From Bacteroidaceae bacterium (GTDB lineage Bacteria > Bacteroidota > Bacteroidia > Bacteroidales > Bacteroidaceae), in assembly GCA_017444485.1 (NCBI GenBank), contig JAFSWM010000066.1:1-59210 (forward strand): 59,210 bases of DNA. The letters are read 5' to 3'. Below are positions 1 through 59,210 of this stretch, piece after piece. Numbering within the stretch: the stretch's first letter is position 1; every line of letters begins with the position of its first letter. The notes below the pieces were generated by a model. That model made no database searches, had not been told where the DNA came from, and worked only from the letters and a program-made list of their open reading frames with translations. Both the position numbers and the translations under genes were made by a program.

Positions 1-433
1 ACATGTTGGTCACGAAGTGTGCCTGCCAAGCCACCTCCACGATGAAGCGCACGGCCAGACGGGTGTCTTTGTTGGCGCCGCAGAAGGCATCCACCACGAT
101 GAGTTCCTTGCCGGAGAGTTCCTTCTTGGCAATGTCTTTCACGGTGGCCCATACCTCTTCGCTCATGGGGTGGTTGTCGTTCTTGTACTCGTCGGTGGTC
201 CACCACACGTTGTTCTTGGAGTTCTCGTCCATCACGATGTACTTGTCCTTGGGGGAGCGTCCGGTGTAGATACCAGTCATCACGTTCACCGCGCCGAGTT
301 CTGTAACCTGGCCCTTGTCAAAGCCTTCGAGGCCGGGCTTGGTCTCCATCTCGAAGAGTTGTTCGTAACTGGGGTTGTGGGCAATCACCGTTGCGCCGGC
401 GATGCCATACTTGGTCAAATCGATGTTTGCCAT
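1..433 (-). CDS. pckA: Phosphoenolpyruvate carboxykinase (ATP), N-terminal part
   Basis: Read on the minus strand from the ATG at 433 to the window edge, this frame gives 144 residues that match the N-terminus of ATP-dependent PEP carboxykinase. The family motif TGRSPKDKY lies at residues 57-65, followed by the conserved WW pair and the VVDAFCGA segment. The enzyme interconverts oxaloacetate and PEP in the cytoplasm; in Bacteroidales it usually fixes CO2 on the route to succinate. The gene is cut by the window end, so the nucleotide- and metal-binding parts are not visible. A TATTTTTG -7 box on the minus strand at 511-518 could drive it. Confidence 0.95.
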
Positions 434-510
434 GCGTTTGGATTTTGGGTTATTTAGTGTTTGTGTTCTCCTTGTGGTGCGCTTTGCCGGCCTCTCGCCG
501 TAAAGCGTGG

Positions 511-518
511 CAAAAATA
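511..518 (-). promoter_or_regulatory. Candidate -7 box of pckA
   Basis: Minus-strand TATTTTTG fits the Bacteroidota TAnnTTTG consensus and lies 78 bp before the pckA start codon. No convincing -33 box was found at the usual spacing. Confidence 0.4.
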
Positions 519-643
519 CGAAAAACGAATGTACGGGAAAGGTTTTCGTAAAATAGTTTCTCGCTTAACGGTTTTTTCGTCGCTGCGCTGCATTTTCGGA
601 AAGCAGATTTGGCAAAAGCCGTTTGTTACTGCATGGTGCGAGA

Positions 644-688
644 AAGGGGCGCAAAGGCTTACGTTTGTGCAATGCCTTTGTGCCCCTT
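644..688 (-). terminator. Candidate terminator of the kinase-caspase cluster
   Basis: Arms 644-658 and 674-688 pair over 15 bp with one G-U-type mismatch, and on the minus strand the stem is followed by a short T-rich stretch. It lies just beyond the stop of the last gene in the cluster (728), where a terminator is expected. Confidence 0.45.
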
Positions 689-727
689 GCTGTACGAAAC
701 GTGCAGAGTAGCCTATGCTATCGGCGC

Positions 728-1591
728 TTATTCGTCAAGGTCCATGGCGAGGCGCAGGCCGAGGATGTTCAGACCGTCGGCTGCAGGGTCGGAGGTGGCG
801 CGATAGGTGGTGCGACACTTTTCGGGCGGGAATGCCCAGCAGCCACCACGCACGATGCGCGACGAGCCAGACTGCGGGCCGAGCGGGTTGAAGACGGCGG
901 CGGAAGAAGGGTTGGCGGCGGAAGAAGTGGAATAGTAGTCTGACGCATACCAGTCGGAACACCACTCAAAGACGTTGCCGGTCATGTCGAAGAGGCCGAG
1001 TTCGTTGGGCTGCTTCTTGCCTACAGGATGCACGTCGTTCCCGCTGTTCTTGTCGTACCAGGCCACTTCGTTGATGTTGTTGCTGCCCGCATAGCGGTAG
1101 CGCTTGGATTGCTGCCCACCGCGTGCAGCATATTCCCATTCGGCCTCCGTAGGCAGACGGAACACGTGCCCGTTTTGGCGGATAGCGGGGTGCTGGTTGA
1201 GTTTTTGGATGAACGTATGCGCGTCTTTCCATGACACGTTGTAGACGGGTGTCTGCGGGTCTTCACCTGGGTCGGCAGGATTGCTGCCCATAACGGCAAC
1301 CCAAAGTTCCTGGGTGACCTCGTAGCGCCCGATGGCAAAAGAGGAGAGCCTGACGTTGTGCGGGGGAAGTTCATCGTCGTCGGCCACACCGTCTTGTTCT
1401 TGCGCCGCACCCATCACGAAGGTGCCGCCCTCCACCTTTTTCATCGATATCTTGGGCAGGCCGGCGAGAGCGACGGTAATGTTGCCCTCGGCGTCAGCAG
1501 TGATTGCTGACGAAGCGGGCGGATTTTCTGCCAGGGTAGCCGACAAGCACGTCAGCCACAGTGCGGCAAGCAGGGTAAGCGCGTTTTTCAT
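728..1591 (-). CDS. Exported SUMF1/formylglycine-generating-enzyme-fold protein
   Basis: This 287-residue protein starts at the ATG at 1591, which opens a typical signal peptide (MKNALTLLAALWLTCLSATLA); an in-frame ATG 51 bp upstream only adds a polar tail. The body is an FGE-sulfatase (SUMF1) domain: GGTFVMG near the start, EVTQELW, LPTEAEWEYAARGG, GLFDMTGNVFEW and a C-terminal VRGG...GLRLA. The cysteine pair of true formylglycine-generating enzymes is not at the usual spacing: here one Cys follows RGG directly and the next is eight residues on. I therefore read it as a structural or ligand-binding use of the fold in the periplasm. It is the last gene of the signalling cluster, 58 bp after a second SUMF1 protein. 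Confidence 0.85.
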   Translation of the reverse strand: MKNALTLLAALWLTCLSATLAENPPASSAITADAEGNITVALAGLPKISMKKVEGGTFVMGAAQEQDGVADDDELPPHNVRLSSFAIGRYEVTQELWVAVMGSNPADPGEDPQTPVYNVSWKDAHTFIQKLNQHPAIRQNGHVFRLPTEAEWEYAARGGQQSKRYRYAGSNNINEVAWYDKNSGNDVHPVGKKQPNELGLFDMTGNVFEWCSDWYASDYYSTSSAANPSSAAVFNPLGPQSGSSRIVRGGCWAFPPEKCRTTYRATSDPAADGLNILGLRLAMDLDE

Positions 1592-1649
1592 CGGTGAGTA
1601 AAGGTTTTGAGGTTTAGGATTTGGGACGCGGTATGTAGTCAAGGGCCAG

Positions 1650-2483
1650 TTACAAATCTACTGCCAGGCGGAAGCCCAGGTCGCTGGCACGGTAGGTGGC
1701 GGTGTCGGCGCGGCGGGCGGTGATGCGGATGTCGCGCAGCGCGCTGCGGTAGTTTCCACCACGATGCACGTACACGGCATTGCCCTCGGTCATACAGGGG
1801 TTTTCTTGAGGTAGGGACAGGTACTCAGTGTTTTTGTCTTGTACCCATTCAGAGACATTGCCCGACATGTCGTAAACGTCGAACGGCTCACTGATATACG
1901 CTTTCTTGCCCACTTCATGGACGCTGCCCGTGCTGTTTGCACCATACCAGGCTACTGCAGCTGCATCGTTGCTGCCAGCGTAGATAAAGTTGTTCCAACT
2001 TGAACCGCCGCGTGCAGCATATTCCCATTCGGCTTCGGTGGGGAGGCGGAAGGTGAGACCTTGTTCGCGGGTGGTAGGGAGGGCGTTGTAGCGACGCAGA
2101 AATTCCTGGCAGTCGTTCCAACTCACATTCGTGACAGGATACTGCTCGCCCTTGATGAACGAGGGATTGTTGCCCATGACGGCTTCCCAAAGTTCTTGTG
2201 TCACTTCTGTCTTTGCTATGGCGTATTTCTTGAGCGTGACTCGGTGCACGGGAAACTCGTTTCCGTAAGCATCGGGAGTGTTTTCTGCCGCACCCATATT
2301 GAACGAGCCGGCTTCCACCTTCTTGAGGTAAATAAGGGGAACATCCTTACTGGCGGCGATAAGAATGGTGCCGTCATTGAAGTGGCTGACGGGAGCGCTG
2401 TCGCCGTGGTGGAAGGAGAGGGCGGAGAAGGCCAAAACGCTACCCAAAAGGAGAGGCATGATGGGCGAGAGGAAAGTCTTCAT
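1650..2483 (-). CDS. Exported SUMF1/formylglycine-generating-enzyme-fold protein
   Basis: This 277-residue protein has an N-terminal hydrophobic export signal (MKTFLSPIMPLLLGSVLAFSALS) and a full SUMF1 domain: AGSFNMGAA, KTEVTQELWEAVMGNNPS, LPTEAEWEYAARGG, YDMSGNVSEW and HRGGNYR...GFRLAVDL. The segment after RGG holds no cysteine, so it cannot act as a copper-dependent formylglycine-generating enzyme. It is a divergent paralogue of the next gene and begins 27 bp after the stop of the Ser/Thr kinase, which suggests co-expression. SUMF1-fold proteins are often placed beside kinases in bacterial genomes; a sensor or adaptor role is inference. Confidence 0.85.
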   Translation of the reverse strand: MKTFLSPIMPLLLGSVLAFSALSFHHGDSAPVSHFNDGTILIAASKDVPLIYLKKVEAGSFNMGAAENTPDAYGNEFPVHRVTLKKYAIAKTEVTQELWEAVMGNNPSFIKGEQYPVTNVSWNDCQEFLRRYNALPTTREQGLTFRLPTEAEWEYAARGGSSWNNFIYAGSNDAAAVAWYGANSTGSVHEVGKKAYISEPFDVYDMSGNVSEWVQDKNTEYLSLPQENPCMTEGNAVYVHRGGNYRSALRDIRITARRADTATYRASDLGFRLAVDL

Positions 2484-2510
2484 AGAGTTATAGAGAAAGA
2501 ATAATGAGGG

Positions 2511-4142
2511 TTAGTCAATAACGGCCGCACGTTTACTTGGTGTCGTAGGCTTAGAAGGTGTTGATGATGTGCTGCCCCCGCTTCTTCCAGAATTTCTGGT
2601 GCTGCTGCCTCGGGTGTTGCGGGGTGTGGTATATCGCGTGGCTGTCTGTTGTTGTGCAGCAGCCCGCTGGGCTGCTTGTTGTTGTCGCAGCCGTTCTTGT
2701 TCGGCCTGAATGCGCTGTTGTTCGGCCAGTTGCTCTGCTTTCTGGATGGAATCTTGACGTGCGGCCAGGGCTGCGGCAGCGTCGGCCTCGGCCTGGTGCT
2801 CGGCACTGTCGGCCTTGGCGATGCTGTCGGCACGCAGACTGTCGGCCAGGGCAGTCGTTGGCTGCTCGGCGGGTGTCTCATTGTCGTCCCCACCGAAGAA
2901 CTTGAATCCGCCAAAAACGAGAAGCAGGGCCACCACAGCGGCTGCAACGAACACACCGATGCGTTTCTTGCCTGTTTCTTCTTCCGCGGTCTCTTGCTTG
3001 GACTGAGCGGGGGCTTTGCCTTTCGCAGCGTCGCCATCCTTTCCTTTCACGGCTACTTTGTTGGGCTGGTTCTTGCCCTTGCCGCCTTTGCCTTCGGCTG
3101 GTTTGACTACAACGGGCTTCTTGCCAGAGTCCTTGCTCGTCTCGGTGGTGTCGGCGGCGCTGGTGGCCTTGGGCGACAGGACAATCTTTGTCTCGGCGGT
3201 GACAGGCTCAGCGATTTTCTTCTTTTTGCTGGGCACCTCTGCGCCGCGTATCACGGCGAGCAGTTCGGGGGCGCTCTGCGGACGCATGGCACGCTGGGGG
3301 CGCATCATCCATACAACGAGTTTGCGCGTATGCTCCGAGATCTCATCGGGGAAGTCGAAGGCGTCCTCTTCGTCCTCAAGAATGTCCGACATGCTCGGCG
3401 GGGACTGCAGGGTGAGCAGGTTATAGAGCGTGCCGCCCACGGCATAGAAGTCGGTCCAGGGGCCGATGTTCTTGCCCAACTGGTTCACCTGCTCACTCGG
3501 TGCGTAGCCAGGGGTGTAGCAGAAGCCGCTCGTGGAGACGCTGATGGCGGAGTTCTTACCGGCCACCACTTGCTTGCTGGCGCCAAAGTCGATGAGTTTG
3601 GCGTTGCCGTCCTTGTCGAGCATGATGTTACCGGGCTTGATGTCCATGTGGTACATCTGCTGCGCGTGCACCACGCCGAGGGCATCCACCACTTTCTCAA
3701 TGATACTCAGCGCCTGCTCCTCCGTGTAGGCGCACTGCTCTTTCTTGAGGATTTCGCTGAGGCTCTTGCCATCAATGAAATCCATCACATAGTATGCTGT
3801 GCCGTTCTCTTCGAAGCGGTCGTGCACGCCCACTATGTTGGGGTGCTTGAGCAAGCGCAGGCGTTTAGCCTCGCGCCAAAACTTCTCCTTTTGTTCCTCA
3901 AATTGGTTCTTGTTCGTCTCGTTGCTGACGGATATGGAGAGGCTGTTGCTGTCGCGTTCGTTGATGCCACGGATAAAGAACTCCTTGACCACAACGATTT
4001 CGTTGTCGAATGTGGTGTCGGTGGCGATGTAGGTGTTGCCGAAGCCGCCGCTGGAGAGATACTTCTCTATGCGGTACTTGCCCCCGTGCAGGAGCGTACC
4101 TACCTGAAGCATCGACTTCATCAATATCTTTGAATCTGTCAT
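2511..4142 (-). CDS. Membrane-anchored Ser/Thr protein kinase (PknB/Hanks type)
   Basis: In this 543-residue protein residues about 21-300 form a Hanks-type kinase: glycine loop SSGGFGNTY (30-38), ATP-binding Lys53, catalytic loop HMDIKPGN (166-173; Met replaces the Arg of HRD) and DFG at 187-189. All catalytic residues are present, so it should be active. A basic, Pro/Lys-rich linker leads to one membrane helix at about 396-416. The outer part (420-543) starts acidic, continues as an Ala/Gln/Glu/Arg coiled-coil-like stretch and ends Ser/Thr-rich, with no PASTA repeats. It forms the writer of a set with the PP2C phosphatase upstream in the same operon, which has the same inside-TM-low-complexity layout. 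Confidence 0.93.
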   Translation of the reverse strand: MTDSKILMKSMLQVGTLLHGGKYRIEKYLSSGGFGNTYIATDTTFDNEIVVVKEFFIRGINERDSNSLSISVSNETNKNQFEEQKEKFWREAKRLRLLKHPNIVGVHDRFEENGTAYYVMDFIDGKSLSEILKKEQCAYTEEQALSIIEKVVDALGVVHAQQMYHMDIKPGNIMLDKDGNAKLIDFGASKQVVAGKNSAISVSTSGFCYTPGYAPSEQVNQLGKNIGPWTDFYAVGGTLYNLLTLQSPPSMSDILEDEEDAFDFPDEISEHTRKLVVWMMRPQRAMRPQSAPELLAVIRGAEVPSKKKKIAEPVTAETKIVLSPKATSAADTTETSKDSGKKPVVVKPAEGKGGKGKNQPNKVAVKGKDGDAAKGKAPAQSKQETAEEETGKKRIGVFVAAAVVALLLVFGGFKFFGGDDNETPAEQPTTALADSLRADSIAKADSAEHQAEADAAAALAARQDSIQKAEQLAEQQRIQAEQERLRQQQAAQRAAAQQQTATRYTTPRNTRGSSTRNSGRSGGSTSSTPSKPTTPSKRAAVID

Positions 4143-4161
4143 ATAGGGTCTTGACGTTGGT

Positions 4162-5202
4162 CTATAAATTCTTGTCCTTCTTATTTATTAGGTTGCGGAT
4201 GTTTTCTTCGGATATATTGCTGTTTGCAGGTGTGCTATCAGAATAAGACTGACTAATGTTGTTGAGCGTATTCCCTTGTTCTGCCGCGTCTATCTTTTGC
4301 AGTTCCGCCTTTGCCTCAGGAATGTGGCAGGCTTCTGCAATGAGGAGGTGCTCACGGGCTTTTTTCGTGTTCTTCTCATAGCCGCAATACGCGTTGGCGT
4401 AACACACGCCGATGTACCAGGCCGCGTAGCCCGCTGACAGCGAGTCGGTGGCGATACCTTCCAAAGCGGTTCCCAAGTACTGCTTGACACGGGCGTGCGT
4501 GTTTGCATACTTACTGTTATAGTAGTAAATGCCCAAGGCCAGGTTGGCGCCAGGATGTTTTTGCCAGGCGGCCTGCTCGTAATAGAAGCGCATGGCTGCG
4601 GTATCCTTCTTCTCTGCAGGAGTCTTCAGTTCTATGCACAGGGCATAGCGGTAGCGGGACTCTACAAACAGTTCAGGGTCGTCAAGATAGGGGATGCTGT
4701 CGAACAGTTTGCTATAGAGCCCCTTGGCTTTTTCCACGTCGCGCACGAAGCCGCCGTATCCGAACTCGTAGCACCAGGCCTCACCGAAGACGTCCTTAGG
4801 CTCGGCTGTGGCTGCTTTGTAGAAATACTGGTGGGCGACGGAGTCCTTTGATTCGGGAATGCTCTTGTTGCGCAGGAAGAAGGCGGCTTTGCGGTATGCC
4901 ATCGGGGTGGCTTCCTCGTCAGCCCATTTCATCTTGTACCTTCTTGCCGCGTCTCTATCTGTCTCTCGGAGTTCTTCTGACATCTTGAGGTAGAACGCCG
5001 ACAGTCGCTTGTGCGCATCGGCATGGCCGGCTTCTTTGGCCAACCGCCAATAATGCTCAATAGAATCCCTGCAGCCGTCTGCTTTTTCAAGGCTGTCTGC
5101 CATCTGGAAGCAGGCCTCGCCGTCATTGGGGGCTTGCGCCCACACCCGCGGGAAGCCCATCGCAAAGCCGATTGCTAAGAGTGCAAACAAGAAACGTTTC
5201 AT
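4162..5202 (-). CDS. Exported Sel1/TPR-like repeat protein
   Basis: This 346-residue protein has a clear signal peptide (MKRFLFALLAIGFAMGFPRVWAQ). Most of the rest is helical repeats of Sel1 type; examples are HYWRLAKEAGHADAHKRL near residue 50, FYYEQAAWQKHPGANLALG near 230 and CGYEKNTKKAREHLLIAEA further on. The last 40 residues are polar. Such repeats are protein-interaction scaffolds and no enzyme motif is seen. It lies between the PP2C phosphatase (41 bp upstream) and the kinase (19 bp downstream), so it may scaffold or be sensed by the extracytoplasmic tails of those two proteins; this is inferred from position only. Confidence 0.75.
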   Translation of the reverse strand: MKRFLFALLAIGFAMGFPRVWAQAPNDGEACFQMADSLEKADGCRDSIEHYWRLAKEAGHADAHKRLSAFYLKMSEELRETDRDAARRYKMKWADEEATPMAYRKAAFFLRNKSIPESKDSVAHQYFYKAATAEPKDVFGEAWCYEFGYGGFVRDVEKAKGLYSKLFDSIPYLDDPELFVESRYRYALCIELKTPAEKKDTAAMRFYYEQAAWQKHPGANLALGIYYYNSKYANTHARVKQYLGTALEGIATDSLSAGYAAWYIGVCYANAYCGYEKNTKKAREHLLIAEACHIPEAKAELQKIDAAEQGNTLNNISQSYSDSTPANSNISEENIRNLINKKDKNL

Positions 5203-5243
5203 TCGTGGAAGTATGGTTTGTTGGGTTAGTTCTGAGTAGTCTC

Positions 5244-6878
5244 TTATTGCCTACTGGGTGCGGTCGGAGGCGTTTGTCTTCCCGAGGACGATGTGGTTGA
5301 CGTAGGAGTGCTGGGGGCGGAAGTTTGCTGCTGTTGCTGTGTTTGTGGCGGAGTTGTGCTTGTTCCTGTAGGTTTACCAGATTCTAAAGTGGGCTTATCT
5401 CCTCCATTGCCATTTGAAGCGTTAGATCCTGATGAGGACCGCCCTGATGGCGTAGGGGTTCTTTGATTCTGCTCTTGCTGTGGTTGTGTGGTCGTAGAAT
5501 TTTGTGTCGGCTTAGATGGTGTGGAGGACGATGTGGAACTTGAACTTGAACTGCGGGTGGCATTGCCTTGCGCATTCGGACGGGAAATGGCATTTTCCAC
5601 TTCGTTCGGTATGCTGGGAGTTGGCCTGTTGAGGGGTGTTTCCACACCTGTGCCACCTGACGAATGGGTGCTTCTTACTGGTTCCACGGTGGGGGTTTCC
5701 TCGGCAGAAGAGGTGCTGGAGCCTTTATCACTGAGGAAGTAGTATGCAATGCACCCTATGGCCACCATAAACATGATGCCGAGTGCCACACCGAGTAGCG
5801 CGCTGCTTTTGTTTGACGATGCAGTTTTGGGTGCTGCCTCGTGCTTGCTGTGATTCACCGCGAGCGTTTGCGAAGGCATAGCCTCCACATAGTTTTGCAC
5901 GCGCCTGCCGCCTGGCCGAGGAGAAATGGAGGCAGCGGGAGCCGGAGTGGGCTCTGGCTTATGCTCCGGAGCAGGTGTTGGCGGCGGTGCGACTGCTTGG
6001 GCTTGTTCGGGTGCAGGACCGCTGACGAGGGAGATGTCATCGTAGTTGCGCGGCACGATGTTTATGGCGTTGCAACGGCTGGTGTCTTCGTCGTGAAGCA
6101 GTGCCTTGTCGCCCTCTTCGGCAGCCACGGAGGCTACTTTCAGCAGGTAGGCCGTGTGGTTGTCTTTGTTCTCAATAGTCCTGTCGAGCAGTATTTGTAT
6201 CTTGTCCGCGTCGGGCATATCGGCTGAAACGATCTGTACCAGTTCGTCGTCTTCCATCACTTCGAGCATGCCGTCTGAGCAGAGGTAGAAATAGTCTCCT
6301 GGCATCACGTCGGTGGTGTGAGCGATGGATAGTTCCACACGGTTTTCTTCCCCGGGCATCAGTGCGCGTGTGATGATGTTCTTCCGGCGGTCGGTCTTCA
6401 TCTCCTCGTAGGTGATCTCGCCGGCCTGGTACATGTCGTACACCAACGAGTGGTCGCGCGACTTATAAAGCGGCATGGTTTGCCCTGGGCGTATGTGGTA
6501 GATGCGACTGTCGCCGGCGTGTGCCATCGTGACACCTCCTTTATGGAAGCACACCAGGGTGAGGGTGGTGCCCATCTTCTTGAACGCGCCATCGTCGGCA
6601 GCATCAAGTTTGGTGTAGGCATAGGCCAGTGCTCCTGTGAGCACGCTGTCGTCCACGATGTCAGTATAGACAGCCTTGGCCGAGAAATACTCATCGAAGG
6701 CGCGGCACACGGTGCCGCTGGCCACTTCGCCGCCGGAATGGCCGCCCATGCCATCGCAGACGAGGAACAGGCGTGTCTCGGCTGTTGCCATGTTGTCTGC
6801 CGGCAGGAGACTGTCTTCCTGGTTGTCCCTTTGCCCTATGTGATGAATGAAGTGAGGTTCGTGAAGTTGGATTTTCAT
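5244..6878 (-). CDS. Membrane-anchored PP2C-type Ser/Thr phosphatase
   Basis: In this 544-residue protein residues 1-250 form a PP2C domain with the metal-binding motifs GQRDNQED (15-22), CDGMGGH (41-47), HAGDSR (120-125), SDG (201-203) and DN at 239-240, so it should be active on phospho-Ser/Thr. A Pro-rich linker, one membrane helix (about 360-382) and a long Ser/Thr/Gln/Pro low-complexity tail outside the membrane follow. It is the eraser matching the kinase two genes downstream. Its ATG is 14 bp from the stop of the FHA-like zinc-ribbon gene, consistent with one transcript. Confidence 0.93.
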   Translation of the reverse strand: MKIQLHEPHFIHHIGQRDNQEDSLLPADNMATAETRLFLVCDGMGGHSGGEVASGTVCRAFDEYFSAKAVYTDIVDDSVLTGALAYAYTKLDAADDGAFKKMGTTLTLVCFHKGGVTMAHAGDSRIYHIRPGQTMPLYKSRDHSLVYDMYQAGEITYEEMKTDRRKNIITRALMPGEENRVELSIAHTTDVMPGDYFYLCSDGMLEVMEDDELVQIVSADMPDADKIQILLDRTIENKDNHTAYLLKVASVAAEEGDKALLHDEDTSRCNAINIVPRNYDDISLVSGPAPEQAQAVAPPPTPAPEHKPEPTPAPAASISPRPGGRRVQNYVEAMPSQTLAVNHSKHEAAPKTASSNKSSALLGVALGIMFMVAIGCIAYYFLSDKGSSTSSAEETPTVEPVRSTHSSGGTGVETPLNRPTPSIPNEVENAISRPNAQGNATRSSSSSSTSSSTPSKPTQNSTTTQPQQEQNQRTPTPSGRSSSGSNASNGNGGDKPTLESGKPTGTSTTPPQTQQQQQTSAPSTPTSTTSSSGRQTPPTAPSRQ

Positions 6879-6892
6879 ATCTTAGAAGGAAC

Positions 6893-7450
6893 TTATTGTT
6901 GTTTTGACGAATAGGTAAAACGTGTGTTGTGTGCCACAATGGAACTGTTGTCGCGTAGCACGATCTCGTCCCCGTACATCACGGGCAGGTTGTCCACGAA
7001 TGTGGGACTGACTCCTTGCTTGTGCAGGGTTAAGGTGACGAGGAACGACTCGTCGGTGCGCTTGCGGACATTGATGTCAAAATGCTCTTTCGACACCCCT
7101 TTGTCAGCGGGGAATTGGTGCTGAGCGTTGGATGCCGGCGAGAGCCTTCCGCAGGAGTTCTTCCCCTCGTGGAGCAGGCTGGCCATGCCGTTGCAGAAGA
7201 GTGTGCCAGGTGTGAGCGGCCAGCGGGTGGTGGGGGGCAGGACGGTGGCGGTGGACTTGGGCTTAGCGACCATTTCTGTTTTGGCCTCCACTGCTTCGTG
7301 GAATTTCACGGAGAGACGCTGGTGACACTTGGGGCATTCGATGAGTATCTGCGGGAGATTCTTGCTGTTGCTCACCGTCAGCCGCGTGTCGCAACTCGGG
7401 CAGCGCACGTTTTTCTTGTCCTGGTAGATGATTTCCGGACTATTAGGCAT
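6893..7450 (-). CDS. Zinc-ribbon protein with divergent FHA-like domain
   Basis: This 185-residue cytoplasmic protein (no signal or TM) begins with a zinc ribbon of two CPxC knuckles (CPSC about residue 18, CPKC about 39). A short linker leads to a C-terminal half with FHA-like landmarks: a CGR turn, GVSKEHFDI (the Ser-x-x-His core of FHA phosphothreonine binding), YGDEIVLRD and a closing strand. The FHA match is partial, so phosphothreonine binding is likely but not certain. It sits directly upstream of the PP2C gene and is one of two FHA-type proteins in the cluster, the probable readers of kinase phosphorylation. Confidence 0.65.
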   Translation of the reverse strand: MPNSPEIIYQDKKNVRCPSCDTRLTVSNSKNLPQILIECPKCHQRLSVKFHEAVEAKTEMVAKPKSTATVLPPTTRWPLTPGTLFCNGMASLLHEGKNSCGRLSPASNAQHQFPADKGVSKEHFDINVRKRTDESFLVTLTLHKQGVSPTFVDNLPVMYGDEIVLRDNSSIVAHNTRFTYSSKQQ

Positions 7451-7505
7451 AAGGGGCTACGTTTTGGAATTTAGGAAAGGGGGTGTGGCTTCCCCGCCCA
7501 GGGTT

Positions 7506-7784
7506 TCAGCCTTTGGCGGGAACGATGAAACTGACGCGCAGGGGCTTTTGGCAGGCGGGACACTCAAACTGCCGATAGGGCTTGTCGGCACGATTGTGCA
7601 CCCGCAACACACTGCCGCAGCCAGGGCACTGTACGCGAACTTTGTCGAGGAGAGGGGGATTGAATTTTACCATGAGGCGCGTGCTGCATTTGGGGCAGGC
7701 AAAGCGCTTGACGGGTTCGTTCTTGTTGTTTGCCACTTCAAGCACCGTGTTGCACTTGGGGCAGGCCACTCTTTTTGTCTCCAT
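7506..7784 (-). CDS. Small protein with two zinc ribbons
   Basis: This 92-residue protein carries four CPxC knuckles in two ribbon-like pairs: CPKC and CPKC in the first half, CPGC and CPAC in the second. It has no export signal. The N-terminal part closely resembles the ribbon of the next protein (6893-7450), so the two may have arisen by duplication. Zinc ribbons of this kind bind protein or nucleic acid; no specific function can be assigned. It lies inside the signalling operon, 55 bp upstream of the FHA-like gene. Confidence 0.75.
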   Translation of the reverse strand: METKRVACPKCNTVLEVANNKNEPVKRFACPKCSTRLMVKFNPPLLDKVRVQCPGCGSVLRVHNRADKPYRQFECPACQKPLRVSFIVPAKG

Positions 7785-7908
7785 GTGGTTATAGATGGTT
7801 TTTGTGGTTTAACAAATGTATGAAAAGCGTTTTTTTATCTGACACCTTTGCGCCCGGCCGTCCTTCAATGGGGCGTGCCGGGTGTGGTGTTCGGACTTGG
7901 TGGGTGTG

Positions 7909-8670
7909 TCAGTAGCGGAGCACCACCATGTTCTTGGGGAAGTTGCCCCACATCACGGGATGCTGCTGATGTCCGCCGGCACGGTCGCGGGCGTAGTCAG
8001 CCACATTCTTGCTGACGTAGTTGAATAGTTCCACAGCACTGATGGCACGGTCGTGGTTGATGTCCGCTGCGCCACGCATGGCTTTTTCCAAGAAGTAGGC
8101 GAACAGGCCGTGCTTGAGTCCCGGGGTTTCAAGCGAGGTCTCGTTGGTGCGAGAGGAGAGGAAGAGCATGATGTTCTTTGCCGACTGCTGACGTTGGGCG
8201 GTGTTGGTACGCGCTTTGCCAGCGTAGCAGGCGTCAGCGAAGATACACTTCGTTTTGGCTTTGCTCCTTTTCATTATTGCGTAGATGCGCTCGTATTTGA
8301 GATTCCCGTCGTAGGCGCAGAAAGCCCCTTTCTGTCCGTGTCCGCTGAAGAAGAGGATGATGACATCGCGCTCGGTGGCCTTGCTGAAAAGGTCGCTGAT
8401 GTTGGCCAGGATGTTGTTTATCGTGGCGCGTTGGTTCAACACCAGTCGAGCTGTGGCGTGTGCGCTATTGGCATAGACCTGCGCGATGCTGCGTGCGTCG
8501 GCGTCGCAGAAGTTGAGGTCGTTGATAGTGCCGGGATAGTCGGCCACACCTACGGCCACGATGTAAATGTGGCCGCCGCTGGCCTGCGTAGGAAGCAGGC
8601 GCGTCCCGGCCTGTGCGGTAAGCGCGCAGGTCAGGACGCAGAGCAACATGAGGGAAATGGTTTTCTTCAT
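7909..8670 (-). CDS. Exported caspase-fold (C14-type) peptidase
   Basis: This 253-residue protein has a signal peptide of about 21 residues (MKKTISLMLLCVLTCALTAQA), so it is periplasmic or secreted. The body is a caspase p20-type domain: IYIVAVGVADYPG, then FFSGHG with catalytic His111, then FADACYAG with catalytic Cys148. Both dyad residues are present. It ends in a short HDRAISAVELFNYVSKN segment common to bacterial caspase-like proteins, with no separate C-terminal binding domain. Bacterial C14 enzymes usually cut after Arg/Lys or Asp; the specificity is not readable here. It is transcribed with two acidic membrane proteins upstream and the kinase/phosphatase genes downstream, which makes those proteins or the SUMF1 proteins candidate substrates or regulators. 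Confidence 0.9.
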   Translation of the reverse strand: MKKTISLMLLCVLTCALTAQAGTRLLPTQASGGHIYIVAVGVADYPGTINDLNFCDADARSIAQVYANSAHATARLVLNQRATINNILANISDLFSKATERDVIILFFSGHGQKGAFCAYDGNLKYERIYAIMKRSKAKTKCIFADACYAGKARTNTAQRQQSAKNIMLFLSSRTNETSLETPGLKHGLFAYFLEKAMRGAADINHDRAISAVELFNYVSKNVADYARDRAGGHQQHPVMWGNFPKNMVVLRY

Positions 8671-8746
8671 ACTTGCTTGATTGTTTTGTGCCGCAGTCTT
8701 TCAAGCCTATTTTGGCGGCACGGGGATGATCCGGTTCGGGAGATGT

Positions 8747-9961
8747 TCAGGCCATCATATCAACGTTGGCGTCGTTGATGAAGTCGTCCATGCCGTCGGA
8801 GGAGGCGTTGTCGGCCACATAGACTTCGGGGTCGTCGAAGGAGACGGGGTCGTCAGCCGGCATGTCGTCGGTGTTCTCAGCGGTGTAGAGGCCGTCGTTT
8901 TCATATTCGCCGCTTACTTCAGGATCGTCAAAGGTGACGGGGTCGGTCTCTACCACTTGTACGTTCTCGGCGCCGGGCTCTTCGATGTCTACAAACATGT
9001 CGTCGCTTTCGCCATTGCCATCTTCAACGTATCCGCCGTCGCGACTTACAATCACGATTTCGTCGTCGTCGAACTGTCCGTTGTCGTTGTAGTCAATGCC
9101 GTACATGTCCACTTCGCCATCGTGGTCGGTATCAACGAACATCCCATAGTGTCCGTCCACCTCGGCGTCTACCACGTCCACCATCTCGCCTTCCATCTCC
9201 ACGGTGCGGCTGCCGATGATGCGTACACCATCGTCTCCGTCAGTCCCTTCACTCTGCACAGTTTCATAGTTTGCCACGTTCTCGTTGGGATCTACTTCGC
9301 CGGTGGTGTGCCCACCTGCTGCTGCGGCATGTCCACCTTGAGCGCCTTGCGCTGCGGGTGCGTGTTCGGGTGCGGGGCCGTGGGGGTGGTGATGGTCGTG
9401 ATGATAGTGATGCACCTCGTGTACTTCATGTACGGTGGTGGAAGCGGGCTGAGCGGATTGGCTTGCACCGCCGCCATATTGACTCATGGCCTCGTCGGTG
9501 AAGGCTGCGCGGTCTTCCGGACTCATCGCTGCCCATTCGTCCTGCGTGTAGGTGCCATAGACACCACCGCGCCATACGAATACGCCACCAGGGCCTACTT
9601 GATTGCGTGCTGCCTCGAAGGCGTCGGCAAAGGACATGTTGTCGTTCACGGAGGCCATCTGCATGCTGTCGCCTTGTTCGGCGGTGGCGTCCTGTATGTG
9701 GTCGCCGAGGCTTTCTTCGCTGCCGGCGATGGCTTCGCCTGCGAACATCATGCCTGCGCCGAGTGCGCCGCCACCCACAACGCCTGCTCCAACCTTGGCG
9801 GCCAGGTTGCCTTTGCCTTTCTTGGCCTCTTCGGGAATGGGCTGCTCGTAGCCGGGCTCCTGATAGGGTTCCGTTGGATCATACTGGGGCTGCTGGCCCA
9901 TATAACCGTTGTTCTGGTTCATGTTGGTGAAAACGGTGCTGTCGTCGTTGTAAGGTTTCAT
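8747..9961 (-). CDS. Acidic single-TM protein with His-rich and Ca-loop-like segments
   Basis: I take the ATG at 9961 (MKPYNDDSTVF, 404 residues) because the longer frame runs back into the promoter. Layout: a polar cytoplasmic N-terminus, a Lys-rich stop and a Gly/Ala-rich membrane segment at about 53-75, then a long acidic domain. That domain has a stretch of about 15 residues mostly His, and D-x-D-x-D-G type loops (DTDHDGEVD, DYNDNGQFDDDE) like EF-hand or dockerin calcium loops. It ends GMDDFINDANVDMMA, almost identical to the end of the upstream paralogue (10203-11171). No known family was recognised. A role as an envelope metal or calcium sensor, or as substrate of the kinase or caspase, is inference. 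Confidence 0.7.
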   Translation of the reverse strand: MKPYNDDSTVFTNMNQNNGYMGQQPQYDPTEPYQEPGYEQPIPEEAKKGKGNLAAKVGAGVVGGGALGAGMMFAGEAIAGSEESLGDHIQDATAEQGDSMQMASVNDNMSFADAFEAARNQVGPGGVFVWRGGVYGTYTQDEWAAMSPEDRAAFTDEAMSQYGGGASQSAQPASTTVHEVHEVHHYHHDHHHPHGPAPEHAPAAQGAQGGHAAAAGGHTTGEVDPNENVANYETVQSEGTDGDDGVRIIGSRTVEMEGEMVDVVDAEVDGHYGMFVDTDHDGEVDMYGIDYNDNGQFDDDEIVIVSRDGGYVEDGNGESDDMFVDIEEPGAENVQVVETDPVTFDDPEVSGEYENDGLYTAENTDDMPADDPVSFDDPEVYVADNASSDGMDDFINDANVDMMA

Positions 9962-10003
9962 AGTTGTGATGTGTTTAGGAGTTAGATTTGTTGTTTGACA
10001 CTG

Positions 10004-10036
10004 CAAAAGTAGTGAGGGCTACCGCCCGTTTCCAAA
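10004..10036 (-). promoter_or_regulatory. Promoter of the 8747-9961 acidic-protein gene
   Basis: On the minus strand TTTG (10033-10036) and TACTTTTG (10004-10011) are separated by 21 bp, matching the Bacteroidota sigma consensus, about 43 bp before the start codon. The layout is duplicated base for base at the paralogous gene. Confidence 0.75.
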
Positions 10037-10047
10037 TGTTTTTCTGG

Positions 10048-10082
10048 TTTCGGTATGAAATGCGGGGTTTTCGGTATGAAAT
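10048..10082 (-). promoter_or_regulatory. Paired 14-bp direct repeats, candidate LytTR operator
   Basis: Two identical copies of ATTTCATACCGAAA (minus strand; 10048-10061 and 10069-10082) have a 21-bp period and end 11 bp upstream of the -33 box. Direct repeats two helical turns apart are the known mode of LytTR-domain DNA binding, and a LytTR gene lies about 2 kb upstream in the same cluster. Confidence 0.65.
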
Positions 10083-10202
10083 GTTCGCGGGGCGGCGGTT
10101 ATTCCACTTTTTGCGTGTCTTGGCTGTCAATGGGTGGGAACTTTGCCCGTTGTCTGTGATCTGCGTCCTATTATATATAATATGGAGTGTGCCGTCTTTG
10201 TT

Positions 10203-11171
10203 TTAGGCGAGCATGTCCACGTTGGCGTCGTTCACGAAGTCGTTCATCCCGTCGTCGGAGGGAACGTCGGCCACGTAGGGTTCGGGATCGGAGCCGCCGT
10301 TGTCCACCACGTCGTTGGCGGGGTCGTATTCGGGGAGTACTTCGTCGTACTGGGGCGTGTCTGTGCCTGTGTTTTCGGCAACCACCACGTCGTTGTCGCC
10401 TCCGATAACAAGTTCGTCATTACCTTCCATGCTCACGTTCTCTGCCACGAGGGTATCGTTCTCGTTGCCTTGGGGCAGTTCGTCGTGAGCCACCATGATG
10501 CCGTCGGTATCGGTAACTTCTCCGGTAACCTCTTGTGCGGCTAGAATTGTGCCTTCGTTGCTGGCATCGGGAACGTCGGTGTTGAGAGCTGTGAGCGGCG
10601 CGATGTCAGCGTTTTCAGGCACGTCGTGTACTTGTACGAAGTGGCCGGTCTCTTCGTTCCATTCCACGTGCTCGGCTCCAGAGAGATAGGTTAGACCTTC
10701 TTCGGGATGATCGCGGAGGTATTCCACGTCGTATTGTCCGTCGAGGTTCACGTCGAGTTGCACGTGCATCTGTCCGTCGTCGGCCAGATAGTCGTGACGA
10801 TAAACCACGTCGCCGTTAGGCAGGCGCACGAAGCGTCCTTCGTCCTGGTTGACGTAATCGTTGTCATTGGCGGGCTTTGCATCGTGGTGTACCTCTTGCG
10901 TATGGCGTACCACATGCACGGGCTGTGCGGGTTCTGCTTGCGTGTCGGTGGCTTCCACTACGGGTTGTGCTTCACCTTCTCCCGAACTGAGAATCCAGGC
11001 TGCGATTGCGCCAACGGCAAGTCCGGCTCCTGCGCCTCCGGCCACATAGCCGACGTTGCTATTCTTTTCGCTGTTCTTCACGTTGTCTTGTGCTGCATTG
11101 TTTTCGGCAGTTGCTTCAAACGTGGGCTGCTCGGGCTGAGCATACATGGTGCTGTCGTTGTAAGTCTCCAT
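10203..11171 (-). CDS. Acidic single-TM protein, paralogue of 8747-9961
   Basis: The start is set at 11171 (METYNDSTMYA, 322 residues); the open frame extends further upstream but only through its own promoter. A polar N-terminus of about 39 residues is followed by a Gly/Ala-rich membrane helix at about 40-62 and an acidic extracytoplasmic domain. This contains a VRHTQEVHHD segment and a DVNLDGQYD loop resembling a calcium-binding loop, and a C-terminus GMNDFVNDANVDMLA shared with its paralogue. The N-terminal YNDxST motif is also shared. The two genes have near-identical promoters with the same paired repeats, so they are probably co-regulated. No database family was recognised. Confidence 0.7.
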   Translation of the reverse strand: METYNDSTMYAQPEQPTFEATAENNAAQDNVKNSEKNSNVGYVAGGAGAGLAVGAIAAWILSSGEGEAQPVVEATDTQAEPAQPVHVVRHTQEVHHDAKPANDNDYVNQDEGRFVRLPNGDVVYRHDYLADDGQMHVQLDVNLDGQYDVEYLRDHPEEGLTYLSGAEHVEWNEETGHFVQVHDVPENADIAPLTALNTDVPDASNEGTILAAQEVTGEVTDTDGIMVAHDELPQGNENDTLVAENVSMEGNDELVIGGDNDVVVAENTGTDTPQYDEVLPEYDPANDVVDNGGSDPEPYVADVPSDDGMNDFVNDANVDMLA

Positions 11172-11218
11172 GGTTTTACAAGTTTTTTTGGTTGGGTTAG
11201 AATTTCTGTTTGACACTG

Positions 11219-11251
11219 CAAAAGTATGCCGCGCCGCCTGGCGTTTCCAAA
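11219..11251 (-). promoter_or_regulatory. Promoter of the 10203-11171 acidic-protein gene
   Basis: Minus-strand TTTG (11248-11251), a 21-bp spacer and TACTTTTG (11219-11226), about 48 bp before the start codon. It matches the promoter at 10004-10036 in boxes and spacer length. Confidence 0.75.
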
Positions 11252-11262
11252 TGTTTTGTCGC

Positions 11263-11297
11263 TTTCGGTACGAAATGGCGGGGTTTCGGTATGAAAT
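11263..11297 (-). promoter_or_regulatory. Paired 14-bp direct repeats, candidate LytTR operator
   Basis: Copies at 11263-11276 and 11284-11297 read ATTTCGTACCGAAA and ATTTCATACCGAAA on the minus strand, period 21 bp, 11 bp upstream of the -33 box. This is the same arrangement as at 10048-10082, one base different in one copy. Confidence 0.65.
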
Positions 11298-11337
11298 ACT
11301 TATGCAGACTATGGTGCGGGCGGGAATTGGCTTGTTT

Positions 11338-12063
11338 TTAGGTGATGAAGCGCGATTTACAGTTCTGGCAATTGTGGCGAGCTGCAAGCATGGCATAGTC
11401 TATGTTGCCGAAAGGTGTGCGACAGTCGGGATTGGGACAGACATAGCGCGCCATAAACTCCCTCTTGAGTTGATCCAGCATGATGGGGTATTTCTCCGCG
11501 TCTTTGTTGCCGGTGATGAAGAAGTAGATGGTGGCGATGATGCCCAGGAGCATGAACACAGCAACGATAATTCCTTTTGTAGTGTCGGGCAGGCCGGGTA
11601 TTACAAGCGGGAGCACGGCTCCCAGTACACCGCCGGTCATGGTGAACGCGGGAAGCAATCGGGCTTTTTGCTGCGCCTTGTTTCGTTCTATGTTGATCTC
11701 GCGCTGACGGTTCTGATACTCTTCCCAGACGTACTTTAGCGGTCTGATGTCTACGTATTGGGGGATGAGGCCAGCCTTTTTGATGGCTCCCCAGTCCAGT
11801 TGTTGGCGGTCGGTGCCCATATAGATGTTGTCGCCGAAGAGCACATGGTAGCGCACCACGGGCACGTCCCTCACATAGGTGACGTTCGACGCGTTGAGGT
11901 TAGTGAGGATAAAATGCGTGCCGTCCTCACTTTCTAACGAGAGGTGGTCCTTGCTCACCATCGGCGAGAGGCCCTGTGTGCCTTTCACCACTTGCAGCCT
12001 GCCGCCGTCCACGCTGGCTTTCAGACATCCGCTGGCTGGGTCGCGGCCTATTACTATCTTCAT
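11338..12063 (-). CDS. FHA-domain membrane protein with C-terminal zinc ribbon
   Basis: This 241-residue protein has residues 1-85 as an N-terminal FHA domain: IGRDP at the first strand, SKDHLSL as the Ser-x-x-His core, an Asn in NLNASNVT and FGDNIYMG. A basic helical stretch (about 108-130) leads to two membrane helices (about 133-156 and 160-183). The tail, predicted back in the cytoplasm, ends in a zinc ribbon with CPNPDC and NCQNC knuckles. It is a probable reader of phosphothreonine at the inner membrane, matching the kinase and phosphatase downstream. Its stop lies 166 bp before the acidic-protein gene and its start 42 bp after the LytTR gene. Confidence 0.85.
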   Translation of the reverse strand: MKIVIGRDPASGCLKASVDGGRLQVVKGTQGLSPMVSKDHLSLESEDGTHFILTNLNASNVTYVRDVPVVRYHVLFGDNIYMGTDRQQLDWGAIKKAGLIPQYVDIRPLKYVWEEYQNRQREINIERNKAQQKARLLPAFTMTGGVLGAVLPLVIPGLPDTTKGIIVAVFMLLGIIATIYFFITGNKDAEKYPIMLDQLKREFMARYVCPNPDCRTPFGNIDYAMLAARHNCQNCKSRFIT

Positions 12064-12105
12064 CTTTATACTATAAACGTTAAGGGTATGTTGGTCGGGG
12101 AGTGC

Positions 12106-12474
12106 TTATCTCTTCACTTGCAGCATCAGTTCGCGGAGCCGTTTGAGTGCTTCCTTGCTGATGGAAAGTTGGAACACGAAGTGGTCGTTGTCGCTCAGCA
12201 GCAGGCTCTGGTTGCGCAGGTTGATGCGGTAGATGTATTCCAAGTTCACGATGTAGCGCTTGCCGATGCGCACAAAGCGCTGGGCCATCTCGCCGGTTTG
12301 CTTGGCCAGGAACTGCTCCATGGCGGCGAGGTTCATCGAGACGGTGGCTTTGAGTTTGTTCACGGTGACCACTTCGGTGAAGTTGGCGGCGGCCTCTATG
12401 TACACTACCTTTGCCAAGTCCACGCGAAGCAGTTCGTCGCGTCCGTTGAAGTAAACAAGGTTTGTGGAGGGCAT
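12106..12474 (-). CDS. Stand-alone LytTR DNA-binding regulator
   Basis: This 122-residue protein consists of a LytTR domain only, without a receiver domain: VVYIEAAANFTEVVT in the first third and FVRIGKRYIVNLEYI at about residues 67-81, the signature of the AgrA/LytR DNA-binding fold. Without a receiver its control is probably by abundance or partner binding. It is the first gene of the cluster and the obvious candidate to bind the paired 21-bp-period repeats ahead of both acidic-protein promoters. No such repeats were seen ahead of this gene, so autoregulation is not indicated. Confidence 0.9.
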   Translation of the reverse strand: MPSTNLVYFNGRDELLRVDLAKVVYIEAAANFTEVVTVNKLKATVSMNLAAMEQFLAKQTGEMAQRFVRIGKRYIVNLEYIYRINLRNQSLLLSDNDHFVFQLSISKEALKRLRELMLQVKR

Positions 12475-12569
12475 GACTGTTGGTTTCTACAGGTTCATAG
12501 CAGGAAGCACTGCGCTCGTCCCCGTTCTTTCGAACGTGGCTTGCTCGTGCACCACACATTTAAGCGCAG

Positions 12570-12577
12570 CAAATTTA
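12570..12577 (-). promoter_or_regulatory. Candidate -7 box of the LytTR gene
   Basis: Minus-strand TAAATTTG fits TAnnTTTG, 95 bp before the LytTR start; no good -33 box is seen. The opposite strand carries the plsC promoter region about 125 bp away. Confidence 0.4.
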
Positions 12578-12701
12578 ACAATTTTTTGATAGTTTGGCCT
12601 CTTGCGGGCCTTTTTTGTCGCTTTTCCCAATTTTTTTTGGATTTGGAGTTTGTTTGTGCCGCTTTTTGGGGCGATTGTTTTCGGCAATACGGCGGCTTTT
12701 G

Positions 12702-12709
12702 TATTTTTG
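12702..12709 (+). promoter_or_regulatory. Candidate -7 box of the plsC-like gene
   Basis: TATTTTTG matches TAnnTTTG, 27 bp before the ATG at 12737. A TTG at 12675-12677 is a possible -33 element but its 24-bp spacing is long. Confidence 0.4.
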
Positions 12710-12736
12710 CTGTTGCCGCATCGGGCGGACGTTCTT

Positions 12737-13480
12737 ATGAAAATCCTTTACGCTATTTACCAGGTCTGCATCGCAGTCCCCATCATCCTTCTGGCCACCG
12801 TCTTGGCCGCCCTGTGCACGTCGGTAGGTTGTCTGCTCGGCGACGCGCACTTTTGGGGCTATTGGCCCGGGCGACTTTGGAGCCGCGTCATCATTACCGT
12901 GTTGCTACTCCCCGTCAAGGTTGAAGGCCGCGAGCACTTGGAGAAAGGCCGCAGTTATGTCTTTGTGGCCAACCACCAAGGTGCGTTCGACATTTTCCTT
13001 ATCTACGGCTATCTGGGCCGCAACTTCAAGTGGATGATGAAGCGCGGGCTTCGCACCATCCCGTTGGTGGGCTATGCTTGCGAGAAGGCGGGGCATATCT
13101 TCGTGGACAAACGTGGGGCGAAAGCCGTGGAACGCACCATAGAGTCGGCACGCGCCACACTGCGCGACGGCATGTCGCTCTGCGTGTTCCCTGAGGGTGC
13201 TCGCACGTTCACTGGACACATGGGCGTGTTCCGCCGCGGCGCTTTCTCGTTGGCTCACGACATCGGCCTGCAGGTGGTGCCCATGACCATCGACGGCAGT
13301 TTTGATGTGCTGCCGCGTATGCGGGGCGTTTCCCTCGTCAAGCATCATACGTTGCGCCTGGTCATCCATCCGCCCGTGCCGTCCGACGATATCAAGACTT
13401 GCACCGACAGCGCTTACGAAACGATTATGGCCGCCTTGCCCGAGAGGCATCGCGGGTTTGTGGAAAACGAAGACCAATAA
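12737..13480 (+). CDS. plsC: 1-acyl-sn-glycerol-3-phosphate acyltransferase
   Basis: This 247-residue protein begins at the ATG at 12737, which follows the -7 box; the longer frame would start upstream of the promoter. It has an N-terminal membrane segment (AVPIILLATVLAALCTSV) and the acyltransferase motifs NHQGAFDIF (NHx4D) and FPEGARTFTG (EGTRS-type), with IPLVGYACEKAG between them. It transfers an acyl chain to lysophosphatidic acid at the inner membrane in phospholipid synthesis. The FKP gene begins 52 bp later on the same strand. Other PLSC-fold acyltransferases, such as those acting on aminolipids, cannot be excluded. Confidence 0.85.
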   Translation: MKILYAIYQVCIAVPIILLATVLAALCTSVGCLLGDAHFWGYWPGRLWSRVIITVLLLPVKVEGREHLEKGRSYVFVANHQGAFDIFLIYGYLGRNFKWMMKRGLRTIPLVGYACEKAGHIFVDKRGAKAVERTIESARATLRDGMSLCVFPEGARTFTGHMGVFRRGAFSLAHDIGLQVVPMTIDGSFDVLPRMRGVSLVKHHTLRLVIHPPVPSDDIKTCTDSAYETIMAALPERHRGFVENEDQ

Positions 13481-13532
13481 ACCCTTCCCGACCGCGCGAA
13501 TGGTTCCTGGCCGCTCACCCATCTTCCTGCTT

Positions 13533-16382
13533 ATGAATCTACTCTCCCTCCCCCCCAACGGTGTCCCCCATTTTCATGCGCTCACGGGCCTCGCGCCCGA
13601 GGAGTGGTTCTGTGCCAACGACCCCGTGGGCCACAAACTCGGTTCTGGCGGCGGCACAGCCTGGTTGCTTGCTGCTGCCCATGCCTCCGCAGCCACCGGC
13701 GAGCCGTTTGACAAGTGGTTGGCGACGGAGCAGCGCGTGCTGATCCATGCCGGCGGGCAGAGCCGTCGCTTGCCGTGCTACGCCCCGTCGGGCAAGGCTC
13801 TCACCCCGATACCCGTGTTTCGTTGGGAGAGCGGGCAGCGCATCGACCAGACGTTGCTCGACACGCAGATGCCGCTCTATCGCCGCATTCTGACCAAGGC
13901 ACCGCGTGGGCTGAACACCCTGGTGGTCAGCGGCGACGTATTCCTCCGCGCCACCGGCACGTTGCAGCCCATTCCAGCCGATGCCGACGTGGTGTGCTAC
14001 GGCCTCTGGGCAGATCCGCAGACCGCTGCCGGACACGGCGTGTTCCTGCTGCGTCGGGGCGGCGACGGCGGGCTCGACTTTATGCTTCAGAAACCCTCCA
14101 CCGAGGAGCAGCGGCGATATGTCTCCACCCACTATCTGATGATGGACGTGGGGCTGTGGTTGCTGTCCGACCGTGCCGTGGAACGCCTGATGACGAAGAG
14201 CGTCAAGACAGGGGGCTCTGCCACCGTGGCCGACGATATGCTCGCCTACGACTTTTACAGTGACTTTGGCGGTGCGCTTGGCGACAACCCCGTAAAGCCC
14301 GATGCCGACCTCTCTGACCTCAAGACCGTGGTGCTGCCGCTCCCTGGGGGCGAGTTCTATCATTTCGGCACCGTGCCCGAACTCCTTGCCTCGGCAATGG
14401 AAATCCAAAACCTGGTGCGCGACCAGCGGCTCATTATCCAGCAGAACGTGAAGCGCCACCCCTCGCTCTTCACGCAGAACGCGCTGATAGGACGCCATGC
14501 CGGACCCGATAACCGCTATGTGTGGGTGGAGAACGCCTGCGTAGGCCCGCGCTGGACCTATACCCACCATAACGTCATCACGGGCGTGCCGAAGAACGAC
14601 TGGGCGCTGCATCTCGAACCAGAGGTGTGCCTTGACGTGGTGCCGGTGGGAGAGGCGTCCTATGTTCTGCGTCCCTACGGCTACTACGACAAGTTCCGTG
14701 GCAGCACAGAAGCCTCTTTCCTCGGCACGCCCTTCGGCGAGTGGCTCGCCGCCCGCGGCCTTACTGCCGCCGACATCGCGGGCAGCGAGGACCTGCAGGG
14801 TGCAGCACTTTTCCCCGTGCTTCCCGACCTTGACGCCCTGCCGCGCTGGTTTGAATACTTGACGGGCGAGGGCGATCCGTCGCAGCGCGAGGCCTATCTC
14901 GCCCTGCCGCGCTTCAGTGCAGAACGTCTCAGTGCGGAGGCTAACCTGCCCCGTCTCTTTGCCCAACGCCGAGACTACATGAGGCATAACCTGCCCACGC
15001 TGGCCGAGAACTGGGCGAAGAGCGTGTTCTATCAGACCAACCTGGCCGACATGGCCAATAAGTTTGCCGAAGCGCAGATACCCCTGCCTGCTCCCTTGCC
15101 TGCCGATGCCCCTCTGATGACAAGGATTCACGACGCGATGTTTCGCGCCGAGACGCGTCGCCAGACGGGTGCTGACGGGAGCGAGGACGAGCGGCGGGCT
15201 TTCGCTTTGCTGGCCGAGGGGCTTACCGCTGAGGTGAGACGCACCCCGGCCACACCGCGCCTCAGCGTGTTTGACGATCAGATCGTTTGGGGCAGAAGTC
15301 CCGTGCGCATCGACCTGGCCGGTGGATGGACCGACACGCCACCCTATTCCCTCACCCGTGGCGGCAACGTCATCAATCTGGCCATAGAACTCAACGGCCA
15401 GCCCCCCTTGCAGGTGTACGTGAAACCCTGCAAGGACCCCGTAGTGGTGTGTCGCAGCATCGACCTCGGCGCCTCGGAGCGCAGTAGTACCTACGACGAA
15501 CTGGCCGACTTCCGGCGCGTCGGCTCGCCCTTCTCCATTCCCAAGGCCGCACTGGCGCTCTGTGGCTTCCTACCAGGCTTCGGCACGGAGACGTTCCCCA
15601 CGCTCGAGGAACAACTGCGGGCCTTTGGCGCCGGCATCGAAATCACCCTGCTCTCAGCCATACCGGCGGGCAGCGGTTTAGGCACCAGCAGCATACTGGC
15701 CGCCACTGTGCTGGGTGCGCTCAGCGATTTTTGCGCCCTCGGATGGGACGCCACCGAGGTGTGTCGTCGTGTGCTGACACTCGAACAGATGCTCACCACC
15801 GGTGGCGGGTGGCAAGACCAATATGGCGGCTATCTGCCAGGCCTCAAACTCTTGCAGACGGAGGCGGGCTTCAGCCAGGTGCCCCTGACACGCTGGCTGC
15901 CAGAAACCCTATTCACCAACCCCGACACGGCCGCCTGCCACTTGCTCTATTACACCGGCCTGACGCGTACTGCCAAGCACATCCTCGCCGAAATCGTGAG
16001 GGGTATGTTCCTCAACAATACCGAGCACCTGCGCCTGCTCTCGGAGATGAAGGAGCACGCGCTGCGCATGTACGACGCCTTGCAGCGGCTCGATTTCGAG
16101 GAGTACGGCAGGCTGTTGCGCCGCACTTGGGAGCAGAACCAAGCCCTTGACGCAGGCACCAACCCGCCGCCGGTGGCTCGTATCTGCGAGAAGGTGGACG
16201 ACCTCTGCCTCGGCTACAAACTCCCCGGCGCGGGCGGCGGCGGATACCTCTATATGGTGGCCAAGGACCCCGATGCGGCAAAACTCATTCGTCGCAGGCT
16301 CACCGAAGAACCCACGGCGGCCAATGCGCGCTTCGTGGAGATGGCGGTAAGCGCCACGGGCTTCCAGGTGAGCCGTAGTTGA
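13533..16382 (+). CDS. fkp: Bifunctional L-fucokinase / L-fucose-1-phosphate guanylyltransferase
   Basis: From the ATG at 13533 this gives 949 residues, the same length as Bacteroides fragilis FKP as I remember it. The N-terminal half is the pyrophosphorylase (GSGGGTAWLL and AGGQSRRLPCYAPSGKALTP near the start), with a left-handed-helix-like middle. The C-terminal third is a GHMP kinase: VRIDLAGGWTDTPP near residue 590 and PAGSGLGTSS near 709. It converts L-fucose to fucose-1-phosphate and then GDP-fucose, allowing salvage of host fucose for capsule and glycoprotein fucosylation. An ATG farther upstream lies inside plsC and is not used. Confidence 0.96.
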   Translation: MNLLSLPPNGVPHFHALTGLAPEEWFCANDPVGHKLGSGGGTAWLLAAAHASAATGEPFDKWLATEQRVLIHAGGQSRRLPCYAPSGKALTPIPVFRWESGQRIDQTLLDTQMPLYRRILTKAPRGLNTLVVSGDVFLRATGTLQPIPADADVVCYGLWADPQTAAGHGVFLLRRGGDGGLDFMLQKPSTEEQRRYVSTHYLMMDVGLWLLSDRAVERLMTKSVKTGGSATVADDMLAYDFYSDFGGALGDNPVKPDADLSDLKTVVLPLPGGEFYHFGTVPELLASAMEIQNLVRDQRLIIQQNVKRHPSLFTQNALIGRHAGPDNRYVWVENACVGPRWTYTHHNVITGVPKNDWALHLEPEVCLDVVPVGEASYVLRPYGYYDKFRGSTEASFLGTPFGEWLAARGLTAADIAGSEDLQGAALFPVLPDLDALPRWFEYLTGEGDPSQREAYLALPRFSAERLSAEANLPRLFAQRRDYMRHNLPTLAENWAKSVFYQTNLADMANKFAEAQIPLPAPLPADAPLMTRIHDAMFRAETRRQTGADGSEDERRAFALLAEGLTAEVRRTPATPRLSVFDDQIVWGRSPVRIDLAGGWTDTPPYSLTRGGNVINLAIELNGQPPLQVYVKPCKDPVVVCRSIDLGASERSSTYDELADFRRVGSPFSIPKAALALCGFLPGFGTETFPTLEEQLRAFGAGIEITLLSAIPAGSGLGTSSILAATVLGALSDFCALGWDATEVCRRVLTLEQMLTTGGGWQDQYGGYLPGLKLLQTEAGFSQVPLTRWLPETLFTNPDTAACHLLYYTGLTRTAKHILAEIVRGMFLNNTEHLRLLSEMKEHALRMYDALQRLDFEEYGRLLRRTWEQNQALDAGTNPPPVARICEKVDDLCLGYKLPGAGGGGYLYMVAKDPDAAKLIRRRLTEEPTAANARFVEMAVSATGFQVSRS

Positions 16383-16447
16383 ACGGCACGGCGACAGACC
16401 GATACGCCTCTTGGATTTCCGTTCGCTAAATTGTCCAAAACAACATC

Positions 16448-16560
16448 TCCGTTACTTAAAAGAAACTGCGTTGCAGTTTAAACAAAGTCCGTTGTAGTTT
16501 AAACTAGGTCCGTGTGACTTTAAAGTCACACGGAGTGACTTTAAAGTCACACGGACCTAG
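16448..16560 (+). repeat. Tandem array of about five 21-bp units
   Basis: Units at 16469-16489, 16490-16510, 16511-16531 and 16532-16552 have the same 21-bp length and a shared frame (CGTTG...TTTAAA...GTC), with a weaker unit before them. Each centres on a small palindrome (GTTTAAAC or GACTTTAAAGTC). Confidence 0.75.
16504..16560 (+). terminator. 26-bp perfect inverted repeat, possible fkp terminator
   Basis: Arms 16504-16529 and 16535-16560 are perfect complements over 26 bp with a 5-nt loop, followed by TTTTGTCTTCTG. It would end fkp transcription. The stem is unusually long and is built from the 21-bp repeat units. Confidence 0.55.
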
Positions 16561-16688
16561 TTTTGTCTTCTGCAAAATGCTGATTTTAAGCGGCGCCATC
16601 GCCTTCCCGAAAATGCGTCTCCGAAGGGTTTTCTTTCGTCGCTCAAAATCCTGCCAAAAACATTGAATTCTATACAAACTTTTTTCTC

Positions 16689-18854
16689 ATGAAAAACCTC
16701 ATACTCGCATTTATGGCAACTGCTGTATCGCTTACGCTCAGCGCCGAGCGCAACCCCGCCCCCGTATCAGCCCTGCTCGACCGCGTGGGTGGTCCGGGCA
16801 CGTCGCAACGTTTCATCACCGAGGTGGCTTCAGAACTGGCGGAGAACGGACAGGAGACTTTCGTCATCGGCCAGCGCGAGGGCAAGCCCTACATCGGTGG
16901 ATCTACCCTCAGCGCCGTGACGACGGGCATCGGCAAGTACCTCAGTCGCCATGCCCATGTGATGATAGCCTGGGACAGGCTCACCGAGCCGCTCGCACAA
17001 GCTGAACTCCCGCTGCCGTGCTGCGACGAGGTGTGTACAACCTCGGCACCGCTGCGTTACTATCTCAATTATTGCACCTTCTCCTACACCATGGCTTTCT
17101 GGACCTGGGAGCGATGGGAAAAGGAGATCGACTGGATGGCCTTGCATGGCGTGAACATGCCCTTGCAACTCGTGGGCACCGAAACCGTGTGGCGTCGCGT
17201 GCTGCCGCGCCTGGGCTATACGGCAGAGGAGACCGCGCGTTTCATCGCCGGACCGGCTTTCCAGGCCTGGTTCCTGATGGGCAACCTTGAGGGATGGGGC
17301 GGGCCCAATCCCGAACCTTGGTATGCCGAGCGCGAACGCGTGGCCCAGCAGATACTGCAACGCGAGTGCGAGTTAGGCATGCAGCCTGTGCTGCCAGGCT
17401 ATGCCGGCATGGTGCCGTCCGACTTCTGCCGCCGCAACGGGCGCGATCGCGACCCGGGAACGTGGTGTGGCTTTCCCCGCCCTGGTTTCCTGCTGCCCAC
17501 CGACAGCCTGTTTCCCGCCGTGGCGCAGACCTATTATGAAGAACTCGAAAAGGTGATGGGGCGCTCGCAGTTTTATAGCATGGATCTCTTCCACGAGGGC
17601 GGCAATACCCAAGGCGTGGACCTCCGTGGCGCATTCCAAGGCACCTACGAAGCCATGCGCCGTGCCGCACCCGATAGTCGCTGGGTGATACAGGCCTGGG
17701 GTGAAAACCCGCGCCGCGAATGCCTTGAAGCAGTGCCACATGGCGGACTTGTGGTCCTCGACCTCTTTGCCGACGGCGAGCCACGCTTCCGCAAAGGCTT
17801 CCTCGGGCACGACTTCATCTTCTGCATGCTTCACAACTTCGGCGGGCGTATTGGGCTACACGGCAGGTTGCAGCGCACACTGACGGACTATTACGAAGCC
17901 GCCGCCACACCAGGATGCGTGGGTATCGGCACAGCGCCGGAGGGCATTGAGACAAACCCCGTGTGCTACGAACTGCTCTACCACAGCGCCTGGGACAGCA
18001 TCACCGATCTCGATGCCTGGCTCTCGGACTACGCCACCGCGCGCTACGGGGAGCACACGGCCCTGGCTGACAGTGCATGGCGGCTGCTCGCGCGCTCTGT
18101 CTATGACTGCCCAGACAATCGCCAAGGCACCAGCGAGCCAGTGGTGTGCGCACGTCCCGCACTCAACGTGTCGCGCGTCTCATCATGGAGCCGGAGTGAC
18201 CTATACTGGAACCCTGGCGACGTGCGGCGTGCGGCAGCCAGCCTGCTCGCTGCGCGCAAGACGCTAGGAGCAAGCCCCGGATACCGCTACGACGTGGTGG
18301 ACCTCGTCAGGCAGTGCCTCACCGACGAGGCGCAGGTGAGGCTCAAACAAGTGGCGGAGGCGCGCGAGGCGGGCGGTGAGCCACTACGCACAGCCATGAA
18401 AGCCTATCTTGAAATAATCTCCGACCTCGATCGCCTGCTCTCCACGCACACTGCGTTTATGGCCGGCACATGGACGGCAGCGGCACGTCAGGCAGCATTC
18501 GACATGGACGGCGGCGGCTCACAAGAGGAACAAGGGCAGTGGCTGCGGCTCTTTGACCACAATGCCCGTCTGCTCATCTCCACCTGGGGACACGAGCATG
18601 CGGCCAACGTAGGGCGGCTGCGCGACTATTCAAACCGCGAATGGGGCGGCATGTTGCAAACCTACTACCTGCCACGCTGGAAACGCTATTTCGATGCGCT
18701 CGCCGCCAACACCCCCACGCCCGACGACAAGGCGTGGTACACCATGGAGGCAGCATGGGCCGAGGACAACACGCTTGCCTTGCCCGTGAAGCCACAAGGA
18801 CAACCGGTGAGCACTGCCGCAAGGCTCTTTGCCAAGTATTTCGGTAGCATCTGA
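16689..18854 (+). CDS. Alpha-N-acetylglucosaminidase, GH89 (NAGLU-like)
   Basis: This 721-residue protein has a signal peptide (MKNLILAFMATAVSLTLSA), so it acts in the periplasm or outside. It has the NAGLU layout: a small N-terminal domain, then the TIM barrel beginning PLRYYLNYCTFSYTMAFWTWERW. Conserved GVNMPLQ, LMGNLEGWGGP, SMDLFHEGGN (near residue 298) and GTAPEGIETNP carry the acid/base and nucleophile glutamates, and an all-helical C-terminal domain follows. GH89 enzymes remove terminal alpha-GlcNAc from heparan sulfate ends and gastric-type mucin glycans. It follows fkp by about 300 bp and points to host-glycan use. Confidence 0.95.
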   Translation: MKNLILAFMATAVSLTLSAERNPAPVSALLDRVGGPGTSQRFITEVASELAENGQETFVIGQREGKPYIGGSTLSAVTTGIGKYLSRHAHVMIAWDRLTEPLAQAELPLPCCDEVCTTSAPLRYYLNYCTFSYTMAFWTWERWEKEIDWMALHGVNMPLQLVGTETVWRRVLPRLGYTAEETARFIAGPAFQAWFLMGNLEGWGGPNPEPWYAERERVAQQILQRECELGMQPVLPGYAGMVPSDFCRRNGRDRDPGTWCGFPRPGFLLPTDSLFPAVAQTYYEELEKVMGRSQFYSMDLFHEGGNTQGVDLRGAFQGTYEAMRRAAPDSRWVIQAWGENPRRECLEAVPHGGLVVLDLFADGEPRFRKGFLGHDFIFCMLHNFGGRIGLHGRLQRTLTDYYEAAATPGCVGIGTAPEGIETNPVCYELLYHSAWDSITDLDAWLSDYATARYGEHTALADSAWRLLARSVYDCPDNRQGTSEPVVCARPALNVSRVSSWSRSDLYWNPGDVRRAAASLLAARKTLGASPGYRYDVVDLVRQCLTDEAQVRLKQVAEAREAGGEPLRTAMKAYLEIISDLDRLLSTHTAFMAGTWTAAARQAAFDMDGGGSQEEQGQWLRLFDHNARLLISTWGHEHAANVGRLRDYSNREWGGMLQTYYLPRWKRYFDALAANTPTPDDKAWYTMEAAWAEDNTLALPVKPQGQPVSTAARLFAKYFGSI

Positions 18855-19353
18855 GTAGCCGCATAGCACGAAATTCGCAACGAAAACTCCTCACTTCGCG
18901 CCCGTTTGTCACACATGGCTGGCAAACGGGCGCGGCAGGTGTGTTAAAAAGTCTTTAACGACTTTCGTGCGGAGAAAGCGGCAGGCGCTTGTGGATAAGA
19001 TAGTGGAAAAAGAGTCTGTGAACGCAATCGTCTGTTATGAAAATCAGCAAGTTATTCCTTTTTTTCTTTTTGTTTAGACAAAGATTGATTTCGGGTGGAA
19101 AAGTAAGGCGGAGATAACAAAAATTGCCGTTTTCGAAAAGTTAAAAGGCTGAAACACAATTTGGAAGGGCTTGGTCGCACCGACTGAGCGCCCTACTTTT
19201 GCACCGTCAAACGTCACAGAGGCGCCCCGCCGTGACAGATTTCCTTCCGGAAATACCTTGTTAAGGAACAAGGAGCGGGAGCCAAGGGTCGAAACGGCAT
19301 TATTTAAATCAACAACGCGTACGTTTCCCTGCCGCTGTGAGAAAAACAACATT
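18855..19353 (+). other. Intergenic region GH89 gene to rlpA-like gene
   Basis: No gene was seen in these 499 bases. A 12-bp hairpin (18897-18908 with 18923-18934) follows the GH89 stop without a clear T-run. The middle is AT-rich, and the last 150 bases hold the rlpA promoter and a long leader with small hairpins, for example the CCTTGTTAAGGAACAAGG segment around 19256. Confidence 0.55.
19171..19201 (+). promoter_or_regulatory. Promoter of the rlpA-like gene
   Basis: TTG (19171-19173), 20-bp spacer and TACTTTTG (19194-19201). It predicts a leader of about 145 nt before the ATG at 19354. Confidence 0.65.
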
Positions 19354-19770
19354 ATGACAGGTAGAAAAATCTTTTTCGGACTTATCCTGTGTGCATTCGC
19401 ATTCCTCGGAACCAGCCAGGCCGACGCGCAGACGATGCGCGGCAAGGCATCCTACTACGCTGGCAAGTTCCATGGCCGCCGCACCAGCAGCGGCGAAATC
19501 TTCCACAAAGACAGCCTCACCTGTGCGCACCGCACCCTGCCGTTTGGCACCATGCTTCGCGTGCGCAACACGTCGAACGGACGCGAGGTGGTGGTGCGTG
19601 TCACCGACCGCGGACCCTTTGCAGCCGGTCGCATCGTGGACCTCTCGCTCGGCGCAGCACGCCAAATCGGTATGGTAGCAGCCGGAGTGACCGGCGTGGA
19701 GGTGGAAGTCATTTCCAGCCCGGGACGCAACGGTCAGCGACAGAGCGGCACCGCAGGCACAGGACGATAG
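19354..19770 (+). CDS. rlpA: RlpA-like septal-ring/lytic transglycosylase family protein
   Basis: This 138-residue exported protein (signal peptide MTGRKIFFGLILCAFAFLGTSQADA) has a single double-psi beta-barrel of RlpA type: GKASYYAGKFHGRRTSSGE, LTCAHRTLPFGT and VRVTDRGPF...DLS, including the His and Asp expected for glycan-strand cleavage of denuded peptidoglycan. There is no SPOR domain, so it is a short form. The start at 19354 was chosen because the signal peptide begins there and the promoter lies 150 bp upstream; the longer frame would start upstream of the -7 box. A strong terminator follows. Confidence 0.9.
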   Translation: MTGRKIFFGLILCAFAFLGTSQADAQTMRGKASYYAGKFHGRRTSSGEIFHKDSLTCAHRTLPFGTMLRVRNTSNGREVVVRVTDRGPFAAGRIVDLSLGAARQIGMVAAGVTGVEVEVISSPGRNGQRQSGTAGTGR

Positions 19771-19806
19771 TCCGACATCGAGAGCCGACAAACTCCCAAA
19801 CAGCCA

Positions 19807-19842
19807 AAAACGGCCTATGTTCAAGCGAGCATAGGCCGTTTT
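19807..19842 (+). terminator. Terminator of rlpA
   Basis: 13-bp perfect stem (19807-19819 with 19830-19842), 10-nt loop, ending in TTTT on the plus strand. The A-run on the other side could also serve the convergent nuclease gene. Confidence 0.8.
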
Positions 19843-19935
19843 GATTGTGTGGAGAGTGCTGCCAGTTCTGCAAGTCTGTACAATGGGCAGGAGAGTGTCA
19901 GACGCAGTGGGCTGAGGGATTGCTTCGGTAGCGTG

Positions 19936-20817
19936 TCAGTTGAAACCCCAAATCGATTTGAGGAAGGTGGCTTCCGTGCGTTCCTCCACGGCATCAGGCA
20001 AGTTGTGAAAGAAGTCTATGCCCGTGAGTTCCTCCAGGCGATCAATGCTGACAAGATAGGCGCCCAGGTCATTGCGCTCGGCAGAGGAATATGCCCGATG
20101 TTCTAACCACAAGCCCACAGCATCGTAATTCCCTAAGCGGTAGCGCAAGAAAGCCATGAAGTAGTACTTCGGCACACGCACCACACGCCCGTTATCCCTC
20201 ACGACATTGCCCATCGTCTGACCATTGGCCACAGTGCCGCCTTTGACTACATAGAGCGTATCGGCGAAGGTGGCGTCGCGACCTTTGGCGCGAAAGCGAT
20301 TTTCGTAGTCAGCCCAAATGCCCGTGTTGAAAGCGTTCAGTTGGGGGCTGATGTTTGTCATGTAGAAAGTCTGCTGGTTGGCTTCGATACTCCAATAGCG
20401 GTCGGCAGACGCGCAGAGGTGGCCACGGTCGTAGCCATTGAAGGACCTGCTACCCACCCAATATTGTGTGGAAAGCAAGGGGTCGTCGGTGAATGGCTCA
20501 TCAGAGCGCCCAGTGCTGACCTGCCGCGTCACGCCGTCGAAACGGAATGCCACCCAGCGGCTATGCATGGCAGACGGAGCGAACTCCAAGCAATAGTTCA
20601 TCACCTTGCGGCTGCCATAGTCCGCGTCGTGGGCGATGAAGATGCCGTCACTCTCAGCCAGTTTGGGCACTTCAAGGCGCTTGGGGTAGTCGGATGACGT
20701 TTCGCCCCCGTCAACGATGACGATCTGCGGGCTGTCGTCGTCATCGTCGCCGCCGCATGAGATGTTGAGCGTCAAGGCGGCTACGGCCAAGAGGAATAAT
20801 CGGAAAAGGTCTTTCAC
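19936..20817 (-). CDS. DNA/RNA non-specific endonuclease, lipoprotein
   Basis: With a GTG start at 20817 this gives 293 residues with a lipoprotein signal (LFRLFLLAVAALTLNISC) followed by an Asp-rich surface-export-like tag (GGDDDDD). The body is the beta-beta-alpha metal nuclease NUC1 family: YDRGHLCASADR with the DRGH catalytic His, and NISPQLNAFNTGIWADYE with the metal-binding Asn. It should cut DNA and RNA at the cell surface or in the periplasm. An upstream ATG at 20877 lies inside a hairpin stem and would give an overlong n-region, so I prefer the GTG. It is the last gene of the TonB-receptor operon. Confidence 0.88.
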   Translation of the reverse strand: MKDLFRLFLLAVAALTLNISCGGDDDDDSPQIVIVDGGETSSDYPKRLEVPKLAESDGIFIAHDADYGSRKVMNYCLEFAPSAMHSRWVAFRFDGVTRQVSTGRSDEPFTDDPLLSTQYWVGSRSFNGYDRGHLCASADRYWSIEANQQTFYMTNISPQLNAFNTGIWADYENRFRAKGRDATFADTLYVVKGGTVANGQTMGNVVRDNGRVVRVPKYYFMAFLRYRLGNYDAVGLWLEHRAYSSAERNDLGAYLVSIDRLEELTGIDFFHNLPDAVEERTEATFLKSIWGFN

Positions 20818-20852
20818 GGTTTCGAAAACATTTTTACCAGCCGTGGCTGTTG

Positions 20853-20928
20853 GCACACAAAGGCGCAAAGTCCGCAAGAAGTGTCTTTCAGAAGCCTTAC
20901 TCTTCGCGTCCTTCGCGCCTTTGCGTGC
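20853..20928 (-). repeat. Imperfect inverted repeat between lipoprotein and nuclease genes
   Basis: Arms about 20853-20878 and 20902-20928, rich in CGCAAAG/CTTTGCG steps, pair imperfectly over roughly 26 bp. It may be an attenuating or RNA-processing hairpin between the choice-of-anchor-J gene and the nuclease gene. No T-run was seen. Confidence 0.5.
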
Positions 20929-20952
20929 AGGAATGATGCTAAAAGTTTCTAC

Positions 20953-22665
20953 TTAACGGCGGCGGAAGAAAGCCCTGGTGGAACTGCCGTCGTTGAAGAT
21001 CACCTGCATGGAGACGATGCGCAGTTGCGTGCCGGCACTGTTCTGCGTGAAGTCGTTGACGATGTTTACCTCGGGGGCGTTGATGCCATTGATGGTGACC
21101 GTTTCGGCAGTGGCGTCTTTGTAGATCGTGCCGCTGCTGGCGGTCATCTGCGCATTGCCGCGATAGTTCGTGCCGTTATAGGTGGGAGCGCAGTTGATGA
21201 CGATGGCCTTGATGTTGCGGCCGTCAGCGGCGGTGACGGTGATGGAATTCTTGGAGTAGAGGCGTAGGCTCTTGTCCACATCATAATACTTGGGAGGATT
21301 CGTGCCTTCATTCTTCGCGCAGTTCCACATAATGCCTTCACTGAAACTGTAGGAAACCATTTCGGCGGCATTCGCAAGGTTCATATCTTTAGCGACAACC
21401 GTCACGCTGCTGCCCGTCAGGTCGCCAGGATCGGTTCCGGGGGTGGTGCCAGGATCGGTGCCAGGGTCTGTGCCGGGCTCATCGGCAGCACCTTTGGCCA
21501 CGATGAGGTTCTGGATTTCCCAGGTGGCGGCCTTCTCGGTGCTGATGTACTGGATGGCCACGCGTATGTCGCTCTGTCCGAGATACTCGGCGGGGATGGC
21601 GAGTTTACCCGTGTTGCTCCACGCTGCGCCGCTGAAGGAGGAAAGTGTGGTCCACGTCACAGGGAGTTGTGTCCACGTGATGCGTCCGGGCGAATAGCCC
21701 TCGCCGCCGAAGCCTCTGCCTATAAGCACGCGATAGTCATCGTTGTTGGTGGAAGCGTAGGCCAGTTTGTAATCAAATGTGACATAAGCCTCTTCTACGC
21801 CCGTGAGGTCAAAGGCGGGCGAGATGAGCCAGGCGTCAGCGGGGTGATTGGTCTTGCTGGAGCTTTCGTAGGAGGTCATGTAAGCACACTTGTAGGTGCT
21901 GTTGTACGTCCAGTTGTAGCCACCGCCGTTCTCGTCCCAGGCAATCATGTCGCCGAGGTTGCTGGTCAGCGCGCTGGTGAACGGAGCGTGCAGGATGTAG
22001 TCCCCAGTAGGCTGTGGCTCTGTGCCACCTTGCCCATCGATCTTACCATCCTGGCCTGTGCCACGGTCGATGACGAAGTTCTTGACCTCCCAGGTGGAAC
22101 CGGAATTGCCGCAGTTGTAGCGCAGGGCGATGCGCACGGTCTTGCCCTGGAACTGTTCGGGGACGTTGATGTCGGCTTGCGCGAAGGTATTCCAGTCTTT
22201 GCCTTCGGTAAAGACGTTATTGACGAGCGTCCAGCCCTCGGTGGGGTTCTCCTTGTCCCAACTGTCTGAGATGAGCAGTTGCTGGTCGTCGTTGGAGGCC
22301 ACGTAGCGTAGGATGTATTCAAACATGATGTGACAGGGCACGTCGGGTAGTTGGATTTCGGGACTTACGAGGTAGTAGGTACCGGGTGTGGTGGTTTTAG
22401 TACTGTTGTCGTAGCCGGCAGCCTTGGCAGTGCTGAAGTCGATGATCCAGTTGCCGCTACCGTCGGTGTTGATGCTTACGAATTTACCGAGCGTGGAGGT
22501 GAAGGGCTCTGCATAGGGGAGTTCGGTAATCACGACGTCGGTGGTTCCTCCTTCGCCGCCTTCTTCTTCGCCATCGAAGATGCTGTACGGTGCGGGTACG
22601 TCGCTGCACGCTGCGAAGCCGAGGGTGAGCAGGGCTGTCGCCAACAGGGAAAGATACTTTTTCAT
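20953..22665 (-). CDS. Choice-of-anchor-J domain surface lipoprotein
   Basis: This 570-residue protein starts at 22665 (MKKYLSLLATALLTLGFAACSD, lipobox LGFAAC) followed by an acidic tag (EEEGGEGG) typical of Bacteroidota surface lipoproteins. Two jelly-roll domains of the choice-of-anchor-J type follow, each opening with a PFTS motif (PYAEPFTSTLG and HAPFTSALTSNLG) and containing YLVSPEI/WLISPAF strands. A DPGTDPGTTPGTDPGD linker leads to a C-terminal beta domain (SFSEGIMWNC onwards). It probably binds ligand or carries other proteins outside the cell. It is co-transcribed with the DUF5689 lipoprotein 28 bp upstream. Confidence 0.85.
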   Translation of the reverse strand: MKKYLSLLATALLTLGFAACSDVPAPYSIFDGEEEGGEGGTTDVVITELPYAEPFTSTLGKFVSINTDGSGNWIIDFSTAKAAGYDNSTKTTTPGTYYLVSPEIQLPDVPCHIMFEYILRYVASNDDQQLLISDSWDKENPTEGWTLVNNVFTEGKDWNTFAQADINVPEQFQGKTVRIALRYNCGNSGSTWEVKNFVIDRGTGQDGKIDGQGGTEPQPTGDYILHAPFTSALTSNLGDMIAWDENGGGYNWTYNSTYKCAYMTSYESSSKTNHPADAWLISPAFDLTGVEEAYVTFDYKLAYASTNNDDYRVLIGRGFGGEGYSPGRITWTQLPVTWTTLSSFSGAAWSNTGKLAIPAEYLGQSDIRVAIQYISTEKAATWEIQNLIVAKGAADEPGTDPGTDPGTTPGTDPGDLTGSSVTVVAKDMNLANAAEMVSYSFSEGIMWNCAKNEGTNPPKYYDVDKSLRLYSKNSITVTAADGRNIKAIVINCAPTYNGTNYRGNAQMTASSGTIYKDATAETVTINGINAPEVNIVNDFTQNSAGTQLRIVSMQVIFNDGSSTRAFFRRR

Positions 22666-22693
22666 ATCTTGGGTGTTTTTATTGTTGTAAAGG

Positions 22694-23689
22694 TTAGTTG
22701 TTGAGTTTGGGGTAGATATCGTTGAGGTCGCGCAGTTGTACCTGCCAGTCATTGCCGTAGTAAGTAAGCATGCCGGTATAGGTGCGGCTGTCGTCGGGCA
22801 GGAGTTGGTAGGCGATCTCGTTCTCCACGCTGGTGCGCAGCGTCACTTTCTGTCCGCCGTTCGTGACGATGGTGCGATCCACGCCGAATCCGTCGTCGTG
22901 AAGCACGTCGGGAGCGAAGTACTTGAAGAAGCGTCCGCCGACGTTTACCAGCGGCTCGTACTTGCCGTACACGTCGTCCTCCTTATCCACTTCAAGGTTC
23001 TGAAGGGCCGTGCCGCGATTGGCTTCGCTCATCTCATCAATAGTACCAGTTACGGAGGCGAGCAGCGGGGAGTTCTTGTAGGTGCGGTTGCCAGAAGCCT
23101 TGAGCCACGCGTCGTCCAGCACTTTGGCGATCAGTTCGGGGGCGTTGGCGTTGGGCTTGCCCACAAGTTGCACGTTGGTCTTCAGCAAGCTGAAGAGCAT
23201 CGGTCCGAGGTTGAGGTTGCCGTAACTGCTGTAGTAGGGCTGTCCTATTTCGGGCGTGAGGCTGTACACGCCTACGTAGAGGTCTTTGAGATTCACGCGA
23301 ACCCTTTGCCCGAGGGGGAAGTAGGGATAGAGGCAAGTGTTCTTGACGCGGAGGATGATGCACTGGTCTTCGCCTTCGCCCTGCGGGGTGCGGAGCATGA
23401 CGTTCTGGTAGAGGTTGCCGCTCACGTCGTTGGCTACTACGATGCCATCGAAGACAAGGTCTTCGGTGACCTTTGTACTCCAGTTGCTGGAGCCTCGGGT
23501 GAAGTCGGCTCCGGCTTTGGAGGCGCAGAAGCGGGCTTTCACGTCGGCGATGGTGGTGTTCACCGTGCCCACATTGGTGCTGAACACATCGAGGTCGTAG
23601 GTGTTCACCTCGTCGTGGTCGTCCATGCAGGCCGTGAAGCCGATGGCGGCTATACCATATATAAATAAGGAAAGGAGATACTTTTTCAT
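22694..23689 (-). CDS. DUF5689 domain lipoprotein
   Basis: This 331-residue lipoprotein (MKKYLLSLFIYGIAAIGFTAC) carries a DUF5689-type OB-like domain. Recognisable parts are TIADVKARF, VFDGIVVANDVSGNLYQNVMLR and LKDLYVGVYSLTPEIG, which resemble the OB-fold seen beside surface nucleases in this phylum. The C-terminal half is specific. The gene starts 13 bp after the TonB-dependent receptor stop, so it is probably the cognate surface component of that receptor. Nucleic-acid binding is a reasonable inference from the OB-like fold and the nuclease neighbours, not something the sequence proves. Confidence 0.82.
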   Translation of the reverse strand: MKKYLLSLFIYGIAAIGFTACMDDHDEVNTYDLDVFSTNVGTVNTTIADVKARFCASKAGADFTRGSSNWSTKVTEDLVFDGIVVANDVSGNLYQNVMLRTPQGEGEDQCIILRVKNTCLYPYFPLGQRVRVNLKDLYVGVYSLTPEIGQPYYSSYGNLNLGPMLFSLLKTNVQLVGKPNANAPELIAKVLDDAWLKASGNRTYKNSPLLASVTGTIDEMSEANRGTALQNLEVDKEDDVYGKYEPLVNVGGRFFKYFAPDVLHDDGFGVDRTIVTNGGQKVTLRTSVENEIAYQLLPDDSRTYTGMLTYYGNDWQVQLRDLNDIYPKLNN

Positions 23690-23702
23690 CTTTCGTGTGT
23701 TT

Positions 23703-26393
23703 TTAGAAGCGGTAGCCGATGTTCAGGAACGCGTTGAAGGCGTTGGCGTAGTAGTACTTGGAATTGTTCGAGAAACTATACGCCCGCTGTGTGTGCTGAC
23801 TGTTGTTGTAGTAGTCGTCGCGGTTCATCTCGTAGCCTCCGGTGCGCAGATTGCGATTGTTGGTCACGTTGTTGAGCGAGAGGTTGATGGAGATGGAGCG
23901 ACCGCGCTTGAGGCGGATGTACTTGCCGACAGAGAGGTCGAGCATGAAGCCGCCGTCAAATTTCTCCTGTTTGGGGATGTAACTGGCAACGACGTGTCCG
24001 TCGTCTTTGTCGTAGAAGAGGCCGCCGCGCTCAATGAGGTCTTGTAGTTCTTCAGCAGTGATGGCCATGCTGTAGTTGCCGTCAGCATCGCGCTGGATGG
24101 TCTCTGCTTGCAGCACGTTGCTCAGGCGGCGGTATTGCGAGAAGCCTACATAGACGCGGTTGTAGTAGTTTAGATTGGCGCCGAGGAACCACCCCTTCAC
24201 GTTATAGTTCACTCCGAGGCTGAGGGCGGTGAGCGGGGTGCTGCTCACGTGCATGTCTTTGGCGAAGACGCGCAGTTGCATGTTCTCGCCCGTCACGGGA
24301 TTGGTCCATGTGTTGAGTTTGGCAATGGTCACGGCGTTCATGCCTTCGTAGTCCACTTGTGCGCGGGGGTTGTTTATGTATTTTGCCTCGCCGATGCTGG
24401 CCAGCGCAGTGAATGAGAGGTGGCTGTTCACCTCCCATTTCAAGGCGCCCTCAAAGCCGTAGTACTCCTTGTCGATGCCGTTCATCGTGAGGTAGGTGAA
24501 GCGGGCTTCCTGGTCGTTATAGAAGGCCGTCTGCTCCACCATATTCGTCATGCGGGTGTAGTAGCCGGTGAGTTTACCGGAGACATGGCCGAAGTTGAAC
24601 TGGTAGGCCGCTTCGCCGCTGAAGATGTTCTCCGTGGTGAGGTGGTCCACAAAGTTGTTTTGTATGCGCGGGGCCACGAAGGCGTTGCGTGCCAGCGGTG
24701 CGCGGGCTGAGTAACTGCCACCGAGGGTGAAGATGTGGTTAGAGGTGATGCGGTAGGCCAGTAGCAGTTTGCCGCCGCCGCCAAGGAATTTGGCTGCGCC
24801 GCTCTTGCCGTAGGAGTTTTCGGCGGCGCGTCCGTTGCGCATCAGGCCTTCGCGCTCAATGGTGGTACCATCGATATGTGCGCCCGCCACGATGTGGAGA
24901 TTGCGGAAGGAGTTGTTTTCAAAGATTCCCCACAGTTTGGCGTGGTTCACATAGATGTTGTAGTCGTAGCCGAATACGTCGCCCTCGCGTATCTGACGGT
25001 TGGGGCGGTTGAGGTCGTTTTGGGCTTCTTGGCTGTTGAGGCCGTAGTCGTTTGCCGCGAATTTGTCCACGTCGGTGAATACTTGGCCGCCGAGCAAGTC
25101 TTCCATGGTCTTGTAGTGCATTCCTTTGGTATGGTTGAGCACCAGTCCGAGGGCGAACTTGTTGTATGGGTCAAGGATTTTGCTGAATGTGGGGCTGAGC
25201 GCAAAGACAAGTTGGTCGTTGTGGCGACGTTCCTGGTAGTAGAGCGTCTCTTGTCCGAGCGCGGCTGCCTGGCGGTTCACGTAGTACAAACGGTCCCAGT
25301 TGATCTGTCGGTTGGCTTTGGAGGCAGTCCAATAGTCATAGAGGCTCTGCCACTGTTCGAGCGCGAAGGGATTATCGGCGAGCCATTTGGGCGAGTTGTC
25401 TGTGCCATACACATTGAACGCGCTGCTGGGCAGGTTTTTGTAGTAGTCCGGTCGCGGGTCATAGGCATCGCCGTTCCATCCGAGGGAGGTGGAGCCATAG
25501 TTGCTGTAGCGGAATCCAAAGGTGGTGACCAGTTTCGTCACATGGTCGATATTCCAGTCCCAGGTGAGCAAGGTGGTGGGTTCAAAACTCTTCACCACGC
25601 GTGCGTTGCGCTTCTTGCCGTTCTGGTATCCCCAGTTAGGGTTGTAGTAGTGGCTGTTGGCGAGCCAATAGGCCTCTTCTGTGGACGCTCCTTGCTGTCC
25701 GCGTTCTGTGGGCGCGCCGAAGGTGACGAGCGAGAGGCTGTGGCTGTCGTTGAAGCGCTTTTCTACTGAGAGGAAATAACTGAACGAGTTGTAGAAGGTG
25801 CCTTCTATGACGCCCTCTTTCGCCCATCGGTATCCCACGCTTCCGGCGAAGGCCCAACCACTGGGCGACATGCCTGTGGCGAAGGTGTACATGCCGCGCA
25901 ACACGTAGTTGCGGTTTGTGCCGCTGAGCGTCAATTTGTGTCCTGGCACGAACATGGAGGCTCGGGTGTTGGTGTTGCTCGCTCCGCCCACGTCGGTGAG
26001 CCCGAAGGTGTTGTAGTCGTAGGGCGACACGCCGTCTCGGTTGCGGGTGGCGTCGTTCATGCCGCCCACGAGGCTGTAACTGAATCGTCCGCTTTCCACG
26101 TCGTTGAGCAACAATCCGTTCATGTAGTACTGGTTGTACTGGTTGTCGTAGGCTCTGATGCGGAAGCGCATCGGGCTGAAGCGATAGCCCACCTCGGAGA
26201 GGAACGGGTCGTTGCGCAGGTTGGAGATGGTGGATGCGGTTTGCGCCGCGTCCTCTTCATCGCCAAGTTGCGATTCCGAGAAGGTCACGTCGGCATTGTC
26301 GTCGGTGTTCAGCAGCGAGTCGCGGGGCGTTTGTGCCCATCCCGTTGCCGCGAGCAGACATGCCGCAGCCATTAGTTTTGCTCCTTTGCTCAT
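23703..26393 (-). CDS. TonB-dependent outer-membrane receptor
   Basis: This 896-residue protein has a signal peptide (MSKGAKLMAAACLLAATGWAQ) and a plug-like N-terminal part (FRIRAYDNQYNQYYMNGLLLND). A long series of amphipathic beta strands rich in aromatic residues follows, ending in the terminal Phe typical of outer-membrane barrels (NAFLNIGYRF). The carboxypeptidase-like pre-domain of SusC proteins is absent and no SusD partner follows, so this is a non-Sus receptor. It heads an operon with two surface lipoproteins and a nuclease, which suggests uptake of products of nucleic-acid breakdown. Substrate assignment is inference. Confidence 0.9.
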   Translation of the reverse strand: MSKGAKLMAAACLLAATGWAQTPRDSLLNTDDNADVTFSESQLGDEEDAAQTASTISNLRNDPFLSEVGYRFSPMRFRIRAYDNQYNQYYMNGLLLNDVESGRFSYSLVGGMNDATRNRDGVSPYDYNTFGLTDVGGASNTNTRASMFVPGHKLTLSGTNRNYVLRGMYTFATGMSPSGWAFAGSVGYRWAKEGVIEGTFYNSFSYFLSVEKRFNDSHSLSLVTFGAPTERGQQGASTEEAYWLANSHYYNPNWGYQNGKKRNARVVKSFEPTTLLTWDWNIDHVTKLVTTFGFRYSNYGSTSLGWNGDAYDPRPDYYKNLPSSAFNVYGTDNSPKWLADNPFALEQWQSLYDYWTASKANRQINWDRLYYVNRQAAALGQETLYYQERRHNDQLVFALSPTFSKILDPYNKFALGLVLNHTKGMHYKTMEDLLGGQVFTDVDKFAANDYGLNSQEAQNDLNRPNRQIREGDVFGYDYNIYVNHAKLWGIFENNSFRNLHIVAGAHIDGTTIEREGLMRNGRAAENSYGKSGAAKFLGGGGKLLLAYRITSNHIFTLGGSYSARAPLARNAFVAPRIQNNFVDHLTTENIFSGEAAYQFNFGHVSGKLTGYYTRMTNMVEQTAFYNDQEARFTYLTMNGIDKEYYGFEGALKWEVNSHLSFTALASIGEAKYINNPRAQVDYEGMNAVTIAKLNTWTNPVTGENMQLRVFAKDMHVSSTPLTALSLGVNYNVKGWFLGANLNYYNRVYVGFSQYRRLSNVLQAETIQRDADGNYSMAITAEELQDLIERGGLFYDKDDGHVVASYIPKQEKFDGGFMLDLSVGKYIRLKRGRSISINLSLNNVTNNRNLRTGGYEMNRDDYYNNSQHTQRAYSFSNNSKYYYANAFNAFLNIGYRF

Positions 26394-26532
26394 AAGAAGA
26401 AGGTTTGCTTATGTTTTGTTGGTATTAGATTTCCCTATAGTTGTGTCTCATGCGCTTCGCGAAAGGGTGCTCTCCGTATTTATAAATAAGGGTTGAGACA
26501 GCGTGCCGAATAGTTCCCATCTGTTTGGGCTA

Positions 26533-26540
26533 CAAAGGTA
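26533..26540 (-). promoter_or_regulatory. Candidate -7 box of the TonB-receptor operon
   Basis: Minus-strand TACCTTTG is a perfect TAnnTTTG, 140 bp before the receptor start, in the divergent gap shared with the endonuclease/exonuclease/phosphatase gene. The -33 box is weak. Confidence 0.45.
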
Positions 26541-26686
26541 GGTAAAACAATGCGAACTTTTAGCATTTGTTAAGAAAATCACTCTCGCGTCTCTGCATTC
26601 CAATCTTTTTTCGGAATTTTGCGCTGGTGTAGCGCGTTCGTTTGCTTTGGCGCGCTGGATCGCACCATTCCACATCACTACCAGCC

Positions 26687-27799
26687 ATGAAAAAACTTCT
26701 GTACATCCTGCTGCTTGCCCTGTTATGCGGCCCAGTATTCGCCCAGACACCGGCAGAGAAAAGGTACAGCCTCTATGGGGTGTGCTTTTACAACCTTGAG
26801 AACCTATTTGACACCATCCACGCCCCTGGGAAGAATGACTTTGAGTACCTGCCCGATGGAGCCAATCGCTGGGGCACAATGAAGTATCGCGCCAAGTTGA
26901 AGAACATGTCCACGGTGCTTGCCGACCTTTGCTCCGACCGTTTGCCGGGCGGACCCGCCGTGGTGGGTGTTTCTGAGGTGGAAAACCGTGCGGTGCTTGA
27001 GGATCTGCTGCGCGAGCCTGCCCTAAGGGATCGCGGCTGGGAGATTGTTCATTTTGAGGGTCCCGACCGTCGTGGCGTGGAATGCGGCATGTTTTATAAC
27101 CCCCGCCAATTCCATTTGGAGCACGCCATGCTTGTGCCTTACTATTATCTCTCAGAGGACCAGCCCGACGTGGATTTAGGCTTTTATACCGATGAAGAGA
27201 ATCGCGTGATCCCTTATTCCGATCTGCGCGGCGACACCACGCACATCACTCGCGGTTTCCTTGTAGCCTCCGGCACATTGGCGGGCGAAAAGTTCCATTT
27301 CATCGTGTGCCACTGGCCCAGCCGCTTCGCCGCAAGTCCTGTTCGTGAGCGGGCAGGATACCAGGTGCGCTGCCTGAAGGAGGCCTTGCAACGCCAAGAC
27401 CCTGGCTGCAAAATCGTGATTATGGGCGACATGAATGACGACCCCAAGAATAAGTCGATGAGCGAGGCCCTCGGCTGCAAGCGCAAAGCAGCGGACACCG
27501 ATCCTGACGATCTCTTCAATCCCTGGTGGGACACGCTCTATAAGAAAGGCGTAGGCACGCTGATGTATCGCGGCAAGTGGAACCTGTTCGACCAAATCGT
27601 CTTCACGGGCAACCTGCTTGGCGACGACCGCACCACGCTGAAGTTCTGGCGCAACGAGGTCTTCGTGCGCGACTACCTATTCCTGCAAGAGGGACGTTTC
27701 AAGGGCGGCCCGCTCCGTACCCATGCGCAGGGCGTGTGGCTCAACGGATACAGCGACCACCTACCTACGCTGATTTATTTAGTGAAGGAAGCAAACTAA
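26687..27799 (+). CDS. Secreted endonuclease/exonuclease/phosphatase family protein
   Basis: This 370-residue protein begins with a signal peptide ([20 protein letters not shown]). It has the EEP-fold catalytic set: NLENLFD, SEVEN with the metal-binding Glu, [17 protein letters not shown] with the catalytic His, MGDMNDDP with the Asp-x-Asn pair, and FDQIVFTG near the C-terminus. It should be an active metal-dependent phosphodiesterase or nuclease in the periplasm or outside. It is divergent from the TonB-receptor operon, whose last gene is another secreted nuclease. hisS starts only 2 bp after its stop. Confidence 0.9.
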
Positions 27800-27801
27800 T
27801 T

Positions 27802-29172
27802 ATGGCAAAACCCAGTATTCCCAAGGGCACGCGCGACTTCTCCCCCGTAGAGATGGCGCGTCGCAACTATATCTTTCGTACCATCCGCGAGGTCTATGCG
27901 CTCTATGGCTTCCGCCAGATAGAGACGCCCGCCATGGAGAACCTCTCCACGCTGATGGGCAAATATGGTGAGGAGGGCGACAAACTGCTCTTCAAGATCC
28001 TCAACTCCGGCGACTGTTTCAGTAAAGTGCCGTCCGACCTGCTCCAACCTGGGAGCAACAGCGCGAAACTGGCGGCCTGTATTTGTGAAAAAGGCCTGCG
28101 TTATGACCTCACCGTGCCTTTTGCGCGCTATGTGGTGCAGCACCGCGAGGAACTGCAGATGCCCTTCAAGCGCTATCAGATACAACCCGTGTGGCGCGCC
28201 GACCGCCCGCAGAAGGGGCGCTACCGCGAGTTTTATCAGTGCGACGCCGACGTGGTAGGTAGCGACTCTTTGCTCTGCGAGACGGAACTGGTGCAAATCA
28301 TTGACGAGGTGTTCTGCCGTCTCGGCATCCGCGTATGCATCAAAATCAACAACCGCAAAATCCTCGCCGGTATCGCAGAGGCCATCGGCGCACCCGATAG
28401 CATCACCGCCATCACCGTGGCCATCGACAAACTCGACAAGATAGGCCTTGACAACGTGAATGCCGAACTTCTTGCTGCAGGCCTCAGTCCCGAGGCGGTG
28501 GACAAATTGCAACCTATCCTCGCTATGGATGGCAGCAACGAGGAGAAACTCAATACTCTGACCGGCGTGCTTGCACAGAGCGAGGTAGGACTGAAAGGCA
28601 TTGACGAAGTGCGTACCGTGCTCTCCATGGTGGCACGCGCTGGTGGCACGCGCGCACGGCTCGAACTGGACCTCACCCTGGCGCGCGGTCTGAACTACTA
28701 CACCGGCTGCATCTTTGAAGTGAAGGCCCTTGATGTGGAGATAGGCAGCATCACCGGCGGCGGACGCTACGACAACCTGACGGGCATCTTCGGGCTGCCG
28801 GGACTCAGCGGTGTGGGCATCAGTTTCGGGGCAGACCGTATCTACGACGTGCTGAACCAACTTGATCTCTATCCTGCCAAGGCGGTGAGTGGCACGCGCC
28901 TGCTGTTCATCAATTTTGGCACGATGGAGGCTGCTCAGGCCATTGACTATGCCGCGCAAGCCCGTCGCGCAGGTATCGCCACCGAGGTCTATCCCGATGC
29001 GGCCAAGATGAAGAAGCAGATGTCCTATGCCAATGCCCAGGGCATACCCTTTGTGGCCCTCATCGGCGAGACTGAGATGGCCGCCGGCAAGATCACCCTC
29101 AAGGATATGCGTAGCGGCGAGCAACGCCTCGTCACCATTGAGGAAGCCATCGCCGCCGTGACCGCCGAATGA
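27802..29172 (+). CDS. hisS: Histidine-tRNA ligase
   Basis: 456 residues starting [15 protein letters not shown], the class-II motif-1 lead of HisRS, with [21 protein letters not shown] (motif 2 region), [13 protein letters not shown] and GGGRYDNL as the histidine-binding motifs, and a C-terminal anticodon-binding domain ([18 protein letters not shown] onwards). It charges tRNA-His in the cytoplasm. The start at 27802 is 2 bp after the preceding gene, so the two are probably transcribed together, which may be chance rather than function. Confidence 0.97.
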
Positions 29173-29233
29173 GGCTTTAAGACATATCCTCCTGATAATA
29201 AATTTGACAACAAACATTCAAACCAAACACACT

Positions 29234-30076
29234 ATGAAAAACCTTCTGAGATTATTCCTTCCTGCTCTTTGCGCACTGACGCTTGCCGCTTGTGGTGGCA
29301 CCAGCAAGGGCGATGCCAACGCTGCCGACAGCATCTCTTCCGATCCCTTCGCCGCTGCTGCGGGCGAAACCGCCATCACGGTGAACGACAGCCTCCAGCC
29401 CCTCGTCTTCGTGACGGTCAAGGGCAGCACTTTCGATATGGGCGACCCCAACGGCACCACCCACGACGATGAAATCAGCGAGACGCCCGCCCACAAAGTC
29501 ACCGTAGGCGATTTCAATATCTGCAAGATCGAGGTGACGCAAGAGGTGTGGCAGGCCGTGATGGGCAAGAACCCCTCCCACGAAACCGACGACCCGCTGA
29601 AACCCGTGGAGAACGTGTCGTGGAACGACACGCAGGAGTTTGTCAAGAAACTCGGCCAACTCACTGGCCACGAGTTCCGTCTGCCTACCGAGGCTGAGTG
29701 GGAATATGCAGCGCGCGGCGGCTCTAAGAGTAAGGGCACGCGCTATGCTGGTGGCGACGACCCCGACGAGGTGGCCAACTTCCATGCTGAGGGCAACCCC
29801 AATGCCGGACGCACCGCCACGGTGGGTATCTTTAAGCCCAACGAACTTGGTCTGTTCGACATGAGCGGCAACGTGGCCGAGTGGGTGCAGGACTGCTATG
29901 CCCCCTACAAGGCTGAAGCGCAGACCGACCCTTGTGTCACCACTGGCGACTACCACGTCTATCGCGGTGGCCACTGCAATAAGGACGCTGTAGATTGTCC
30001 GCTCACCGTTCGCATGAAGTTCGCTCCCGTGATGCCCGCTTCGAGCATCGGACTGCGCCTCGTGCTGGTCAAGTAA
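29234..30076 (+). CDS. SUMF1-fold lipoprotein
   Basis: This 280-residue lipoprotein (MKNLLRLFLPALCALTLAACGG; the start at 29234 fits the signal) has a complete FGE-sulfatase domain: KGSTFDMGDP, KIEVTQEVWQAVMGKNPS, FRLPTEAEWEYAARGG, LGLFDMSGNVAEWVQD and YRGGHCNKDAVDC...GLRLVLVK. Two Cys follow RGG but six residues apart, not the CxxxxC of true formylglycine-generating enzymes, so enzyme activity is doubtful. It resembles the two cluster proteins at 728-2483 but stands alone with its own terminator. A TAAATTTG box at 29199-29206 could be its -7 element. Confidence 0.85.
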   Translation: MKNLLRLFLPALCALTLAACGGTSKGDANAADSISSDPFAAAAGETAITVNDSLQPLVFVTVKGSTFDMGDPNGTTHDDEISETPAHKVTVGDFNICKIEVTQEVWQAVMGKNPSHETDDPLKPVENVSWNDTQEFVKKLGQLTGHEFRLPTEAEWEYAARGGSKSKGTRYAGGDDPDEVANFHAEGNPNAGRTATVGIFKPNELGLFDMSGNVAEWVQDCYAPYKAEAQTDPCVTTGDYHVYRGGHCNKDAVDCPLTVRMKFAPVMPASSIGLRLVLVK

Positions 30077-30103
30077 CCGAGAAACCGTTGCTCTCATAGG
30101 GAC

Positions 30104-30139
30104 AAAAAGCCGGAACAACAGATTTGTTTCCGGCTTTTT
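30104..30139 (+). terminator. Terminator of the SUMF1 lipoprotein gene
   Basis: AAAAAGCCGGAA pairs with TTCCGGCTTTTT (12 bp) and ends in a T-run, 28 bp after the stop codon. Confidence 0.85.
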
Positions 30140-30212
30140 CCGTGCTGCGCGGTGCCAAAGGCTTGCTGCTTTCGGCCTTTGGCGTGCCTGAATGCACGGG
30201 AACGCTTCTGGA

Positions 30213-30279
30213 CAAAACAAGATCGGACTTCGTTTAAACTACAAAGCCAATGGTTTAAACGAAGTCCGACCTTGTTTTG
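30213..30279. repeat. 27-bp inverted repeat containing GTTTAAAC
   Basis: Arms 30213-30239 and 30253-30279 match over 27 bp with one mismatch and a 13-nt loop. They share the words GTTTAAAC and AAGTCCG with the array at 16448-16560, so the two may belong to one repeat family. It may also act as a bidirectional terminator. Confidence 0.7.
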
Positions 30280-30380
30280 CACTGTCGCCCGATGCCTGGG
30301 GCACGCTTGGCGATTGTCCATCCCCTCTTTGCCCAGCAAAAATACGCCAGCGCCCAGGGGAAGGCAAGGACAATATGTGT

Positions 30381-30956
30381 TTATTCGTTGCCGCCCAGGG
30401 CGCGATTCAAGGCACCTGCTGCGCGGTTCTGTGCGTTCTGTACGGCACCTGCAGCACGATTCTGTGCATTTTGTACGGCACCAGTAGCACGATTCTGTGC
30501 ATTTTGTACAGCACCAGTAGCGCGGTTTTGCGCATTCTGTACGGCTTGGTTGGCTGCCTGACGGCCCTGTTGAACCGCCTGGTTGGCAACTTGGCGACCG
30601 GCTTCAACGGCTTGGCTGGCCACTTGCTTGCCGCTTTCTACGGCTTGGCCTGCTGCACTGTTAGCCACACGAGCGGCAGCACCCTGGGCGGTCTGCTGAG
30701 CGCGGTCGGCAGCAGCATCAACAGCCTCTTCGGCCTTGCCGGCAGCGGCATCAACCGCCTCGCCTGCTGCGCGGCCCACTTCTTCGCCTACTGCCGAGGC
30801 TGCCTCGCTGCTAGGGGTTTCTACAGCGGCGGTGTCCGTCACAACCTCAGTGGAGACGCTGTCGGCCACTTCGGCGGGGGCTTCGGCCTTGCCGCCACAA
30901 CTGTTCAGAGAGAATACGGCGGCTACAAGCGCGCCGAACAATACGGTCTTTTTCAT
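30381..30956 (-). CDS. Ala-rich helical-repeat lipoprotein
   Basis: This 191-residue lipoprotein (MKKTVLFGALVAAVFSLNSC) has an acidic Thr/Ser segment (about 25-55) followed by a long Ala/Gln/Val region without Pro that should form continuous amphipathic helix. The C-terminal part has four near-identical 11-residue repeats of the form AVQNAQNRATG (about residues 137-181). The pattern recalls LEA-like or apolipoprotein-like 11-mer helices. No enzyme motif was seen; an envelope stress or membrane-stabilising role is a guess. It is convergent with the SUMF1 lipoprotein gene and separated from ompA by a terminator. Confidence 0.75.
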   Translation of the reverse strand: MKKTVLFGALVAAVFSLNSCGGKAEAPAEVADSVSTEVVTDTAAVETPSSEAASAVGEEVGRAAGEAVDAAAGKAEEAVDAAADRAQQTAQGAAARVANSAAGQAVESGKQVASQAVEAGRQVANQAVQQGRQAANQAVQNAQNRATGAVQNAQNRATGAVQNAQNRAAGAVQNAQNRAAGALNRALGGNE

Positions 30957-31041
30957 GATGATTGATGTGTGTGTAGATTGATGTGTCTGAGATTAGTGCG
31001 CGGACGAAACCATGTGCGTCTGCTGCGCCGCAAAAGTAACA

Positions 31042-31076
31042 AAAAAGCGGCACGGGTCTGTGCCGTGCCGCTTTTT
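31042..31076 (-). terminator. Terminator of the OmpA-family gene
   Basis: 14-bp stem (31042-31055 with 31063-31076) with a 7-nt loop; on the minus strand it ends in a T-run. It lies 36 bp after the OmpA-family stop. Confidence 0.8.
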
Positions 31077-31111
31077 ATTCGCTTTGTCTCCTTGGTAGAG
31101 GAGGCTGATGC

Positions 31112-32404
31112 TTAGTTGTCGGTGGTGATGATGGTGCACTCGCTGACGCGGTTCCACTCGAGTTCCTCGTAAACCTCGCTCACACCAAGACCCTTGGCGT
31201 TGATGCGGTTGGCGGCGATGCCATACTTCTGGATGAGCATGTTCTTCACAGCCTGTGCGCGAGCCTCAGCGAGAGCCTTGTTTGCTTCGAGGTTACCGTC
31301 CTTAGAAGCGAAGCCTTCGATGTTCACGGTTGCTTCGGGGTGCTTCTTGAGGTAGATGGCAACGCGCTCAACGTTGGGCACCTGGCTGGGATCGATGACG
31401 TGCTTAGCGATGCGGAAGTGCACGTTGGTGGTGAGGGAGTGCCTGTTCTGAGTCTGCGTCTGGGTAACGGTGACGGGGCGATCAACGTACTGGATCTGAG
31501 CCGGGCGGTTCAGGCAGTCGTTGAGTTTAGCACGGATGTCGTTCAGTTCAGCGCCCAGAGCAGCGATCTGAGCGTCCTTGCCGTCAAGTTGGCCACGCAG
31601 GCTGTTGACGCGAGCGTTCAGAGCGTCAACCTCAGCCTGGTCGTACTCACGTACGTTGGTGAAGTAGTGCTCGCCGTTGGAGTTCTTGAAGTGGTAGGTC
31701 AGGCCAGCCATAACTTCCAGTTCAGCATCGTTGATGTTGAAAGTGGCACCACGATAGATGTGGTCGTCGGTGAAAGCGCGCCTGCGGTTGCCCTGGTAGA
31801 GTTCCTGGTCGAGGTTGTACACGATGGCGGGCTTAACAGACAGTGTCCATGCGCGCTTGTTGCCCAGGTTGAAGTCGAAGCAGAGGCCAAAGCGTGCGAA
31901 GAGGTAGTGGCTGTCTTTCTCACCTTCAAGGATCCAGCTTGCCATACCAACGCCAGCCTGAGCCTGGAGCTCAAAGAAGCGGGGCTTGCCGTTGTAACCG
32001 AAGAAGAGGTTGCTGAGGTTAAGACGATTCATGTAGCTGATGCTCCAACGGTCAAAGAACGTCTTGCAGTTGGACGTGTTGATGTCAGCCTGTCCGTTAA
32101 TCACGCTGGCGAAGATGGGTGTCCACTGCTTGGTCAGTTCTACACCGCCTGCAAAGCGTGCGCGCTGCCAAAAACTGCGTGCGTCAGAAAGAACTCCCTG
32201 ACCGGCTACAGTTGCAGCAACGGGGGTATATGTCCTGCCGCTGGTGTAGGAGGGGCCAAAGCCAAGGTTGTGGATGGCTGCGGTACCACCGAGGTTGATA
32301 CCGATGGACCAGTTGTCGAAGAAACCGTTGCTCGTGAACGGCTTCTTCTGTGCGGAAGCCGTCAGTGCAACGGCCACTGCGAGAAGAGTAAAGATTTTTC
32401 TCAT
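31112..32404 (-). CDS. OmpA-family outer-membrane protein
   Basis: 430 residues from the ATG at 32404 (signal MRKIFTLLAVAVALTASAQ); an ATG 39 bp upstream adds a hydrophobic tail that does not fit. The N-terminal half is a beta-barrel of eight-strand type with many aromatic residues. A short coiled coil (VDALNARVNSLRGQLDGKD) bridges to a C-terminal OmpA/MotB peptidoglycan-binding domain with TVNIEGFASKDG and NKALAEARAQAVKNML. It anchors the outer membrane to the cell wall. A strong promoter precedes it and a terminator follows, as expected for an abundant single-gene transcript. Confidence 0.93.
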   Translation of the reverse strand: MRKIFTLLAVAVALTASAQKKPFTSNGFFDNWSIGINLGGTAAIHNLGFGPSYTSGRTYTPVAATVAGQGVLSDARSFWQRARFAGGVELTKQWTPIFASVINGQADINTSNCKTFFDRWSISYMNRLNLSNLFFGYNGKPRFFELQAQAGVGMASWILEGEKDSHYLFARFGLCFDFNLGNKRAWTLSVKPAIVYNLDQELYQGNRRRAFTDDHIYRGATFNINDAELEVMAGLTYHFKNSNGEHYFTNVREYDQAEVDALNARVNSLRGQLDGKDAQIAALGAELNDIRAKLNDCLNRPAQIQYVDRPVTVTQTQTQNRHSLTTNVHFRIAKHVIDPSQVPNVERVAIYLKKHPEATVNIEGFASKDGNLEANKALAEARAQAVKNMLIQKYGIAANRINAKGLGVSEVYEELEWNRVSECTIITTDN

Positions 32405-32475
32405 AATAATTAATATAAATAAGAAATAGTTGTTCTGCTTCACCAGCTAGGCCGGCATATTCCTTTTTCCGCGTG

Positions 32476-32506
32476 CAAAGTTACACCGCTCATTAAAAAA
32501 GCCAAA
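32476..32506 (-). promoter_or_regulatory. Promoter of the OmpA-family gene
   Basis: Minus-strand TTTG (32503-32506), 19-bp spacer, TAACTTTG (32476-32483); predicted leader about 65 nt. Confidence 0.7.
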
Positions 32507-32600
32507 CAAAACGTCGTTTTTTTTGAAGAAACACGCCCCGAGAGTTAGAAATAGGTGAACTTTCGCCAATCAAAGGGCAAAAAAGAGTTGTGGCACAGGC

Positions 32601-32631
32601 TTTGCAAATACTCGCTTAGTGACTATTTTTG
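32601..32631 (+). promoter_or_regulatory. Promoter of the DUF3467 gene
   Basis: TTTG (32601-32604), 19-bp spacer, TATTTTTG (32624-32631). The whole 85-bp interspersed repeat lies between it and the start codon. Confidence 0.7.
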
Positions 32632-32663
32632 CACACGTTTCATCCTCTTATCTTACAGATACC

Positions 32664-32748
32664 AACGTTTTCGTTAAGCCATAAGTGCAAAAGCGAAACT
32701 TGTTTCGGCTTTGCCTTGGCGAGAAAACGTCTGTTATTAAACGAACAA
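32664..32748 (+). repeat. Interspersed repeat, copy A (full length)
   Basis: About 85 bp, from AACGTTTTCGTTAAG to TTAAACGAACAAC, with imperfect terminal inverted repeats (TTCGTTAA versus TTAAACGAA) and a conserved internal GAAACTTGTTTC hairpin. It is closely similar to the inverted copy at 40352-40434. It ends 2 bp before the DUF3467 start codon, so it forms most of that leader. Confidence 0.8.
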
Positions 32749-32750
32749 CT

Positions 32751-33068
32751 ATGGACAACAAGAAAGACCAACTCCAGATTGAACTCACGCCCGAGGTGGC
32801 TCAGGGCCAGTATGCGAACCTTGCCGTGCTGACGCATTCGAGTGCAGAATTTGTGGCCGACTTCGTGCGTGTGCTGCCGGGTTTGCCCAAGGCACAGGTG
32901 AAGTCGCGCATCATTATGGCTCCAGAGCATGCCAAGCGGCTGCTTTATGCCCTTCAAGACAATATCAATAAGTACGAAAAGACTTTTGGCGCTATCCGCC
33001 TGCCCGGCTCATCCGACGGCACAGGACGCACGGCCACGCCTTTCGGACTGCCCGAGGGCATGGCCTAA
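32751..33068 (+). CDS. DUF3467 family protein
   Basis: 105 residues, MDNKKDQLQIELTPEVAQGQYANLAVLTHSSAEFVADF being the family signature (conserved ELTPEVAQGxYANLAxxxHSxxEFxxDF), then KAQVKSRIIMAPEHAKRLL. It is a small cytoplasmic protein of unknown function, common across Bacteroidota. The start at 32751 is supported by the signature at the very N-terminus. Its leader consists of the interspersed repeat, and a terminator follows, so it is a single-gene transcript. Confidence 0.9.
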   Translation: MDNKKDQLQIELTPEVAQGQYANLAVLTHSSAEFVADFVRVLPGLPKAQVKSRIIMAPEHAKRLLYALQDNINKYEKTFGAIRLPGSSDGTGRTATPFGLPEGMA

Positions 33069-33078
33069 GTCTGAAAAC

Positions 33079-33128
33079 AAACCGACCATTAGACAATTGG
33101 AAAGTCCAAATAGTCTAATGGTCGGTTT
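33079..33128 (+). terminator. Terminator of the DUF3467 gene
   Basis: 16-bp perfect stem (33079-33094 with 33113-33128), 18-nt loop, ending in TTTT. Confidence 0.8.
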
Positions 33129-33176
33129 TGATAAGCGGCGGATAGCCACCCCTTAACTTTTAGGCACAGCCCTTGT

Positions 33177-34040
33177 TTACAACTCGGTTTCTGGGATTGA
33201 GAAAGTATCGCCGCGGCGAATGTCGCCGGTGTTCAGGCCGAGTTTGAGCCACTTCATGCGCTGTGCGCTGGTGCCGTGGGTGAAACTTTCGGGCTGGGAG
33301 TAGCCTTGCGCCTTTTCCTGGAGATAGTTGTCGCCAATGACCTGGGCGCAGTTGATGGCTTCTTCAAGGTCGCCGTCCTCAAGCGAGCCGAACATCTTGT
33401 TCTCGTAGTGCCCCCAAATGCCAGCGTAGAAGTCGGCTTGCAATTCGATGCGCACGCTCACCTTGTTAGCGCCCGCCTTGTTCATCTTTGCCATGCGTGC
33501 ATGGGCTTCGTCAAGCGTGCCGAGCAGGTGTTGCACATGGTGGCCCACTTCGTGTGCGATGACATAGGCGTAGGCGAAGTCGCCGTCCGCGCCAAGTTGT
33601 TTCTTCATGGAGGAGAAGAACGAGAGGTCGATGTAGAGTTTCTCGTCAGCACTGCAATAAAACGGGCCTACCGCCGAGGTGGCGTTGCCACAGCCCGACT
33701 GAACGCTACCAGTGAAGAGTACCATTGTGGGCGACTTGTAGGTCCAGCCCATCTGCTTGAACACCTCTGTCCACACGTCTTCGGTGCTGGCCAGCACCTG
33801 TTTGGAGAATTTGGCCAGCACCTGTTCTTCTGGGGTGAACTCGCGCTGTTCGGTCTGCTGTCCGCCGGCGAGTTGGCCCAAGTCGGCCTGCTGCAGCGTG
33901 TCGAGCGGGTTGCCGCCCATAATCCAGGTGATGAGCGCGGCGATGATCAGTCCGCCGACACCCATGCCCGCGGCTTTGCCGCCGCTCAGCCTGCGCCGGT
34001 CGTCCACGTTTGTGCTTTCGCGTCTTCCGTCTAATCTCAT
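33177..34040 (-). CDS. Neutral zinc metallopeptidase (YpfJ-like), membrane-anchored
   Basis: This 287-residue protein has a single N-terminal membrane helix (GMGVGGLIIAALITWIMGG) after a charged start (MRLDGRRESTNVDDRRR). The catalytic zinc motif is AYVIAHEVGHHVQHLLG (HExxH), with a downstream ELQADFYAGIWGHY supplying the third ligand region and a C-terminal FTHGTSAQRMKWLKLGL. This is the neutral zinc metallopeptidase family of E. coli YpfJ, 280-300 residues. Its substrate is unknown; the active site should lie outside the inner membrane. It is followed by priA, 40 bp upstream on the map, also read leftward. Confidence 0.92.
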   Translation of the reverse strand: MRLDGRRESTNVDDRRRLSGGKAAGMGVGGLIIAALITWIMGGNPLDTLQQADLGQLAGGQQTEQREFTPEEQVLAKFSKQVLASTEDVWTEVFKQMGWTYKSPTMVLFTGSVQSGCGNATSAVGPFYCSADEKLYIDLSFFSSMKKQLGADGDFAYAYVIAHEVGHHVQHLLGTLDEAHARMAKMNKAGANKVSVRIELQADFYAGIWGHYENKMFGSLEDGDLEEAINCAQVIGDNYLQEKAQGYSQPESFTHGTSAQRMKWLKLGLNTGDIRRGDTFSIPETEL

Positions 34041-34080
34041 GATGGTTGTTTTGTTTATGGTTTTTATTTAAGTCGTTACG

Positions 34081-36108
34081 TCAGAGGGGGTCGGCGTCGA
34101 AATAGATTTGCACGCTTCTGAATGCGGGTTGCCCTACGAGCCTGTCGTGGGCCGCATGGAGGGTGCGGCGCACACCGTTGACCGAGAGCGCCGCAGACAC
34201 TTTCAGTGTGAGCCGCCGAATGAAGAGCCGCTGCACGCGCCCCACGGCGGGCTTATAGGGGCCGAGCAGTCCATCCGCGAAGTGCGGACGGAGCATGGCG
34301 GCGAGGGTGCGGGCGGCTTCTTCCGCAAGGCGATCATCGCGGTGTTTGATGTGGATATTGATGATACGAACTTCGGGCGGGTAGGCAAAGCGTCGCCTTT
34401 CGGCCATCTGCGTACCAAAGAATGCAGCGTAGTCGCCCTTCACCACTTGTGCGATGAGCGGCAGGGTGGGGCTCATAGTTTGCAGGACGACCAGCCCCCT
34501 GCGTCCTCTGCGTCCAGCGCGCCCCGCCACTTGAGACAGCATGTGAAAGGTGCGCTCGGCGGCTCGGAAGTCGGGCACAGAGAGGCTCTGGTCGGCATTG
34601 AGGATGCCCACGACGCTCACGCGGTCGAAGTCAAGGCCCTTGGTGACCATCTGGGTACCGATGAGGATGTCGGTGTCGCCGCGTCCGAAGGCATTAAGGA
34701 TGTCGGTATAGGCAGAGGCGGCGCGGGTGGTGTCGAGATCCATCCGAGCAATGCGTGCCGTGGGGAAGAGGGTGTGCACCGTTTCTTCAATGCGTTCTGT
34801 GCCGTAGCCAATGTCGCGCAGTTCGGTGTCGCCGCATTGCGGGCATTGCTTAGGTACGGGATGGCTCGCTCCGCAGTAGTGACAGACAAGGCGGTCGGCC
34901 TGCCGGTGGTAGGTGAGCGACACGTCGCAGGCGGTGCATTGCGGTGTCCAACCGCAGGAGCGACAGGAGAGTACGGGGGAGTAGCCTCGTCGGTTCTGAA
35001 AGAGGATCACTTGTTCCGAGCGAGCCAGCGCTTCGCGCACTTCATCGATGAGACGGGGCGAGAGCGGGGTTTTCATCAGTTTCTTGCGCCGCAGTTCTTT
35101 GACGTCCTCCACCACGATTTCGGGGAGCGACACCCCGCCGAAACGTTCTTTGAGTTCCACCAGTCCGTACTTGCCCGACAGGGCGTGCTGATAGGTTTCA
35201 AGGCAGGGCGTGGCGGTGCCGAGCAGCACTTTGGCGCCGCTGCTTCGAGCAAGCATGATGGCGGCATCGCGAGCGTGGTAGCGCGGGGCGGGGTCTTGCT
35301 GCTTGTAGGAGGTTTCGTGCTCTTCGTCCACGATGACGAGGCGCAGGTTGTGGAACGGCAGGAAGAGCGCGCTGCGCACGCCGAGTACGAGAGTGTAGGG
35401 CGTGTCGGAGATTTGTTTGCGGTAGAGTGCAGCGCGCCGAGTGTCGGTGAAACGACTGTGGTATACGCCCATCTGCTGGCCAAACACGCTGCCCAGCCGG
35501 TCGGTGATCTGTGTGGTGAGCGCTATCTCGGGCAGGAGGTAGAGTACTTGTCCGCCTTGGGCCAACACATCGCTGATGAGGCTGATGTAGATTTCGGTTT
35601 TCCCGCTCGAGGTGACGCCGTGGAGCAGGCAGACATCCTTTTCTGCCCACGCCTTTTTAATACCATCAGCGGCTTGTTGCTGCGCTTCACTCAGCGGTCG
35701 CCTGGGGGTGGGGGCAGACTTGCTGGTGAAGGTGAGCGGATCGCGTGCGGTCCGCCTTTTGGGTGTGGCTTCTGTGGTGTGTTTGAGGGCGGCGGGCAAG
35801 GCGGCTTTCATCACTTCGCCAGGCGTGCACATGTAGTATCCAGCCATCCAATGCCAGAAGTCCAACTGCGCCTGCGTGACTATAGGGCCAGATGGTTCTG
35901 CGTCGAGAATGTCTTTCAACGTGTCGCCCACTGCTGAAGGAGAAGTGTCACTGAGGCCGGTGACGATGCCTGCATAGAGTTTCTTCTTGCCCACCTGCAC
36001 GGTGACGCGCCCACCGAGGCACACCGATTCAGCCAAGGCTTCCGGCACGCGGTAGGTCAGCGTGCCATGCAGGGCCAGGGGAAGGAGTACTTCAGCGTAG
36101 CGAGACAT
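34081..36108 (-). CDS. priA: Primosomal protein N', replication restart helicase
   Basis: 675 residues from the ATG at 36108 (MSRYAEVLLPLALHGTLTYRVP), where the family N-terminus begins. It has the 3'-DNA-binding domain, Walker A GVTSSGKTEIY, DEEH in the helicase motif II, then the zinc-binding insert with CRSC, CTAC, CHYC and CPQC pairs and the helicase motifs QMVTKGLDFD and QVAGRAGRRGRRG. It restarts stalled replication forks. At 675 residues it is shorter than most relatives; the loss seems spread over loops, as all motifs are present. Confidence 0.95.
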   Translation of the reverse strand: MSRYAEVLLPLALHGTLTYRVPEALAESVCLGGRVTVQVGKKKLYAGIVTGLSDTSPSAVGDTLKDILDAEPSGPIVTQAQLDFWHWMAGYYMCTPGEVMKAALPAALKHTTEATPKRRTARDPLTFTSKSAPTPRRPLSEAQQQAADGIKKAWAEKDVCLLHGVTSSGKTEIYISLISDVLAQGGQVLYLLPEIALTTQITDRLGSVFGQQMGVYHSRFTDTRRAALYRKQISDTPYTLVLGVRSALFLPFHNLRLVIVDEEHETSYKQQDPAPRYHARDAAIMLARSSGAKVLLGTATPCLETYQHALSGKYGLVELKERFGGVSLPEIVVEDVKELRRKKLMKTPLSPRLIDEVREALARSEQVILFQNRRGYSPVLSCRSCGWTPQCTACDVSLTYHRQADRLVCHYCGASHPVPKQCPQCGDTELRDIGYGTERIEETVHTLFPTARIARMDLDTTRAASAYTDILNAFGRGDTDILIGTQMVTKGLDFDRVSVVGILNADQSLSVPDFRAAERTFHMLSQVAGRAGRRGRRGLVVLQTMSPTLPLIAQVVKGDYAAFFGTQMAERRRFAYPPEVRIINIHIKHRDDRLAEEAARTLAAMLRPHFADGLLGPYKPAVGRVQRLFIRRLTLKVSAALSVNGVRRTLHAAHDRLVGQPAFRSVQIYFDADPL

Positions 36109-36159
36109 ATTGATAGGAGCAGGATTTGGTAAGTAGGCGTTCAGTGCAACGTGCGGTTG

Positions 36160-36201
36160 CAAAAATACGCCTTTCGTGAGTTTGATACCCGCGAAAGGCG
36201 T
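36160..36201 (-). promoter_or_regulatory. Hairpin joined to the priA -7 box
   Basis: Minus-strand TATTTTTG (36160-36167) fits a -7 box 51 bp before priA. The same T-run directly follows a 10-bp stem (36167-36176 with 36192-36201) that would terminate the upstream fic transcript, so terminator and promoter overlap. Confidence 0.5.
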
Positions 36202-36300
36202 GATTTTTTAGAGGGTTTGCACTTGGCGGTGCGCTTACCTGGCGACCTGTCTGGCGTTTGTTGTTGGTAAAGCCTGTGCCGTGGAGCGCAAATTCAATTG

Positions 36301-37080
36301 TCAGAAGAATAGCACGGGACGTGAGGCCCTACGCTTTTCATCTATTTCGCGCTCCATCCGCTTGATGGCGGTGCGGAGGAAGAAGGCTGTGAGGTACTCG
36401 TCAGTCCCTTCGGTGCGGATGCAACGCAAGGCATCGATATAACTATTGCGTTCGTTGCTCTCAATGATAAGAAGCGGGTGTCCGGCTTTAAGTAGGATGT
36501 GGTTGGAGAGTAGTCGTGCGGTACGTCCGTTTCCATCGCGGAAAGGATGGAGATAGATGAAGAAACCATGAAAGCGCGCGGCTACAAGAAGAGGGTGCGT
36601 GCCAGATGAGAGTGCCTTATTCGTGCTTTTCATCAGTTCTGGCAAACGAGCGATGAGTTTGCGGTGGTCTCCGAAGAGCGTGTCGCCAGCAGCCATATCC
36701 ACAGTGGTGTATTCGCCAGGCACAGCGCCAGGCACTTTATGGGCCAGAGTGTGCAGGGTGACGAGGCGGTTGGTCTCTTTGGCCAAAGCTTCATCGAAAG
36801 GAGAGGAAACGCTCTTGAGCATAAACTCAAAAGCACGGAAATGGTCGGCCATCTCCGTGCATTCCAACAAGGAACGCCCCTGCGGAGTCATACCTAAACC
36901 GAGTTCGAAAAGCGCGCGGCTGTCGGCGAGGGTGAACGTATTGCCCTCTATCGCGCAGGAATGAGTGGAGAACAGTATCTCGTTGTATTCGCGGTACTGC
37001 TCTTCTCCCATCGGCTGTACGACAAGGCGTTGATAGTCTCTACGTAAGCCCTCGTAGCGTTCCGTCTCTTTTTCGAACAT
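36301..37080 (-). CDS. Fic-domain AMPylation protein
   Basis: 259 residues with a canonical Fic motif HPFRDGNGRTARL at about residues 177-189. An N-terminal SCAIEGNTF segment (about 36-44) matches the inhibitory S-x-x-x-E-G/N motif of class II Fic proteins, so it carries its own off switch. It should transfer AMP, or remove it, from a protein hydroxyl in the cytoplasm. No antitoxin-like small gene lies beside it and no C-terminal winged helix is evident. It may be a house regulatory AMPylator rather than a toxin. Confidence 0.92.
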   Translation of the reverse strand: MFEKETERYEGLRRDYQRLVVQPMGEEQYREYNEILFSTHSCAIEGNTFTLADSRALFELGLGMTPQGRSLLECTEMADHFRAFEFMLKSVSSPFDEALAKETNRLVTLHTLAHKVPGAVPGEYTTVDMAAGDTLFGDHRKLIARLPELMKSTNKALSSGTHPLLVAARFHGFFIYLHPFRDGNGRTARLLSNHILLKAGHPLLIIESNERNSYIDALRCIRTEGTDEYLTAFFLRTAIKRMEREIDEKRRASRPVLFF

Positions 37081-37096
37081 GCAGCGTTTGGTTTGC

Positions 37097-38881
37097 TCAG
37101 GCTTTGCGCTCTATCCAAGCCAGCACGTCGCCGCGGCTCACGTGTGCGCCCTGCCGTGCGGCGATCTCCACCAGTTTGCCGCCGAGGGCTGCTGGTACTT
37201 CGCTGATTTGTCCGTGGGGGTTCTCGATGTAGCAGAAGCGGTCGGCCTCGGCAAATTCCTGCCCGATGTAGGGCTCGATGGCGCGCTGCCCTTCGGCGTC
37301 GCCACCTATCTCGTAGAGCACGATGCCGCTCTCGGGGGCTACGATGGCATCAGCCTTGGCGTGTTTGAATGCGGCAGCCTCTTCTGGCGTCATGCCGCAG
37401 CCAGCGCCTTGCAGGGCTTTGTCGCGCGCCTCCTGCAGATCGGCGAGGAAGCGCTTCTTGGCTTCGCCGCTTTTGTAGTCACGGTACTGCCGTTCGTGCA
37501 TGGCGAATTCGTAGAGTTCTTCGTCATCCGCCCCTGTCTCCCAGCCGTTCTCCTGCATCTCCTTACGGAACTTGTCGAGGCAGTCGGGGTAGAGCGCCTG
37601 CGGGTCGGCGGTATAGAACTCGTAGCCTTTTTCTGCGGCCAGCGCCACAATCTCAGGGGCTACCTCGCCGGGCAACTTGCCGCTCTTTCCGAGGATCATG
37701 CCCCACATGTTGTCGTCCATCATGGTGAAGCGTGGCTTATCCATCGACTCGCAGAGGAGGTTCATCAGGGCTATGTTCTTCACATATTGGCTGAACGGGG
37801 TGACGAGTGGGGGATAGCCCACGCGCGGCCATACATACTTCACTTCGTCGAAGAGACGAATGAGGAGTTGGTCCTCGGTATAGGCGGGCTCGCCTTTCTT
37901 TTCACGGTTCATATTGATGGCTCCCATTGCGCCTTTGAGGTCGGCCATCATCGAGCCCATCATACCGCCCGGTAAGCCGCTGCCCAACAGCAGGGAGGAC
38001 TCAAGGTGGTTGTTAGGATTGACGAAGTAGCCCAGGAAGTCGTCGAGAAACTCCTGCGTCAGGGCGCGAGCCTCCATATAGGCCTCCATGTTGATCTCGG
38101 GCACATCGTAGCCGGCGGCTTTGAGCATGCTCTGCACGCTGATCACATCGGCGTGCCCCTTGCCCCACGAGAGCGGCTCCATCGCCGTGTCGATGATGTC
38201 CACGCCACCCCGGGCCAGTTCCAGGATACTTGCCATCTGCAAGCCGGGCCCGCTGTGGCCGTGATACTCCACAATGACCTCGGGGTGTTTGGCTTTGATC
38301 AGCTCGCAGAGTTTGCCCAGCAGAGCGGGCTGCCCGATGCCAGCCATGTCTTTGAGGCATATCTCGGGAGCGCCGGCAGCGATGAGTTCGTCGGCGATGG
38401 CGGCATAGTATTCGGCAGTGTGTATGGGCGAAGTGGTGATGCAGAGCGTGCCTTGCGGCGTCATGCCAGCCTCAAGAGCCCATTTGATGGAGGGGATAAT
38501 GTTGCGCACATCGTTCAGACCGCAGAAGATGCGGGGAATGTCTACGCCCTGAGCGTGCTTCACCTTGTATTGCAGACGTCTGAGGTCTGCCGAGCAGGGG
38601 AACATGCGAAGGGCGTTCAGCCCGCGGTCGAGCATGTGTGTCTTGATGCCAGCGTTGTGGTAGATCTTCGTCACCGCACGTACGGCGGCGTTGGGATTTT
38701 CGCCGTAGAGCAGGTTTACTTGTTCGAATGCTCCGCCGTTGGTCTCCACGCGGGCGAAGCAGCCCATCTTCACAATCACCGGCGCGATGCGCTCCAACTG
38801 GTCCTTACGCGGCTGAAACTTGCCGTAACTCTGAAACATGTCTCGATAGACGAGACTGAATTGTATCTTTCTCTTTGCCAT
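37097..38881 (-). CDS. Carboxyltransferase, oxaloacetate decarboxylase alpha / pyruvate carboxylase B type
   Basis: 594 residues from the ATG at 38881 (MAKRKIQFSLVYRDMFQSYG). The HMGL-like barrel shows RDMFQS, ICLKDMAG with the carbamylated-type Lys, EYHGHSGPG with the metal His pair and FGFVNP-like GYFVNPNNH, followed by the conserved carboxylase domain. The C-terminal part has the fold of a biotinyl domain (GGKLVEIAARQGAHVSRGDVLAWIE) but IENPHGQ stands where EAMKMEN is expected, so it has no biotin-accepting Lys. It would need biotin on another subunit, as in Na-pumping or methylmalonyl systems, not found in this window. It links oxaloacetate and pyruvate, and pckA is 37 kb away. Confidence 0.88.
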   Translation of the reverse strand: MAKRKIQFSLVYRDMFQSYGKFQPRKDQLERIAPVIVKMGCFARVETNGGAFEQVNLLYGENPNAAVRAVTKIYHNAGIKTHMLDRGLNALRMFPCSADLRRLQYKVKHAQGVDIPRIFCGLNDVRNIIPSIKWALEAGMTPQGTLCITTSPIHTAEYYAAIADELIAAGAPEICLKDMAGIGQPALLGKLCELIKAKHPEVIVEYHGHSGPGLQMASILELARGGVDIIDTAMEPLSWGKGHADVISVQSMLKAAGYDVPEINMEAYMEARALTQEFLDDFLGYFVNPNNHLESSLLLGSGLPGGMMGSMMADLKGAMGAINMNREKKGEPAYTEDQLLIRLFDEVKYVWPRVGYPPLVTPFSQYVKNIALMNLLCESMDKPRFTMMDDNMWGMILGKSGKLPGEVAPEIVALAAEKGYEFYTADPQALYPDCLDKFRKEMQENGWETGADDEELYEFAMHERQYRDYKSGEAKKRFLADLQEARDKALQGAGCGMTPEEAAAFKHAKADAIVAPESGIVLYEIGGDAEGQRAIEPYIGQEFAEADRFCYIENPHGQISEVPAALGGKLVEIAARQGAHVSRGDVLAWIERKA

Positions 38882-38940
38882 AGTCTGTGTGGTTGTATTT
38901 ATAACTGACGGATGTGGCCTCATGTTCTTGAGGTCGGGGG

Positions 38941-38972
38941 CAAAAATAGTTCAATCTGAACGATTGGGCAAA
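38941..38972 (-). promoter_or_regulatory. Promoter of the carboxyltransferase gene
   Basis: Minus-strand TTTG (38969-38972), 20-bp spacer, TATTTTTG (38941-38948); about 60 bp before the start codon. Confidence 0.7.
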
Positions 38973-39119
38973 CAAATGGTTTGTTTTGCTGCCTCCGACT
39001 ATGTCCGAAACAGCCCATTACGCGCTCTATCGCAAAGGTTATAGTACAAAAGGCCGTGGGATTGAGGTAGGAAACAGACGATTGGGCAACAACGACACCT
39101 GCAACAGTGCGGAATGCAT

Positions 39120-39127
39120 TACCTTTG
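39120..39127 (+). promoter_or_regulatory. Candidate -7 box of the acyltransferase gene
   Basis: TACCTTTG fits TAnnTTTG, 22 bp before the ATG at 39150. The -33 element is not clear. Confidence 0.45.
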
Positions 39128-39149
39128 CATCACTTTTTCTTTTTTCAAA

Positions 39150-40169
39150 ATGAAACCAATCACGAGCACTTCCCGCCGCGACCGCTCCATAGATTTCATG
39201 CGCTTTGTGGGCATAGCCCTCATCGTGCTGGCACACATCCGAGATATCGATCCTATTCTTTTTGAGTTTCGTGCGTTTGACGTCCCCTTGATGATATTCG
39301 TGTCCGGACTTTGTTTCTCAGGGAAGACCATCAGCAACGTCCCCAAGTTCTTGCTCCACAGAACACCTCGGCTGATTGTCCCGCTCTATCTGTTTCTGAC
39401 TGTTTACTTCGCGCTCTTGTTAGTTGCCGGAGCAATGGGCGTGAATACCGGACTGACGCGCGACCACATCATCGGTAGTTACTTGTTGTCGGAGGGAATA
39501 GGCTATGTGTGGGTGATAAGGGTGTTCCTCCTGATTATGCTCCTCACCCCCGCGATGTTGTGGATATATAAGAAGGCGGCCCATCTCTCCATACTTTGTT
39601 TGGTGCTACTACTTGTCCAAACGTTGCTCGTGAAGCATGTTGTCTCCGCCAGCGACGCACCATTGATGTTCATTTTCCGCGAATATGTGCTCTATGCTTC
39701 GGGCTACGCCGTCATCTTCCTGTGCGGCTTGCAAGCTGGAACGCCAGCCCGTAGTCCCAGGTCGGCCTATGTATGGTATGCGTTGCTTGCCGGGTACTGT
39801 GTATACTTTTATATCAGCGAGGGAAGCCTTGCCCTTCCCATCAACAACAACAAGTACCCGCCCGCAGGTATCTATATTATATACGGAGTGGCAATATCTT
39901 TCTTGCTGAACACGGTACGCCCTCTCTTGGCGCGGCTTTCAAATCGCTTCACAGATTTTGTCGGCTCGAGCACCATGTGGATATACCTGTATCACATCCC
40001 CTTTTGCAGTGCATTAATAAAAGTGGCATCCTTCGCCGCACTGCCTTGGGGCGTGAGGTATGCAATGGTTTTCTTCTTCGCCGTTTCCCTCACCTACTTG
40101 CAAGCACTTGCTTCAAAGAAAGCGGAGACGAAATGGCCATCGGGTTTCTGGAAGTACCTTAGGGGCTAA
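39150..40169 (+). CDS. Acyltransferase family 3 membrane protein
   Basis: This 339-residue protein opens SRRDRSIDFMRFVGIALIVLAHI, the signature of the acyltransferase-3 family with the RxxDxxR-like start and the conserved His, and has about ten membrane helices through to the end. Such proteins O-acetylate or otherwise acylate cell-surface sugars, using a donor from the cytoplasm. The start at 39150 follows the -7 box by 22 bp. It stands alone with no glycan operon around it. A second, divergent member lies at 55125-56204. Confidence 0.88.
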   Translation: MKPITSTSRRDRSIDFMRFVGIALIVLAHIRDIDPILFEFRAFDVPLMIFVSGLCFSGKTISNVPKFLLHRTPRLIVPLYLFLTVYFALLLVAGAMGVNTGLTRDHIIGSYLLSEGIGYVWVIRVFLLIMLLTPAMLWIYKKAAHLSILCLVLLLVQTLLVKHVVSASDAPLMFIFREYVLYASGYAVIFLCGLQAGTPARSPRSAYVWYALLAGYCVYFYISEGSLALPINNNKYPPAGIYIIYGVAISFLLNTVRPLLARLSNRFTDFVGSSTMWIYLYHIPFCSALIKVASFAALPWGVRYAMVFFFAVSLTYLQALASKKAETKWPSGFWKYLRG

Positions 40170-40332
40170 GGCGCTTGATGTCTTCTTTAGGCAGTTTTTT
40201 AGATAGGCGTTAAGAGGTTGTTGAACCTCTTTCAAGGATTTGAAGGCAAAATGCCGAATAGGAATAAGAGTAAACGAGAAGGGTTCAAAAAGAATTTGTT
40301 AATTAATAGAACACACCATCAATATCTTTTAT

Positions 40333-40340
40333 TACTTTTG
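40333..40340 (+). promoter_or_regulatory. Candidate -7 box of the nucleotidyltransferase gene
   Basis: TACTTTTG fits TAnnTTTG, with the repeat copy between it and the ATG at 40463; the nearest TTTG lies 34 bp away, too far for a standard -33 box. Confidence 0.45.
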
Positions 40341-40351
40341 CGGCAGTTATC

Positions 40352-40434
40352 GTTCGTTTAACAACAGACGTTTCCTCGCCAAGGCAAAGCAGAAACAAGT
40401 TTCGCTCCAGCGCTTATGGCTTAACGAAAACGTT
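40352..40434 (-). repeat. Interspersed repeat, copy B (full length, inverted)
   Basis: This 83-bp copy, read on the minus strand, runs AACGTTTTCGTTAAGCCATAAG to TTAAACGAAC and is nearly identical to copy A at 32664-32748 apart from scattered changes. It lies in the leader of the nucleotidyltransferase gene, opposite in orientation to copy A relative to its host gene. Confidence 0.8.
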
Positions 40435-40462
40435 CATTTTCTTACCACAAAATCAAATACCA

Positions 40463-41377
40463 ATGAAACCTACTCTTTTCCTACTTGCAGCAGGCATGGG
40501 CAGTCGTTATGGCGGCCTGAAACAACTCGATGGGCTGGGCCCGCACGGCGAGACCATCATGGACTACAGCATTTACGATGCCATCAACGCGGGCTTCGGA
40601 AAATTGGTCTTTGTCATCCGCAAGGACTTTGAGGAAGACTTCCGCCGTATCGTCCTCTCCAAGTATGAGGGGCACATCCCCTGCGAAGTGGTGTTCCAAT
40701 CCCTTGACGCTCTGCCCGAAGGCTTCACCTGCCCCGAAGGCCGCACCAAGCCTTGGGGTACCAACCATGCAGTGATGATGGGTGAACCTGCCATCAAAGA
40801 GCCGTTCGCCGTGCTCAACTGCGATGACTTCTACGACCGCGATGCCTTCCGCGTGATGGGGCGGTTCCTCAGCAGCCTCCCAGAGGGCAGCACAGGCAAA
40901 TATGCCATGGTGGGCTTCCGCGTGGGCAATACCTTGAGCGAGAGCGGCACCGTGTCGCGCGGTGTGTGTGAAAACGACGAGAACCACCACCTCACCAGCG
41001 TCGTAGAGCGCACCAAGATAGAGCGCCAGGGCGGTGTGGTGAAGTTCCTCGACGACGACGGCGAGACCTGGGTTAGCATCCCCGACACCACCCCCGTCTC
41101 CATGAACTTCTGGGGCTTCACGCCCGACTACTTCGCTCACAGCCGTGAATACTTCAAGACGTTCCTCTCCGACCCGAAGAACATGGAGAACCTCAAGAGT
41201 GAGTTCTTCATCCCCCTGATGGTGGACGAACTCATCCGTAAAGGCCAGGCCACCTGTGAAGTGCTCGACACCACCAGCCGCTGGTTCGGCGTGACCTATC
41301 CCGAAGACCGTCCCGAAGTGGTGGAGAAACTCGCCAAACTCCATGCCGAGGGCGTTTATCCCGAAAAGATGTTCTGA
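40463..41377 (+). CDS. Nucleotidyltransferase family (NDP-sugar pyrophosphorylase-like)
   Basis: This 304-residue protein has the nucleotide-binding start LFLLAAGMGSRYGGLKQLDGLG (GxGxRxG-xxK) and a metal-binding NCDDFYDRDAF region. WGTNHAVMMGEPAIKEPFAVLNCDDFY and WGFTPDYF match NTP-transferase domains. It should join a sugar-1-phosphate (or related phosphate such as phosphocholine-like substrates) to a nucleotide; the substrate cannot be read. It has no neighbours in a sugar pathway. A GC-rich hairpin follows the stop. Confidence 0.88.
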   Translation: MKPTLFLLAAGMGSRYGGLKQLDGLGPHGETIMDYSIYDAINAGFGKLVFVIRKDFEEDFRRIVLSKYEGHIPCEVVFQSLDALPEGFTCPEGRTKPWGTNHAVMMGEPAIKEPFAVLNCDDFYDRDAFRVMGRFLSSLPEGSTGKYAMVGFRVGNTLSESGTVSRGVCENDENHHLTSVVERTKIERQGGVVKFLDDDGETWVSIPDTTPVSMNFWGFTPDYFAHSREYFKTFLSDPKNMENLKSEFFIPLMVDELIRKGQATCEVLDTTSRWFGVTYPEDRPEVVEKLAKLHAEGVYPEKMF

Positions 41378-41407
41378 ACGACACGCGCACCTGTTATGCA
41401 CAAGAAC

Positions 41408-41439
41408 GGGCGCGGGTTGCATGGTTGCAGCCCGCGCCC
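41408..41439 (+). terminator. Candidate terminator of the nucleotidyltransferase gene
   Basis: 13-bp GC-rich stem (41408-41420 with 41427-41439) with one G-U pair, 30 bp after the stop; the following T-run is weak. Confidence 0.5.
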
Positions 41440-41462
41440 TCGCATTTGTATTCAGAGTGTTC

Positions 41463-41500
41463 GCCTTTGCCTTGGCGAGGAAACGTCTGTTCTTGAACGA
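41463..41500 (+). repeat. Interspersed repeat, partial copy C
   Basis: 38 bp matching the 3' half of copies A and B (from CTTTGCCTTGGCGAG to AACGA). It lies about 20 bp upstream of the -33 box of the DUF2795 promoter. Confidence 0.7.
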
Positions 41501-41519
41501 AGAAAAAAAGCCTTGTATG

Positions 41520-41550
41520 TTTGGCCAAATATGAAGAAATAGTACTTTTG
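41520..41550 (+). promoter_or_regulatory. Promoter of the DUF2795 gene
   Basis: TTTG (41520-41523), 19-bp spacer, TACTTTTG (41543-41550); leader about 80 nt. Confidence 0.7.
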
Positions 41551-41638
41551 CCGCGCTTTCAGCGGATGAGCCATAGCATATCCTCTTCCACGTCACGCAA
41601 ACCAACATAGTTAAACCTCATAACCGATATCCGTAATC

Positions 41639-41860
41639 ATGTACTGGACACTTGAACTGGCATCCAAACTCGAAGACGCGCCTTGGCCTGCCACCAAGGA
41701 AGAACTGATAGACTTCGCGATGCGCTCGGGAGCGCCGATGGAAGTCGTGGAGAACCTCCAGGAACTCGAAGACGAGGGCGAAGTTTACGACAACATCGAA
41801 GAAGTCTGGCCCGATTATCCCGATAAGGATGACTTCCTCTTCAACGAGGATGAGTACTAA
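41639..41860 (+). CDS. DUF2795 family small protein
   Basis: 73 residues beginning MYWTLELASKLEDAPWPATKEELIDFAMRSG, the family core (APWPATKxELIDxAxRxGAP), followed by an acidic C-terminus (DEGEVYDNIEEVWPDY and FNEDEY). It is a small, very acidic cytoplasmic protein of unknown role, widespread in Bacteroidales. Its own promoter makes it a single-gene unit. Confidence 0.92.
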   Translation: MYWTLELASKLEDAPWPATKEELIDFAMRSGAPMEVVENLQELEDEGEVYDNIEEVWPDYPDKDDFLFNEDEY

Positions 41861-42004
41861 GTATCGGCAGCAACATACGGCTACTGATATACAACAAGTA
41901 GTAGGCATCGGATGGGTAAACATTGGTTTGCCCATTCGGTGTTTTATAGGTTTTTGGTTGAGGATTCTAAGTTGCTATTGATCTTCGATATATACACCTT
42001 TTTG

Positions 42005-42012
42005 TACATTTG
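42005..42012 (+). promoter_or_regulatory. Candidate -7 box of the methyltransferase gene
   Basis: TACATTTG fits TAnnTTTG, 44 bp before the ATG at 42057; only an off-spaced ATTG upstream. Confidence 0.4.
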
Positions 42013-42056
42013 CCAATTATTTAATTCTGCCAACTGGTATTAACTAATCCAAAGCC

Positions 42057-43247
42057 ATGTCTGCTCAAGACTTTATACGCCTACATCGTGAAGATGATGT
42101 GTTCAAACTTGCCTTGTCATTGAGGGGGAATGAGGAGGCTTCTTTCATTCTCCGTCAGATTGAAGGTTGGCAGCGGCTAAGGCATAAGATCCCGTGTTGG
42201 TCTGAAATAGAAGATCTGCACTATCCACCACGCGTCTCTTTGGAGCAATGTAGTAGCGAGGCTACGGCATTATATAAATACGCTATAGTTCGGCGCATTC
42301 TCCCCCATGGCGGCAGACTTACGGACTTGACAGGAGGCTTCGGTGTAGATTTCTGTTTTCTTGCCCCGCATTTCATGGAGGCTATTTATGTGGAGAAGGA
42401 TGAGCTGCTCACGCAATTGGCACTCCATAACTTTCCTCTTCTCGGCGTAGGCCATGCGACTATAGTCAAAGCGGAAGCCTCTGAATATCTTCTAACAGCC
42501 GAACATTCCGATTTGATGTTCATCGATCCGAGCCGGCGTGATGCTCATGGGCGCAGGGTTGTGCGGGTGAACGAATGCTCGCCTGATGTCCGTGCCCTGT
42601 GGCCTATCATTCGCGATAAAGCAGGAGTCGTCATGCTGAAACTCTCGCCGATGTTAGACATTCCTGACACGCTGCACGCACTTCCAGGCATTGAGGAGGT
42701 GCACGTCGTAGGGCATGATGGCGAGTGCAAAGAGTTGTTGCTTATTGGAAAAGGCTGCGAATTGGGGCAGATCGCTTCTGATCAGACCAACATGAAAGAG
42801 CCTCGCTTTTATTGTCATGACGATTATACCGATTTCTCTTTCCTCCGTGGCGAAGAGAGAGGAACACTGGCGGAGTTTGCTTCGCAGTTAGGAACGTTCC
42901 TGTATGACCCCTCGCCTGTGGTGCTCAAGGCAGGTGCGCTTCACACAGTTGCAGCGCGCTTCAATGTGGCGAAACTATCGCAGAACACCCATCTCTATAC
43001 ATCGTCACAACGAGCCGAGGGGTTTCCAGGAAGGGTATTCCGCGTGGTGTCCGTCACGGGATGTTCTAAACGAGAGATATCGCCTTTCGTCGGAACGCGA
43101 GCCAATCTCGCTGTGCGAAACTTCCCTGAAAAGGTTGAAACGCTTCGTGCAAGGTGGAAAATCAAAGATGGTGGCCACGATTATCTATTTGCGGTTGGCG
43201 GGCCGAGCGGGGGTAAGTTACTCATTCATGCCGTTAAAGCCGAATGA
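42057..43247 (+). CDS. Class I SAM-dependent methyltransferase with THUMP-like C-terminus
   Basis: This 396-residue protein has a methyltransferase core with GGRLTDLTGGFGVDFCFL as the SAM-binding glycine loop, YVEKDE as the ribose-binding acidic end and FIDPSRRDAHGRR as the catalytic DPSR motif. The C-terminal third (PGRVFRVVSVTGCSKREISPFVG to the end) matches the THUMP-like domain found with these enzymes in Bacteroidota. It probably methylates rRNA or tRNA; the target base is not readable. Base composition is visibly less GC-rich than its neighbours. Confidence 0.85.
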   Translation: MSAQDFIRLHREDDVFKLALSLRGNEEASFILRQIEGWQRLRHKIPCWSEIEDLHYPPRVSLEQCSSEATALYKYAIVRRILPHGGRLTDLTGGFGVDFCFLAPHFMEAIYVEKDELLTQLALHNFPLLGVGHATIVKAEASEYLLTAEHSDLMFIDPSRRDAHGRRVVRVNECSPDVRALWPIIRDKAGVVMLKLSPMLDIPDTLHALPGIEEVHVVGHDGECKELLLIGKGCELGQIASDQTNMKEPRFYCHDDYTDFSFLRGEERGTLAEFASQLGTFLYDPSPVVLKAGALHTVAARFNVAKLSQNTHLYTSSQRAEGFPGRVFRVVSVTGCSKREISPFVGTRANLAVRNFPEKVETLRARWKIKDGGHDYLFAVGGPSGGKLLIHAVKAE

Positions 43248-43290
43248 GCTGCACATAGGTTGGGGGTGGGAAGCGAAATGGGCTTGCAGG

Positions 43291-43356
43291 TGTAGAGCTT
43301 CTTGAGTGGTACTGTAGAGCTTCTTGAGTGGTACTGTAGAGCTTCTTGAGTAGTAC
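43291..43356. repeat. Three 22-bp tandem units
   Basis: Three copies of TGTAGAGCTTCTTGAGTGGTAC (one base different in the third) at 43291-43312, 43313-43334 and 43335-43356, in the gap after the methyltransferase gene. Confidence 0.85.
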
Positions 43357-43361
43357 TCTAC

Positions 43362-43424
43362 TGCCATCAAAGGTATACTTTAATGCCATCAAAGGTATAC
43401 TTTAATGCCATTAGCGTTATACCA
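43362..43424. repeat. About three 22-bp tandem units of a second sequence
   Basis: TGCCATCAAAGGTATACTTTAA at 43362-43383 and 43384-43405, then a diverged 19-bp copy to 43424. The unit length equals that of the adjacent array, though the sequence is unrelated. Confidence 0.85.
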
Positions 43425-43508
43425 TAGTGGTGAGTGAGTTTGTTTGCCGCGTCAAGTTTCGGGGCGGCGGGTATGCGCTTTTGTTTATGCGCAGGCCTTT
43501 ACCCTCCC

Positions 43509-43970
43509 TCAGAACTTCACCCAAAGGGCGGGGTTGAGCGGCTCGCGCTCATGGCGCACCTGGAAGTGGAGCACGCGCTCGTCGCCACCGCTTCGGCCCA
43601 CCCTGCCGAGCGTGGCCAAGGCTTTCACGCGCTGCCCTTGCTTGACGTCTGTGTCTTCCAGACCAGCATAAACCGTGAGGTAGGAGCCGTGGCGCAGCAC
43701 CACGCAGTAGCCGCTATCGAACTGATACACGGCGGCGACGCTGCCCTCATAGACGGCGCGGGCGTGGCAAGAGCCTTTGCCCCTGACGTAGACGCCGCTC
43801 GAGCCCATTTCCAGCCCGGCCACCACATGGGTGCCAAAACCGCTCAGCAGGCGGTACTGCCCTGTGATGGGGACGGGAAGGGTGCCCTTGGCTGCAGCGA
43901 AGGACGGTGCTGAGGATTGCCCATAGAGCATGAACGGCAGGGCGGCAAGGAACAAAAGGAGGGTGCGCAT
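43509..43970 (-). CDS. LytM/M23-fold protein, probably non-catalytic
   Basis: This 153-residue exported protein starts at 43970 (MRTLLLFLAALPFMLYGQ); longer versions would translate the tandem repeat upstream. It has an M23/LytM fold: GKGSCHARAVYEGSVAAVY, GYCVVLRHGSYLTVYAGL and VKQGQRVKALATLGRVG. The zinc ligands are damaged: the first HxxxD is replaced (GTHVVAGLE) and the final HxH reads VLHF, lacking its first His. It is therefore probably an amidase activator or structural protein like EnvC/NlpD rather than an endopeptidase. It ends the dut-TPR-DUF4292 set. Confidence 0.82.
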   Translation of the reverse strand: MRTLLLFLAALPFMLYGQSSAPSFAAAKGTLPVPITGQYRLLSGFGTHVVAGLEMGSSGVYVRGKGSCHARAVYEGSVAAVYQFDSGYCVVLRHGSYLTVYAGLEDTDVKQGQRVKALATLGRVGRSGGDERVLHFQVRHEREPLNPALWVKF

Positions 43971-44010
43971 GAGGTGGTTATGAGGTTTATTGACCATTGA
44001 CCATTGAACG

Positions 44011-44168
44011 TTGAACATTGACCGTTGAACATTGACCGTTGAACATTGACCGTTGAACATTGACCGTTGAACATTGACCGTTGAACATTGACCGTTGAAC
44101 ATTGACCGTTAGCAAAACCGATTGCTGAGGGTATTTGTAATGGTCAATGTTCAATGTTCAATGGTCAA
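44011..44168. repeat. 14-bp tandem array with inverted partner
   Basis: Seven copies of TTGAACATTGACCG (44011-44108). The opposite-sense words AATGGTCAATGTTCAATG occur at 44138-44168, so the transcript could fold into a long stem. Related words recur at about 45022-45102, between the DUF4292 and TPR genes. Confidence 0.85.
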
Positions 44169-44178
44169 TGAATAACGT

Positions 44179-44997
44179 TCAGAACAGGCTTTTCAACACT
44201 TCGGCGGCTTGCCGCTGGCGATATTTGCTGGACGGGGTGGTGTGGCCCTCAAATGCGCTGTCGGTGCCGAGGCCAGAGAGTTGCAGAGCGGCGGTGATAT
44301 CCTTGCCCACGCCGGCGACGCTGAGCGTCATCTTCTTGGGGAACGGCTTGCCAGCCAAGGTGGTGAAGTCGGCATAGCGCCAAACGAACTTGCCGCGCTC
44401 GGCAGTGGTTTTCCCCTCCACACTGAGGCGGTCGATGAGGTGGCTCTTCGTGACGCAGAGGAACTCATAGTTGAGCCGCGGCGCATCGGAGATGGTGAGC
44501 AGCGTATGGTCGCCAGCGGCGGACAGTTGGAAACGCTCGGGGCGTACTTCGTCGCTCCCTGGCACAAAGAGTTCGTGCCAGAAGAGGGCTTGGAGGGCCT
44601 TGAAGTCGAGCCCGGCCTGGGCAAGGAAGTCCACGTCGGCATAGGATGCCCGCACGTATTGCTTGTGTACGCGGTCGATGATGAGCACGTCGCGCGGTGT
44701 GAACTCCACACGCGCCACCTCTACGAACAACAGCGTGAGCGACAACTGTATCACATCATCACGCTTCATCTTGAGCGATCCGCTGAGCCCCACATTCTTT
44801 GTCCCAATGTTCAGGTCCACGGAGAGCTTGGCGGTGATGGCAGAGGTGATGGGGTTGTTGTCGCGCACGGCACGCACATATGCCGCAGCGGCGGAATGGG
44901 CAGCGGTGGCGGTGTCCGACTGTGTGTCGGTGATGGTGCGCTTGGTGCCGCAGGCTGTCATAGCGAGCAATGCGGCGAGAAGGAGTATCTTTTTCAT
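44179..44997 (-). CDS. DUF4292 lipoprotein
   Basis: This 272-residue lipoprotein (MKKILLLAALLAMTACG) has the DUF4292 pattern: ITAKLSVDLNIGTKNVGLSGSLKMKRDDVIQLSLTLL, VEVARVEFTPRDVLIIDR and a C-terminal PFPKKMTLSVAG. The fold is probably LolA/LolB-like, so a role in lipid or lipoprotein handling in the periplasm is possible, not shown. It belongs to the conserved dut-TPR-DUF4292-LytM set of Bacteroidales, lying between the TPR protein and the LytM-fold protein. Confidence 0.9.
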   Translation of the reverse strand: MKKILLLAALLAMTACGTKRTITDTQSDTATAAHSAAAAYVRAVRDNNPITSAITAKLSVDLNIGTKNVGLSGSLKMKRDDVIQLSLTLLFVEVARVEFTPRDVLIIDRVHKQYVRASYADVDFLAQAGLDFKALQALFWHELFVPGSDEVRPERFQLSAAGDHTLLTISDAPRLNYEFLCVTKSHLIDRLSVEGKTTAERGKFVWRYADFTTLAGKPFPKKMTLSVAGVGKDITAALQLSGLGTDSAFEGHTTPSSKYRQRQAAEVLKSLF

Positions 44998-45101
44998 TCT
45001 TGAGATTTATAAGGCTTTTATTCATTGACCATTGACCGTTGACCATTATTGAAACCACACCTTGCCGGTATTGGTAATGGTCAATGGTCATTGTTCAATG
45101 T

Positions 45102-46895
45102 CTAAAGCCTGCGGCGGCGTATCTTTTGTTGTATCATGCTACGGATCTCGGGGTCTTCTATCCGGCTGAGCGATTGTTGCCACAGCCTGACGGCATCACC
45201 GGTGAGGCCGAGGTGGTAATAGGTGTCGCCGCTGTGGTCGAGCAGCCGCCCGTATTCGGGGTTCGTTTCCCAGTCGGGGGCTTGTGCACCATAATACATA
45301 GCCGAGTCTGCCACATCGACGGCCTCTTCATAGCGTTCCAGGCAGGCGAGGGCATAGGCATAGGTAGCCAGATAGAGCGGATCATGGGGCGCTGCGTCCA
45401 CGGCGTGGCGGCTCATGTCGAGGGCCTTTTCTAATTGTTCGCCGCTCTCGGTCAGCACAGTGGCGTAGTTGGCCAAATAGTCGGGATTGCCAGGGTCATA
45501 GACCAGCGCACTGTCGTAGGCAGCACAGGCCTCCTCCCATTCGTCTTTCTCCAATAGTATCTCGGCGCGGCTGGAATAGAGCATGCCGATGACCGAGGGC
45601 ACAGTGGCTTCGTCGGCATATTGTGTGCCGTCGTCGAGGATGTCAAGGGCTTCGTCGAGGGCGCCCTGATGAGCAAGGGTGACACCTTCGAGGAAATAGT
45701 AAACGGCATTGGAGGGCGCATACAACCTTCCTTCGCGGCACACGCGGAGGATGGCATCGGCGTCGCCGTTCTCATTGTGCGTTTGCAGGAGTTTCAGCCT
45801 CACGCGGTCCTGTAAGGGGTCGATTTGCAGCAGGCGTTCATAGTGTGCAGCAAGCGACGGGACAGACTCCGTTCCATAGCCTAAAAAGGTGGCACAGACG
45901 TTTACCAAATCGCGGTCGGGCTTGTCGGCGAAGAGCACCTTCCCGAGCACCCTGCTCACGGCTTCGCTCTCCAGTCCGTTCTCAAGGATGTAGCCTTCGA
46001 GTAGGTTCTCCTTCTCGTAACTACCAGCGCGAGGGTTGAGCAGGAACACCGGCACGAGGGCATTGAAATTCGCCGTATCGCCCTTCTGCAGGTAGTAGTC
46101 GAGCATGGCGGCCTGTGCTGCGTCGTTGCCAGGGTCGAGAGTCAGCACGTCCTGATAGGTGGCCAGGGCCATGTCTTCCTGACCGCCAGAATAGTAGAGG
46201 TCGCCCATCCTGACGCGGTAGCGCAACTCGGTGGGGAAGGCGCGGCACAGGTCTTCCATAGCCCGAAAGCCCTGATCCTCGCGTCCCAATTGCTTGTAGG
46301 CATTGAACTTATAGAGACTGTTTTCAAGGCTTGGCCCTTCGATGCGCTCCAGGCGGTCCAGGGCGTAGAGTGCCCCTTCGTAGTCCTCGGCCAACTCGCT
46401 GAGTCGCTCCAGCCTGAGGTAGTTCTGGGCGGTAGGGTTAGCATCGGCCACTTCCCTCGCGGGGCCCAACGTCTCGGTATATCGGCCCTGCTTCGTATAA
46501 TTATCAATGAGGGCAATCTTGTAGAATTTGTTGGCCGGAGCCAGGCGCACGCAGACGTGTAGCAAGGAGTCGGCCATATGGAAAAGGCGCGAGGAGTCTT
46601 GTCCAGCCACATCTCCGTAGAGCAGCGCGAGTTCGTAGGCTATCTCGGCTGAATGGGGATTGACGCGCATCGCTTCGGTGAAAATCTCGAAAGCCGCATC
46701 AAAGTTCTCCCCCACGCGGGCTATCAATCCGGCACGATAGAGTTCCCCAGAGCGCAACCGCTGCTCCGTTCCCGTCATCGCCACACTTGGCGCAGAGACT
46801 GCAGTAGCCGGGGGCTTACGCGACGTAGACAATGGGCTCCGCAGCGAACAGCCGACAAGCAGCAACAAAAACGATATGCAGACTAATTGCTTCAA
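45102..46895 (-). CDS. TPR lipoprotein
   Basis: This 597-residue lipoprotein (MKQLVCISFLLLLVGC) is built almost wholly of tetratricopeptide repeats, for example AGLIARVGENFDAAFEIFTEAMRV near residue 55 and EACAAYDSALVYDPGNPDYLANYATVL near 480. It probably acts as a protein scaffold at the outer membrane. It follows dut closely (33 bp) and precedes the DUF4292 gene, an order conserved in the phylum. No enzymatic motif was seen. Confidence 0.9.
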   Translation of the reverse strand: MKQLVCISFLLLLVGCSLRSPLSTSRKPPATAVSAPSVAMTGTEQRLRSGELYRAGLIARVGENFDAAFEIFTEAMRVNPHSAEIAYELALLYGDVAGQDSSRLFHMADSLLHVCVRLAPANKFYKIALIDNYTKQGRYTETLGPAREVADANPTAQNYLRLERLSELAEDYEGALYALDRLERIEGPSLENSLYKFNAYKQLGREDQGFRAMEDLCRAFPTELRYRVRMGDLYYSGGQEDMALATYQDVLTLDPGNDAAQAAMLDYYLQKGDTANFNALVPVFLLNPRAGSYEKENLLEGYILENGLESEAVSRVLGKVLFADKPDRDLVNVCATFLGYGTESVPSLAAHYERLLQIDPLQDRVRLKLLQTHNENGDADAILRVCREGRLYAPSNAVYYFLEGVTLAHQGALDEALDILDDGTQYADEATVPSVIGMLYSSRAEILLEKDEWEEACAAYDSALVYDPGNPDYLANYATVLTESGEQLEKALDMSRHAVDAAPHDPLYLATYAYALACLERYEEAVDVADSAMYYGAQAPDWETNPEYGRLLDHSGDTYYHLGLTGDAVRLWQQSLSRIEDPEIRSMIQQKIRRRRL

Positions 46896-46928
46896 AGAAC
46901 TTTCTGAAATAGAAGATTAGGGGCACTA

Positions 46929-47363
46929 TCACTCGCGCCCCGTATGCCCGAATCCGCCTTCCCCGCGTTCGGTCGCCGAAAGTGTATTTACGGGTTGCCA
47001 CGTGGCGGTTTCGTGCTTGGCAATCACCATTTGCGCAATCCTCTCGCCGTCGTTCACCACGAAAGGATCTGCACTGAGGTTTATCAAGATGACACCAATC
47101 TCACCCCGATAGTCCGCATCGATGGTGCCAGGAGCATTCAGCACCCCGATACCACTGCGCAAGGCCAGCCCACTGCGGGGGCGCACCTGTGCCTCGTAGC
47201 CCGGCGGCAAAGCGATGTAAAGCCCCGTAGGAATGAGGCGGCGCTCTAACGGAGCGAGCGTAATGGGTTCGTCAAGGTTTGCCCGCAGGTCCATCCCCGC
47301 ACTCAGCGATGTGGCATAAGTGGGGAGCGGATGCTTCGAGCGATTCACTATGGGCACGTTCAT
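46929..47363 (-). CDS. dut: dUTP diphosphatase
   Basis: 144 residues with all trimeric dUTPase motifs: [13 protein letters not shown] (motif 1), RSGLALRSG (motif 2), [23 protein letters not shown] (motif 3), AQMVIAK (motif 4) and the flexible C-terminal [13 protein letters not shown] (motif 5). It hydrolyses dUTP to dUMP, keeping uracil out of DNA. It leads the TPR-DUF4292-LytM set. Confidence 0.97.
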
Positions 47364-47393
47364 TGTTCTATTCTTGTTTCGGAAGTTATTTAG

Positions 47394-47473
47394 AAGTTAT
47401 GAAGGGGAGTTATTTCGGGGAAGTTATGAAGGGGAGTTATTTCGGGGAAGTTATGAAAAGGAGTTATAAGGGG
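47394..47473. repeat. 27-bp tandem array with inverted partner downstream
   Basis: Two exact 27-bp units (47394-47420, 47421-47447) and a diverged third to 47473, all built on AAGTTATGAA and GGGGAGTTATTT. The complementary words TTAACTCCCC/TTAACTTCTCC recur several times at about 47530-47588, before the sufE stop, so the two parts could pair. Confidence 0.8.
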
Positions 47474-47598
47474 CCGTCACCTTATTTCGTAGGAGTAAAA
47501 ATGTGGGGGCAATGATGTATCAGTTCGTTTTAACTCCCCTTTTTAACTCCCCTTTTTAACTTCTCCTTTTAACTTCTCCTTTTAACTCCTTCCTTTCA

Positions 47599-48039
47599 CT
47601 ATTTCCCCTGCAATTCTTTGAAAGCCAAGGCGTACATACGCATCTGCTTGATCATGGCCAGCAAGCCGTTGGTACGCGTCGGCGAGAGTTGGTCGCGCAA
47701 TCCGATACGCTCAATGAAATACAGGTCGGCATCAAGAATCTCTTGCGGCGTGTGGTATGAAAACACGCTGAGCAACAAAGCCACCAGCCCGCGCACAATC
47801 AGCGCATCGCTTTCTCCCTGAAACACCAAGACTCCATTCTGATCCTCACAGGTGAGCCATACACGGCTTTGGCAACCGTCAATGAGGTTCTGCTCGGTCT
47901 TGTCTTTGTCGGGCAGCGCAGGGAGTTCGCCACCGAGGTCTATAAGCAACTGGTAACGGTCCATCCAATCGTCGAAGGCGCAAAACTCTTCGATAATCCC
48001 GTCTTGAATGTCGTTGATGGATTTCGCTGTGTTTGTCAT
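47599..48039 (-). CDS. sufE: SufE-family sulfur acceptor
   Basis: 146 residues with the SufE pattern: the sulfur-accepting Cys in LIDGCQSRVWL (near residue 74), FQGESDALIVRGLVALLLSVFS and LSPTRTNGLLAMIKQM at the C-terminus. It takes sulfur from a cysteine desulfurase for Fe-S cluster building. No suf operon is in the window; it stands 15 bp downstream of the M28 enzyme gene. Confidence 0.94.
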   Translation of the reverse strand: MTNTAKSINDIQDGIIEEFCAFDDWMDRYQLLIDLGGELPALPDKDKTEQNLIDGCQSRVWLTCEDQNGVLVFQGESDALIVRGLVALLLSVFSYHTPQEILDADLYFIERIGLRDQLSPTRTNGLLAMIKQMRMYALAFKELQGK

Positions 48040-48054
48040 TATCCTTGTCCTATA

Positions 48055-49032
48055 TCAGTATTCTGCCAGCATTTGCAAGAGCGTCTGCCCCACGGCGCGC
48101 AATGTGGCGGGGTCTATGTTTTCGGGGGTATCATCGGCGGTGTGCCAAGTGGGACCGAAGCCACCTTGCTCCCCGTAGTACGAGATGATGTCTGCCGTGG
48201 GTATGCCGGCGGCATTGAGGTTGAGGTGGTCGTCGGTCACCGCTCCGCCCTGCTCATTCACAAACACATCTCCAAACCCCGCTGTGCGCGCTGCAGCCCA
48301 TACACGTGCCACAACTGGTGCGGCATGCTGCATAGAATAGTATTCGTGGGCAAACCTGGCGCCGCGTCCGCCGACCATGTCGAGCAACACACCGAAAACG
48401 GGGGCATAGGCTTCGCGATGAGGATGCTCCGACCAGTAGCGGGAGCCCACACACCAGTCGCTCCCGTCACCAGGTGCGCCAGGAGCATTTTGCGGTGCAC
48501 CATAGTCTTCCAGGTCAAAGCACACAAAGTCTATCCCCACGCCTGGATTGAGTTCGCTGAGTTTGCGAGCCACCTCCAGCAACACGGCCACCCCGCTTGC
48601 TCCGTCGTTGGCAGCCATCACGGGCTGGGTGTGTTTTGCCTCATCCTTGTCATGGTCGCACCAAGGACGACTATCGTAGTGTGTGCAAAGCACGATGCGC
48701 TCAGTGGCTTCTGGCTTATACTGTGCGATGAGGTTGCGGCATTGAAACGTTTTGCCGTCCCACATCTTCAACGGCGCGGTTTGTTCCACAACATCAAGGC
48801 CGAGGCGGCGGAACTGCGCCACGATGTAGTCTCCACACTGTTTATGCGCCTCGCTGCCCGGCGTACGTGCACCGAAATCACATTGGGCTCTCAGAAAAGC
48901 CATTGCCGTATCGGCACTGAACGCCACAGCCGTTGCCGTATCCGCATCGAGCGGCACGGCCTCAGTTTTCTTTCCCCAACATCCCGCAAGCAGCAGGACG
49001 CCGAGGACAACGATGAGAAGTTTCTTTATCAT
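48055..49032 (-). CDS. M28-family zinc enzyme, probable glutaminyl-peptide cyclotransferase
   Basis: This 325-residue lipoprotein starts at 49032 (MIKKLLIVVLGVLLLAGC). The zinc site reads CTHYDSRPWCDHD...AANDGASGVAVLLEVAR and FDLEDYG, followed by DWCVGSRYWSEHPH and a C-terminal YYGEQGGFGPTWHTADDT with the last His. The DSRPW-x-D-x-D and ANDGASGV wording is that of the type II glutaminyl cyclases of Porphyromonas and Prevotella, which convert N-terminal Gln of exported proteins to pyroglutamate, rather than of aminopeptidases. It begins 14 bp after the C26-M19 fusion gene. Confidence 0.8.
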   Translation of the reverse strand: MIKKLLIVVLGVLLLAGCWGKKTEAVPLDADTATAVAFSADTAMAFLRAQCDFGARTPGSEAHKQCGDYIVAQFRRLGLDVVEQTAPLKMWDGKTFQCRNLIAQYKPEATERIVLCTHYDSRPWCDHDKDEAKHTQPVMAANDGASGVAVLLEVARKLSELNPGVGIDFVCFDLEDYGAPQNAPGAPGDGSDWCVGSRYWSEHPHREAYAPVFGVLLDMVGGRGARFAHEYYSMQHAAPVVARVWAAARTAGFGDVFVNEQGGAVTDDHLNLNAAGIPTADIISYYGEQGGFGPTWHTADDTPENIDPATLRAVGQTLLQMLAEY

Positions 49033-49046
49033 AGGAAAAAAGAAGT

Positions 49047-50828
49047 TCAAAGGTCTTGGAAATCTGTTTCGGCAGCCTGCTGTGCCTGACGCATCACGCG
49101 GAGGAAGTTCCCGCCCCACACCTTGCGCAAGTCATCGTGAGTAAGCCCCTCGCTGATGAGCCGCTTCGTGAGGTTGGGCAGTTCACCTGCATGGGCGAGT
49201 CCTGGCACACCGCCGTCGCCGTCAAAGTCAGTACCCACGCCAACATGATCAATGCCAGCGATGTCGATCATATGCAGCAGGTGGCGCACCGCATCGTCGA
49301 TGGTGGCGTCTTCTGGTCGCTCGCACAGGAAGCCAGGATAGAGCGTCACCTGTGCCACACCGCCCACTCCCGCCAAGGCTGCAAGTTGCTCGTCGGTGAG
49401 GTTGCGCGGATGGTTGCACAGGGCACGGCTACTGGCATGAGAGCATACCGGTGGCACATCGCTCACACCGATAGCATCAAAGAAACTCTGTTCGCCGGCG
49501 TGCGAGAGGTCCACCATCATGCCCGTGCGATTCATTTCATACACCACCTCCCGCCCAAAGTCACTCAGACCACCATGTTCGTGCTGCGTGCGCACCGCAC
49601 TATCGCAGACATTGTTGTCTCCGTTGTGGCAAAGGGTGAGATAGACCACACCCATCCGGCGGAAGCGCTCCACATTGCCAATATCATCGCCCAGGGCGTA
49701 GCCATTCTCTATGGCCAACATCAGGGAGCGAAGCCCCTCGGCCTTATTTCGTATCAGGTCGTCGGGAGTGAAGGCCAACTCCACCCCCTCGGTGTTTGTG
49801 GCCATGTTTTTTATCCCTTCCAGCAGCCGCGCTGCCATTGCAGTGGCTGCCTGGTGGCCCTCGGAGGTGCGTTCACCCTGTGGGATATAAGCCGCCATGA
49901 TGCCGCAGTCCAACATGCCGTCGCACATCTTGTGATGGTCCACCAGCACCTTGGGGTCACGGATTTCAAACTGCACGCCTTGGTCAAAGAACATAGGGGT
50001 GTCCTCGTGGGAGTCCAGCACGATGACGTCCTTTCGTTGATGAAACTCCCGCATCTGCCGATGCAGTTTTGCCTGCTCCGTAAGCCAACGGAACAAGGGA
50101 AGCATCGCGTCGTCGCCTGCTGTATGGAAACACTCGGGATGCCATTGCACACCCATCACGGCCCTATGTTCTACACTTTCCACTGCCTCAACGATGCCGT
50201 CACGGCTGCGGGCAGTGACACGAAGCCGCTTGCCGGGTTCTCCCACGGCCTGGTGGTGGAACGAATTGACGCAAAAACGCTCGCCAAGCAGGTCGGCCAC
50301 CAGCGACCCTGGCTCTGTGTCCACAAAATGGGTGGCCTCGCCACGGGGTGCCGACTGGCTGTGCTTCACGAGGTCAGCCTCGGGATAGGCGGTGGCGATG
50401 TCCTGAATGACGGTGCCGCCCAGCGCCATCGTCAGCACCTGTATCCCACGACAGATGCCGAGGATGGGCAGGCCACGGTCGTAGGCCAATTGTACAAGGA
50501 GTAGTTCTGCGCGATCGCGCTCGGGGTTGATACCTCCCAAGGCGGGCACGGGGTCTTCGCCGCCCCACAGCGGGTTCACGTCAGCCCCACCAGAGAGCAG
50601 CAGTGCGTCAAGCCGTGCGAGGGTAGCGAGTATCGTCTGTTCGTCAGCCACAGGCGGAATAAGCAGGGGCGTTCCGCCCGCAGCCACCACGCTCTTGTAG
50701 TAACCCTCTGCCAATTCTGCCCCTGCCGGCCCAAAGTTGGTGGTGATGCCCACCACGGGGTTCACATGTTGCGCCACGGGGCGCGTGGCGATACGCTCAT
50801 AATCGGCTTCAATGTCAAAAAAAGGCAT
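49047..50828 (-). CDS. Fusion of C26 gamma-glutamyl hydrolase and M19 dipeptidase
   Basis: 593 residues from the ATG at 50828. Residues 1-250 are a class I amidotransferase-like C26 domain with the nucleophile in LGICRGIQVL and the catalytic His/Glu in GVQWHPECF. Residues about 265-593 are a membrane-dipeptidase (M19) domain: LDSHEDTP (HxD), ATNTEG, YLTLCHNGDN, DLSHAGEQ, CSHASSRALCNHPRNL and VGTDFDGDGG. The fusion would split gamma-glutamyl bonds and then the dipeptide. No signal is seen, so it is probably cytoplasmic. A -7-like box (50850-50857) lies just upstream. Confidence 0.9.
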   Translation of the reverse strand: MPFFDIEADYERIATRPVAQHVNPVVGITTNFGPAGAELAEGYYKSVVAAGGTPLLIPPVADEQTILATLARLDALLLSGGADVNPLWGGEDPVPALGGINPERDRAELLLVQLAYDRGLPILGICRGIQVLTMALGGTVIQDIATAYPEADLVKHSQSAPRGEATHFVDTEPGSLVADLLGERFCVNSFHHQAVGEPGKRLRVTARSRDGIVEAVESVEHRAVMGVQWHPECFHTAGDDAMLPLFRWLTEQAKLHRQMREFHQRKDVIVLDSHEDTPMFFDQGVQFEIRDPKVLVDHHKMCDGMLDCGIMAAYIPQGERTSEGHQAATAMAARLLEGIKNMATNTEGVELAFTPDDLIRNKAEGLRSLMLAIENGYALGDDIGNVERFRRMGVVYLTLCHNGDNNVCDSAVRTQHEHGGLSDFGREVVYEMNRTGMMVDLSHAGEQSFFDAIGVSDVPPVCSHASSRALCNHPRNLTDEQLAALAGVGGVAQVTLYPGFLCERPEDATIDDAVRHLLHMIDIAGIDHVGVGTDFDGDGGVPGLAHAGELPNLTKRLISEGLTHDDLRKVWGGNFLRVMRQAQQAAETDFQDL

Positions 50829-50849
50829 AAGCAGGATGTACTTAGGCCG

Positions 50850-50857
50850 CAAAAGTA
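50850..50857 (-). promoter_or_regulatory. Candidate -7 box of the C26-M19 gene
   Basis: Minus-strand TACTTTTG fits TAnnTTTG, 21 bp before the start codon; no well-spaced -33 box was found. Confidence 0.4.
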
Positions 50858-50957
50858 CGGAATTCACGCCAAACGCTGCGACTTTTCATACTTTTTAAGC
50901 CGCAGCAGGGGCTTCCCATCCGTTGGTATGTTTTAAGGGTGCTCTGTCCATCGTCAC

Positions 50958-50979
50958 AAAACGTCTGTTGATAAACGAA
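50958..50979 (+). repeat. Interspersed repeat, core fragment D
   Basis: 22 bp matching the 3' end of copies A and B (AAAACGTCTGTT...TAAACGAA). It lies in the gap between the C26-M19 and DUF4491 genes. Confidence 0.6.
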
Positions 50980-51015
50980 GGTTCAGAACACCCCTTTTGC
51001 TGTGCGCCGGCTGGC

Positions 51016-51348
51016 TCACGATTTTTTGCCAGACGCTGTTCGTTTGGGGTTCTTGGGAAACCAACCACGCTCCACACGCTTCTTCTGCTCGAAGAGTTCG
51101 TGTATGCTCCACAGGCAGGAAAAGCCCGTTACGCCAAGCATACTGGAGAGGAAAACATTCGGCACGAAGCAGGCGGCGATGATGCATACCACACCCACAA
51201 GCAGGAACACCCACCACGGCTTGGTGCCAAAGTGGTACTCTGTCTTGATGACGATGGGGTGGAATAGCCCGATGGCCAAGAAAGTGCACAATCCAACGAG
51301 CGCGCCGGTCAAAGAGAAAGCGAGCAGTATGGTGGACGTTATGGTCAT
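51016..51348 (-). CDS. DUF4491 small membrane protein
   Basis: 110 residues with three membrane helices (about 5-27, 46-66 and 69-87) and the family words GLFHPIVIKTEYHFGTKPWW and WSIHELFEQKKRVERGWFPKNPKR. The basic C-terminus is cytoplasmic. The function is unknown. Its start is 9 bp after the Lrp-type regulator stop, suggesting one transcript. Confidence 0.9.
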   Translation of the reverse strand: MTITSTILLAFSLTGALVGLCTFLAIGLFHPIVIKTEYHFGTKPWWVFLLVGVVCIIAACFVPNVFLSSMLGVTGFSCLWSIHELFEQKKRVERGWFPKNPKRTASGKKS

Positions 51349-51357
51349 GCCGTGTTG

Positions 51358-51903
51358 CTATCCGATGAGGTCGCCGTCGTAAAGGTGTCCGTCGTGGCGT
51401 GCGCTACGACGCGGACGAGAGCGAAGGACCTTGACAGGACGCGGCTCCATGATGGGAATGTTGCGGCTGAAGCCCTCTCCAAGCGAGATGAGCGCTTCGG
51501 TGCTGGTGATGCCGTCAATCTTGAGCACACAGGTGTTGAGCAGTTCCATCAGGTGCTCGTTATCGTACGAATACAGTTTTACCATGATGGAGTACTGGCC
51601 GGTGGTAAAGTGACACTCCACTATCTCGGGGAAGTTACGCAGTTGCTCGGCCACTTCCTTGTAGATAGAAGCGCGTTCCAACTTGATGCCCACATAGGTG
51701 CAAGTGTTATAGCCCAAGGCTTTGGGATCCACTGTATAGCCTGAGCCAGTGATTACCCCCTCGTCCATCAGCCGCGCCACGCGCTGGTGGATGGCTGCAC
51801 GCGACACCCCGCACACTTCTGCCACGTCCTTAAACGGGATACGCGCGTTCTTTGTGATGATGTCCAAAATCTTACGATCCAGCATGTCAATCGTTTCAAT
51901 CAT
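51358..51903 (-). CDS. Lrp/AsnC-family regulator
   Basis: 181 residues: winged helix with LDRKILDIITKNARIPFKDVAEVCGVSRAAIHQRVARL at the N-terminus, then the RAM/ligand-binding domain (YVGIKLERASIYKEVAEQLRNF...IVECHFTTGQYSIMVKLY), and an unusual basic C-terminal tail (PRPVKVLRSRPRRSARHDG). It should bind amino acids and act on nearby or distant operons. A -7 box lies 63 bp upstream. Confidence 0.93.
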   Translation of the reverse strand: MIETIDMLDRKILDIITKNARIPFKDVAEVCGVSRAAIHQRVARLMDEGVITGSGYTVDPKALGYNTCTYVGIKLERASIYKEVAEQLRNFPEIVECHFTTGQYSIMVKLYSYDNEHLMELLNTCVLKIDGITSTEALISLGEGFSRNIPIMEPRPVKVLRSRPRRSARHDGHLYDGDLIG

Positions 51904-51965
51904 TGTTAATACCGTTTCCTAAATATAAATAAGAAAAAATGTGCCCCACGTTGTGTTAGGTGCAG

Positions 51966-51973
51966 CAAAAGTA
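51966..51973 (-). promoter_or_regulatory. Candidate -7 box of the Lrp-type regulator
   Basis: Minus-strand TACTTTTG fits TAnnTTTG; the -33 box is weak. Confidence 0.45.
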
Positions 51974-52105
51974 GCGGAAAAAGTTACATCGTGCGAAATT
52001 GTTGCTGCATTTTTGCAAAAAAGCGAGGCCCTTTGTGTAAATTTGATGTCACAATGGGCTTTTTTTGTGAGTTATCACGAAACGAAAGACTTTCTTCTTG
52101 CCGTC

Positions 52106-53338
52106 TCAATGCGCCGACTTGCCCGTCAAGTAACGGATGGGATACCACACGCTGACCGCGCCCGTCACGATGGCGGTGAAGAGCACCAGCACCACGTCGG
52201 CAGCATGCACGCTGACGGGGTAAGCATCGATGATGAACGTCCCCGCTTCTCCACCAAGGCGCAGCAGGCCGAAGTGCTGCTGGGCGGCACAAAGGGCAAT
52301 ACCCAAGGCCACACCCGCAAGGGCACCTACAAGGCAGATGAGCATGCCCTCATAGAAGAAGAGGCGGCGAATGTGACGGATGGTGGCGCCCAGGGTACGA
52401 AGGGTGGACGTGTCAGCACGCTTGTCGATGATGAGCATGGATACCGCACCGATGATGTTGAAACTGGCGATGAGCACGATAAAAGCCAAGAAGATGTAGG
52501 CCACAAACTTCTCAATGTTCATGATGCGGAAGGTGTCTTCCTGCTGCTCCGTGCGGTCCAACACACGAAAACGCCCGCCGCCGGCCTGTGTGAGTTCGGC
52601 CTTCACTGCCTGCACATCGCGCACATCGTCGCGAAGCCGCAATTCCACGGAGGAAATCCTGCCCTCCTGCTCAAAGAGGTCCTGCGCAAACTTCAGTGGC
52701 ACGAGCATGATGTTCTCGTCGTACTTGCGCTGGTGCACTTGGAACGCGGTGCCTGAGGCAAAAACCTTGTCGAAGGTGAAACTCTCGGCAGGGTTGGCCA
52801 TGTTGATGCGCTCACCTTTTCGCGGGGCATATATATACGGAGTGCCGAAGTCGACGCTCCCCATGGCGGCGGCCAGGCCTATGCCCGGTGTGGCATAACT
52901 GACGCCGGCACGCTGCAGGGTGAAGCCCTTTTCTATGTCGCCCACCAGGATGCTGTCGATGCCAGAGGTTTCTGCATAGTTGTCGGCCACGCCTTTCAGG
53001 GTGAACACAAGGGGCTTTCCCTTGGGCAGGATCAGGGCTTGCTGCGTGAGGCAAGGTGTGGCAGCGGCTACCGCAGGGTGGCGCATCATGGCAACAAGGG
53101 CGGGGTCGTCGGCATCAGCGAGTTTGCCTCCTGCTGGCATCACAAGCAGTTCGGGGTCCATGGCTGTGTAGAGACTGCCTATCAGTTCGCGGAAGCCATT
53201 GAACACGCTGAGCGTCACCACCAACGCCAGGCACGACACCGCCACGCCGCCAGCAGAGATGGCGGAGATTAGGTGGATAAAGCCCACCTTACGCGGCGAA
53301 AAGAGGTAGCGCCGAGCTATGAAGAAGGGGAAAGACAT
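52106..53338 (-). CDS. LolC/LolE-type ABC transporter permease
   Basis: 410 residues with the FtsX/MacB-core layout: a membrane helix near the N-terminus (IARRYLFSPRKVGFIHLISAISAGGVAVSCLALVV), a large periplasmic domain and three C-terminal helices (AYIFLAFIVLIASFNIIGAVSML onwards). It matches the permease of the lipoprotein-releasing system, which extracts lipoproteins from the inner membrane. The partner ATPase LolD is not in the window. It follows rbfA by 3 bp. Confidence 0.9.
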   Translation of the reverse strand: MSFPFFIARRYLFSPRKVGFIHLISAISAGGVAVSCLALVVTLSVFNGFRELIGSLYTAMDPELLVMPAGGKLADADDPALVAMMRHPAVAAATPCLTQQALILPKGKPLVFTLKGVADNYAETSGIDSILVGDIEKGFTLQRAGVSYATPGIGLAAAMGSVDFGTPYIYAPRKGERINMANPAESFTFDKVFASGTAFQVHQRKYDENIMLVPLKFAQDLFEQEGRISSVELRLRDDVRDVQAVKAELTQAGGGRFRVLDRTEQQEDTFRIMNIEKFVAYIFLAFIVLIASFNIIGAVSMLIIDKRADTSTLRTLGATIRHIRRLFFYEGMLICLVGALAGVALGIALCAAQQHFGLLRLGGEAGTFIIDAYPVSVHAADVVLVLFTAIVTGAVSVWYPIRYLTGKSAH

Positions 53339-53341
53339 CCC

Positions 53342-53680
53342 TTAGCCTTTCGATAGGAGTTCGTCGATATGGTCGATATAGTCGAGGGAGTCGTCTAAGA
53401 AGAAGCGGAGTTCGGGAATGATGCGCAACTGCTTCCCGCAGCGGCGCCCCAGTTCATAACGCACGCTGCGGACGTTGGCCGTGATGTTCTCTATCAGTTC
53501 CTGCGAACGCTCCGAGGGGAAGATGGAAAGATAGGCGCGACATACGCTCAGATCGGGGCTGACGTAGGTCTTGCTCACACTGACCAGCACGCCGTGCGTC
53601 CGTGCAGTCTGCAGACGGAAGATGTCGCTCAGTTCCTTCTGTATCAGTCGCTCTATGCGCTTCTGTCGAGTTGTTTCCAT
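53342..53680 (-). CDS. rbfA: 30S ribosome-binding factor A
   Basis: 112 residues matching RbfA: RLIQKELSDIFRLQ at the N-terminus, VSVSKTYVSPDLSVCRAYLSIF in the KH-like core, and LGRRCGKQLRIIPELRFFLDDSLDYIDHIDELL at the C-terminus. It matures the 5' end of 16S rRNA in the cytoplasm. The gene lies 3 bp before the permease gene and may be translationally coupled to it. Confidence 0.96.
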   Translation of the reverse strand: METTRQKRIERLIQKELSDIFRLQTARTHGVLVSVSKTYVSPDLSVCRAYLSIFPSERSQELIENITANVRSVRYELGRRCGKQLRIIPELRFFLDDSLDYIDHIDELLSKG

Positions 53681-53701
53681 AGTAATGCCAGTGGGGTGTG
53701 G

Positions 53702-54913
53702 TCAGTTTGCAGCGCGGGTGTCGAGGATGGTGTAGCCGGCTTGGGTGATGCCGTCCTGAATGTCGTGGATATGCTGCGTGTTGCGGGTTTCGAGCACCAT
53801 ACGCAGATTGCATGAGTTCACGTCGGGACTCTCGCCGTTGCGCTCGTGGTGCAGAGAGATGATGTTCGCACCGAAGCGTACGATGACCTTGGAGAGGCCG
53901 AGCAGCGAACCGGGGCGGTCGGGGAGTTCTATGAGCATCTCCACGGTGCGCCCGCTCTTCATCAGACCTCTGTTGATGACGCGGCTCAGGATGGTCACGT
54001 CGATGTTACCACCGCTCACCACGCAGCACACCTTCTTGCCCTCAATGGGATACTTGCCGAACATGGCGGCTGCCACACTGACGGCACCCGCGCCCTCGGA
54101 GGCCAACTTGTGGTGCTCGATGAGTGCAAGGATGGCGGCACAGATTTCGTCCTCGCTCACCGTGACAATATCGTCTAAGTATTGGCGGCAGAGTTCAAAC
54201 GTGTGTTGCCCGGGCTGCTTCACGGCAATGCCGTCGGCAATGGTCAGAATGTCGGGAAGCGACACGATCTCGCCGCGCTGCACACTCTCTTGCATGCCGG
54301 CGGCGCCAGCGGCCTGCACACCGACAACCTTGATGCTGGGCTTGAGCGTTTTTAGCGCATAGGCAGTTCCTGCGGCCAGCCCTCCGCCGCCGATGGGTAC
54401 GAACACCACGTCAAGGTCGGGCTGCTCGTCAAGAATCTCCATGCCGATGGTGCCCTGCCCTGCTATCACCAACTCGTCGTCGAAGGGGTGGATGAACGTC
54501 ATGCCAGTCTCCTTCTCCTTCTCGAGGGCGTGGCAATAGGCGTCATCGTACACCCCAGGCACCAGCTCCACCTCTGCGCCGAGGTCGCGCGTGGCTTCCA
54601 CCGTGGAGATAGGCGCGCCCTCGGGCATGCAAATCAAGGCTTTGATGCCCAGCCGACGGGCAGCCAGGGCCACACCTTGGGCATGGTTGCCAGCGGAGCA
54701 CGCCAGCACGCCGCGAGCACGTTCCTCCTCACTGAGTTGGGAGATCTTAAAGCCCGCGCCGCGTACCTTGAACGAACCCGTCACCTGCAGGTTTTCGGGC
54801 TTGAGGAAAAGGGTGGCGCTGGATAGCAGTTTTTCGGTCTTGATGAGCGACGTGGGGCGAATCACACGGCTGAGCACGGTGCGTGCCTTGTAGATGACAT
54901 CGAGTGTAAGCAC
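53702..54913 (-). CDS. ilvA: Threonine ammonia-lyase
   Basis: 403 residues with a GTG start at 54913 (MLTLDVIYKARTVLSRVIRPTSL); the open frame runs upstream through the promoter region and lacks homology there. The PLP Lys is in GSFKVRGAGFKI, with the phosphate loop IGGGGLAAG, and a C-terminal ACT domain (TVEMLIELPDRPGSLLGL) is present. It deaminates threonine (and serine) to 2-oxobutyrate. The single ACT domain and length fit the catabolic/short form common in Bacteroidales. The -7 box TACATTTG at 55000-55007 would give an 80-nt leader. Confidence 0.92.
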   Translation of the reverse strand: MLTLDVIYKARTVLSRVIRPTSLIKTEKLLSSATLFLKPENLQVTGSFKVRGAGFKISQLSEEERARGVLACSAGNHAQGVALAARRLGIKALICMPEGAPISTVEATRDLGAEVELVPGVYDDAYCHALEKEKETGMTFIHPFDDELVIAGQGTIGMEILDEQPDLDVVFVPIGGGGLAAGTAYALKTLKPSIKVVGVQAAGAAGMQESVQRGEIVSLPDILTIADGIAVKQPGQHTFELCRQYLDDIVTVSEDEICAAILALIEHHKLASEGAGAVSVAAAMFGKYPIEGKKVCCVVSGGNIDVTILSRVINRGLMKSGRTVEMLIELPDRPGSLLGLSKVIVRFGANIISLHHERNGESPDVNSCNLRMVLETRNTQHIHDIQDGITQAGYTILDTRAAN

Positions 54914-55124
54914 GGGAGGGATGATGTAAAAGAAAAGGCGGGCGGCGGAGCAGGCGGTAACACCACATCTGCCGCGTTCTGCCAGATTGGAAAACGCGGC
55001 AAATGTAGTAAAAACTGCACGAACACGCGCAGAGACGGCTGATTTACACCCGCTTCGCACCTGTTGCCCAGGCCCTTGTGCCTATTTCTGCAAGGTAAAC
55101 CTGACGGGCGAGGTGGCTGGAATG

Positions 55125-56204
55125 TCACCGCGCGTTGTTACGCTTTCCTGTGGGCAACAAGGGATTGACGGCGGCAGAGAGCGCGAAGGAGCAGGCCAAC
55201 ACTAGCGGCACCAGCACCAACCACCAGAGGCCGAACTGTGCCTGGCTGACAAAGTAGCGCGCCTTGAAGAGGGGGTAGAACAGTGCGTCGAACATATAAC
55301 TCACCAGGTACATGTCGAGCGACAGCAGGGATACTTTGGCCAAGGCTTTCTTCAAGAACGTACTGTCCACATCGCGCTGGTAGAGCAACAGGAACACGCA
55401 GAGCGACATGACGAAGCACAGCGGTGTGTCCGTGCCGCCGAAGGGTTGGAGCATGGGGCGGTCGTGAACCATCAACACGTTGAATAGCGGGTTGAGCAGG
55501 GCGACGCCCAGTATGACGGCAAGCCCCGTGCGCAAGCGAAGGCGGGGTTGGTACTCGCGGATATAAGTGCCGAGGAAGAAGTAGGCCAGGGGGAATATCT
55601 TGTCCCACGAAGCGGGCCACACCTTCATGCCGTAGCGATTGCAGAACGTGGCCATCAGCGAGAGCATCACCAGCGTGAGAATCAAAGCCTGCTTATGGCG
55701 CTTGGAGGTGAGGCCTCGGTACAACACGTTGAGGAACGGTGTGAGGGCAAACAGGCCTATCCACATCTCTATGTACCAGGCATAGGGAATGGCATCGAAG
55801 CGCAACACGGCGTGTGCCCATTGCATCGGGGTGTGATGGTCGCCGAGGTAGTACTCGCGGAAACAGATCGTCAGGATGCTGTACACCAAATAGGCCGATA
55901 GCACACGCACATACCCCAGGTAGTAGGAGCGCGACAATGTCTTTCTGGCGTTCAGGTATCCCGTGAGCATCAGGAAGAGCGGCACGCCCACGCACATCAC
56001 TTGCCGCACCACGGCCTGCAAAAACATGGAGAACCCGCCGAAATTCTCCTGAAGGAAGGCGGTGTTCATGAAGAAGTGGCCGCCCACCACGGTGAAGATG
56101 GCGGTGCAGCGCACAATGTCAAGCCCTGCGATACGGGGCTTTGAAAACTTTGCCCCCCCCGAATAGTTTTCTGTGAGCGGGGCAGCCTTATTCGTAAGGT
56201 TCAT
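55125..56204 (-). CDS. Acyltransferase family 3 membrane protein
   Basis: 359 residues from the ATG at 56204. It shows SKPRIAGLDIVRCTAIFTVVGGHFF, the acyltransferase-3 start with conserved Arg and His, and about ten membrane helices including GVPLFLMLTGYLNARKTLSR. It probably acylates a surface polysaccharide or lipid. It is divergent from the member at 39150-40169. It lies downstream of the copper ATPase gene with no other glycan gene near. Confidence 0.87.
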   Translation of the reverse strand: MNLTNKAAPLTENYSGGAKFSKPRIAGLDIVRCTAIFTVVGGHFFMNTAFLQENFGGFSMFLQAVVRQVMCVGVPLFLMLTGYLNARKTLSRSYYLGYVRVLSAYLVYSILTICFREYYLGDHHTPMQWAHAVLRFDAIPYAWYIEMWIGLFALTPFLNVLYRGLTSKRHKQALILTLVMLSLMATFCNRYGMKVWPASWDKIFPLAYFFLGTYIREYQPRLRLRTGLAVILGVALLNPLFNVLMVHDRPMLQPFGGTDTPLCFVMSLCVFLLLYQRDVDSTFLKKALAKVSLLSLDMYLVSYMFDALFYPLFKARYFVSQAQFGLWWLVLVPLVLACSFALSAAVNPLLPTGKRNNAR

Positions 56205-56271
56205 AAGTGGAACGGGGAGCGGGATTGTGGGTTGTTGTTGATGGAAGTACAAGGTTGTCCTTCCCGCGGGC

Positions 56272-58704
56272 CTACTCGCTGAGCGTATATTCGCCTGCGT
56301 TTTCGGTCACGGCGCGTTGAAGGTCGGCCAGGGGCAGCGGCGCATCGCTGAAGGTGACGACGGCTTGTGCGGGGTCAAGGGTAACGGTGGCGCTCACGCC
56401 CTCGATGGAGTTCAGAGCGCGTTCCACATGGGCGCGGCAGTGTTGGCACATCATGCCGCTGACGGTGTAGGTTTTCTGTTGCATAGTATCTTGGTTGGTT
56501 TCAGTTTCTGTCGTGACAGGGGCGGGGGCTGTGGTATTTGCCTGTGGTTTCCTGCGCCGCGCCGTGCCGCGTAGCCGCAGGCTGTTGCCCACCACGCTGA
56601 CGCTGCTCAGTGCCATGCAGAGGCTGCCGAGCATGGGACTTACCACTCCGGTGGCAGCCAGGGGGATGGCCAGGCTGTTATAGACGAAGGCCCAGAAGAG
56701 GTTTTGGCGCACCGTGCGCATCGTGCGGCGCGAGAGGCTGACCAGTTCGGGCAGCAGGGAGAGGTCGGAGGTGAGCAACGTGGCCTGTGCGCTCTCCATG
56801 GCGATGTCGCTGCCTGCCCCCATCGCCACACTCAGGTCGGCAACGGCCAGGGCAGCGCTGTCGTTGATGCCGTCGCCGGTCATGGCCACCACGCGCCCCT
56901 CCGACTTCAAGCGGCGGAGGTAGGCGGCCTTGTCGGCGGGGAGCAACCCGCCCTGTGCCTCGTCGATGCCGGCCTCGGCAGCGGCGGCAAGGGCGGCGGC
57001 AGGGGTGTCGCCGGTGAGTAGCACGGTGCGGATGCCCTGACGTTTCAGCGTGCGCACCGTAGCGGCGGACGTGGGTTTCAAGCGGTCGGCAAGGGCGGCG
57101 AAGCCCAGTACATCGGTCTCGTTGGCGAGCCACACCAAGGTACGGCCCTTCGTCTCCTCCCCCTCGGCATTCTTGGCCAAGGCGGGAGCAGGGGTGAGCC
57201 CTTGCTCACGGAGCAGCGGGCGATTCCCCACATAGTAGCGCCTCCCGTCCACCACGGCGGTCAATCCCAATCCGGGCAGCGCGCGGTATTCGGTCACCGA
57301 CGGGGCAACCTGCGCGCTGTGTGCAAAGGCGGCAGAAATGGCATGGGCCAACGGATGCTCGGAACGGCTCTCTATGGCAGACAATGTGGCAGCATCGGCA
57401 TCCGACAGGCGATAGGACACCACGGCAGGGCGACCTTCGGTGAGCGTGCCGGTCTTGTCGAGGGCCACGAGGTCGATGCGGCAGGCGGTCTGCAGGCTCT
57501 CCGCATCCTTGATGAGGATACCGGCCTCGGCAGCACGCCCTATGCCCACCATCAGCGCGGTGGGGGTGGCCAACCCGAGGGCGCATGGGCAGGCGATGAT
57601 CAGCACACCGGTCATGGCCATCACGGCAGATGCCAGGCCGCTCTCGGGACGCACCACAAGCCATCCCACAAGCGTCGCCACACTGACGAGAATGACGGCA
57701 GGCACAAACACGGCGGCTACCTTGTCCACCGTCTGCTGCACCGGAGCGCGGCTGCCTTGTGCATCGCGCACGGCACGAATCACACCGCTGAGCACACTGC
57801 CGTCAAGGCTCTTGTCGCAACGCACGGTCAGTGCACCGCTGCCGTTCAGTGTGCCGGCCAGCACGCGGCAGCCCGACGTTTTCTCCACAGGTGTGGGCTC
57901 GCCGGTCAGACTGCTTTCATCTACAAACGACGCGCCTTCCACTACCGTGCCATCCACAGCGACGCGCGCCCCAGGGCGTACCAGCACAAGCATCCCTGGC
58001 ACGATGGCCGCGATGTCGGTGAGGCGTGTGCTGCCGTCAGACGCTAACGTAGGCACCAAGCGCGGCTGCAGCCCAGCGAGCCGACGGATGGCCTCGCCGG
58101 TGCGACGCTTGGCACGAGCCTCCAACCAGCGGCCCAACAGGATGAAAGCCACGATGCCCACAGCCGACTCGAAGAAGAGTTGCGCCGAAATCAGATGGGG
58201 AAAAAACAGGTTCAGCAGGCTGAAGGCATAGGCAATGCCGGTGCTCAGCGCCACAAGCGTGTCCATATTGGTGTGCAGGCGGCGCAGTTGGCGTGCAGTA
58301 CGAACAAAGAAAGGAGCGGCACACCAGCCCATCACAAGCGTGGCGATGGCAGCGATGGCATAACGCACCTGAGGGGAGTCACCTCCCCAGATGCCCAATG
58401 CCATAATCACCGCCGCCGCTACCAAGGCAAAGACCGTGCGGCGCTTCAAGAGGCGGTAGGCACGCTCCTCGCGCTGCTGCGCAGAAGCCTCCCCGTCGGG
58501 CAACACCAATTCGTAGCCCGCCGCACGCACCATCTGCTCAAGCACAGCCTCCTCCACCGCCGCCTCGTCGAAGTCCACCATAGCAGAGCCATCGGCAAAG
58601 TTCACTGCCGCCGAACGCACACCAGCGGTGCCACTGAGCGTGCGCTGCACGGTAGCGGCGCAGGCAGCGCAGCTCATGCCAAGTATCGGGTAACGTCGTT
58701 TCAT
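56272..58704 (-). CDS. copA: Copper P1B-type ATPase with N- and C-terminal HMA domains
   Basis: 810 residues from the ATG at 58704. The N-terminal HMA domain has GMSCAAC; the CPC copper site is in IIACPCALGLATPTAL, with DKTGTLTEG, SEHPLAHAI, TGDGIND and eight membrane helices. After the ATPase a linker rich in Thr and Pro leads to a second HMA domain with GMMCQHC, which looks like a CopZ chaperone joined at the C-terminus (an internal MQQKTYTVSG start remains). It exports Cu(I) from the cytoplasm. Confidence 0.95.
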   Translation of the reverse strand: MKRRYPILGMSCAACAATVQRTLSGTAGVRSAAVNFADGSAMVDFDEAAVEEAVLEQMVRAAGYELVLPDGEASAQQREERAYRLLKRRTVFALVAAAVIMALGIWGGDSPQVRYAIAAIATLVMGWCAAPFFVRTARQLRRLHTNMDTLVALSTGIAYAFSLLNLFFPHLISAQLFFESAVGIVAFILLGRWLEARAKRRTGEAIRRLAGLQPRLVPTLASDGSTRLTDIAAIVPGMLVLVRPGARVAVDGTVVEGASFVDESSLTGEPTPVEKTSGCRVLAGTLNGSGALTVRCDKSLDGSVLSGVIRAVRDAQGSRAPVQQTVDKVAAVFVPAVILVSVATLVGWLVVRPESGLASAVMAMTGVLIIACPCALGLATPTALMVGIGRAAEAGILIKDAESLQTACRIDLVALDKTGTLTEGRPAVVSYRLSDADAATLSAIESRSEHPLAHAISAAFAHSAQVAPSVTEYRALPGLGLTAVVDGRRYYVGNRPLLREQGLTPAPALAKNAEGEETKGRTLVWLANETDVLGFAALADRLKPTSAATVRTLKRQGIRTVLLTGDTPAAALAAAAEAGIDEAQGGLLPADKAAYLRRLKSEGRVVAMTGDGINDSAALAVADLSVAMGAGSDIAMESAQATLLTSDLSLLPELVSLSRRTMRTVRQNLFWAFVYNSLAIPLAATGVVSPMLGSLCMALSSVSVVGNSLRLRGTARRRKPQANTTAPAPVTTETETNQDTMQQKTYTVSGMMCQHCRAHVERALNSIEGVSATVTLDPAQAVVTFSDAPLPLADLQRAVTENAGEYTLSE

Positions 58705-59210
58705 TGGAATCGGGTGCAAAAATAAAGTTTTCGGCGTGTTTCACCACCCGAACCAGCGCAACATACAAGAACAAGCAAGCCGCCTTGCGGGGCGGCCTGC
58801 TCAGACGAACATTGACATAACAATTTCAATCTTTCACTCACTTAATTTTCTCCGTTCTTTCACGCTGCAAAAATACGGCGGCCCCATACCCCCAGCAATA
58901 CCCACAATTAGGTATTTCAACGCGTTGAACCACTACTTTGCCCCTGCCTGCCACGGCTCGGCGCGTTGCAAAACTACGCTATCAGGACACCCGTCACGCA
59001 CAAAACCAGCAGTATCACCGCATGATACACGCTGTTTCACCTAGTGACACACGCTGTTTCACCTAGTGACACACGCTGTTTCACCTGGTGACACACGCTG
59101 TTCCACCTGGTGACACACGCTGTTCCACCCCATGGAACAAACCAGGGAATGCGCCGAGGCTGCTGCCCTGGGAGCGCGGGCGTCTCGCCCGCGACAGCGC
59201 TGAAAGCAAA
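58705..59210. other. Intergenic region with repeats at the window end
   Basis: No gene was supported. A minus-strand TATTTTTG at 58717-58724 may be the copA -7 box, and another at 58868-58875 lacks a partner. The 22-bp tandem array occupies 59024-59133, and a short GC-rich hairpin (59175-59182 with 59186-59193) lies near the edge. Confidence 0.5.
59024..59133. repeat. Five 22-bp tandem units
   Basis: Five units of the form GACACACGCTGTTTCACCTAGT, drifting gradually from one end to the other (TTTCACCTAGT to TTCCACCTGGT). The arrangement resembles the 43291-43424 arrays in unit length but not sequence. Confidence 0.85.

Follow-up and report, generated by a model that had tools for sequence, protein, structure and literature searches.

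Sequence support for a conserved Bacteroidales module of membrane kinase/phosphatase/FHA signalling and an exported caspase-fold peptidase

The window, a 59,210-nucleotide stretch from a Bacteroidaceae bacterium (GenBank assembly GCA_017444485.1, contig JAFSWM010000066.1), carries between positions 728 and 12474 twelve open reading frames, all on the minus strand, whose domains, as read from the ORF list and Pfam matches, bear out the co-directional twelve-gene set described in the original prediction.

728..1642, minus strand: exported SUMF1/C-lectin-fold protein a (P0001; PF03781, 8.9e-49; likelier start at the internal ATG at 1591)
1650..2483, minus strand: exported SUMF1/C-lectin-fold protein b (P0002; PF03781, 1.5e-39)
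2511..4142, minus strand: Ser/Thr kinase with one TM segment and a low-complexity outer tail, 543 aa (PF00069, 8.9e-41)
4162..5202, minus strand: exported TPR/Sel1-like protein, accessory, 346 aa (P0004; best label in 2 of 77 loci)
5244..6878, minus strand: PP2C phosphatase with one TM segment and a low-complexity outer tail, 544 aa (PP2C_2, 1.2e-10)
6893..7450, minus strand: zinc-ribbon plus FHA protein, cytosolic reader, 185 aa (P0006; weak match by itself, family residues kept)
7506..7784, minus strand: small double zinc-ribbon protein, 92 aa (P0007)
7909..8670, minus strand: exported caspase-fold peptidase C14, metacaspase-like, 253 aa (P0008; PF00656, 2.5e-18; His111, Cys148, Asp146)
8747..9961, minus strand: acidA, acidic membrane protein, 404 aa (P0009; N-tail, Gly/Ala-rich membrane stretch, GPGG domain, Asp-rich loops, C-terminal tag)
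10203..11171, minus strand: acidB, acidic membrane protein, 322 aa (N-terminal NDST, C-terminal tag)
11338..12063, minus strand: FHA domain with two-TM hairpin and C-terminal zinc ribbon, 241 aa (P0011; PF00498, 4.4e-5; proposed LytTR partner or inhibitor)
12106..12474, minus strand: LytTR DNA-binding regulator without receiver, 122 aa (P0012; PF04397, 1.2e-11; best label in 58 of 77 loci)

Lys53, Asp167 and Asp185 of the kinase are conserved, as are the catalytic residues of the phosphatase, and a hydropathy scan places the single TM segments at residues 395-413 and 360-378, respectively, which fits the suggested common design of enzyme inside, one TM segment and low-complexity tail outside. 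Both proposed FHA-type readers are retained, P0011 by its Pfam match and P0006 by its family: the FHA domain of P0006 alone falls below the Pfam cut-off (17.7 versus 20.7 bits), and family members keep the pocket residues Gly101, Arg102, Ser120 and His123 in 64-67 of 67 rows. The FHA-membrane protein P0011 keeps its own pocket across 69 rows (Gly6 in 68, Arg7 in 55 with Lys in 13, Ser37 in 65, His40 in 69, Asn60 in 59 and Thr62 in 64), has TM segments at 137-155 and 165-183, and ends with conserved Cys209, Cys214, Cys232 and Cys235. The LytTR gene lies directly before it at a distance of 42 bp, an arrangement repeated in most loci holding both; a second LytTR gene occurs in the same genome. 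The earlier Sel1/TPR assignment of P0004 is weak, with one NCBIfam match (AlgK TPR, E 1.4e-4) and no Pfam match at E 0.01. In P0001 and P0002, the cysteine pair of the formylglycine-generating enzyme (FGE) active-site motif seems incomplete when read by eye, which would agree with the original prediction that these two proteins cannot act as such enzymes.

Both catalytic residues attributed to the exported C14 peptidase are present, His111 and Cys148 in 100% of 72 rows, and Asp146, two residues before the cysteine, is found in 95% of these rows and aligns with the DSC motif found in metacaspase-4 and in GSU0716 (PDB matches); the caspase alignment A5 comprises P0008 and 56 of 60 caspases. An aspartate at this position sets the Arg/Lys specificity of metacaspases, so this peptidase is predicted to be metacaspase-like and to cleave at Arg/Lys.

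Scanning with the caspase profile returned 77 named loci, with titles nearly all Bacteroidales or Bacteroidia, and 46 of them jointly hold the kinase, PP2C, zinc-ribbon FHA, FHA-membrane, acidic and caspase genes, 41 of these 46 with LytTR in addition. Best labels were assigned to the kinase in 61 loci, PP2C in 61, zinc-ribbon FHA in 64, FHA-membrane in 65, acidic in 64 and LytTR in 58, and the genes share the strand of the caspase almost throughout (kinase 106/109 genes, PP2C 62/63, zinc-ribbon FHA 67/68, FHA-membrane 67/68, acidic 77/78, LytTR 57/59). When the search was anchored on the FHA-membrane protein instead of the caspase, 32 stretches with similar gene sets were obtained. Among 251 family genomes, FHA-membrane protein and caspase occur together in 28, alone in 4 and 3, respectively, and neither in 216 (Fisher 1.4e-29), where the 32 FHA-membrane genomes are what remains of 40 matches after eight genomes with short FHA-only matches were left out, and the caspase set, defined at E 1e-20, counts two longer proteins among its members (G158, G247). 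Chance grouping is excluded because the gene set is conserved and these two proteins co-occur; the possibility that the cluster is confined to one strain is rejected by the 77 loci and the 32 FHA-anchored stretches, and the comparison supports a single module, conserved across loci, that joins membrane kinase/phosphatase/FHA signalling to an exported caspase. Composition varies, in that some loci are without caspase, LytTR or kinase: a Parabacteroides distasonis record holds the core with the caspase absent. In the cultured Leyella stercorea DSM 18206, a 5.8-kb contig bears the genes from LytTR to PP2C. Next to the Runella version of the module lies a VWA gene. The nine recurring extra gene clusters, read by eye, contain no STAND, nuclease or pore partner and no secretion-machine gene. 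The duplicate filter dropped both copies of L014/L102, L017/L104 and L018/L126 and one copy of L012, and this same filter underlies the references of acidic-protein alignment A4 and the counts of catalytic and FHA residues, k-mers, repeat periods, tags and charge bias.

The acidic proteins carry three sites that bear on how the module might work.

9935..9937, minus strand: acidA Thr9 codon, candidate phospho-Thr for FHA docking (Thr in 38 of 39 A4 rows)
11148..11150, minus strand: acidB Thr8 codon, candidate phospho-Thr (alignment A3)
8750..8797, minus strand: acidA C-terminal tag region, residues 389-404, DDFIND (consensus PDYxND; Asp393 in 38 of 39 rows)

Neither acidA nor acidB matches a Pfam family at E 0.01, and no Pfam family covers the acidic proteins as a group: DUF7167, found most often, is a weak match in 3/39. 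On the predicted cytosolic side they share a conserved N-terminal threonine in the context N-[DE]-x-T-[IV]; in A4, where mean column identity is 19%, Thr9 is kept in 38/39 rows with an acidic residue at -2 in 37/39, and the figure of 38/39 overstates conservation over all acidic proteins, seven second-copy rows having been left out by hand. A4 consists of P0009 and 38 of at least 45 references and covers loci up to L092. The threonine pattern, written after looking, occurs in 54/79 acidic proteins versus 30/823 other ORFs. In a held-out test on acidic proteins with <80% identity to training proteins (25 of 31), 14/25 reached the 99th-percentile score of 245 control ORFs, a threshold reached by 5/194 other labelled proteins; six of the 11 that failed are short copies of 186-242 aa, and two of the five longer failures (L136, L150) do have a threonine in a similar setting. 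The conserved threonine is likely a phospho-Thr docking site for the FHA proteins.

At the other end, on the predicted outer side, the PDYxND tag is conserved, and its pattern, also written after looking (the held-out tests cover the threonine motif and the repeat described below), matches 67/80 acidic proteins of caspase loci versus 9/2199 control ORFs, which are all unlabelled frames of at least 100 aa and many of them spurious. A charge bias toward N-in/C-out, with more Lys/Arg on the N-side of the hydrophobic stretch in 75/82 acidic proteins, accords with the predicted topology, in which the short N-tail with its one conserved threonine alone faces the kinase and the acidic tail faces outward. 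The membrane stretch itself is Gly/Ala-rich and weak, a mean hydropathy of 1.3 being reached by 59/82 acidic proteins and by 3/68 and 3/60 soluble controls. The ectodomain contains 0.6% Lys and 1.5% Arg, and D-x-[DN]-x-[DN]-G is enriched, at 65/82 acidic proteins versus 29/2199 other ORFs of at least 100 aa, many not real genes, making calcium binding plausible. Arg119, a basic residue kept in 34/39 rows of this ectodomain, was weighed as the metacaspase cleavage site; because the caspase-less loci L015 and L011/L019 keep it too, we make no such claim. Six genomes show an acidic tail with no caspase close by; their assemblies are 78-89% complete, and the tag is missing from four (G035, G012, G293, G249), of which G012 has one weak caspase-type match (4.2e-9), and kept in two (G200, G222). 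The link between tag and caspase is thin.

Promoter elements and direct repeats were located at the following positions.

12570..12577, minus strand: -7 box (TAAATTTG) before LytTR, with no 21-bp repeat upstream in the window
11270..11296, minus strand: direct repeat TTTCAT-15N-TTTCGT, putative LytTR-type operator of acidB, 0 mismatches
11219..11226, minus strand: -7 box TACTTTTG of acidB
10055..10081, minus strand: direct repeat TTTCAT-15N-TTTCAT, putative LytTR-type operator of acidA, 0 mismatches, period-21 test
10004..10011, minus strand: -7 box TACTTTTG of acidA
7813..7820, minus strand: -7 box TACATTTG before the zinc-ribbon gene, no repeat

A sigma-70 promoter scan was set aside because Bacteroides promoters are described as TTTG and TAnnTTTG elements (PMC7366714). 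In the acidic-gene promoters, TTTCRT is repeated with a period of 21 bp, and the repeats stand 48-49 bp before the -7 box, which is the layout of LytTR operators. A period of 21 occurs in 38/81 acidic-gene upstreams and any other period within 8-40 in at most 7; with two mismatches a pair is found in 45 genes, 40 of which have TAnnTTTG downstream, at 48 or 49 bp in 39. Since the TTTCRT pattern was written after looking, held-out loci were used as an independent test, in which period 21 appeared in 13/24 versus at most 2 at other periods, and 12/15 pairs lay at 48-49 bp. The acidB operator is one of three exact genome-wide matches to ATTTCRT-14N-ATTTCRT, and the relative G018 has a third repeat site directly before a distal Ser/Thr kinase gene. 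Upstream of LytTR the pair occurs in 4/60 cases at one mismatch (7 at two), with none before LytTR in the window, and a k-mer enrichment of the regions upstream of LytTR genes yielded no motif, the words being mostly AT-rich. A relaxed repeat-plus-promoter pattern was found in 25/32 genomes with a full-length FHA-membrane match but also in 86/219 others (hand count); the repeat is not exclusive to the module. Several -7 boxes lie within the set, so it is probably several transcripts. LytTR is indeed the first gene, as expected of a set headed by this regulator, but predicted promoters also precede acidB, acidA and the zinc-ribbon gene, and LytTR looks less like the head of a single operon than like the regulator that controls the acidic-protein promoters.

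We judge it an even chance that the cluster operates as a transmembrane phospho-relay, in which a kinase/phosphatase switch on an acidic protein, read by FHA domains, would gate both LytTR and the exported metacaspase. Outside signals, probably met by the exported SUMF1/TPR-type proteins or the outer tails, would set the kinase/PP2C balance, and conservation suggests that both enzymes act on one N-tail threonine, Thr9 of acidA and Thr8 of acidB. The FHA-membrane and zinc-ribbon FHA proteins would then dock, through their FHA domains, onto the phosphorylated N-tail; a kinase, an N-terminal threonine of a membrane protein and FHA have a precedent in TssL Thr14 (PMC3953482). Once engaged, the FHA-membrane protein might, as in LytTR regulatory systems, release or activate the neighbouring LytTR, which would bind the 21-bp-period repeats found at the acidB and acidA promoters and turn these on, with the caspase switched on by read-through from them. 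In the weakest step, the acidic ectodomain, near-free of Lys/Arg and PDYxND-tipped, may meet the exported metacaspase-like peptidase as scaffold, regulator or substrate. More tentatively, the cluster could represent a new Bacteroidota signalling class, in which kinase and phosphatase write on the cytosolic end of an acidic transmembrane protein and FHA proteins read it to free a LytTR activator, while the outer end of that protein controls an exported metacaspase, so that one molecule signals to genes and protease across the membrane. Envelope stress, calcium sensing and programmed response, the functions suggested in the original prediction, are unproven.

The same genes might instead form a LytTR regulatory system with phospho-signalling as no more than a parallel input, where the FHA-membrane protein reads the autophosphorylated kinase and the N-terminal threonine is used otherwise, for example as an interaction motif. 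Kinases' own phospho-sites are often bound by FHA readers, and FHA-membrane protein and kinase do occur together with no acidic protein seen at L016 (a 4.8-kb contig) and L020. We nevertheless regard this arrangement as unlikely, because the single threonine in its acidic context (38/39 rows of the hand-pruned A4, at 19% mean column identity) fits an FHA ligand and is hard to explain otherwise. Still less probable is a role in defence by abortive infection or programmed death, with the caspase set free by kinase signalling. Such systems commonly contain caspase-fold peptidases and kinases, the caspase is patchy (31/251 family genomes), and PADLOC kinase-type models match the kinase; these matches, however, are spread over numerous kinase models, the pattern produced by a generic kinase domain, and were set aside as such, the PADLOC caspase model matches weakly (3.9e-7), the predicted export would place the caspase away from the compartment of phage replication, and the extra clusters, as read by eye, show no STAND, nuclease or pore partner. 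We give similarly little credence to a secretion or surface machine controlled by threonine phosphorylation, in the manner of PpkA/PppA/Fha on the T6SS: the trio of kinase, PP2C and FHA is the same and exported SUMF1, TPR-like and LRR-like proteins lie nearby, but the T6SS sheath marker VipB (PF05943) is absent from all ten genomes checked that hold the module or part of it (E. coli control positive), and the extra clusters, again by eye, show no secretion-machine gene. That these are adjacent but unrelated genes has next to no probability: the several predicted promoters mean that split transcription, which the original prediction had coupled to unrelatedness, is partly true at the predicted-promoter level, yet unrelatedness is refuted by order and strand conserved in dozens of loci and by strong co-occurrence.

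To our knowledge, few partners are known for the Ser/Thr kinase and caspase-type genes of Bacteroidales from gut and rumen. For one widespread set, the module offers a predicted phospho-site with its likely readers, a promoter code and a protease as candidate partner, each of which could be addressed by single point changes, and it occurs in cultured strains, namely L. stercorea DSM 18206 and, without the caspase, P. distasonis. If the phospho-relay is true, bacterial metacaspases, whose roles are largely unknown, would be tied to a defined circuit.

The literature searched gave no description of the module, in agreement with the original prediction. A membrane kinase, PP2C and FHA reader also make up the T6SS threonine-phosphorylation pathway (PMC3953482), where Thr14 of TssL, like the candidate threonine here, lies near the N-terminus of an inner-membrane protein; with VipB absent from the ten genomes checked, the cluster is judged not to be that pathway, and it differs further in its candidate target, an acidic protein, and in having LytTR and caspase among its genes. 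The KKP kinase-kinase-phosphatase module (PMC11341870) likewise groups PP2C and FHA with kinase(s) but is prophage-encoded with FHA fused to kinase, and 'caspase' is absent from its available text; KKP is recognised by two kinases, one with FHA and the other with a cold-shock domain, plus PP2C, whereas the window holds one kinase, with no FHA or cold-shock match, and the FHA domains of the cluster sit on separate proteins. Kinase, FHA and FGS(SUMF1)-type domains are among the effectors of the conflict systems of PMC7159879, whose available text mentions caspase 28 times; those systems are built on vWA-MoxR or GTPase cores, unlike the twelve proteins here, which gave no Pfam match to vWA, MoxR ATPase or GTPase families at E 0.01 or 0.1 (for P0007, among the best 25 of 47 families). 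Prokaryotic metacaspases (PMC3501461) share the caspase fold with His/Cys, an N-terminal signal or TM segment and frequent placement in operons, whereas the survey, in the text available, mentions no FHA/kinase/LytTR operon, 'FHA' being absent from its main text. LytTR regulatory systems (HdrRM and BrsRM of Streptococcus mutans; PMC6193735) resemble the cluster in a receiverless LytTR gene followed by a membrane-protein gene and in direct repeats of 21-bp period just upstream of the promoter, described there as 9 bp repeats with a 12-bp spacer. In contrast to those autoregulated systems, the repeats here lie mainly before the acidic genes (38/81) and seldom before LytTR (4/60), the membrane partner combines FHA, two TM segments and a zinc ribbon, and a kinase, a phosphatase and a caspase are added.

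The kinase, phosphatase and FHA genes lie in a co-directional cluster on the minus strand of the window:

728-12474, minus strand, twelve genes filling the whole interval

Transcription order is LytTR, FHA-membrane (an FHA domain, two TM segments and a zinc ribbon), acidB and acidA (the two acidic membrane proteins), caspase, zinc-ribbon, zinc-ribbon FHA (Zn-FHA), PP2C, Sel1-like, kinase, SUMF1b and SUMF1a, with intergenic gaps of 14-76 bp, bar three of 166 bp before acidB, 241 bp before acidA and 124 bp before the zinc-ribbon gene. The 3' neighbour at 2-433, running off the contig end, we take to be a phosphoenolpyruvate carboxykinase-like gene, and of the divergent 5' neighbours, the one at 12602 is presumably acyltransferase-like and the other Fkp-like. 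Farther along the window, 29835-29901 matches the 3' part of SUMF1a (68 columns, 81% identical) and is perhaps another SUMF1-type gene.

The conserved-neighbourhood search proposed with the original prediction bore out the association, as the six core genes (kinase, PP2C, Zn-FHA, FHA-membrane, acidic and caspase) occur jointly in 46 of 77 loci, 41 of which carry LytTR too. These loci, from a caspase-alignment scan of GTDB contigs, are titled nearly all as Bacteroidales or Bacteroidia, mostly MAGs (one Holophagaceae, two merely 'bacterium'), and include cultured strains of Leyella stercorea (DSM 18206), Segatella copri and Xylanibacter rarus. Best labels, assigned with profiles made in this analysis, were caspase in 76 loci, FHA-membrane 65, Zn-FHA 64, acidic 64, kinase 61, PP2C 61, LytTR 58 and SUMF1 18; because contig ends cut many loci, these label and gene-set counts are lower bounds. 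Most often LytTR comes first, followed by FHA-membrane, acidic, caspase, Zn-FHA, PP2C and kinase(s); this core is variably supplemented by SUMF1, TPR-like and LRR-like proteins and by small exported ones. Similar gene sets were found in 32 stretches located via the FHA-membrane protein instead of the caspase, at least five of which are loci already met in the caspase scan. At L056, L058, L059, L074, L088, L090 and L107, a recurring exported pair lies between two acidic genes, comprising an LRR-type-related protein (one representative read) and a small coiled-coil-like protein.

Among 61 near-relative genomes (the source counted), the FHA-membrane protein is present in nine, all of one genus shared with the source. 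In the 251 family genomes, co-occurrence was counted pair by pair: acidic with FHA-membrane proteins in 26 (acidic alone in 1, FHA-membrane alone in 6), caspase with FHA-membrane in 28 (FHA-membrane alone in 4, caspase alone in 3), and acidic with caspase in 22 (acidic alone in 5, caspase alone in 9). A Parabacteroides distasonis record (L246) has the annotated core without the caspase; where acidA would be expected, 5773-6027 of this record encodes an acidic protein of 84 aa instead, with FHA genes on both sides. On the Runella rosea plasmid NZ_CP030851.1 (L247; Cytophagales), consecutive genes are VWA, FHA, acidA-like, FHA, PP2C and caspase; the GPGG domain is retained in the acidA-like product, which also contains a Thr within EKTQIF.

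The acidic proteins are the proposed link of the system. Their plan comprises an N-tail, a Gly/Ala-rich hydrophobic stretch whose N side is richer in Lys/Arg in 75 of 82 proteins, a conserved GPGG/W/Y domain, Asp-rich loops and, at the C-terminus, a conserved tag. All but one of the 39 aligned acidic rows (38) have Thr9 of acidA (Thr8 in acidB), the candidate site of phosphorylation. Scored with a matrix from this alignment, 14 of 25 held-out acidic proteins reached the 99th percentile set by 245 control ORFs; six of the 11 failures are short copies of 186-242 aa, and 5 of 194 other labelled proteins also passed. In the Zn-FHA family, G101, R102, S120 and H123 are each kept in 64-67 of the 67 rows. 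The FHA-membrane family keeps S37, H40, N60 and T62 in 59-69 of 69 rows, and its position 7 is Arg in 55 of them and Lys in 13. These would be residues of the phospho-Thr pocket, comparable to R30 and S46 of Fha (PMC3953482), with which the FHA proteins would dock on the phosphorylated N-tail. Of the 80 acidic proteins in caspase loci, 67 match the tag pattern (consensus PDYxND), versus 9 of 2199 control ORFs. Six genomes show the acidic tail but have no caspase close by; four of them lack the tag and two keep it, so a tie between tag and caspase is only suggested.

The caspase has a hydrophobic N-terminus with predicted export, and His111 and Cys148 are present in 72 of 72 rows. Its closest PDB relatives are GSU0716 and metacaspases, then legumains and one caspase-3. 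Asp146, two residues ahead of the Cys, is found in 95% of the 72 rows, a position that we take to be the S1-pocket residue of Arg/Lys-cutting metacaspases. In the predicted topology, the acidic ectodomain contains 13.4% Asp, 9.3% Glu, 0.6% Lys and 1.5% Arg, so that its low Lys and Arg content would make it a poor bulk substrate for an Arg/Lys-cutting enzyme. Judged by composition, a role for the ectodomain as scaffold or regulator, through which the caspase might be controlled, would fit better than one as substrate.

Paired TTTCRT boxes were first seen on reading of upstream regions. When periods of 8-40 were scanned, 38 of 81 acidic-gene upstreams had pairs at period 21, and no other period exceeded 7; the corresponding figures for 469 other labelled genes were 11 and no more than 5. 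At two mismatches the pair precedes 45 acidic genes, with TAnnTTTG downstream in 40, of which 39 lie 48 or 49 bp past the second box. The 24 held-out upstreams gave 13 at period 21 and at most 2 elsewhere, with 12 of 15 pairs at 48-49 bp. LytTR regulatory systems (PMC6193735) have 9-bp repeats with 12-bp spacers immediately ahead of the promoter, a geometry equal to that of the TTTCRT pairs. Once released, LytTR would act at such putative operators.

Exact pairs in the source genome number three, before acidB, before acidA and at contig C25, the last within a 105-aa reading frame of the opposite strand and with no -7 box found at the proper distance. The relaxed pair plus promoter pattern marks acidA, acidB and one orphan on contig C102 (L285 5470; G000:C102:17469-17545), where the repeat is accompanied by a TACTTTTG promoter; no convincing downstream gene was found on the same strand, and the site may be a relic or belong to a small RNA. 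A third site in G018, a relative of the source's genus, places the operator-promoter immediately 5' of a distal Ser/Thr kinase gene (L250, G018:C21, about 1501-1578), which suggests a wider LytTR regulon. The box is not exclusive to the module, since the relaxed pattern also turns up in 86 of the 219 genomes that have no full-length FHA-membrane match (hand count), and the box may serve further LytTR regulons in the family. G246, G083, G109 and G116, among others of these genomes, have near-perfect TTTCRTACA-type direct repeats and promoters. A second LytTR gene of the source genome follows a kinase-SUMF1 fusion at the end of a contig (L280; G000:C23:1-3336), possibly a second, broken-off module copy.

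Such kinase-SUMF1 fusions, together with a SUMF1-varying retroelement near a related kinase, support the idea that the SUMF1 proteins are outer sensors; the direction of signalling is an inference. This diversity-generating retroelement lies elsewhere in the source genome (L284, G000:C30:7000-20000; element at 5218-10080) and comprises a reverse transcriptase (PF00078), an HRDC protein and two 142-nt repeats:

7414-7555 and 9175-9316 of L284, template and variable repeats, the variable repeat ending a SUMF1 gene

In a 155-nt comparison, 19 of 31 differences fall at template adenines, and the element is adjoined by a Ser/Thr kinase from the same family.

The view that this set had not been described before agrees with our literature search, in which the titles and abstract starts of the open-access journal papers listed yielded none describing the gene set. 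VipB, a T6SS sheath marker, was absent in 10 of 10 genomes checked. We therefore class the module as a new form of kinase/PP2C/FHA signalling.
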